A DNA stretch of 36,647 nucleotides from Verrucomicrobiia bacterium (GTDB taxonomy: Bacteria > Verrucomicrobiota > Verrucomicrobiia > Palsa-1439), in the NCBI GenBank assembly GCA_025056465.1, contig JANWVU010000009.1, positions 1 through 36,647 on the forward strand. The letters are read 5' to 3'. This document shows, one piece after another, positions 1-36,647 of the stretch (its first letter is position 1; each line of letters begins with the position of its first letter). The notes beneath the pieces are model-generated. The model did not search any database, was not told the origin of the DNA, and worked only from the letters and a program-made list of their open reading frames with translations. Made by a program: the position numbers and the translations under genes.

Positions 1-8
1 AGATCGCA

Positions 9-1328
9 CTAGGTCTGATCGGCTGAGAGACGGCGAAACCGCACCCGTCGCAACCCGCGAGGTGTCACCTCCTCTGCCGTGATTAGGTAATTTTCCACAC
101 GCAACTCCTCACCCGCTTTGGGCATTCGCCCCCATTTGCTCAAGCACCATTTTTCGACCGTCATGGTGGTGTGACGCGGTAACGGCCAGTTCATTTCGTT
201 GGCCACGTCGCGGATTGGCATGTCGGCGTCCACCAAGATGGAATCTTCGGTGCGATCGAAGATGGGCCCTTTCTCGATGTCGAACTCATCCCGAATGTCA
301 CCCACCAACTCCTCCAACACATCCTCGAAGCTGACGATGCCTTGCATCTGGTTCTGCGCGTCAATCACCACCGCCAGATGGCTGCGTGATTTCTGAAACA
401 ACTGCAACATCGCCGGTAGCCGCGTCTCGGGCGTGAATGTCAGGACCGGTCGCATGATATCGGTCAGCCGCGCTTGTTCTGGTCCGAGACTGACGACCTG
501 CCAGAGCAACTCCTTCACGTGGACGATACCAAGCACGTCCTCCAGACGATCGCCACAGACCGGTAGCCGACTGTAACCCGCTTGCTCAGCGATTTTGAGA
601 TTTTGCGCCAACGGCGCGCTCGCCCACAACACGCTCACGCGGTCCTTAGGGATCATGATTTCCGCAGCGGTGGTCTCGCGCAGCCGGAGTGCTTTCAGCA
701 ACAGACGATTGATCAACTGATCCGACGGATGGACGTGCCGCGCATGCATCAGCACATACTGCAACTCTTCATGGGTGAACCGGTGTTCGGTCTCGGTTGC
801 CGGTGGGATGCCCACCCATCGCAGCAGAAGGTTGGCCGTGCCGTTCAAGAGCCAGATTGCCGGCAGGAAAAGATAGTAAAAAATGGTCAGCGGTGGCGAG
901 GACCACAGCGTGATCCGGCGGGGGTACCGTATTGCCAGTGACTTAGGCGCCAGTTCGCCAATCACAATGTGCATGAATGTGATGATGGAAAACGCCAACA
1001 CATAACTGGTCGTCCGCACGGTCGTCTCCGACTGGACGCCCAACGCCGCGAGCGGCCGCTCAATCCAGTGCGCCAAATACGGTTCGCCCAACCAACCCAG
1101 ACCCAAGCTTGCCAACGTGATGCCGAGTTGGGTGGCGGAGAGATACGCATCGAGATGGCTGATTACGTGCAACGATTGGCGAACACGCCATCCACCTCCC
1201 GGCAGCATGGGGCGCAACTGGCTCGCGCGCACCTTGACGATGGCAAACTCGGTGGCCACAAAAAATCCATTGGCCAGCACCAACAACACGATCACCATCA
1301 ACTGCCAGCTCAGATGAATCCATTCCAT
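9..1328 (-). CDS. Hemolysin/CNNM-CorC family transporter-like protein (DUF21 + CBS pair + CorC_HlyC domain)
   Basis: 439 aa; N-terminal TM DUF21 region (ANGFFVATEFAIVKVR), CBS-like region, C-terminal acidic transporter-associated domain; full-length ORF. Confidence 0.93.
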   Translation of the reverse strand: MEWIHLSWQLMVIVLLVLANGFFVATEFAIVKVRASQLRPMLPGGGWRVRQSLHVISHLDAYLSATQLGITLASLGLGWLGEPYLAHWIERPLAALGVQSETTVRTTSYVLAFSIITFMHIVIGELAPKSLAIRYPRRITLWSSPPLTIFYYLFLPAIWLLNGTANLLLRWVGIPPATETEHRFTHEELQYVLMHARHVHPSDQLINRLLLKALRLRETTAAEIMIPKDRVSVLWASAPLAQNLKIAEQAGYSRLPVCGDRLEDVLGIVHVKELLWQVVSLGPEQARLTDIMRPVLTFTPETRLPAMLQLFQKSRSHLAVVIDAQNQMQGIVSFEDVLEELVGDIRDEFDIEKGPIFDRTEDSILVDADMPIRDVANEMNWPLPRHTTMTVEKWCLSKWGRMPKAGEELRVENYLITAEEVTPRGLRRVRFRRLSADQT

Positions 1329-1381
1329 GCCGGCTATGTACTCCCGCCGTGCCCGTCGAGTAAAGCTCCCCTGTCCGTTGC

Positions 1382-1409
1382 TTGCCGCATGCGGGGCATC
1401 TGCTACACT
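1382..1409 (+). promoter_or_regulatory. Putative sigma70-type promoter of kdsC, leaderless layout
   Basis: TTGCCG-16-TACACT, only 8 nt before ATG 1418. Confidence 0.5.
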
Positions 1410-1417
1410 GCGCGGCG

Positions 1418-1951
1418 ATGATTTCTCAGGCGGAATTGCAACAGCGACTGCGGCGCGTGCGGTGTTTGTTGTTGGACGTGGACGGTGTGCTGACCGACGG
1501 CAAACTGTACTTCAACGGACAGGGCGATGAGTGGAAAGCGTTCGACGTGCAGGACGGTCATGCGATCGCGATGGCGTTGCGGGTTGGGCTGCCGGTCGGG
1601 TTCGTGTCCGGCCGACCTTCCGCAGCGACCGCACGTCGGGCGGCGGAGTTGGGCGTCTCGATTTGCGTTCAGAAAGGCGTGAACAAAATGGAGTCGGTGA
1701 CCGAAATCCGTGAGCAACTTCGGTTGACCAATGAGCAACTGGCATTCGTTGGCGACGAGTTGGTGGACCTACCGGTGATGCGTCGGGTGGGGTTGGCGAT
1801 TGCGGTGCCGAACGCCGTGCCCGAGGTGAAAAAAGTCGCTCACTACTGCACACGTGCGGCCGGGGGCAACGGCGCCGTGCGCGAGGTGATTGAGTTGGTG
1901 CTCAAGGCGCAAGGCACGTGGGCGACCGCCATCGAGAAATACCTCGCATGA
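1418..1951 (+). CDS. kdsC: KdsC-like HAD phosphatase (3-deoxy-D-manno-octulosonate-8-phosphate phosphatase)
   Basis: LLLDVDGVLTDGKLYF motif, GDELVDLPVM motif; followed by lptC/lptA/lptB; start set at ATG 1418 inside the 1382 ORF. Confidence 0.9.
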   Translation: MISQAELQQRLRRVRCLLLDVDGVLTDGKLYFNGQGDEWKAFDVQDGHAIAMALRVGLPVGFVSGRPSAATARRAAELGVSICVQKGVNKMESVTEIREQLRLTNEQLAFVGDELVDLPVMRRVGLAIAVPNAVPEVKKVAHYCTRAAGGNGAVREVIELVLKAQGTWATAIEKYLA

Positions 1952-2373
1952 GCAAGGTCCGACACTTTCTTGGGATCGTTCTCGCCGGATTGTGGGCCAG
2001 TGCTGTTGTTTTCTCCGACCAGTTGGCCGGTGGGTATGTGGAGAAGTTTGAAGTGCCTGAACGCGACGCCGACGGCAATCTGGTCTGGATGATCCGGGGC
2101 GAGCGAGGCCAGTTTCTCGACGATGGTCGGTTGCAAATCGAAAAGTTGCGGGCGGAGTTTTATTCAAGCAATCGTGTGGAATACGTCTTCACCAGTGATT
2201 CGGCCACGTTGGATCAGCACAATCGCCACGCGCGGATGGCATCTCCGATTCGGCTAGAAGGGCCCGGTCTTATCGTTGTGGGCAACGGGGCGGAGTGGTG
2301 GGGCAGCAGCAACCTGTTTCACATCGAGGGCCAAGTGCGTGTGGTGCTGAGCGGGGATTCGGGCGAACGATGA
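1948..2373 (+). CDS. lptC: LPS export ABC transporter periplasmic protein LptC-like
   Basis: Single N-terminal TM, LptC-like repeats, 4-bp overlap with kdsC and position between kdsC and lptA. Confidence 0.75.
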   Translation: MSKVRHFLGIVLAGLWASAVVFSDQLAGGYVEKFEVPERDADGNLVWMIRGERGQFLDDGRLQIEKLRAEFYSSNRVEYVFTSDSATLDQHNRHARMASPIRLEGPGLIVVGNGAEWWGSSNLFHIEGQVRVVLSGDSGER

Positions 2374-2909
2374 TCAAGACCATCGCCCTGCTCGCGATTC
2401 TGCTTGCCTTACCGGTTTCGGCGACGGCGGATGAATCCTCAGCCCCCACTGCGCCTCAACCCACGATTGTGACCAGCGAGAAACTGTCGGTGGATTATCT
2501 GCAAAACATCGGCACCTTTACCGGGAATGTTTTGGTAGTTGACCCTCGAATCACGGTTCGAGCGGATCAGATGGTGGTGTGGTTTGAGCGCGCGACGAAC
2601 ACTGTCACCCGTTCGCGCAGCGGGGAATTGGCAGGGCGCCAACTAAGCCGGATTTTGGCGAAAGGCGGAGTCGTCATCACGCTCAACGACCGAAAAGCCA
2701 AAGCCGAGGAGGCTGAATACACCGCGCACGACGGACGGGTGGTGCTGAGTGGTCAACCTGAACTGGACACCCCCGACGGTCGGGTCAGCGGCGAGACGAT
2801 CGTGTTCTGGCGTGACACCAAGAAAATTGAGGTGGAGTCGCGGACGCGGTTGTTGTTTTACCCGGAAGAACAGCGAGCCGCGCCGACCGAGTCGAACGAC
2901 ACCCCATGA
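2371..2909 (+). CDS. lptA: LptA/OstA-like periplasmic LPS transport protein
   Basis: Signal peptide; OstA-like beta repeats (ITVRADQMVVWFE, DGRVSGETIVFWRDTKKIEVE); overlaps lptC stop and lptB start. Confidence 0.78.
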
Positions 2910-3742
2910 GTCCACCGTCACCTGCACCGCCGTCGTGCGTCGCGGCGCGCGACTTGAGTCACTCAGCCAGCTTGCTAGACTCGCGAGCCGTGGAGCCGAC
3001 CAGCACGTCAACCCCACCGGATGCTTTGTTGCGCACGGAGGCACTGGTCAAGACTTACGGTCAGCGACGCGTGGTGGATGGTGTGGGCATTTATGTGCGT
3101 GCGGGGGAGGTGGTGGGTTTGTTGGGTCCGAATGGCGCCGGAAAGACAACCACGTTTTACATGACAATTGGTCTGGTGCGTCCTGACGGTGGGAAGGTCT
3201 GGTTCGACGGACAGGACATCACGCATTGGCCCATTCATCGTCGCGCGCGATTCGGTATGGGATACTTGGCGCAGGAACCCAGCGTGTTTCGCAAGTTGAC
3301 GGTTGAGGAGAATCTCTTGGCGATACTCGAATTGCTTCCGCTGTCGGCGACCGAGCGACAACAGCGGTTGGAGGCGTTGTTGGAGGAACTTGACCTTGCC
3401 CCGTTGGCCAAAAATAAAGCGTACACCCTCAGCGGGGGAGAACGACGTCGGCTCGAAATCACCCGCGCGCTGGTTACCGGCCCGAAGCTGTTGCTGCTCG
3501 ATGAGCCGTTTAGTGGAGTGGATCCGATCGCGGTCCAAGAAGTGCAGCAAATCATCGGAGAACTGCAACGACGGGGTCTCGGCATTTTGATCACCGATCA
3601 CAACGTGCGCGAGGCGCTGCGGGTGGTGAACCGCGCCTACATCATTCATCACGGCCGGGTGTTGCGGGAAGGCACCAGCGAGTTTCTGATCAACGACCCG
3701 AAAAGCCGCGAGATTTATCTGGGGCCGGAGTTTACGATGTGA
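2906..3742 (+). CDS. lptB: LPS export ABC transporter ATP-binding protein LptB (true start may be GTG 2990)
   Basis: Walker A GPNGAGKTT, signature LSGGERRRLEI, Walker B LLLLDEPFSGVDPIA; typical LptB GMGYLAQEPSVFRKLTVEEN. Confidence 0.95.
   Translation: MSPPSPAPPSCVAARDLSHSASLLDSRAVEPTSTSTPPDALLRTEALVKTYGQRRVVDGVGIYVRAGEVVGLLGPNGAGKTTTFYMTIGLVRPDGGKVWFDGQDITHWPIHRRARFGMGYLAQEPSVFRKLTVEENLLAILELLPLSATERQQRLEALLEELDLAPLAKNKAYTLSGGERRRLEITRALVTGPKLLLLDEPFSGVDPIAVQEVQQIIGELQRRGLGILITDHNVREALRVVNRAYIIHHGRVLREGTSEFLINDPKSREIYLGPEFTM
2954..2981 (+). promoter_or_regulatory. Putative internal promoter for lptB, leaderless layout
   Basis: TTGAGT-16-TAGACT then 8 nt to in-frame GTG 2990. Confidence 0.45.
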
Positions 3743-3777
3743 ATTCGCTTAAGCATCCAGCACAGCAGCGTGTTTAC

Positions 3778-3798
3778 AGCTCCGCGCCTGGCGGAGCT
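3778..3798. other. Perfect 8-bp-stem hairpin in the lptB-hprK spacer
   Basis: AGCTCCGC-GCCTG-GCGGAGCT; no following T-tract. Confidence 0.7.
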
Positions 3799-3860
3799 CA
3801 GCGTGGACGATGTTCGTGTTGTGAGTGCAGAGGCGGCTTGGGAACTCGGAGGTGAGCGCG

Positions 3861-4826
3861 ATGTCTCCTCCCTCCACTGTGGTCACGGTTGAAAAATTTT
3901 ACCTAAACCACGCCCAGACTCTACAGTTGAAGCTGGTGGCCGGTGGGGCGGGATTGTCGCGGCCTATTCGCGAGGGCTCGATCAACCGCCCGGGTTTGGC
4001 GTTAGCAGGTTTTCTCCGATATTTCGCTTACAAGCGCGTCCAGGTGATCGGAGGTGCGGAGCATCAATTCTTGAAATCACTGACACCGAGCGAAGCGGTC
4101 GCACGGATCGAGGCGATGTTGCGACGAAAAATTCCGTGTTTGGTCTTTGCACGCAATCTGCAACCGCCTGCGGCCGTGGAGGAGGCATGCGAACGGATGC
4201 AAACGCCACTGTTCCGGACACCCATGAGCACCATGAAGTTCATCAACGCGGCCACGATCGCATTGGAGATGGATTTTGCGCCCACCGTGAGCGAGCAAGG
4301 ATCGATGGTGGACATTCTTGGCATCGGCGTGTTGATTCGCGGGGAAAGTGGCGTGGGCAAAAGCGAAAGCGTGTTGGCGCTAATCGAGAGGGGTTATTCG
4401 TTGGTCAGCGACGACGTCACGCGCATCCGCTTGATGGAGGGGCGGGAGTTGATTGGAACATCGGCAGAGACCACCCGGTATCACATGGAGGTGCGCGGGC
4501 TGGGAATCATTAATGTGCCGGCCATCTTCGGCGTGGCCAGCGTGCGGACAGAGAAGCGGTTGGATTTGGTGGTCACCTTGCTGGATTGGCATAAGATGAC
4601 GGACATCGAGCGCACCGGTTTGGAACAGCACACCTACAACATACTGGGCATCGAGGTGCCGCATGTAACAATACCGGTACGACCGGGGCGAGACCTGGCG
4701 CGTTTGATTGAGGTCGCGGCGCTCGACCAAAAACTCAAGAGCATGGGACACAACGCCGCCCGCGAGTTTAATGAACGACTGATCGCGCGGATGCGCGGTG
4801 CGAGTGGTCTGTTACCAAGCACCTAA
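3861..4826 (+). CDS. hprK: HPr kinase/phosphorylase
   Basis: Walker A GESGVGKSE, HPrK signature region EVRGLGIINVPAIFG; SD-like GGAGG before ATG 3861; followed by HPr. Confidence 0.93.
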   Translation: MSPPSTVVTVEKFYLNHAQTLQLKLVAGGAGLSRPIREGSINRPGLALAGFLRYFAYKRVQVIGGAEHQFLKSLTPSEAVARIEAMLRRKIPCLVFARNLQPPAAVEEACERMQTPLFRTPMSTMKFINAATIALEMDFAPTVSEQGSMVDILGIGVLIRGESGVGKSESVLALIERGYSLVSDDVTRIRLMEGRELIGTSAETTRYHMEVRGLGIINVPAIFGVASVRTEKRLDLVVTLLDWHKMTDIERTGLEQHTYNILGIEVPHVTIPVRPGRDLARLIEVAALDQKLKSMGHNAAREFNERLIARMRGASGLLPST

Positions 4827-4840
4827 CCGAAAAATTGCGT

Positions 4841-5152
4841 ATGTCGGTGTTCAAAAAAAATCCCTCGTCAAACACGCCCCAGCAACGGGTGGTCAAGGAA
4901 CTTACCGTCACAAACAAACTCGGTATCCATGCGCGACCGGCAGCGCTGTTTGTGAAAACGGCGGGTCGCTTTGAAAGCAACATCAGCGTCGAGAAGGATG
5001 GTGAGGTCGTCAACGGCAAAAGTATTATGGGGTTGATCATGCTGGCGGCGGGCTATGGGTCGCGGGTCAAAATCATCGCGGAGGGCAAGGACGCCGAGGC
5101 GGCAATCAGCGAGCTGGAAAAACTGTTTGAGCGCAAGTTTGACGAGGAGTAG
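4841..5152 (+). CDS. ptsH: Phosphocarrier protein HPr
   Basis: GIHARPAALF (active His) and NGKSIMGLIML (regulatory Ser) motifs intact. Confidence 0.95.
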   Translation: MSVFKKNPSSNTPQQRVVKELTVTNKLGIHARPAALFVKTAGRFESNISVEKDGEVVNGKSIMGLIMLAAGYGSRVKIIAEGKDAEAAISELEKLFERKFDEE

Positions 5153-5166
5153 AAACGACGTGGAAC

Positions 5167-6933
5167 ATGAACAAGCCCACGGCGACCGAAAAAGTCTTTC
5201 AGGGCATCGGCGTCTCCCCCGGGGTCGCCCACGGAAAGATTTTTGTCTACAGCGTCGCCGAGGAGGCCGTTCCGCAGTATGACATCAATGACGAGGATGT
5301 TCCGAAAGAGCTAAACCGTTTTGAACAGGCGCTGATCAAAACGCGCGCGCAGTTGCATGAGTTGCAGCGTCGCATCGAGACCGGCACCGGCGCCTCCGTG
5401 TTGACCAACATCGTCGAGGTGCACCTTGCACTCACCGAGGACCCGGTACTGATTGACCAAGTGGGCAAGTTGCTTAGCGAAGAAAAAAAGAATGTGGATT
5501 TTATTTTCCACAAGGTTGCTCAGCGATACGTCCAAACCTTGTCCACGTTGGATGACGAATTTTTCCGGGAACGCGCGGTGGATGTGCAGGATGTTTGCCG
5601 ACGTATCTTGCGAAACTTGCTCGGCCACGAACACCGCGAGTTGTCGAGTTTGCCGCCCGACACCATCGTGATTGCCTACGACCTCGCTCCCACGGACACA
5701 ACCGCGTTGGATCGCACGCACGTGCTGGGCTTCGCCACCGACGTCGGCAGCCACACGTCCCACACGGCGATCATGGCGCGTTCGATGAACCTGCCGGCGG
5801 TGGTGGGGCTGCGGGACATCAGCCAGAAAGTCCATGACGGCCAGCCGGCCATCCTCGACGGGTACAGTGGCACGGTCATCGTCGATCCCAGCCCGCAAAC
5901 GTTGTTCGTGTACGGGCAGCTCGAAGTCAAACGTCACAACGTTCGGGAGCGCTTGGCCCAACTCCGTGACCTACCGGCCGAGACGCTCGATCATCACCGC
6001 GTTACGTTGGCCGGCAACATCGAGCTGCCGGAAGATGTGCCGGCTTTGAAACAGGTCGGTGCGGAGGGAATTGGCCTTTTCCGCACGGAGTTTTTATATC
6101 TAAAGCGACCTGATTTCCCCAGCGAGGACGAGCAATATGAAACCTACGCGAAAGTCGTCCGCGAGATGGCACCGCACGCAGTGATCATCCGCACGCTCGA
6201 CCTTGGCGGAGATAAGTTTCACTCAGAGGAATCAAAGGTACCGGAAATTAACCCCTTCCTAGGATTTCGCGGTATTCGATTCTGTTTGGGGCGACCCGAT
6301 ATTTTTGAAACCCAGCTTCGTGCCATCTTGCGCGCGAGCGCACACGGCAACGTCATGGTGATGTACCCGATGATCAGTCATGTGGGCGAGGTGATTCAGG
6401 CAAACGAGATTCTTGAGCAGGTTAAAGCCAGTCTGCGGCAGAAACAGATCCCCTTCGATGAGAACATCCAGGTGGGTGCAATGATCGAGGTGCCATCCGC
6501 CGCACTAACGGCAGAGATGATCGCGCAGGAAGTGGACTTCTTCAGCATCGGTAGCAACGATCTCATTCAATACACGATGGCAGTGGACCGCGTAAACGAG
6601 AAGGTCGCTAACCTCTACGAACCCACCAACCCGGCCATCTTGCGCCTGATTCGCAACACCGTGGAGAGTGCCCATAACAACAACATTTGGGTCGGTGTCT
6701 GCGGTGAGATGGCTGGCGATCCATTATTCGCGCCGTTGTTGGTCGGCATGGGTGTGGACGAACTGAGCATGGGCGCTTCCAATTTGCCACGCGTCAAAGA
6801 GGTCATCCGGCGGATGACCTACCAGGAAGCGCAAGAATTGGCTGCTGCTAGTCTCCATGCCACCAATGGCCGGGACGTGCTCGGGATGCTTCAGGCGTTG
6901 CTGGAACGCGTAGATCCCGACCTGTTGATCTAG
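5167..6933 (+). CDS. ptsI: Phosphoenolpyruvate-protein phosphotransferase (enzyme I)
   Basis: 588 aa; GSHTSHTAIMARSMNLPAVVG phospho-His motif; GIGLFRTEFLY; IGSNDLIQYTMAVDR. Confidence 0.97.
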   Translation: MNKPTATEKVFQGIGVSPGVAHGKIFVYSVAEEAVPQYDINDEDVPKELNRFEQALIKTRAQLHELQRRIETGTGASVLTNIVEVHLALTEDPVLIDQVGKLLSEEKKNVDFIFHKVAQRYVQTLSTLDDEFFRERAVDVQDVCRRILRNLLGHEHRELSSLPPDTIVIAYDLAPTDTTALDRTHVLGFATDVGSHTSHTAIMARSMNLPAVVGLRDISQKVHDGQPAILDGYSGTVIVDPSPQTLFVYGQLEVKRHNVRERLAQLRDLPAETLDHHRVTLAGNIELPEDVPALKQVGAEGIGLFRTEFLYLKRPDFPSEDEQYETYAKVVREMAPHAVIIRTLDLGGDKFHSEESKVPEINPFLGFRGIRFCLGRPDIFETQLRAILRASAHGNVMVMYPMISHVGEVIQANEILEQVKASLRQKQIPFDENIQVGAMIEVPSAALTAEMIAQEVDFFSIGSNDLIQYTMAVDRVNEKVANLYEPTNPAILRLIRNTVESAHNNNIWVGVCGEMAGDPLFAPLLVGMGVDELSMGASNLPRVKEVIRRMTYQEAQELAAASLHATNGRDVLGMLQALLERVDPDLLI

Positions 6934-7779
6934 ATGCGGCGCGCGGTTATCGACATCGGAACCAACACCGTCAAATTGTTGGTCGCCGATGTGGACGGCG
7001 AGCGCGTGACAGTGTTGATCAACGAAGACACCACCACTCGCCTCGGCGAAGGTCTCACGCGAACCGGGCACCTCAATCCCCAAGCCATCCGTCGCACACT
7101 CGATGCCGTAGAACATTACCGACAGCTCGCAGCGCAACACGGTGCCGAACGCATTCGTGTGCTGGCCACCTGCGCGGCGCGTGAAGCCGCAAACGACACC
7201 GACCTCGTGCGTGCTGTCAAAGACCGGTGCGGCTTGGTCGTGGAGGTAATCGGCGGCGAGACGGAGGCGGAATTGATCTGGCGCGGAGTTCACTCCGATC
7301 CACAATTCCGTGATGTGCGTGGTCCGGTGTTGGATGTGGGTGGTGGAAGTAGCGAAATGATTCTGCCGCCCTACCGGGTTAGTCTGCCGCTGGGCGCGGT
7401 GCGCTTGACCGAACGATACGGCGAGGATGTTGCGACACTCACACACCACATTCGGGAGCTGCTTGCTCAACACGCCGCGCCGTTCCGCGCGGTGGACGGG
7501 ATCGCCATTGGCACCGGCGGCTCCGTGGTGACGCTGGCGAGGCTGGAGCATGCGGAGGTCCATGGCGCGATCCTAACCGCATCGCAAGTGCGTGCGCTGG
7601 TGATGAAATTGCACGCGATCCCGTTACCTCAACGCCGCACCTACCCGCGCTTACCTCCCGAACGGGCGGACATCATCGTCGCCGGTGGGCTGATTGTGTT
7701 GTTGATGATGGAAGCTGTCGGTGCGCATCGCCTTCTGGTCAGCACACGCAATTTGCGTTTCGGTGCGTTATGGGACTGA
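6934..7779 (+). CDS. Ppx/GppA-type exopolyphosphatase/pppGpp phosphohydrolase domain protein (short form)
   Basis: RRAVIDIGTNTVKLLVADV, LDVGGGSSEMIL, GTGGSVVTLA; abuts the ptsI stop (TAGATG). Confidence 0.88.
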   Translation: MRRAVIDIGTNTVKLLVADVDGERVTVLINEDTTTRLGEGLTRTGHLNPQAIRRTLDAVEHYRQLAAQHGAERIRVLATCAAREAANDTDLVRAVKDRCGLVVEVIGGETEAELIWRGVHSDPQFRDVRGPVLDVGGGSSEMILPPYRVSLPLGAVRLTERYGEDVATLTHHIRELLAQHAAPFRAVDGIAIGTGGSVVTLARLEHAEVHGAILTASQVRALVMKLHAIPLPQRRTYPRLPPERADIIVAGGLIVLLMMEAVGAHRLLVSTRNLRFGALWD

Positions 7780-8571
7780 GGTCAGTTCCGAGGTCGCGCG
7801 ACGACGTCGCCGCTCCAGCAACCATGCGACCCACACACACGCCTCATACAGCAGATACATTGGCCCCGCCAACAGCGCCATGTTGAACGGGTCGGTTGTC
7901 GGGGTCACAAACGCGGACACCACCAAAATCGCAACCAGCACTTGAGGACGTTTCTGACGCAAAAATTCGTGCGTGACGATGCCCAACTTGGCGAGCACCA
8001 AGATGACCAACGGCAGTTCAAAACACAGTCCGAAGGCCAACAACATGTGCGTCACAAAGGCCACATAGTTATCAATGGTCCACTCCGACCGGATGCCGAG
8101 CCGTTCGTTGAAGTGAAGGAAAAACCGTAGTCCTGCCGGGACCACGACGAAATACGCCATCGCCGCCCCCAACAAAAACATACCGGCCCCCGCACTGAAT
8201 GCCGGCCACAACAGTCCGCGTTCCTGTCGGGTCAACGCCGGTAGGACGAACTGCCCGATAAAATACAGAATCAGCGGGCAGGCAACCACCAGCCCGGCAT
8301 ACAGCGCCAACCGCATCGCCAACGTGAACCCACCAGCCACCTCCAACGTGCGCAGATAGGCCGACGCATCGCCCGTGACGCGTTGCAACGGCCAAATCAC
8401 AAGCCGCAACAAGTCCGGCGCAAAAATAAAACAGCCAATCATCGCTACAGCGAGCGCCGCTAAAGACTTGATCAGTGTCCAGCGCAGTTCTTCGAGATGA
8501 ACTAGAAACGGCTGCACTAGCGGCGCGTCGGTCGAGTTGTCCGGCTCGCGTTCCGGCGCCGAGCTCATCAC
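7768..8571 (-). CDS. tatC: Sec-independent protein translocase TatC
   Basis: 267 aa, six TM segments, HLEELRWTLIKSL and FELPLVILVL motifs; next to tatA. Confidence 0.95.
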   Translation of the reverse strand: MMSSAPEREPDNSTDAPLVQPFLVHLEELRWTLIKSLAALAVAMIGCFIFAPDLLRLVIWPLQRVTGDASAYLRTLEVAGGFTLAMRLALYAGLVVACPLILYFIGQFVLPALTRQERGLLWPAFSAGAGMFLLGAAMAYFVVVPAGLRFFLHFNERLGIRSEWTIDNYVAFVTHMLLAFGLCFELPLVILVLAKLGIVTHEFLRQKRPQVLVAILVVSAFVTPTTDPFNMALLAGPMYLLYEACVWVAWLLERRRRRATSELTSVP

Positions 8572-8600
8572 ATGTCCGCCCTACCGGGCCGCTCAGTCCC

Positions 8601-8822
8601 TCACGCCGGTTTACCGGACGAGTTGGACGGCGAAGCGGGCGGCGGGGATGGTTTGGTAGTGGCGGGAGGTTCTTCGTCGCTGGAAATGTCGCGTGCCGCT
8701 TTTTTGAACTCTTTCACGCCCTGACCCATCGAGCGCATCATTTCGGGAATCCGCTTCGCGCCGAACAGCAACAACACCACCAATACGATCCAGAAGATCT
8801 CCCAACCGCCAATGTTGCCCAT
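8601..8822 (-). CDS. tatA: Twin-arginine translocase TatA/E family subunit
   Basis: MGNIGGWEIFWIVLVVLLLFGAKRIPEMMRSMGQGVKEFKKA; SD AAAGGAG upstream. Confidence 0.95.
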   Translation of the reverse strand: MGNIGGWEIFWIVLVVLLLFGAKRIPEMMRSMGQGVKEFKKAARDISSDEEPPATTKPSPPPASPSNSSGKPA

Positions 8823-8889
8823 AAAGGCTCCTTTCGCCGGTCATCCTACCGGCGACATGGGTGGCCGTCAACGACGCGTAGTCAGGATT

Positions 8890-9435
8890 TCAGGGACTGA
8901 CCGTGATGAACTCGCAACGACGGTTTTTCGACCAGGCGGACTCGTCATGCCCGATCACTGCCGGTCGGTCCTCGCCGTAGCTAATCGTTGTGATCCGATC
9001 CGCGGCGATGCCCAGCCGAATCAATTCTTCGCGACACGCCAACGCGCGCCGTTCACCGAGCGCGCGGTTGTACTCCGCCGTGCCGCGCTCGTCGCAGTGA
9101 CCCTCGATGATGAGCTTCTTGTTGTTTCCCCGCAACGCATTCGCCACAGCCTGCAACTTGGGAAGCTCGCTCGGGCGCACCAACGCACTGTCGAACTCGA
9201 AATAAACTGGCTCAAACTCACCGTGCTGCCCCCACGTCCCTGCTGGCCGGCCACCCGTCATCCCAACGCCCGTGCTGTCCAACGGCGTGATGCCGCCCAT
9301 CTGCCCCGCGCCACTGCCCAAACCCGATCCATCCCCACCCTGCTTGGGTGCCGGCGGATGACGGCAACCCGTCAGCGTGCTGATTGCCAATGCAGAAATG
9401 ATTGTTATCCGTAAAAGAAATTGAAACACTCGCAT
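8890..9435 (-). CDS. pal: Peptidoglycan-associated lipoprotein (OmpA C-terminal domain)
   Basis: Lipobox STLTGC; EGHCDERGTAEYNRALGERRA; start trimmed to ATG 9435. Confidence 0.93.
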   Translation of the reverse strand: MRVFQFLLRITIISALAISTLTGCRHPPAPKQGGDGSGLGSGAGQMGGITPLDSTGVGMTGGRPAGTWGQHGEFEPVYFEFDSALVRPSELPKLQAVANALRGNNKKLIIEGHCDERGTAEYNRALGERRALACREELIRLGIAADRITTISYGEDRPAVIGHDESAWSKNRRCEFITVSP

Positions 9436-9454
9436 GTCCTCCGCGCTCCTTGTG

Positions 9455-10696
9455 TCACGAACTTCCACGCCCCGCCGCGATCAAGGGTCCCCACGCTGGC
9501 TCGGTGGCACTCCCATCAATCGCCGGCAACTCTACTTGTTCGCCGCTCAAAGCGTCAAGTAGATACAACCGCGACCGCCAGCCCTGCACCTTCGCAAACA
9601 CCAAATGCCGACCATTTGGTGCCCACGACGCATCCTGTGCATCTCCCGCGCCCGTCTCCAGCAACCGCACCTCGCGCGCACCCCAATCGTACAACCCAAT
9701 CCGAAATCGCCCGCCCACCCGCGACGTCATCGCAATCATCGGCGGCAACTCCCCGTTCGGTGGCGGACGCGACCAATCCGGTTCCGTGTTGTAACTTGGC
9801 GACACAGTCAACCGCCGCGCTTCTCCGCCGTTGCGCCCAATCACCCAAATTTGCGGTGACCCACCGGCCGCGCTCACATAGGCAATCTGTTGTCCGTCTG
9901 GCGACCATACCGGCGACGATTCCTCCGCCCGCGTGTTCGTCAACCGCAACAGTCCGCTGCCCGCCACCGACATCACATACAACTCGGGATTCCCATCCTT
10001 GCTCAGCGTCAACGCGATGTGCTGACCATCCGGTGAGTACGCCGCGCCCGAATTTAATCCGGGAAAACTCGCCACAATCCGCCGTGTCCCCGTGATCAAG
10101 TCCGCCTCCACGACATCCGGAAACCGATTCACATAACTCGTGTAAATCAACCGCCGTCCATCCGGCGACCACCGCGGCCGCACACTCAAGCTTTTGTCGT
10201 GCGTCAATTGCCGCACGTTATGCCCGTCGTAGTCCATCACCGCCAACTCCTTCACCCCCTCGCGCACCCACACAAACGCAATCCGCGTCTGAGCAATACC
10301 GGGCTGACCCGTGATCGTGCTGACAATATCATCGGAGATCCGATGCACCACCCGTCGCCAATCCTGCACGCTACCGGTGTATGCTTTCGACAACGCCACC
10401 TGCTTGCTCGCCGCCACCGTCACCGTGCAGTCCACCACCAACTGATTCCCCTCCACGCGCACCGCACCGCTCTGGATCAACTCGGCCTGTGCGGACGGTG
10501 TCACTGTGAAATGGCCCGAGATGCGCAGGTCATTGCGCAACACATCCGCTACTTGTGCCGCCCATGTCGCGTCGCCGCGAAACCCGCTTAGCGCGATGCT
10601 GCGTTTTGTCGGGCCCTTCGTGACCACCACCTGTGCCGAGGCAGTCACCGCGCACGCCAACCACACCATCCACCACGCCACCCATGCTGCGCTCAT
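9455..10696 (-). CDS. tolB: Tol-Pal system beta-propeller protein TolB
   Basis: Signal peptide, N-terminal TolB domain, repeated SPDGxxIAY/L propeller motifs. Confidence 0.92.
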   Translation of the reverse strand: MSAAWVAWWMVWLACAVTASAQVVVTKGPTKRSIALSGFRGDATWAAQVADVLRNDLRISGHFTVTPSAQAELIQSGAVRVEGNQLVVDCTVTVAASKQVALSKAYTGSVQDWRRVVHRISDDIVSTITGQPGIAQTRIAFVWVREGVKELAVMDYDGHNVRQLTHDKSLSVRPRWSPDGRRLIYTSYVNRFPDVVEADLITGTRRIVASFPGLNSGAAYSPDGQHIALTLSKDGNPELYVMSVAGSGLLRLTNTRAEESSPVWSPDGQQIAYVSAAGGSPQIWVIGRNGGEARRLTVSPSYNTEPDWSRPPPNGELPPMIAMTSRVGGRFRIGLYDWGAREVRLLETGAGDAQDASWAPNGRHLVFAKVQGWRSRLYLLDALSGEQVELPAIDGSATEPAWGPLIAAGRGSS

Positions 10697-10700
10697 CCTG

Positions 10701-11705
10701 CTAACCCTCCAATTGAAAATTCACCGTGATATCCGCCGTCGCGCCACCCAACCCATCCGGCAACGGCGGCAACCGGCCCACACTCTCCACGGCCGCCAAC
10801 GCCGACTCATCCATCGCGCGGTTGCCCGACGGCGTCAACAATCGCACCGCCACAATCTCACCATTCCGCGCCACCTTGATCACCACTGTCGCGAACTGTC
10901 GCCGATCCCAATTCACCGCCTCGGGCGGATGCACCCACGCCTCATACAACCGATCATGCACCTGTTGGTAATACCACCAAAACGGCGACCCACGTCCCAC
11001 CCCACCGGCCACCCCATCCGGGGACCCGTCTCTCGACCCGATCACCGCACTGCTACCCGACCCACCACCAGCCCGTCTCCTGTCGCCGTAGGGAGTCCCG
11101 CCGGCTTCAGCCTGCAGCGCCCGCGCGAACCGATTCCGAATATCCGCCGCACTCGTTCCGGCCGGTGAACCCGTCGGCGACCCTGGCGTGCCGCCACTCC
11201 GAGCCACCCGCGTCGCCGTGCCCATTGTGCTGCCGGCACGCGCCACCGCACCGGTCGCACTACGGCTGCTCGCCACCGCATTCGTCCGACTCGTCTGACC
11301 CGTCAGACCCGTCCGACTCGTCCGATTCGTCCGACTCACCTGACTGTCTCGCTCCTCTCGGCGGGCTTGTCGTGGCATCGCAACCTCTCCCTCTGACGCA
11401 GCCACCGGCGTTTTGGGTTTTACCGGACGCTCCTCTGGCGTGAACACCGCCTCGCCCGGTGGCGCATCCATCGTTACCCCGCCACTCCCTAACCGCGGCG
11501 GCGTGTATGCGCCCCGACCCACCCCCGGTCCTCTCGGCAGGTCCCCCAACAAATCAGCCGGCGTGAAAATCTCCACCTCCACTGCCGACCGATCCCGCCA
11601 CCCAATTCCTTTCCCCTGCCAAATTGCCAACAACACCACCACCGCCACGTGACCGGCCATGGCGTACACAAAATTGCGTCGCAACCGTGACCCAGCACGT
11701 TTCAT
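10701..11705 (-). CDS. TonB/TolA-like energy transducer with low-complexity linker
   Basis: N-terminal TM, Pro/Gly/Ser/Thr-rich linker, C-terminal TonB-like domain (IKVARNGEIVAVRLLTPSGNRAMDESALAAVE). Confidence 0.85.
   Translation of the reverse strand: MKRAGSRLRRNFVYAMAGHVAVVVLLAIWQGKGIGWRDRSAVEVEIFTPADLLGDLPRGPGVGRGAYTPPRLGSGGVTMDAPPGEAVFTPEERPVKPKTPVAASEGEVAMPRQARREERDSQVSRTNRTSRTGLTGQTSRTNAVASSRSATGAVARAGSTMGTATRVARSGGTPGSPTGSPAGTSAADIRNRFARALQAEAGGTPYGDRRRAGGGSGSSAVIGSRDGSPDGVAGGVGRGSPFWWYYQQVHDRLYEAWVHPPEAVNWDRRQFATVVIKVARNGEIVAVRLLTPSGNRAMDESALAAVESVGRLPPLPDGLGGATADITVNFQLEG
11283..11345. repeat. Tandem 9-bp repeat (about 7 units of cgtccgact-like) inside the tonB/tolA linker
   Basis: cgtccgact cgtctgacc cgtcagacc cgtccgact cgtccgatt cgtccgact cacctgact. 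Confidence 0.9.
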
Positions 11706-12142
11706 CGCCGCGCCACACGCGCCGGGGTTTCCTCCTGTGTCATCAACGCGATCCGCGTGATCCGTGCCGCATGCAACTCTTTCAACACGCTCATCACCGC
11801 ACCGTAATTGTTCGCCTGATCCGCTTTCACCAAAATCGTCACGGGCGGTTGAACATTCGCCAGGGCACTAAGCTGCGTGCGCAACTCCGGCAGCGTCATC
11901 GGCACATCATTCAGAAACACCCGCCCCTGACTATCCACCGACAACGTGCGGGTTTGTTCGCGTTTGATGGTGTTGGTGGTGCCCTTGGGCAGATTGATGT
12001 TCAACCCATACTCCACCACCGGAAAGAAAATCACCACCGCGATGAACAACTGCATGAACAAATCCACCAACGGCATCACGTTAATCTCGCCCAACTCCGG
12101 TAGGTGACCGTACCGGCGACCCCGACGATTAGTTCGTGACAT
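11702..12142 (-). CDS. ExbD/TolR biopolymer transport protein
   Basis: GEINVMPLVDLFMQLFIAVVIFFPV; INLPKGT; start ATG 12142; ATGA overlap with the next gene. Confidence 0.93.
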   Translation of the reverse strand: MSRTNRRGRRYGHLPELGEINVMPLVDLFMQLFIAVVIFFPVVEYGLNINLPKGTTNTIKREQTRTLSVDSQGRVFLNDVPMTLPELRTQLSALANVQPPVTILVKADQANNYGAVMSVLKELHAARITRIALMTQEETPARVARR

Positions 12143-12887
12143 AATTGCGCTCCACCGCCGCCACCAACTCCTCGGCAAACCCCTCCATCCGCACCGTCTC
12201 CTGTTTGATCTGCGCCGCCAACCAGTTGTACGCAAACAACGACGGCACCGCCACCAGCAACCCCACCACCGTCGCCAGCAACGCCGCCGAGATACCGGGC
12301 GCCACCGCACCCAAACGCACCGATCCCTGCTCCGCCATCGAGGCAAACACGTGCATCACGCCCCACGCACTGCCGAGCAATCCCAGAAACGGGCCCGCTG
12401 TGACGGCCGTGGACAAAATGGACACATGCTGCTCCAACGCCAGCACCTCCTCATCAATCGCCCGCCCCAACACACTGCGCAACGTGTCGAGATTGATCAC
12501 CGCGCGCGTGGCCGTCTCCACCTCCGGGTCCACCACCGCCAACGCCGCTGCACCGCCCCCGCCCAACGCTTTGTATCCGCCCTCCACACGGCGGGCATTA
12601 CCGAACTGCCCCGAGATTTCCTCCGCGCCCATCCGATAAATGTTGTAGAACGGACAATTTGGAAACTCATGATTGTTGATGAACAAATGCAACGGGTCCC
12701 GCTCGCGTCGAAACCGACTCAAAAACTCCTCCGAACTCCGCCGCGCCTGCCGCAACTGTTGCCACTTCGTGAGCATCACTGACCACGTCAACGCCGACCC
12801 AACCAGCAGCATGATCACAATGACCTTGCCGACCCAGTCCGCCTGTTGAAAGACGTACAGCAGTCCTGCCGCCACCACTACATTCAT
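12129..12887 (-). CDS. MotA/TolQ/ExbB proton channel family protein
   Basis: TAVTAGPFLGLLGSAWGVMHVFASMAEQGSVRLGAVAPGISAALLATVVGLLVAVPS; SD GGAGGGAAG before ATG 12887. Confidence 0.94.
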   Translation of the reverse strand: MNVVVAAGLLYVFQQADWVGKVIVIMLLVGSALTWSVMLTKWQQLRQARRSSEEFLSRFRRERDPLHLFINNHEFPNCPFYNIYRMGAEEISGQFGNARRVEGGYKALGGGGAAALAVVDPEVETATRAVINLDTLRSVLGRAIDEEVLALEQHVSILSTAVTAGPFLGLLGSAWGVMHVFASMAEQGSVRLGAVAPGISAALLATVVGLLVAVPSLFAYNWLAAQIKQETVRMEGFAEELVAAVERNYVTN

Positions 12888-12935
12888 CACACTTCCCTCC
12901 TTGGAACCACAGAGTGTGGTTTCCTCAATGCCCAC

Positions 12936-13886
12936 TTATACAACTTCGCGCACCGCCGTCAAAGTCTTTCTACCACAACACTCCGCGCAACGATCCATCA
13001 ACGCCTCCCGCATCGCCCATCCTGCCGCGCTACTCGCCAACCACACCGCCCCAACCACCGGCGGCCACCGCGGAGCTCGCATCTCCACCGCGGGCAAGCG
13101 CGCGCGTAACGCCGTCGCAAACAAATCACGATAAAACGCCGACCGCTCCAACCACGACCCTGCATAACTCACCGGCCCCGTCTCCATTCCCAACCGCACC
13201 GCCACCGCCGCCGTCGCTTCCGCCAACGCGTCTGCCTGTTGTTGCACAACCTCGCGCGCCACCGCGTCGCCCTGCTCCGCCAACTGCACCACCACGCGCG
13301 CCAATCGAGCGGTCCCCACTCGTGACAACCTCTCCCAACTCGCCGGCTCGGGCAGCGCATCCGCCAACGCGGTCGCCGGCCCGCGCCCGTCCCGCGCACG
13401 CCACACCGCTGCTTGCGCCGCCACCGCCAGAGCATACCCGCCGCCCTGATTGTCCGATTCCCACGACCAACCACCGGCACGCCATGTTTCGCCCACCGCG
13501 TTCACCCCAAAACACGCCGCGCCTGTCCCCGCAATCGCAATCACTCCCGGTTGCCCGGCCAACGCCCCAGCCCACGCCACGCGCAAATCATGATCCACCA
13601 CAACCCGCTCCGCCCAACCCAACGCCATCACCATCTCCTGAATCCGCTTCTGCGTCTCGCCTTGTGCCGCACCCGCCACGCCGAGCATCGCGACCTTCGC
13701 ACCCCAATCCCGACCCAAAGCCGTCAGCGTCTCTCGCACACCATCCCAACCGATCGTCCGAAAATTCATCCCCCCGGCTTCCCGCCACGCCACCAACTCA
13801 CCTTCGCTCGTCACGGCCGCCAACCGTGTGCGTGTCCCACCGCCATCCAATCCCAACACAATGCGCCCCACCCTCGCCTCACTCAT
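12936..13886 (-). CDS. BadF/BadG/BcrA/BcrD-type ATPase / N-acetylglucosamine kinase-like protein
   Basis: VLGLDGGGTRTRLAAVT, GVIAIAGTGAACFGVN; 8-bp overlap with the upstream pseudopilin gene. Confidence 0.85.
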   Translation of the reverse strand: MSEARVGRIVLGLDGGGTRTRLAAVTSEGELVAWREAGGMNFRTIGWDGVRETLTALGRDWGAKVAMLGVAGAAQGETQKRIQEMVMALGWAERVVVDHDLRVAWAGALAGQPGVIAIAGTGAACFGVNAVGETWRAGGWSWESDNQGGGYALAVAAQAAVWRARDGRGPATALADALPEPASWERLSRVGTARLARVVVQLAEQGDAVAREVVQQQADALAEATAAVAVRLGMETGPVSYAGSWLERSAFYRDLFATALRARLPAVEMRAPRWPPVVGAVWLASSAAGWAMREALMDRCAECCGRKTLTAVREVV

Positions 13887-14490
13887 CGTCAATCCACCCC
13901 CACCCATTCGTCATCGTCACATTCCAGCCGCTCGGTGCCGAACGAAATTGCACCGCGCCATCGCTGCGCAAGGCATTCACCCCAGCGGCGTGATTCGGGA
14001 AATAACCCGACGGTCCCAACCAATCCGTCACCAACACCCGCAACTCCCGATCCAACCGGCTCGGCGCCCCTTGCGACGGACTCCGACCCCAATACGCACA
14101 CGCCGTAATCTGACCCGCGATCCCCAAATTCTGAATGCCGGTATCCCAATCGTGCGGCGGAAATTCGCGACCCGACGGACAATAAAACACGCGCGCTACC
14201 GGCCACCCACCGGCATCGGCCACAACCCGCCCGTACAACACATACCGCGCCCCATCCCACAACAAGTAACCCGGATAATCCTCCACCGGCAGCCTCTCAT
14301 ACCGGTCGTAATAAAGACACACCAACTGCCCGACTTGTCGGAGATTGCCCGCGCAGACAACCTGTCGCGCTCGCTCGCGTGCACGGGCCAACGCCGGTAG
14401 CAGCAACGCCGCCACCAAACCCAACACCGCCCCTACAGTGATCAACTCCACGAGCGAGAAGCCCGCCCTCCTTGCCGCGCAGCTTCTCAC
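13879..14490 (-). CDS. Type IV pilin-like / type II secretion pseudopilin with H-X9-DG C-terminus
   Basis: RAGFSLVELITVGAVLGLVAALLLPALARAR prepilin motif; HAAGVNALRSDG matches the H-X9-DG motif typical of PVC bacteria; GTG start. Confidence 0.88.
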   Translation of the reverse strand: MRSCAARRAGFSLVELITVGAVLGLVAALLLPALARARERARQVVCAGNLRQVGQLVCLYYDRYERLPVEDYPGYLLWDGARYVLYGRVVADAGGWPVARVFYCPSGREFPPHDWDTGIQNLGIAGQITACAYWGRSPSQGAPSRLDRELRVLVTDWLGPSGYFPNHAAGVNALRSDGAVQFRSAPSGWNVTMTNGWGWIDDE

Positions 14491-14627
14491 AACTCTCTTT
14501 GTAAGTCACACCCCACGCAAAAGCCAGTTGAAATCAACCACGCAACCCGGTCTGCGCCACCAGGGCCAGTGTGTCATACAAGTTGAAAGCTCGACCGAGT
14601 CAATGCAGGTTCATGCAGTGAATCAAC

Positions 14628-15590
14628 ATGTCCCCGCAGAACGAGCTCCCATTGCAGGCCAGTCGAAGGCAGCTCATGGCCCAAATCACCGAGCGAATCC
14701 TCGACTTGCTTAACCAGAACATCGTGCCGTGGAAAATACCGTGGTCAGGTGCCCTCCCATACAATTACATCTCCCGCCGCCCCTATGGGGTCTTAAACGC
14801 AACCCTCCTCCTCGCTACGCCCTTCACCCAGCGTGCTTGGCTCACGCAGCGACAAGTCGAGCGACGCGGTGCCAGCATCCTCCCCCAACAAAAGCCAACG
14901 ACCATCTACTCATTTTTTCCGAACACCTGCAGGAGGACCAACCCGCAGGGCGAACCTAGTTACCCAGTCGAATTGCGTGTCCGCAAATACCAAGTTTGGA
15001 ACATTCAGCAAACGACCTTGCCTCCACCCAAAAACAAAATCACTCCTAGACCGATCCACACAGCCGAAGCCATCGTGCAAAACATGCCCAAACGTCCAGC
15101 GATTCACCAGCACCCCTTGGCCGCCTACTACCGCCCGCTGACCGACGAAGTTTATGTCCCGCCCCCAGACGCATTTCCAATCGCCGAGGAATACTACAGC
15201 ACACTTTTCCACGAGCTGGTCCACGCCACCGGCCATCCCTCCCGGCTCAAACGCAAATCGCTTACGGTGCTCGCAAGTTTCGGTTCACACGCCTACAGCC
15301 AAGAAGAGCTCGTTGCCGAACTAGGGAGCGCCTACCTCTGCGCCATCGCAGGGATTGAGCGTGCAACCCTCCAAAATTCCGTCGCCTACATCCAGAGTTG
15401 GTATCGCGTTCTGAAAAACGATCCGTATATCTTCCCCATCGCGGCAGCCCACGCCCAACGAGCATCTCAATTCATCCTCGGCCGTCTCCCGCATGATCCA
15501 CCGGCTGATCCCGACGCTGCCACCACATCAACACCTCCTCACCGACTCGTCCCGGCCACGAACGCGGACGCTCTTCCCGCAACAGCCTGA
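14628..15590 (+). CDS. ArdC-like antirestriction protein (N-terminal ssDNA-binding domain + zincin-like metallopeptidase)
   Basis: MAQITERILDLLNQNIVPWKIPW...PYGVLNATLLL...WLTQRQVE; HELVHATGHPSRL zincin motif and EELVAELGSAYL; alternative ATG start 14676. Confidence 0.85.
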   Translation: MSPQNELPLQASRRQLMAQITERILDLLNQNIVPWKIPWSGALPYNYISRRPYGVLNATLLLATPFTQRAWLTQRQVERRGASILPQQKPTTIYSFFPNTCRRTNPQGEPSYPVELRVRKYQVWNIQQTTLPPPKNKITPRPIHTAEAIVQNMPKRPAIHQHPLAAYYRPLTDEVYVPPPDAFPIAEEYYSTLFHELVHATGHPSRLKRKSLTVLASFGSHAYSQEELVAELGSAYLCAIAGIERATLQNSVAYIQSWYRVLKNDPYIFPIAAAHAQRASQFILGRLPHDPPADPDAATTSTPPHRLVPATNADALPATA

Positions 15591-16092
15591 ACCACCGCCC
15601 AAACCGTGCGCGCAGCTCATCCCGTGTCGCGCCAAACGGCGGCCCGTCTTCCATCTCCACATCGAAGAAAATCCCCAACAACCACCCACCGGGCCGCACC
15701 ACGCGCGCCGCCGCATCCACGTACGCATCCCGCAACGACGGCTCGAGCGCGCAAAAACACGTGTGCTCAAACAACCAGTCGTACCGGCCCTGATGCGTCA
15801 AAAAATCTCCCACCACAAACTCCACTCCACTACCGGCCGCCAATCGCCGCGCCTCCTCAATCGCCACCTCCGACACATCCAACCCGGTCACCCGAAACCC
15901 ATGCGCCGCCAACGCTCGACAATCATGTCCCCGACCACAGCCCGGCACCAACACCGTACCGGGTTCGTACCGCTCCCGTGTCAGAAAATCCACCAAGCCC
16001 GGTGCCGGCTCGCCTTTGTCCCACGGCGTATCTCCGCACCGGTACCGCTCATCCCACGCCTGCGCGTCCAACCGTTGATCCTCTCGTTTCAT
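15472..16092 (-). CDS. SAM-dependent methyltransferase, thiopurine S-methyltransferase (TPMT)-like
   Basis: WDERYRCGDTPWDKGEPAPGL, VLVPGCGRGHDCRALAAHGFRVTGLDVSEVAIEEAR, FEHTCFCALEPSLRDAYV; start ATG 16092. Confidence 0.88.
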   Translation of the reverse strand: MKREDQRLDAQAWDERYRCGDTPWDKGEPAPGLVDFLTRERYEPGTVLVPGCGRGHDCRALAAHGFRVTGLDVSEVAIEEARRLAAGSGVEFVVGDFLTHQGRYDWLFEHTCFCALEPSLRDAYVDAAARVVRPGGWLLGIFFDVEMEDGPPFGATRDELRARFGRWFRLLREERPRSWPGRVGEEVLMWWQRRDQPVDHAGDGRG

Positions 16093-16168
16093 CCTGCAAC
16101 CCACCTCACCGACAACTTCCCGGCACAAACAACCTCGCCATTCGCCGCCGAAGTTATAGCATACCGGC

Positions 16169-17245
16169 GTGCTCGCCCTGCTCATACCGGTCGGCTCCGA
16201 CCACGACCGCGCCCGACCCGCGGTGGCGACCTTGTCGCTCATTGCGCTGAACATCATCATCTACCTCCTCACCAGCGCCCTCGACTCCGACGCCATCGCA
16301 CGCCAACTCGGTTTCGTCGCCGCCGCACCGCAACCTCACCAGTTCATTACGCACATGTTCCTTCACCTCGCTTGGCCGAAAAATCCCGACGCCGATTGGA
16401 TCATGCACCTCAACAGCGTCCTACACATCGGCGGCAACATGGCCTACCTTTGGTTCGCCGGTAGCGATTTGGAAGATGCGCTCGGCTCGCTCAAATTCCT
16501 CCTCGCCTACTTCCTCGGCGGCATCGCCTCCGCGTTGCTGTTCTGGGCCACCGCCGTCGCTGGTCGTTTCCCGAATCTTGACGAACCCGCTATTGGTGCC
16601 TCGGGCGCAGTCTCCGCGTTGCTCGGACTCTATCTCGTACGCTTCCCCCGATTCAAAATCCGCATCTGGTACGCGGGATTCATCCCGGTACCCTTGATCA
16701 TGCGACAAGGTATCGCGCGCATCAGTTCGTGGTTCTTCATCGGTTTCTGGATCGCGTTGCAACTATTCTTCGGTCTCCAAGCCCTGCGCGCCGGTGGCGC
16801 GGAAGTGGCATATTGGGGTCACATCGGCGGATTTCTCCTCGGGTTGGCTTACGGAACTGCCACTCATCAGTGGCGCGCTGGCCAGCAGGAGTTCTTGTTC
16901 AAGGAAGCCGAACACTTCTTCTACAAACAAAAATGGTTCCCCGCGATGGAGGCCTACCAATGTCTCGCCCAACGATACCCGCGCTTCGTCGAAGCCTACC
17001 TCAAATGGGCGTTGTGCTGGGAATGTGCCGGCCATCCCCAGCGCGCGGAAAAAGTGCTGTTCGACGCCCTTCAAACCTGTCGCGCCAACGGTTGGGAGTC
17101 GGAAGCCGACCGGCTCCAGGCCGAACTCCAACAACTCGGCGCGCTCCGCGCTGCTTCACCCACTCAACCACCGGCAGCACCCGCCCCCGCCACTCCCAAT
17201 CTCATGTTCCGTCGCCGCTTCAAGTGGGAGAAGGACAACGCATGA
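16169..17245 (+). CDS. Rhomboid family intramembrane serine protease with C-terminal TPR-like tail
   Basis: LHIGGNMAYLWFAGSDLEDALG, GASGAVSALLGLY (Ser), HIGGFLLGL (His); GTG start. Confidence 0.92.
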   Translation: MLALLIPVGSDHDRARPAVATLSLIALNIIIYLLTSALDSDAIARQLGFVAAAPQPHQFITHMFLHLAWPKNPDADWIMHLNSVLHIGGNMAYLWFAGSDLEDALGSLKFLLAYFLGGIASALLFWATAVAGRFPNLDEPAIGASGAVSALLGLYLVRFPRFKIRIWYAGFIPVPLIMRQGIARISSWFFIGFWIALQLFFGLQALRAGGAEVAYWGHIGGFLLGLAYGTATHQWRAGQQEFLFKEAEHFFYKQKWFPAMEAYQCLAQRYPRFVEAYLKWALCWECAGHPQRAEKVLFDALQTCRANGWESEADRLQAELQQLGALRAASPTQPPAAPAPATPNLMFRRRFKWEKDNA

Positions 17246-18777
17246 CCACACCCGCCCAATCATTCATCCCCTGCGTTCATCATCCTGATCAACGCGCCAC
17301 GCACAATTGCATGAATTGCGGCAAACCACTCTGCATGTTTTGCGTCTCGGAACGCGGCTATTACTGCAGCGACACTTGCAAAGCCGCCGTCCAAGCGACC
17401 GAACCCGATGCGCCCCGCGACCAACGCCTCGACCAACTCGATGCTCAGTTGCAACGCAGCCGCGCCGTACTCACCACCCTCTGGCGCAAACTCGCGCTCG
17501 TGCTCGTCCTCATACTCGTCCTCGGAGCCGGTTGGCTCACCTACCGGTTGCTATTTGCGCCCCGCGGCAAAATCACCGTCGCTTTCCCCGTGGATTCCGC
17601 CATGGCCAGTTTCTTCGCTCAACCCCTCGATGCCGACACCGTTTTGGTCCGTGCCAACAATGAATTGTTTCGGCTCCGCCTGCGCACCCAAACCAAACTC
17701 TGGAGCGTGACGCTGCCGGAAGACGAATCCGGTAGCGTCGTGTCCGTTCATGGTTCCGAGATCCAAATCCGTTATCGCGACCGCGTGCAATCTCTCGATG
17801 CCCAAACAGGCACACCACTGCGCGAAGCCACCCGGCCTCCACAATCTCAGCATGAATGGAATCAACACACCATCACCATCCGCCCCGCCGCCCTCAAACC
17901 ACAGACGGAATCTCAGGAGGAACCCGAACTCACCGCCGGTGACCCCGAACAGTTTTCCGCCCGTCGCCTGTTCAACCTCGCTGGTGGCGAGCAACCCTCG
18001 GCACCCCCTCGCGAGTTTCAGGTGCGATTCAGCGGCGCAACCCCTGCCGAACTCACTCTCGCGTTTTCCGAGTGGCCGACTGTCTTCCCATTCGAGAAAT
18101 CGCTGGTCCTTGTCGGTGGTCGCCACCTCGCTGTCTTCGACCGCATCGGCGAACCCCGATGGCAACACCAACTCGACGCCGAGTTTGTCACGCTCACCGT
18201 CAACGACAACGCGCTTGCCGTCGCCACCCTGCAGAGCGTGACGTTGCTTGACCTGCATACCGGACAACAACGATGGCGCGCCACCGACCTCCAAACCGAA
18301 AACCTCACCCTCGCACCCGACGGATCCGTGTACGCTTTCGTCGTCCTGTCCTCCGAACAAGCCAAAGCTCACGAGAAACAATTTCGTGCCGCCCCCGTCG
18401 CGCCGCGCGGCTTGGGCATTACCGTGCGCGACGCGGTACCGGCCTTGCTCAAGCTCGATGCCCGCGACGGCTCCATCCGCTGGGGCGTCCGCAACATCGG
18501 CCAATACGTTCTGGTCACCGACGATTCGCTGTTCGTCGCCGACGACACCGACCGAGTCAACCTACTCGCCCCAGCCGGTATCATCGAAACCTACTACAGC
18601 ATCCGACAACTCAACCCGCGGACTGGTGCCGACCTCTGGCATATCATCGACAAGGGCAGCCTTGCCGATGCCCACCTCCTCGGTCGCTCGCCCCTGCTCG
18701 TCGTGTTGCCCCATCCGCCCGCCGGACGGATCAACCCCACCGGCAGCTACCGGCTCCAACTCGTCGAAACGAACTAG
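17242..18777 (+). CDS. B-box-like zinc finger + TM + PQQ-like beta-propeller membrane protein
   Basis: N-terminal CVHHPDQRATHNCMNCGKPLCMFCVSERGYYCSDTC; one TM; WRAxDLQxxNLTLAPDG / DGSIRWGV propeller-like repeats; ATGA overlap with the rhomboid gene (ORF-track start 16729 rejected). Confidence 0.8.
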   Translation: MTTPAQSFIPCVHHPDQRATHNCMNCGKPLCMFCVSERGYYCSDTCKAAVQATEPDAPRDQRLDQLDAQLQRSRAVLTTLWRKLALVLVLILVLGAGWLTYRLLFAPRGKITVAFPVDSAMASFFAQPLDADTVLVRANNELFRLRLRTQTKLWSVTLPEDESGSVVSVHGSEIQIRYRDRVQSLDAQTGTPLREATRPPQSQHEWNQHTITIRPAALKPQTESQEEPELTAGDPEQFSARRLFNLAGGEQPSAPPREFQVRFSGATPAELTLAFSEWPTVFPFEKSLVLVGGRHLAVFDRIGEPRWQHQLDAEFVTLTVNDNALAVATLQSVTLLDLHTGQQRWRATDLQTENLTLAPDGSVYAFVVLSSEQAKAHEKQFRAAPVAPRGLGITVRDAVPALLKLDARDGSIRWGVRNIGQYVLVTDDSLFVADDTDRVNLLAPAGIIETYYSIRQLNPRTGADLWHIIDKGSLADAHLLGRSPLLVVLPHPPAGRINPTGSYRLQLVETN

Positions 18778-18790
18778 CTTCTCTCGCCAC

Positions 18791-18819
18791 TTAGTTTTCC
18801 CCGCGCAATCTGCTACGCT
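18791..18819 (+). promoter_or_regulatory. Putative promoter of arsS, leaderless layout
   Basis: TTAGTT-17-TACGCT (context ATCTGCTACGCTG) 6 nt before ATG 18826. Confidence 0.4.
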
Positions 18820-18825
18820 GAACCT

Positions 18826-19809
18826 ATGCATCACAACCCCGACCCTTGTCTCGTCAACACCTTTGAAACACGACTTCACCAACTCGGCCGCGCGCCGCTC
18901 CGTCGCACCACCATCACCACCTTGCAAATCAACCTCGGCAAACGCTGCAACCAAACATGTCAGCACTGCCACGTCAACGCCGGCCCCGCTCGCACCGAGA
19001 TGATGACCCGCCAAACTGCCGACCGCATTCTCGATTGGCTCGCCCACACCACCATCCCCACCGTTGACCTCACCGGTGGCGCGCCCGAACTCAACCCCAA
19101 CTTCCGCTACCTCGTCGAATCCTGCCGCACGCTCCGCCGCCATGTCATTGACCGCTGCAACCTCACCGTCCTATTCGAGCCCGGCCAGCACGACCTCGCG
19201 GAGTTCCTCGCCGACAACCGCGTCGAAATCATCGCCTCACTCCCCTGTTACCTCCCCAACAACGTTGACGCCCAACGCGGCGACGGTGTCTTCGACAAAA
19301 GCATCCGCGCCCTCCAAATCCTCAACGCACTCGGCTACGGCACGGCACCCGACCTCCCGCTCAATCTCGTCTACAACCCGCTCGGCGACACCCTGCCGCC
19401 GCAACAAGCACAATTGGAAGCCGACTACCGGCATCACTTGCGTGCCCACTACGGTATCGTCTTCAACCACCTCTACACGCTCACCAACATGCCCATCGCG
19501 CGATTCGCTGCGTGGCTTCACCGCGAAGGCCGGTACGATTCCTATCTCCAACTGCTCATCGCCAAGTTCAACCCGGCAACCCTCGACCATCTCATGTGCC
19601 GCACCACGCTCTCCATCGGCTGGCGCGGCGAAGTCTACGACTGCGACTTCAACCAAATGCTCGACCTCCGATGGTGCAACCACCAACCGCTCTACCTCTG
19701 GGACATCACCGTCGCCGACACCGAAAACCGTCCCATCATCACCGGCCCGCACTGCTTCGGTTGCACGGCCGGCTGCGGCAGCAGTTGCACCGGCGCACTC
19801 ACCTCGTGA
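18826..19809 (+). CDS. arsS: Radical SAM protein, arsenosugar-biosynthesis ArsS-like / rSAM-Cys-rich (DUF3641-type C-terminus)
   Basis: CNQTCQHCHVNAGPARTEMM (CxxxCxxC), LTGGAPELNPNFRYLVE, C-terminal HCFGCTAGCGSSCTGAL. Confidence 0.88.
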   Translation: MHHNPDPCLVNTFETRLHQLGRAPLRRTTITTLQINLGKRCNQTCQHCHVNAGPARTEMMTRQTADRILDWLAHTTIPTVDLTGGAPELNPNFRYLVESCRTLRRHVIDRCNLTVLFEPGQHDLAEFLADNRVEIIASLPCYLPNNVDAQRGDGVFDKSIRALQILNALGYGTAPDLPLNLVYNPLGDTLPPQQAQLEADYRHHLRAHYGIVFNHLYTLTNMPIARFAAWLHREGRYDSYLQLLIAKFNPATLDHLMCRTTLSIGWRGEVYDCDFNQMLDLRWCNHQPLYLWDITVADTENRPIITGPHCFGCTAGCGSSCTGALTS

Positions 19810-19834
19810 CCGAAACCCATTCCCCGCGCGGGTG

Positions 19835-19876
19835 AATCCCCAATCTCCAATCTCAAATCTGAAATCACCAATCCCC
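19835..19876. repeat. Degenerate heptameric tandem repeat (6 units of AATCNNN)
   Basis: aatcccc aatctcc aatctca aatctga aatcacc aatcccc in perfect 7-nt register. Confidence 0.85.
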
Positions 19877-19947
19877 ACTCATCCGGCATGACCGCCTCCG
19901 CCCCGCCTACCGGCACGTAGCACCCACGCAAAATCCATCTCATCCCC

Positions 19948-20583
19948 ATGACCGCTCCGCACCACGCACCTGAGCAGCTGGTGTTGATGGCTCGATACCC
20001 AACCCCGGGCAAAGTCAAAACGCGACTCGCCACCGAAATCGGCCCGCACCGCGCCGCGACGCTCTACCGACGCTGGCTCCGTCAGCTCGCCCGCGAATTT
20101 TCCCACGCACCCTTCCACGTCGAATGGCGTTTCACCCCGTCGCGCGCACCCTTCCGCCGAGTCACCCGCTGCCCCGGCGCCGCCTACCGGCCCCAACCAC
20201 CCGGCAACCTCGGCCACCGGCTCACCACCATCGTCGCCGACTCTTTCGCCGCAGGCTACCGGCGGGTCATCGTTATCGGTACCGATTGTCCGCTCATGAC
20301 TCGCACAACCATCATGCGCGCCTTCCAACTGCTCCACCGCTATCCGGTTGTCATCCAACCCACCGACGACGGCGGCTATGCGCTCGTCGGGTTGACCGCG
20401 CCATTCGATCTGTTCCGTAACATCGCGTGGAGCACCGATCGCGTCATGGAACAAACCCGACAACGACTCAGCCAGCTCAACCTCTCATGGCGTGAGTTGC
20501 CGAGCACCTTCGACATCGACACCCGTGCCGACCTCGATCGCTGGCGCGCGCTTCAACGCAGTCTCAACCGCTCCACCAGATAA
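19948..20583 (+). CDS. TIGR04282-type (DUF2064) arsenosugar biosynthesis-associated glycosyltransferase
   Basis: LVLMARYPTPGKVKTRLATEIGPHRAATLYR, VIVIGTDCPLMTR, PTDDGGYALVGL. Confidence 0.9.
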   Translation: MTAPHHAPEQLVLMARYPTPGKVKTRLATEIGPHRAATLYRRWLRQLAREFSHAPFHVEWRFTPSRAPFRRVTRCPGAAYRPQPPGNLGHRLTTIVADSFAAGYRRVIVIGTDCPLMTRTTIMRAFQLLHRYPVVIQPTDDGGYALVGLTAPFDLFRNIAWSTDRVMEQTRQRLSQLNLSWRELPSTFDIDTRADLDRWRALQRSLNRSTR

Positions 20584-21767
20584 TCCGCCAGGTGTTGCAC
20601 CCGAACATGCCTCGCACCGGCCCGACGCAACCCCGCCTCGATTTGCATCTGGCAACCGGGGTTTGTCGTGACCACCACGCACGCCCCGCTGCGCAAAATG
20701 TTCTCCACTTTCCGTTGCTGAAGCCGACGCGCCATATCGGGCTCCGTCAGATTGTAGCTACCGGCACTGCCACAACACGTGTCCGACTCCGGCAGCTCCA
20801 CAAACTGCCTACCGGCCACGGCCCGCAACAACTCACGCGGCTGTTGCCGGATGCGTTGCGCGTGCGACAAATGACACGCCTCATGATAGGTCACACGCTT
20901 AGTCCCCTGTTGCGGAAACTCGCGCGTCGCCAACAGCTCCACCAAATCACGCACCCGACCCGCCACGCGCATCGCTTCCTCGTCGCCCAACAAGTGTCCG
21001 TACTCTTTCATCATCGCACCGCAACCCGCCGCATTGACCACCACCCAGTCCACGCCCGATTGCACAAACACCGCAACGTTCCGCCGAGCCAAGTGACGTG
21101 CCTGCACGAGATTCCCGTTGTGCGCGTGCAACGCCCCGCAACACACCTGCCCCTCCGGTACCACCACATCGTACCCCGCCCAATTCAGCAACCGCATCGT
21201 GGCCCGGTGCGTCCCGCGAAATAACACGCTCATCACGCAACCAGTCAGCAACCCAACCCGCCCCCGACGCGGACCGCAGGCCGGTGACTCCGCCGGCAAC
21301 GGCGCGTCATCCCACCGCTCAGGCAACAACTCCATCGGCTCCCGCAGCCACGCCGGTAACCCACCCCGCCGGCCCCACCACCGCGCCAACCCCACCGGCC
21401 ACAACGCCACCCGCAACCGCTGCGGATACGGCAACACCTCATCAATCAGCACCCGACGCAACCACCATTGCCAGCCCCGTCGCCGGTATCCTCGCTCCAC
21501 ATACGCGCGCGTCTGCTCTAGCAACGCGCCGTACGCCACCCCGCTCGGACACGCCACTTCGCATGCCCGACACCCCAAACACCGGTCCAGCGGCCCAACC
21601 ACTCCCGCCGTCAACGACAACCGCCCCGCCGCCAACTGCCGCATCAACCAAATCCGACCCCGCGGGGATTCGTTCTCGTCGCCTGTCTCGCGGTACGTCG
21701 GACACGACCCCAAACACAACCCGCAATGAATGCATGCCCGCGCCGCGTGCTCGTCCAAGAAACCCAT
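20553..21767 (-). CDS. glcF: Glycolate oxidase iron-sulfur subunit
   Basis: CIHCGLCLGSCPTYRETGDENESPRGRI, CLGCRACEVACPSGV, two CCG domains (EGQVCCGALHAHNG; ESDTCCGSAGSYN). Confidence 0.95.
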   Translation of the reverse strand: MGFLDEHAARACIHCGLCLGSCPTYRETGDENESPRGRIWLMRQLAAGRLSLTAGVVGPLDRCLGCRACEVACPSGVAYGALLEQTRAYVERGYRRRGWQWWLRRVLIDEVLPYPQRLRVALWPVGLARWWGRRGGLPAWLREPMELLPERWDDAPLPAESPACGPRRGRVGLLTGCVMSVLFRGTHRATMRLLNWAGYDVVVPEGQVCCGALHAHNGNLVQARHLARRNVAVFVQSGVDWVVVNAAGCGAMMKEYGHLLGDEEAMRVAGRVRDLVELLATREFPQQGTKRVTYHEACHLSHAQRIRQQPRELLRAVAGRQFVELPESDTCCGSAGSYNLTEPDMARRLQQRKVENILRSGACVVVTTNPGCQMQIEAGLRRAGARHVRVQHLADYLVERLRLR

Positions 21768-21772
21768 CACGC

Positions 21773-22537
21773 TCACCGCAACGCCGCCTCCAACCGTGCC
21801 TGCAACCATGCCGGTGCCGACGCCGGCATGGGCAGCGTCCGCCCTCCCCGGTACTCAATCCAACCATTGCCAGCCCGTGCTACGAATTCCTCCGCATGCA
21901 ACTCCGACAACGTCGTCACCAACCGCGACGGCGCCACCGAGGCGCGTTGCGGCAGCGGACGGTTGTAATCCAGCGTTGCCGGCTGCGTCAGACCAAGCGC
22001 GGCCAACTGCTCTTTTTGCCATGCCACTTCCTCCGTGCTACCGGCCACGCCAACCACCACGCGCCGTGGTGACACCACATCCACCACCACCGGCATCAGC
22101 GGCGCTCGCCAAATCGCATCCAACAGCTCAGCCACCGCGCGCCAATCCGGTAGCTCCGCCCCAACGACCGCCTCCGCCTCCGGCAACGGTCGCAATTTGA
22201 ACGTCGCCTCACGCACCGTCCCCAAACGCCCACGCGCGCCCACGAACAATTTGCCCAAATCATAACCGGCCACGTTCTTGACCACCCGACCGCCCGACCG
22301 AATCTCGCTCCCGTTCAGCAACCGCACGCGAATCCCGAGCAGATAATCGCGCACCGTGCCGTACCCGAATCGTCTCGGCCCGCTCAGATTCTGCTCGATC
22401 AATTCGCCAATCGTTGGATCGCCGGGCGGGTCCAGCGGCAACCATTGTCGGTGCGGTGCCAGCACGCGTTGCAATTCCGACAGCCGAACATCGGCACCGA
22501 CCGTCACCACGAAATCGTCCACAAAATGCTGCATCAT
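21773..22537 (-). CDS. glcE: Glycolate oxidase FAD-binding subunit
   Basis: GPRRFGYGTVRDYLLGIRVRLLNGSEIRSGGRVVKNVAGYDLGKLFVGARGRLGTVREATFKL; ATGA overlap with glcD. Confidence 0.93.
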   Translation of the reverse strand: MMQHFVDDFVVTVGADVRLSELQRVLAPHRQWLPLDPPGDPTIGELIEQNLSGPRRFGYGTVRDYLLGIRVRLLNGSEIRSGGRVVKNVAGYDLGKLFVGARGRLGTVREATFKLRPLPEAEAVVGAELPDWRAVAELLDAIWRAPLMPVVVDVVSPRRVVVGVAGSTEEVAWQKEQLAALGLTQPATLDYNRPLPQRASVAPSRLVTTLSELHAEEFVARAGNGWIEYRGGRTLPMPASAPAWLQARLEAALR

Positions 22538-23973
22538 GCCGCCGCCTGTTTCCGCACCTGAAAATCCGCGCACCGTTTCGATCCCGGAAACATCTTGTGC
22601 GGATTGCACCGCCCCACCGGGTCGAACACCCGCCGCACCGCGCGCATCGCCTCCAAATCCGCCGTCCGAAACTGGCGCTCCATGAAATCAATCTTTTCCA
22701 CTCCAATCCCGTGCTCCCCGGTGACACTCCCGCCAAGCGCCAGACAATGCTCCAAAATCTCGTTACCGGCCGCCACCGCTCTCCGCACCTGATCAGGGTC
22801 GCGTTCGTCGAACAACACCAACGGATGAATGTTGCCGTCGCCCGCGTGAAACACGTTCGGAATCCGCAACCCGTACTTTTCGCTCACCGCCCGAATGTGT
22901 CGCATGATCTCCGGCAGCGCCGAACGCGGCACCACACCGTCCTGCGTCAAAAAACTCGGACTTAGCCGGCCAATCGCTCCAAACGCGCGTTTCCGGCACT
23001 TCCACAACTCCGCCCGCTCGCCCTCCGTGCGCGCGTGCCGCACCTCGCGCGCGCCGTGCTCGCGACACAACGTTCGCACCCGTTCCGCTTGTCGTTCCAA
23101 CCCTGCCTCCAAACCGTCCAACTCGATGATCAACACCGCACCGGCATCCGACGGAAAACCAAACCGGTAGGCTTCCTCCACGGCTTGCGTGATCAACTGA
23201 TCCATCATCTCCAACGCCGCCGGTACAATCCCCGCCGCAATGATCGCGCTCACCGCCCGACTCGCCTCGTCCACGCCGGGAAAAATCGCCAGCATCGTCC
23301 GCCACGCCGGCGGCACCGGCACCAACTTCACCAACACGCGCGTCACCACGCCGAACATCCCCTCGCTGCCGACCACCACGCCGCGCAGGTCGTACCCCTC
23401 CACATCATCGCCGCTCTCCCGCGTTGCACCCAACCACACGACCTCCCCGTCCGGCAACACCAGCTCCAACCCAAGCACGTGGTTGGTCGTCACACCGTAT
23501 TTCAACGTGTGCGGCCCACCGGAGTTCATCGCCACATTCCCGCCGACCGTGCACGCGCCCTGACTCGATGGATCCGGCGCAAAATGCAACCCGTACGGTC
23601 GTGCCGCCGCCGAAATGTCCGCGTTGACGCAACCGGCTTCCACCAACGCCCGACGATTCCGCGCGTCCACCTCCAACACCCGATTCATCCGCGCCGTCCC
23701 AATCACCACCCCGCCATCCACCGCCAACACCGCCCCGCTCAAACTCGTACCGGCCCCGCGCGGAATGATCGCCCGCTGATGCCGCGCCGCAATCCGCACG
23801 GCGGTCACCACCTCGTCCGTGGACCGGGGCAACACCACCGCATCCGGTAGGTGTCGTTCCAACGTGTACGCATCACACTCGTACACCACGAGCTGATGCG
23901 GCTCCGCAATCACCGCATCCGCACCCAACGCCGCGCGTAACTCCTCCACCAACGCGTTCGCCAACGTCCGCAC
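22534..23973 (-). CDS. glcD: Glycolate oxidase subunit GlcD (FAD-linked oxidase)
   Basis: PRGAGTSLSGAVLAVDGGVVIGTARMNRVLEVD, TVGGNVAMNSGGPHTLKYGVTTNHVLGLELVLPDGE, GSVTGEHGIGVEK; GTG 23973 preferred over ATG 24033. Confidence 0.94.
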   Translation of the reverse strand: MRTLANALVEELRAALGADAVIAEPHQLVVYECDAYTLERHLPDAVVLPRSTDEVVTAVRIAARHQRAIIPRGAGTSLSGAVLAVDGGVVIGTARMNRVLEVDARNRRALVEAGCVNADISAAARPYGLHFAPDPSSQGACTVGGNVAMNSGGPHTLKYGVTTNHVLGLELVLPDGEVVWLGATRESGDDVEGYDLRGVVVGSEGMFGVVTRVLVKLVPVPPAWRTMLAIFPGVDEASRAVSAIIAAGIVPAALEMMDQLITQAVEEAYRFGFPSDAGAVLIIELDGLEAGLERQAERVRTLCREHGAREVRHARTEGERAELWKCRKRAFGAIGRLSPSFLTQDGVVPRSALPEIMRHIRAVSEKYGLRIPNVFHAGDGNIHPLVLFDERDPDQVRRAVAAGNEILEHCLALGGSVTGEHGIGVEKIDFMERQFRTADLEAMRAVRRVFDPVGRCNPHKMFPGSKRCADFQVRKQAAA

Positions 23974-23995
23974 GGCCGCAGCATAAATATCGCAC

Positions 23996-24025
23996 TTGAG
24001 CGAGTCGAGCGTTGCCCGGTAGCCT
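23996..24025 (+). promoter_or_regulatory. Putative promoter of the aminotransferase gene, leaderless layout
   Basis: TTGAGC-18-TAGCCT 6 nt before ATG 24032. Confidence 0.4.
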
Positions 24026-24031
24026 ACAAGC

Positions 24032-25150
24032 ATGAATCTCCCGTCCTCCGTTCAACCGCCCGACCGATTACTGCTCGGCCCCGGCCCCAGCAACGTACCG
24101 GCCTCCGTTTACGCCGCGATGAGCCGTCCGCTCGTCGGCCATCTCGACCCTTTTTTCGTCCAGTTGATGGAGGAGGTGAAAACCATGCTGCGCGCCGTGT
24201 TCCAAACCCGCAACCCGATGACCTTTCCCGTCAGCGGCACCGGCAGCGCGGGCATGGAGTTCTGCTTCGTCAATCTCATCGAACCGGGCGACGAAGTCGT
24301 CATCGGTGTCAACGGCGTGTTCGGCAATCGCATGTGCGATGTCGCCGAACGCTGCGGCGCGCGCGTGCATCGCATCGAGACGGAGTGGGGCCGCATCATC
24401 GAACCCGATGCACTGGCCACCGCCCTGCGCCAATGCCGGCAGCCCAAACTCGTCGCCGTCGTCCACGCGGAAACCTCCACCGGCGCATTGACCCCACCGG
24501 CCGACCTGGCCCGACTCGCCCACGAGGCCGGTGCCCTGTTCGTGCTCGACACGGTGACTTCACTGGGCGGTTGCCCGGTAGCTCTCGACGACTGGGGCGT
24601 GGACGCCGCCTACAGCGGCACCCAAAAATGTCTCAGCGCCCCACCGGGCCTGGCGCCGGTATCGTTCAGCCCGCGCGCCGTCGAAACCGCGCGCCGTCGC
24701 AAAACAAAAGTCCAAAGCTGGTATCTCGACCTCAACCTGCTCGCCGCCTACTGGGGCGAAGACCGCGTTTACCACCACACGGCGCCCATCTCGATGAACT
24801 ACGCATTGCACGAAGCGTTACGTCTCGTCCTGACCGAGGGACTCGCGGCGCGTTGGCAACGACACCAACAAAATCACCTGCGATTGAAAGCCGGTCTCGA
24901 GTCGCTGGGTATCTCCTTCGCCGCACAGGAGGGCCACCGGCTCTGGCAACTCAACGCCGTTCACGTTCCGCCCGGCGTGGACGAGGCCGCCGTGCGCCAC
25001 CGGCTCCTCAACGAGTTCGGCATCGAAATCGGTGCGGGTCTCGGCCCATGGAAAGGCAAAGTCTGGCGCATCGGATTGATGGGAGAGAACAGCCGACCCG
25101 AAAACGTGGACCGATTGCTCGACGCGCTGCGTCGCACCCTGCATCGCTAG
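24032..25150 (+). CDS. Alanine-glyoxylate / serine-pyruvate-type PLP aminotransferase
   Basis: [70 protein letters not shown] (PLP Lys). Confidence 0.93.
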
Positions 25151-25197
25151 CCGGTAGCGCAAACTCTCCCCCGCGTCCCTGCGACCGCCGCGCTGCG

Positions 25198-26439
25198 CTA
25201 GACGGGCAGCGGCCGATCCAAATCGCGCAGTGACTCCAGAACCAGTTGCTTCAACTGCGGCAGACGATGGGCGTCGGTTGCCTCGGCCCCGGGCACGACA
25301 ATTTCATCGAACAGTTGCGAGGGAGATTTTTGTGATTCCTCTCGCGCAATCACCGCCAATGCAGCCGCTGCGCCGCGCGCATACCGGTAGGGCGTGATAC
25401 CGGCTTCCAACGCGAGGCGCATGACTCCAATCAGCCGGTCATCCCAAGCAAGCTTCCGACGCGGGTCGCGCGCCACACGATCCACCGCATCGCGCAACCA
25501 CGGATTGACCATCCGCTCCATCAGGTCGTTCACGTACGCCGCAAAACCGGGCGGACTGAACAGTGCATCCACGCCCGCCCACCGGTGAATCAGCGCCCGA
25601 CCGGATTCCTCAAGGAACGCCGCCCGGGCAAATTCCAGCAGCGCTTTGTCCGCCGCCACATCCGACATGTACCGGTACCCGCGCCGCTGCGCGAGATAGG
25701 CGATGAGCGCGTGTGTGGCGTTATGGCCGTAAAGCTTCGCTTCCTCGAAGGGTTTCAGATCGGGTTTTTCCTCAAACACCGTGATCGCGCGCGAGAACGG
25801 CGGACCCGGTAGCCGATTGATAAGAATCCGGTTGAACTGTTCCACCAACAACGCGCGCGGCAGGTCCGGCGCCAGCGGTGCCAAATCCCACTGCCGGATC
25901 TCCTGCGGGTCGGTCACCACCTTGCTCATTTTCCCGATGACCGTATTGAGAAAACAACATTGCGACGGCAACCGCGCAATGTCGTCAATGCCCAACCGGG
26001 CGCGCACCGCCGCTTCGAGGATTTCCGCCGCGCGAATGTGATTCTCACCGGCATACAAGATGGCCGGAGTGGTTTTTCGCGGCAGGGCCTCGGCCAACAT
26101 TGCCGTCACCGACGCCGCCCCATGATCGTAGTAATCCACGCTGGGCAGCGCCGTCGCCATTTCACAGGCGTCCACGATTGCTTCGACCAGTTTCGCGCGG
26201 TCAGCCGGTACGCTCGGGTTGAAAATCTCCACGCCGCTCACCCGATGCCGTTCCAGACCGGATCGCGTGGCCACATTCACGGCGTATGTGCCACCGGCCC
26301 GCCGCACCGCCGCCACTACATCGCCGATCACTTCCGCAACCACCAAGCGGTCGAATCGGCCCGACCGGTGGGCCTCAAGCAAAAACAACCCGCCCTGAAT
26401 CGCTCCAAAACCAAACCCTACAAATGTCCGCCGCGTCAT
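25198..26439 (-). CDS. Mannitol-1-phosphate 5-dehydrogenase-like protein (mannitol dehydrogenase family)
   Basis: TFVGFGFGAIQGGLFLLEAHRSGRF Rossmann start; KLYGHNATHALIAYLAQRRG; start ATG 26439. Confidence 0.82.
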   Translation of the reverse strand: MTRRTFVGFGFGAIQGGLFLLEAHRSGRFDRLVVAEVIGDVVAAVRRAGGTYAVNVATRSGLERHRVSGVEIFNPSVPADRAKLVEAIVDACEMATALPSVDYYDHGAASVTAMLAEALPRKTTPAILYAGENHIRAAEILEAAVRARLGIDDIARLPSQCCFLNTVIGKMSKVVTDPQEIRQWDLAPLAPDLPRALLVEQFNRILINRLPGPPFSRAITVFEEKPDLKPFEEAKLYGHNATHALIAYLAQRRGYRYMSDVAADKALLEFARAAFLEESGRALIHRWAGVDALFSPPGFAAYVNDLMERMVNPWLRDAVDRVARDPRRKLAWDDRLIGVMRLALEAGITPYRYARGAAAALAVIAREESQKSPSQLFDEIVVPGAEATDAHRLPQLKQLVLESLRDLDRPLPV

Positions 26440-26470
26440 GAACCGCGATGCTGGCCGTCGCCCCGCTCCA

Positions 26471-26501
26471 ATGCAAGCCGATACCCGCATCCCGCTTGCA
26501 T
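26471..26501. promoter_or_regulatory. Divergent promoter with inverted repeat ATGCAAGC-N15-GCTTGCAT
   Basis: Both arms contain TTGCAT (-35-like) reading outward; +strand TTGCAT-17-CATAAA-7-ATG(26532); -strand TTGCAT-17-CAGCAT-8-ATG(26439). Confidence 0.55.
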
Positions 26502-26531
26502 GACTTGCCCGCTTCGCTCATAAACGCGCGC

Positions 26532-27320
26532 ATGAACGAGTCGGTGCGTGGCAAGCGCGGGTTCATCATTGATATGGACGGTGTGCTGTACCACGGCAAC
26601 CGCATCCTACCGGGTGTGCCGGAATTTCTCCGTTGGTTGCATGCCGAACAAAAACGATTCGTCTTCCTCACCAACAGCAGCGAACGCTCACCGCGCGAAT
26701 TGCAGCAGAAACTGGCGCGGTTGGGACTCGAGGTAGCCGAGGAACATTTTTACACGAGCGCGCTGGCGACAGCTTCCTTCCTGGCCAGCCAACGCCCCAA
26801 CGGACGGGTGTACGTTATCGGCGAGGCCGCGTTGATTCATGCACTGTACGATGCCGGGTTCATCATGGACGAAGTAAACCCCGACTATGTTGTTGTGGGC
26901 GAGTCCCACAACTATACCTACGACCGCATCGCGCGCGCCGTGCAACTGGTGCTCAACGGTGCACGCCTGATCGGCACCAACCCGGATCTAACCGGCCCCG
27001 CCGAAAACGGGCTTGTACCGGCTACCGGCGCGTTGATGGCCCCGATCGAACTGGCCACTGGTGCCAAAGCCTATTACGTCGGCAAACCCAACCCGTTGAT
27101 CATGCGTCACGCGCTGAAAAAGTTGGAATGCCGCCGCGAGGAAACCGTCATCATCGGCGATCGCATGGACACCGACATCGTCGCCGGCATCGAGAGCGAG
27201 ATCGAAACCGTGCTCGTGCTCACCGGCGTCACGCGCGAATCCGATCTACCCCGCTTCGCCTACCGGCCCCACCACATCCTGCCCGACCTCACTCACTGGC
27301 TGGGGCGCGGCGATGGTTAG
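26532..27320 (+). CDS. HAD-IIA family phosphatase (NagD / phosphoglycolate phosphatase-like)
   Basis: FIIDMDGVLYHGNRILPGVPEFL, FLTNSSERS, GKPNPLIMRHAL, VIIGDRMDTDIVAGIESEIETVLVLTGV. Confidence 0.93.
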   Translation: MNESVRGKRGFIIDMDGVLYHGNRILPGVPEFLRWLHAEQKRFVFLTNSSERSPRELQQKLARLGLEVAEEHFYTSALATASFLASQRPNGRVYVIGEAALIHALYDAGFIMDEVNPDYVVVGESHNYTYDRIARAVQLVLNGARLIGTNPDLTGPAENGLVPATGALMAPIELATGAKAYYVGKPNPLIMRHALKKLECRREETVIIGDRMDTDIVAGIESEIETVLVLTGVTRESDLPRFAYRPHHILPDLTHWLGRGDG

Positions 27321-27334
27321 AGCAGCTCAAGACT

Positions 27335-28351
27335 TCATGCAGACACCGACGCCGGTGCGGCCGCCGGCTGCCGATGTTGTTCCAACCATTCAAGGATCGC
27401 CGGTAGCGCGGGTGAGTGTCGGCGGGTGAATCGCACGCGCAACGGCGCGCCGTCCGTCGGCTTGATGCACAGGACATGAAACAGCGCACCGGGATCTTCA
27501 ACCCAATGCGCGCCGACCGGGCTGATGACCCGGTAGCGTGTCCGAAACAGACGTTTGCCAATTAGCACCAGCCGACCGGCGGTCGTTCCCACCAGCACGC
27601 ACCGAACGTTGCGGCCGATGATTTTGTCGCGTCCCGTGAAACAAGGAACAGCCCAGGCGATGTCTTCGTGGCGATGTTGCACCGCCAACCACGGTTCCAT
27701 CGCAAACTCCGGCAGCGTCCTCGAGACGGTGCGATCCATCTCGTTTCGACGCGCCCGCAACCGATGCCACATCGCCGTCGCATACGCTTTGACCATGCGA
27801 AAGAAACGCGGCGCGAAGTACCAGAACGCCGCAACGAAAACGACCACAATCACTAGCGCGATAATCGGATGCCGAAACACAAACCAGATTCCAACCGCGA
27901 CCACCACGTTCTCGGTGAGGCTAACGATGATGTTGCTGACCGGCTCGGGCGACGTGTTGACCATCAACCGGGTACCGGCTTTCGTGGCATGGGTCGTCAA
28001 CGCCACCGTGCCCCCGAGCAGCGCGCCAATCACATCGAGTTGTGGGCTGACGGTGCCGAGCGCTTTCAATCCGATAATGGCCCCGCCGATCGGACGAATT
28101 ACGGTGTGCAATGTATCCCATGTGTTGTCCGCGTACGGCACCTTGTCCACGATCAATTCCAGCACGAGCAACGCACCCGCAACCGTCAACACCACCGGGT
28201 CGGCCAGCACCATCAACGGTTCCAAACCCGGTGCCAGCTCCAACCACCCAAACCGCAACGCTAGGCCGGTAACAAAGACCGTCAGATACAGATTCAACCC
28301 GGCCAGTGCCGACAATCCCAACGCCGTCCCGAGCAATTGCAGTGTCTCCAT
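27335..28351 (-). CDS. DUF4126-like multi-TM membrane protein
   Basis: GLSALAGLNLYLTVFVTGLALRFGWLELAPGLEPL...KVPYADNTWDTLHTVIRPIGGAIIGL; SD GAGGTG before ATG. Confidence 0.8.
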   Translation of the reverse strand: METLQLLGTALGLSALAGLNLYLTVFVTGLALRFGWLELAPGLEPLMVLADPVVLTVAGALLVLELIVDKVPYADNTWDTLHTVIRPIGGAIIGLKALGTVSPQLDVIGALLGGTVALTTHATKAGTRLMVNTSPEPVSNIIVSLTENVVVAVGIWFVFRHPIIALVIVVVFVAAFWYFAPRFFRMVKAYATAMWHRLRARRNEMDRTVSRTLPEFAMEPWLAVQHRHEDIAWAVPCFTGRDKIIGRNVRCVLVGTTAGRLVLIGKRLFRTRYRVISPVGAHWVEDPGALFHVLCIKPTDGAPLRVRFTRRHSPALPAILEWLEQHRQPAAAPASVSA

Positions 28352-28436
28352 AAATCACCTCGACGCACCCTACGGTGAAATCGGTCATCGGGCAAGCGCA
28401 CGCGGTGCCGGGTACCGGCGAACCAACGCATCGTCC

Positions 28437-28730
28437 CTACCGGTCCGAAGGGCCGTCGCGGGTGGTCGCTTGCGCCCGGTACAACACGGCTACATGGCCG
28501 ACCACGGTGACAAGGTGACTACCGGTTCGTTGAGCAAGTTCCTGCGCCCACTCATGGCGCTGAGCCTTACCGGCCACGAAGCGCACCTTGATCAATCCAC
28601 GCGCAGCAAGGGCATCATCCACGCTGCGGACCACCGCAGCGCTGAGACCTTGTTTGCCAACGAACACGACCGGCTCCAGATGTTGAGCGGCGGCTTTCAG
28701 TTGTCTAAGCTCGGCGCGGGAGAGGCTCAT
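28437..28730 (-). CDS. yhbY: YhbY-type CRM-domain RNA-binding protein
   Basis: LSRAELRQLKAAAQHLEPVVFVGKQGLSAAVVRSVDDALAARGLIKVRFV. Confidence 0.9.
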   Translation of the reverse strand: MSLSRAELRQLKAAAQHLEPVVFVGKQGLSAAVVRSVDDALAARGLIKVRFVAGKAQRHEWAQELAQRTGSHLVTVVGHVAVLYRAQATTRDGPSDR

Positions 28731-29473
28731 TGAGCAATCCATTACCCGACATCGATGTGTTTTACGAGGACGCCGACCTGCTGGTGGTCAACAAGCCCCC
28801 CGGCTTGCTGGCCGTGCCGGATCGTTATGACAAAACGCTGCCAAACCTGTGGGATTTGCTGAGGCAACGCTATCAGTTGCCAGAGTTGACCAACCCCCAC
28901 CGGCTCGACCGCTACACTAGCGGTGTCATGATTTTCACCAAACACTCGCAAGCCTACCGGCGATTGACGGCGCAATTTCGCGATCGCCTCATTCGCAAAG
29001 AGTACCTCGCGATTTGTCACGGGACACCAGTCGGCCAATCCATCACCTTGCCGGTAGGCGAACGCGCGGACCGCCCCGGTTTGGCGCGGATTGATCTGCA
29101 CAACGGCAAAACTGCCGAGACCCACATCGCAGTGAAAGAGGCGTTTCGCCAGCACAGTTTGTTGACGATCATCATCACGACCGGTCGGCTTCATCAAATC
29201 CGCGTGCATTTGCAGGCGATCGGTCACCCGCTGGTTGGTGACGCCGATTACGGCGGCGCACCGCTGTACTTGTCGGCGCTCAAACCAAATTATAAACCCA
29301 AGCCAAACGAACCCGAGCGCCCATTGATGACCCGACCGGCTTTGCACGCCAGCGCGATCACCCTGTCCGATCCCCCGCGAACCTTCTGCGCTCCCCTACC
29401 GGATGATTTTGAGGTCGCGTTACGATATCTGCGGCGGTTCGCCGCCCGACGCGACCCGGTCACTCAAACTTGA
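28730..29473 (+). CDS. RluA-family pseudouridine synthase (TTG start)
   Basis: LLVVNKPPGLLAVPD, NPHRLDRYTSGVMIFTK (HRLD motif), GRLHQIRVHLQAIGHPLVGD. Confidence 0.93.
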   Translation: MSNPLPDIDVFYEDADLLVVNKPPGLLAVPDRYDKTLPNLWDLLRQRYQLPELTNPHRLDRYTSGVMIFTKHSQAYRRLTAQFRDRLIRKEYLAICHGTPVGQSITLPVGERADRPGLARIDLHNGKTAETHIAVKEAFRQHSLLTIIITTGRLHQIRVHLQAIGHPLVGDADYGGAPLYLSALKPNYKPKPNEPERPLMTRPALHASAITLSDPPRTFCAPLPDDFEVALRYLRRFAARRDPVTQT

Positions 29474-30413
29474 CTACCCAACCCTTTTTCACCGCCGCAT
29501 CCCCGGCGTAGTGCGCCTTGCTGCGATCGGCCTGCACCGACTCCAGTGTGATTTCACCGACGAGTTTCTCCTCGGTAAACACCACGTTGCCCTCATCGTC
29601 CTTCAACTCGACCAACTCGTACAACTTTAGTTTGTCGCCGCTTTTGACACCGTGGTCGCTACCGAGTGACACAATCAGTGTGTTCTTTCCGGCCACCGCA
29701 AGCACCTGGCCAGTGACTTTGCGTTGCTCGGCGGCCTTGGCCGCTTGGGCGCGACGCCGACCAGACTCGGGCAATTGAATCGCCGCAATCTCCTGAACGA
29801 TGCTCTCAAGCGCCTTGACGGTCGCCTTCCCCAGCGCACTGTTCATGAATTCCTGATTGTGAAACCCAATTTTTCCTCCATGACCTTTGACGCCTACGCC
29901 AACGTCGAATGCCAAACCGGTATGCTGACCGACGGCCTGGCCCGTCTTGATAATTTTGCGTGTCGCCGTGTCCACGAACCGCCAATCAATCCGCACATCA
30001 GCGCGCGTTTGTCCCAGCCCCAACTTGCCTCCGCTCCCGGGCACAAATCCACCGAGGTCAATTCCTTGCTTACCGGCTCCGAATCGAGTCACTTTGCCCC
30101 GAAACATGAAATCGGCCCCGGCAAACTGTCCTTTCTCCACGCGTTCGTCCTTTGCGACGTACCCTTGCTGACCCAACTCGATTTCCTCGATCAACTCCGG
30201 CAACGCCGTGGATTCCAGCACCTCGAACTTCCCGAGCTTCGTCAGCTCCGTAATTAACATCTCGGCCAATCCTTCGCCCATGGCCGGCTGCCAACCTTGA
30301 ATGGCGGCGAGGTCACCGTCGAGTGGCGCGACGAACACCGTAGGTTTGTCCTGTGCCAACCCGGCCCCAGCGAGCGCGAAACACAAAAACGTTGCGACAA
30401 ATCGTTGCTTCAT
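29460..30413 (-). CDS. CsgG/FlgO-type outer-membrane-associated protein
   Basis: Signal peptide; GEGLAEMLITELTKLGKFEVLESTALPELIEEIELGQQGYV...GADFMFRGKVTRF; RIDWRFVDTATRKIIKTGQAVG. Confidence 0.82.
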   Translation of the reverse strand: MKQRFVATFLCFALAGAGLAQDKPTVFVAPLDGDLAAIQGWQPAMGEGLAEMLITELTKLGKFEVLESTALPELIEEIELGQQGYVAKDERVEKGQFAGADFMFRGKVTRFGAGKQGIDLGGFVPGSGGKLGLGQTRADVRIDWRFVDTATRKIIKTGQAVGQHTGLAFDVGVGVKGHGGKIGFHNQEFMNSALGKATVKALESIVQEIAAIQLPESGRRRAQAAKAAEQRKVTGQVLAVAGKNTLIVSLGSDHGVKSGDKLKLYELVELKDDEGNVVFTEEKLVGEITLESVQADRSKAHYAGDAAVKKGWVVKFE

Positions 30414-30573
30414 CCCCGACATGATATCAGCCTTCAACCCCCAATATTCAATCGCAAAAGCATCTCGCGCCACGTTACCGGATCATCACCCGGTGGTTGC
30501 GCGAATGTAACGCGACCGGTTGAGGTGCCTGCGTTGACGCTGTGGGGTCGGTTTGATAGTTTTCTCGTGTTCC

Positions 30574-31191
30574 ATGCGAAACTGGCTCAACGAAAACGTG
30601 TTGGTGCTCAACCGGCTCTGGCAGGCAGTGAACGTCTGCACGGTCGAGCGCGCGTTTTCGCTGTTGTTCGCCGGCCACGCCGAAGTCGTCGCCGAGACCG
30701 ACGGCGGTTTTCAAACCTACGACTTCAAAGAGTGGTGCGAGTTTAGTCGCGGCCATCACGGCGAGGATGTGGTGCACACGGTCTCGCTGAAAATCCGTGT
30801 GCCGCGCGTGATCCTGTTGTTGTTCTTCGACCGCCTCCCGCACAAGGAGGTCAAGTTCACGCGGCACAACATCTTCGAGCGCGACCACAACACCTGCCAG
30901 TACTGCGGGAAACGATTCGACCGCAAAGACCTCAATCTCGATCACGTCATCCCGCGCGACCGCGGCGGCACCACCACTTGGGAAAACATCGTGTGCGCGT
31001 GCATCCCCTGCAACACACGCAAAGCCAACCGCACGCCCGCTGAAGCCGGCATGCGATTGATCCGCAAACCGAAACGCCCCAAGTGGCGACCGTTCGTCAA
31101 CATCACCGTCGCCACCAGCGGTCACGAAAGCTGGAAACACTTCCTCGACCTCGCGTACTGGAACGTCGAGCTGGGCGAAGAGTTGGAGTAG
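30574..31191 (+). CDS. HNH endonuclease family protein
   Basis: LVLNRLWQAVNVCTVERAF; CQYCGKRFDRKDLNLDHVIPRDRGGTTTWENIVCACIPCNTRKANRTP. Confidence 0.93.
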   Translation: MRNWLNENVLVLNRLWQAVNVCTVERAFSLLFAGHAEVVAETDGGFQTYDFKEWCEFSRGHHGEDVVHTVSLKIRVPRVILLLFFDRLPHKEVKFTRHNIFERDHNTCQYCGKRFDRKDLNLDHVIPRDRGGTTTWENIVCACIPCNTRKANRTPAEAGMRLIRKPKRPKWRPFVNITVATSGHESWKHFLDLAYWNVELGEELE

Positions 31192-31210
31192 CGACCCGCA
31201 GCCCACCGGC

Positions 31211-32386
31211 TCAGCGCTCACGACGCAACGATTCCAACGCCCGTTGAATCACCGGGTCATCGCGCGGTTCCGTCCCGAAGCCGGCTAAGGCCAGTCGCCG
31301 CTCCTGCTCACGCGTCAGCTCCACCGCAACGTCCGGTAGCAGCCCCTCACGGTCGAACGATTGTCCGTCCGGCGTCTCCATCCGTCCGACCGGCAAAATC
31401 AGGCGCATCCCATCCGGCAACGCAAACGACTGCCATACCCGACCGCGCCCCGCCGTTCGCGCACCGAACAATTGGGCTCGTCGGTGAGATTGCAACGCAC
31501 CCGCCAGCAATTCCGCCTCCGCGGCCGTACCGGCATTGATCAGCAACGCCACCGGTGCTTGGAACACCACCGGTTCGTACGCCGTCATTAGCGCCGTCCG
31601 ACGTTGTCCCCGACCGTACACCACCGACCCCACCGGTGAGCGACCCGGTAGGAACAACTCGATGGCCGCTGCCACCGCCAGCAAATGCCCACCGGGATTG
31701 TTCCGCACATCCAGAATCAACCCGCGCGCCTGTTCCTGATGCGCTTTCGCGATTCCCTCACGCAACCGTTCCACCACCTCCAGCTCCAGCGACGGCAGCC
31801 GGTAATACGCCACCCCGCCGGCTAAAAACCGCAGGCCACCGGGTGCCGGTCGCGGTGCTTCGCGGCGAATCCGCAACGCTCGCGCCGAACCGCCCGCGTC
31901 ACGAAGCTCCAAAATCAATTCCGCGCCAGCCACACCGTCGAGTTGCTGTCGCAACGCTGCAAGAGACCGCCCCGCCGTAGGCTGATAATTCACGCCGGTG
32001 ATCCACTCGCCGGGCATCAACCCTGCCCGTTGCGCCGTGGTGCCGTCTCGCACACTTACGATCAACGGCATGTCGTCGCGTCGCGTCAGCAACGCACCCA
32101 AAACCACTCCATCGGGCTGGGGCGTCTGCACAGCGGGCAACAGCTCGGCTTCCTCATCCACCGTTTGCACAAACTGCTCGAGCGCAGCGGTGGTGGCCTC
32201 AGCCAACTGTACCGGCTCCGCCGGCACATGATGCTCGAGAATCAGCTCGAGGAGGGCAGTCAGCCGCGAGACCGCTTCGTAGGTACCGGCCCCGGGCGTG
32301 AGCACGCGCGGCGATGTTGTTTGCGCGGCCAGCGGTGCACCGCCAACCACGAGACCAAGCAGACACCACCGCCCCGCCCGCACCAT
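31211..32386 (-). CDS. S41 (C-terminal processing peptidase)-family PDZ protein with substituted active site
   Basis: Signal peptide, PDZ (PLIVSVRDGTTAQRAGLMPGEWITGV), S41 core (GLILDVRNNPGGHLLAV; INAGTAAEAELLAGAL; GARTAGRGRVW); start ATG 32386. Confidence 0.88.
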   Translation of the reverse strand: MVRAGRWCLLGLVVGGAPLAAQTTSPRVLTPGAGTYEAVSRLTALLELILEHHVPAEPVQLAEATTAALEQFVQTVDEEAELLPAVQTPQPDGVVLGALLTRRDDMPLIVSVRDGTTAQRAGLMPGEWITGVNYQPTAGRSLAALRQQLDGVAGAELILELRDAGGSARALRIRREAPRPAPGGLRFLAGGVAYYRLPSLELEVVERLREGIAKAHQEQARGLILDVRNNPGGHLLAVAAAIELFLPGRSPVGSVVYGRGQRRTALMTAYEPVVFQAPVALLINAGTAAEAELLAGALQSHRRAQLFGARTAGRGRVWQSFALPDGMRLILPVGRMETPDGQSFDREGLLPDVAVELTREQERRLALAGFGTEPRDDPVIQRALESLRRER

Positions 32387-32423
32387 TGCCCAGCGGCGGG
32401 ATCGAGCCTTCCGACCGCGACGC

Positions 32424-34034
32424 TCAGGTGTACTCTTGGCCGGTGATCGCGTCGGTGATCTTGAACTGTTCAAGATGGAATGAGGGATCAGCGCGGAAAC
32501 TGAGTTTGCCGTGCAGTCGCTTCTCCAAATCAACCAACAAATCCTCATCTTCGCTGCGCAGCCGGTTGAGCACTTGCGGATGCACATACACACGCAAATG
32601 CGGCGGCTCGCCTTGCGGATCATGTTTCACCGAGCGCAACACCTCGGCGATCTTGCGTTGGATTTCCACCGACATCGTCAGCGGACTTTTCACCAGGCCG
32701 CGACCGTTGCAGTACGGACAATCCTCATATACCGCACTGGCCATGCTTTCGCTGTGACGCTGGCGGGTCATCTCCATCAACCCCAGCGGTGAGATGGGCA
32801 GGATGCGCGTCTTGGCTTTGTCGCGTTTCACGCACTCGCGCATTTTTTGCACGACCTTCTGTTGATCCGCGCGGTTGCGCATATCAATGAAATCAATGAC
32901 GATCAGCCCGCCAATGTTGCGCAAACGCAACTGGCGCGCGATTTCCTCGGCCGCTTCCATGTTCGTCTGGAAGATGGTTGTGTCGAGGTCCTTCTGGGAC
33001 TTGTGCTTGCCGGTGTTGACGTCAATGGCCACCAGCGCTTCCGTTTCATCAATGCAGATGTAACCGCCGCTTTTCAGCCAGACCTGACGACGAAACGCAT
33101 TCTCAATTTGTTTTTCCACATTGAACTTCGTGAAAATCGGCGTGGGTTCCGTGTACAACTTGACCTTGTTGCGGGAGCGACGACTGATTTGGCCGACCAT
33201 CTCCCGAATGCGCTCGTAAGCCTGTTCGTTGTCCACCACGATGCGGTCCACTTCTTCGGTGAGGAAATCGCGCACCGTGCGCTCGATTAGATCGGGCTCT
33301 TGGAAAACGCAGGAAGGAGTCGGTTGCGTTTTGATTTTCTCTTCCACCTCACGCCACGTCTTGAGCAGCAACTCGAGGTCGCGAATGAAATAGCGTTTGC
33401 GCTGTCCCTCACCTGCCGTGCGGATGATTAAACCCATCTCTCCCGGCACCTTGAGGCGTTGCAGGATTTTCTTCAGTCGCTGACGCTCTTTTTCGTCCTC
33501 GATTTTGCGGGAGATGCCCCGCAGCGGATTGAACGGCATCAACACTAGGAACCGACCCGGTATGCTGATGTTGGTGGTGACACGCGGCCCTTTCGTGCCG
33601 ATGGGACCTTTGACCACCTGCACAATCACATCGGAACCGGGCGGGTACAGTTTCGGGATATCGTTCTGACTGATTTTCTGCGGTTGTTTGGGCGCGCTGC
33701 CGTCCTCAGACTCGACCAACTCCACCCGTTCCGCAAGCGATTCGGGGATGATGTCCCAGTAGTGCAGGAACGCGTTCTTCTCAAACCCAATATCCACAAA
33801 CGCAGCTTTCAGTCCGGGCTCGAGGTTTTTGATCTTGCCCTTGAAAATGCTCGCCACAATGTGCCGCTCGCGCGTCCGCTCGATGCTGAATTCCTCAAGC
33901 TGACCGTCCTCCAACACCGCAACACGATTTTCCAACGCCTCCGCGTTGATGATGATTTCCTTGAACACCGAGGAGCGCTTGCGCCCGCGCAAGAGCTCCT
34001 CGCCTTTGCGAATCAATTGTTTGATGGCTTCCAC
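32424..34034 (-). CDS. Rne/Rng family ribonuclease (RNase E/G)
   Basis: 536 aa; RVAVLEDGQLEEFSIER, GKIKNLEPGLKAAFVDIGFEKNAFLH, DETEALVAIDVNTGKHKSQKDLDTTIFQTNMEAAEEIARQLRLRNIGGLIVIDFIDM, CPYCNGRGLV. Confidence 0.97.
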   Translation of the reverse strand: MEAIKQLIRKGEELLRGRKRSSVFKEIIINAEALENRVAVLEDGQLEEFSIERTRERHIVASIFKGKIKNLEPGLKAAFVDIGFEKNAFLHYWDIIPESLAERVELVESEDGSAPKQPQKISQNDIPKLYPPGSDVIVQVVKGPIGTKGPRVTTNISIPGRFLVLMPFNPLRGISRKIEDEKERQRLKKILQRLKVPGEMGLIIRTAGEGQRKRYFIRDLELLLKTWREVEEKIKTQPTPSCVFQEPDLIERTVRDFLTEEVDRIVVDNEQAYERIREMVGQISRRSRNKVKLYTEPTPIFTKFNVEKQIENAFRRQVWLKSGGYICIDETEALVAIDVNTGKHKSQKDLDTTIFQTNMEAAEEIARQLRLRNIGGLIVIDFIDMRNRADQQKVVQKMRECVKRDKAKTRILPISPLGLMEMTRQRHSESMASAVYEDCPYCNGRGLVKSPLTMSVEIQRKIAEVLRSVKHDPQGEPPHLRVYVHPQVLNRLRSEDEDLLVDLEKRLHGKLSFRADPSFHLEQFKITDAITGQEYT

Positions 34035-34038
34035 CGTT

Positions 34039-35157
34039 CTAAATCCTCCGTCGTACCCACACGCTCTGCAACAGGCCCAACGCCGTCATGCTGGCGATCA
34101 CAAACGACCCGCCATAGCTGAGCAGGGGAAGCGGCAGACCTGTGATGGGCATCAGCCCAATGGTCATGCCGATGTTGATAAACACATGGAAAAACAACAT
34201 TGCCACCACACCCGTGGCCAGCAACGTGCCCAGCCGGTCGCGCGCATGTGCTGCAATCCGCAACCCGCTGAACAAAATCACCGCGTAACAACCAATTACC
34301 GCCACCGCTCCGAGAAAACCCGTCTCCTCGGCAATGACGCTGAACAAAAAATCGTTCGGCGCCACCGTCCGTGGCAGGTAACCCAACAAATTTTGCGTCC
34401 CGTCCAAATAACCTTTCCCCGTCAGGCCGCCCGACCCCACCGCAATCAACGACTGATTCAGGTTCCACGCGCTGCCCAGTGGATCCTTCTCCGGCTTCAA
34501 AAAAACCGTCAGACGCGCCTTCTGGTAATCCTTCAACTGCCACCAGGCCACTGGCGACATCGCCAGCCCCAGTGCGGCCACCCACACCAACTGCTTGATG
34601 CGGGCGCCGCCCACAAACAACATCGCATACGCCACCGGCACCAACACCATCGCGGACCCCAGATCCGGTTGGGCCAGGATCAAACCCATCGGCACCGCCG
34701 CAATCCCCAACGCGGTCCCCGTGGTCCTCCAACGGCGACGCGCCTCGGGCGTTCGATCAAACAAATAATACGCCAACGCCACAATGACACTCAACTTCGC
34801 AAATTCCGCCGGTTGGATCCCGTACCCGCCCCAGCCCAACCACGATTTCGCGCCGTTGACCGTCTTACCCACCGCCAACACCAGCACCAACAACCCCACC
34901 GCCAACACCATCCCCACCGTCGCCCACTGACACAACCACCGGTAATCCACCCACGCCGCCCCCACAAACGCCACCGTCCCCAAAACAAACCACACCATCT
35001 GTTGCCGATAAAAATCCGGCATCGCCTGACCCGGCCCCCGGTACGACGCGCTGTAGATGAACAACACACTCATCACCGCCAACACCACCATCGCCCCGAC
35101 GATCACCCAATCCATCCGCCCCAACAACGCGAGTTGTTTGCGCCACCGCTCGCTCAA
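34039..35157 (-). CDS. rodA: Rod shape-determining protein RodA (FtsW/RodA/SpoVE SEDS family)
   Basis: SWLGWGGYGIQPAEFAKLSVIVALAYYL, AQPDLGSAMVLVPVAYAMLFVGGA, FINIGMTIGLMPITGLPLPLLSYGGSFVIASMTALGLL; overlaps mrdA stop. Confidence 0.96.
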   Translation of the reverse strand: MSERWRKQLALLGRMDWVIVGAMVVLAVMSVLFIYSASYRGPGQAMPDFYRQQMVWFVLGTVAFVGAAWVDYRWLCQWATVGMVLAVGLLVLVLAVGKTVNGAKSWLGWGGYGIQPAEFAKLSVIVALAYYLFDRTPEARRRWRTTGTALGIAAVPMGLILAQPDLGSAMVLVPVAYAMLFVGGARIKQLVWVAALGLAMSPVAWWQLKDYQKARLTVFLKPEKDPLGSAWNLNQSLIAVGSGGLTGKGYLDGTQNLLGYLPRTVAPNDFLFSVIAEETGFLGAVAVIGCYAVILFSGLRIAAHARDRLGTLLATGVVAMLFFHVFINIGMTIGLMPITGLPLPLLSYGGSFVIASMTALGLLQSVWVRRRI

Positions 35158-36647
35158 TCCCCACCTCCGCTCGCCACCGCCGCGTACGTTCGCCCGAACA
35201 ACCCCGCAAAAATCTTCCCCGCCACCGGTGCCGCCGTGTGTCCGCCGCTTACCGCCTCCTCCAGCAACACTGTCACCGCGTACCGGGGCTGCTCATACGG
35301 CGCAAACCCGATAAACCAACCGCGATTGATCCGCCGTCGTTGCCCGCCCTCATACAAATCAAACTCCGCCGTCCCCGTTTTGCCCGCCACACTCAACCCC
35401 GGCACACTCGCCCGATGCGCCGTCCCATCCGCCAACCGCACCGCGTCCCACAACGACCGACGCACCCACTCGAAATTCGCCGCGTTCGCCGGCACCCGCC
35501 CGCGTGCCTGTGGCCGCGTCTCGTGCACCACCTCCCCGCTCGGACTGATCACTCGTTTCACCACAAACGGTCGCCACACCGTGCCCCCGTTGGCCAAGGC
35601 CGCCGCCATCACCGTCATCTGCAACGGCGTCGCCAACAAAAAACTCTGCCCGATCGCCAACTGCGCCGTGTCGCCATCCCACCACCGTTCACCGTGCTGC
35701 CGGCGTTTCCACGCCGGCGTTGGCACCAACCCTGCCGGCTCGATGCCCACGTCCACACCGGTCGGCTCGCCCAACCCAAACCATCGCGCCACCCGCTCCA
35801 ACTGCTCCACTCCCGTCGCAAGCCCCCGTTCGTAAAACCACACATCACACGACCACCGCATCGCCGTCAGCCCGTCCACCGCGCCGTGCCCCTCCCGTCG
35901 CCAACAACCAAACGACCGATTCCCCACCATCAACGCTCCACTGCAATGCGAAACCTCCTGCAACCGTCCCCGACCGCTCTCCAACGCCGCCAACAACGTC
36001 ACCGGCTTGAACGTCGAGCCGGGCGCATACAACCCGCCAATCGCGCGATTGAACAACGGCCGCCCCACATCCTGAAACAATGCCTCAACCCGACCGGCGC
36101 CTCCGGTGTGAAACACATTCGGATCAAACGTCGGCCAACTCACCAACGCCAACACCTCGCCGTTGCTCACATCCATCACCACCACCGCGCCGCGCAACGG
36201 TCGCTCACCCACCGGCGCGCTCGCCAACGCCTCCTCGGCCAATCGCTGAATCCGCGCATCCAACGTCAACACCACCGTGTGCCCGCGCGCGGGCGGCTTC
36301 TCGGCCACCACCTCCGCCGTGGTCCCACCGGGACTGACCCGAATCGTTCGCCCACCGGGTTCCCCGCGTAGCCACGTATCCCACGCGCGCTCTACCCCCT
36401 GCTTCCCGACCAAATCTGGTTGGTAGTAGTAATACTGCTCCAGCACATCCGCGTCTGATGCCGGTCGGTCCCGGTTCACATAGCCCACCACATGTGCCGC
36501 CAACGCGCCCAGCGGATACGCACGCACCGGGTTCACCATCAAATCCACCGCCGGCACACCCGTCGCACGCTCCGCAAACGCCGCCACCTCCACCGGCCCC
36601 AAATCCCGCCACACCGTCATCGGTAACGGCCGACGCACCGCATAATG
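35154..36647 (-). CDS. mrdA: Penicillin-binding protein 2 (mrdA), N-terminus beyond window edge
   Basis: YAPGSTFKPVTLLAAL (SxxK), RWSCDVWFYERG (SxD), SVAGKTGTAEF (KTG); frame stays open to the last base (HYAVRRPLPM...). Confidence 0.95.
   Translation of the reverse strand, partial: HYAVRRPLPMTVWRDLGPVEVAAFAERATGVPAVDLMVNPVRAYPLGALAAHVVGYVNRDRPASDADVLEQYYYYQPDLVGKQGVERAWDTWLRGEPGGRTIRVSPGGTTAEVVAEKPPARGHTVVLTLDARIQRLAEEALASAPVGERPLRGAVVVMDVSNGEVLALVSWPTFDPNVFHTGGAGRVEALFQDVGRPLFNRAIGGLYAPGSTFKPVTLLAALESGRGRLQEVSHCSGALMVGNRSFGCWRREGHGAVDGLTAMRWSCDVWFYERGLATGVEQLERVARWFGLGEPTGVDVGIEPAGLVPTPAWKRRQHGERWWDGDTAQLAIGQSFLLATPLQMTVMAAALANGGTVWRPFVVKRVISPSGEVVHETRPQARGRVPANAANFEWVRRSLWDAVRLADGTAHRASVPGLSVAGKTGTAEFDLYEGGQRRRINRGWFIGFAPYEQPRYAVTVLLEEAVSGGHTAAPVAGKIFAGLFGRTYAAVASGGGD

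Follow-up and report, generated by a model that had tools for sequence, protein, structure and literature searches.

Within the 36,647-nt stretch of DNA analyzed here (the window; contig C269 of a 2.38-Mb genome that is 81% complete), a minus-strand gene, hereafter S41B, encodes a protein that has the fold of the C-terminal processing proteases (CTPs) and carries other residues at the catalytic positions (Table 1). The open reading frame (ORF) has an ATG start codon and begins 37 bp past the stop codon of the RNase G gene, with rodA and mrdA further upstream, confirming the neighbors RNase E/G, rodA, and mrdA named in the initial annotation. Two genes from S41B lies a gene for a CsgG-like protein (29460-30473, minus strand) with weak matches to LpoB, a peptidoglycan synthase activator, and to FlgT_C. 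Convergent with S41B is a gene for an HNH endonuclease protein (30553-31191, plus strand) that weakly resembles IscB and Cas9 in their HNH parts; relatives showed no such gene between S41B and larB. The window also encodes an ArdC-type anti-restriction protein (ArdcN plus MPTase-PolyVal; 14628-15590, plus strand) in a chromosomal-looking context.

Table 1. Features of S41B and associated genes; positions refer to the window unless a locus is named
Feature	Position	Strand	Basis or remark
S41B gene, CTP-fold protein with catalytic triad replaced	31211..32386	-	391 aa; ORF and translation; Pfam S41, 122.5 bits
Signal-peptide-like N-terminal segment, residues 1-21, MVRAGRWCLLGLVVGGAPLAA	32324..32386	-	By-eye reading; low-confidence, unstructured N-terminus in AF2 model
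Two N-terminal helices, residues 33-52 and 61-76	32159..32290	-	AF2 secondary structure
PDZ domain, about residues 95-175	31862..32104	-	PDZ_6 sub-threshold; AF2 strands and helices
Asp150, at CtpB substrate-sensor Arg168 position	31937..31939	-	Alignment; Arg in 93% of aligned CTPs
Peptidase_S41 domain, residues 192-355	31322..31813	-	Pfam, 122.5 bits (cut-off 24)
Ala289, at catalytic Ser position (Ser302 CtpA/Ser309 CtpB)	31520..31522	-	Alignment to solved CTPs
Glu290, S41B-specific	31517..31519	-	Alignment; Ala in 93% of aligned CTPs and in the G002 copy
Arg314, at catalytic Lys position	31445..31447	-	Alignment to solved CTPs
Trp318, at third catalytic position	31433..31435	-	Alignment; Gln in 100% of aligned CTPs
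rng (RNase G), immediately upstream of S41B	32424..34034	-	Order kept in all six carriers
rodA	34039..35157	-	Domain/profile matches
mrdA (PBP2), runs to window/contig end	35154..36638	-	Domain/profile matches
Secreted-looking TPR protein (TPR_12) after S41B, three congeners	L035:10486-11820; L036:10379-11752; L037:12305-13732		
S41C, PDZ-less S41 paralogue without catalytic Ser or Lys	L040:4710-5816 (own genome, G000:C2); also L041-L048		

S41B scored 132.5 bits against the prc profile TIGR00225, under its curated cut-off of 218.6, and 25.7 bits against PDZ_6, just below the cut-off of 27, with PDZ-like strands and helices evident in its predicted structure. The AlphaFold (AF2) model, built on a 63-row alignment, had a pLDDT of 89.0 and a pTM of 0.86 and was laid out as two N-terminal helices, a PDZ region, an S41 core, and C-terminal helices. 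By Foldseek, the structures closest to this model were Pseudomonas aeruginosa CtpA (with LbcA), Helicobacter pylori CtpA, CtpB, and the D1 protease, with E values of 1e-28 to 1e-31 against CtpA and CtpB and TM scores of 0.7-0.85 for the best chains. In architecture, the two N-terminal helices (pLDDT about 86-92) are the counterpart of the N-terminal dimerization region of CtpA and CtpB (PMC8764530), and a dimerization role is predicted for them. The hydrophobic segment at the very N-terminus is likewise present in the S41B orthologues.

Active-site columns were read from an alignment to solved CTPs, with column frequencies taken from 61 aligned CTPs. The catalytic triad is Ser302-Lys327-Gln331 in P. 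aeruginosa CtpA (PMC8764530) and Ser309-Lys334-Gln338 in CtpB (PMC3808539), and each of these columns is 100% conserved in the 61 sequences. The replacement of the catalytic Ser by Ala and of the catalytic Lys by Arg, as initially annotated, was borne out by this alignment; beyond it, the equivalents of the third catalytic residue (Gln331 in CtpA, Gln338 in CtpB) and of the CtpB sensor Arg168 were also lost, and the residue at the third position varies among S41B orthologues. The landmarks of the S41 fold, said to be retained, are present in the window protein as DVRNNPGG, Asn284, Gly286, Glu292, Gly308, Gly313, Pro339, Gly348, and Pro351-Asp352. A replacement Ser/Lys dyad elsewhere in the S41 domain was rejected because the alignment of S41B copies contains no invariant Lys and, inside the S41 domain, no invariant Ser, leaving no alternative pair; the window protein has a single Lys, Lys214, outside the active-site motifs. 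All five full-length copies have Thr287, Glu290, Glu292, and Arg314. A Glu290-Arg314 salt bridge standing in for the dyad is suggestive, since the remaining copy, that of genome G002, alters both residues, to Ala and Val.

The PDZ domain, which had also been described as retained, is kept as a fold but not clearly as a functional module, with the peptide-contacting Arg of the CtpB type lost. In CtpB, Arg168 contacts the peptide and couples the PDZ domain to the protease, and peptides bind 3-5 fold more weakly when it is mutated (PMC3808539). The window protein has Asp at this position and its orthologues have Thr or Gly (D/T/G/G/G), which argues that S41B is unlikely to be a PDZ-gated switch in the manner of CtpB.

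A search over 57 genomes recovered close S41B relatives in G005, G003, G008, G010, and G002 (36-44% identity). All carriers belong to one family, with the orthologues in genera g6, g4, and g3 and the window in g1; outside this family no S41B was found at S41B-like scores in a class sample of 384 genomes or at an E value of ≤1e-80 in a phylum sample of 388 genomes. The motifs GTAAEAE and GRG are common to five of the six copies, i.e., the window protein and four orthologues with intact frames. In the sixth copy, from G002, the motifs read GTAAAAE and GVG, and the assembled sequence shifts frame inside a run of ten C. Such runs are a frequent site of assembly errors, and this frameshift may be one. 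The catalytic residues are lost in all six species (G002 being read from the frameshifted assembly); no orthologue has an intact dyad, and the loss, common to all five, is not a recent decay.

S41B lies directly after rng in all six carriers, and mrdA-rodA precede rng in the five that are readable, the G002 contig starting inside rng. On the 3' side we found a gene that we take to be larB, from its AIR-carboxylase domain and knowledge of the family; it follows S41B in G005, comes after a gene for a secreted TPR protein in G003 and G008, and comes after a gene for a 207-aa protein in G002, while in G010 a TPR gene lies 3' of S41B after intervening sequence. A close match to this TPR gene was found only in genus g4, and the TPR protein was on that ground rejected as a general S41B partner. 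No S41B separates rng from the larB or larB-like sequence that comes next in G001, G007, G006, and G004.

In a phylogenetic tree, the six S41B copies formed one clade (100/100) on a long stem, and they again formed one clade with a long separate stem when the other dyad-less groups were left out; a recent duplication of the family's own CtpA was considered as the source, and grouping of S41B with that CtpA was not rejected (p-AU 0.26). The S41B carriers grouped together, weakly, in the CtpA tree (83/86), which fits a single gain of S41B between rng and larB; the carriers were not recovered as a single group in the RNase G tree. Every carrier (6/6) also has an intact CtpA elsewhere in its genome, with GSAS.SE, GKG, and the Gln. 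As a separate observation, the 95%-complete family member G006 gave no CtpA match at an E value of ≤1e-45 and has just one gene of the S41C type and another of Prc length.

We estimated dN/dS by Nei-Gojobori counts in pairs within genus g4, as dS was saturated across genera. S41B gave values of 0.169 (G003-G010, dS 0.56), 0.233, and 0.206 and is maintained by purifying selection; it evolves about 2.5 times faster than CtpA, with values in the same pairs of 0.068-0.090 for CtpA, 0.016-0.037 for RNase G, and 0.094-0.099 for PBP2. The helical region and the C-terminus are among its most constrained parts within g4 (0.09-0.16), and the TPR gene evolves at about the same rate as S41B (0.16-0.21). 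Recent decay or sequencing error was rejected by these ratios together with the presence of orthologues in separate assemblies, and the initial suggestion of a pseudoprotease rather than gene decay is upheld by the five orthologues that lack the dyad, four of them in intact frames, by dN/dS, by the pLDDT of the model, and by the lack of another Ser/Lys pair. Altogether, it is highly probable from sequence comparison that the Ser-Lys-Gln triad is gone in every S41B copy while the fold, the fixed rng neighbor (after mrdA-rodA) in six species, and an intact CtpA in each have been kept. The assignment of S41B as a putatively secreted, catalytically dead CTP held by selection is well supported.

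Other S41 groups without the dyad were found in these bacteria. In nearly all of the 29 S41C copies read, Gly takes the place of the Ser, and the Lys of the GKG position is absent in all but possibly one of them. S41C is kept in 10 of 11 family genomes with relatives across the class and showed dN/dS of 0.12-0.16 within genus g4. Its profile found matches in 123 of 286 genomes of the class, although the weaker matches overlap ordinary CtpA. In the family, its neighbor is a fusion of a low-molecular-weight tyrosine phosphatase, RpiB, and serine hydroxymethyltransferase (L041:2751-4967 and L044:2834-5029), and ORFs with the same start as this fusion adjoin S41C in L040, L042, and L048. Loci L015 (G044:C242) and L026 (G013:C11) carry an S41 pair with GTAGAAE or NTGGAAE and GHN where GSASASE and GKG would stand, which may represent a further lineage lacking the dyad. 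At L012 (G026:C43), a CtpA-like gene keeps the catalytic Ser (GSASESE) with Lys replaced by Asn (GNG) and adjoins a poly(A) polymerase-type gene.

What, then, might such a protein do? S41B probably binds or regulates something rather than cutting. Because the dimerization helices and the fold are kept, CtpA is co-resident, the neighbors act in wall elongation, and a TPR neighbor occurs in one genus, we infer that S41B acts in the periplasm as a regulator or scaffold that does not cleave, perhaps as a partner of CtpA or by holding CtpA substrates. S41B would work there without cutting and would most likely form dimers, either with another S41B or with CtpA, through its N-terminal helices; CtpA-type substrates would be captured in its PDZ domain and dead tunnel, and the turnover of envelope proteins, e.g., peptidoglycan hydrolases, would be restrained or redirected in step with wall synthesis by RodA-PBP2. 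In one genus, the secreted TPR protein may act as a partner. Peptidoglycan hydrolases are known substrates of CTPs that work with TPR adaptors (PMC8764530). Taken as a whole, the proposal of a selected, family-confined CTP pseudoprotease that restrains or redirects envelope proteolysis without cutting is plausible rather than likely. It is favored by the triad loss, the dead orthologues at the same locus, purifying selection, the structural match to CtpA and CtpB, the co-resident CtpA, and the rodA/mrdA and TPR neighbors; it is weakened because rng separates S41B from rodA/mrdA, because S41B evolves faster than CtpA and has lost the PDZ sensor Arg, and because a TPR gene close to S41B occurs in just one genus, where other sequence comes between the two in one of three species. 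The narrower version, a dedicated pseudoprotease subunit that pairs with active CtpA (and a TPR partner in some species) and tunes, in step with RodA-PBP2, how peptidoglycan hydrolases are destroyed, appears unlikely; if true, it would give the CTP family a bacterial counterpart of the iRhoms.

Among the alternatives, an envelope scaffold independent of CtpA, whose PDZ domain and dead protease body hold RodA-PBP2 elongation components or other periplasmic proteins, is the strongest, although we consider it rather less likely than the regulator proposed above. The fixed place after mrdA-rodA-rng in the five readable copies and the retention of structural but not catalytic motifs would suit it, but gene neighborhood is its sole link, with rng between, and rodA-rng is still present in sister species that lack S41B, a protein that the elongation machinery can therefore do without. 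It is improbable that the emptied cleft instead binds a small or lipidic molecule, as in vertebrate RBP3, which has an S41-type fold without catalytic residues and binds retinoids (PMC11750400). RBP3 is among the S41B sequence matches, but a distant one (E value about 1e-4 to 1e-5), and S41B retains a PDZ-like region and CTP-type helices and presents no conserved new pocket that we could identify. Gene decay, with S41B a CtpA duplicate heading for loss, could account for its fast evolution and for the frameshifted G002 assembly; it is very improbable given intact frames in five of six copies from three genera, dN/dS well below 1, an active-site motif identical in those five copies, and the position of the G002 shift in an error-prone run. 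Slightly less credible still is a hydrolase using other chemistry via Thr287 or another residue, for despite the four invariant residues noted above, no Lys is invariant in S41B (Lys214 being alone in the window protein) and its S41 domain has no invariant Ser, active CTPs commonly carry Ser or Thr at position 287, and G002 has Ala and Val in place of Glu290 and Arg314.

Among known systems, the best structural match is P. aeruginosa CtpA, C-terminal processing peptidase-3 (8sxh and 8sxg), with which S41B shares a helical region of the dimerization type, a PDZ-like region, a cap and core, and C-terminal helices; the two are about 25% identical, and Ser302-Lys327-Gln331 corresponds to Ala289-Arg314-Trp318 in S41B, which has also lost the PDZ sensor Arg. 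By its position, the gene for a secreted TPR protein near S41B in one genus recalls CtpA-LbcA and Prc-NlpI, although LbcA, the TPR adaptor of CtpA, is a lipoprotein that carries 11 TPRs. S41B resembles Bacillus subtilis CtpB in its PDZ-gated type of S41 fold (4c2h and 4c2e) and naturally has the S309A-type change that crystallographers made in CtpB; unlike CtpB, it has also lost the equivalents of Lys334, Gln338, and Arg168. We found no description of a bacterial CTP pseudoprotease in the open-access literature searched, and the catalytically lost S41 protein that can be traced in the literature is vertebrate RBP3 (IRBP), in which an S41-type fold lost its catalytic residues and took on a binding function (PMC11750400). 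RBP3 is a retinoid carrier of tandem modules, whereas S41B is a single-module bacterial CTP. With its triad and PDZ switch lost, yet under selection, near cell-shape genes and with CtpA alongside, S41B offers a clean test case for the regulation of envelope proteolysis by a dead paralogue. S41C is likewise an S41 domain without the catalytic Ser and, with one possible exception, without the Lys; it differs from S41B in having no PDZ domain, a broken NNPGG loop, and a wide distribution in the class, and this wider dyad-less group suggests that Verrucomicrobiota repurposed the S41 fold more than once.
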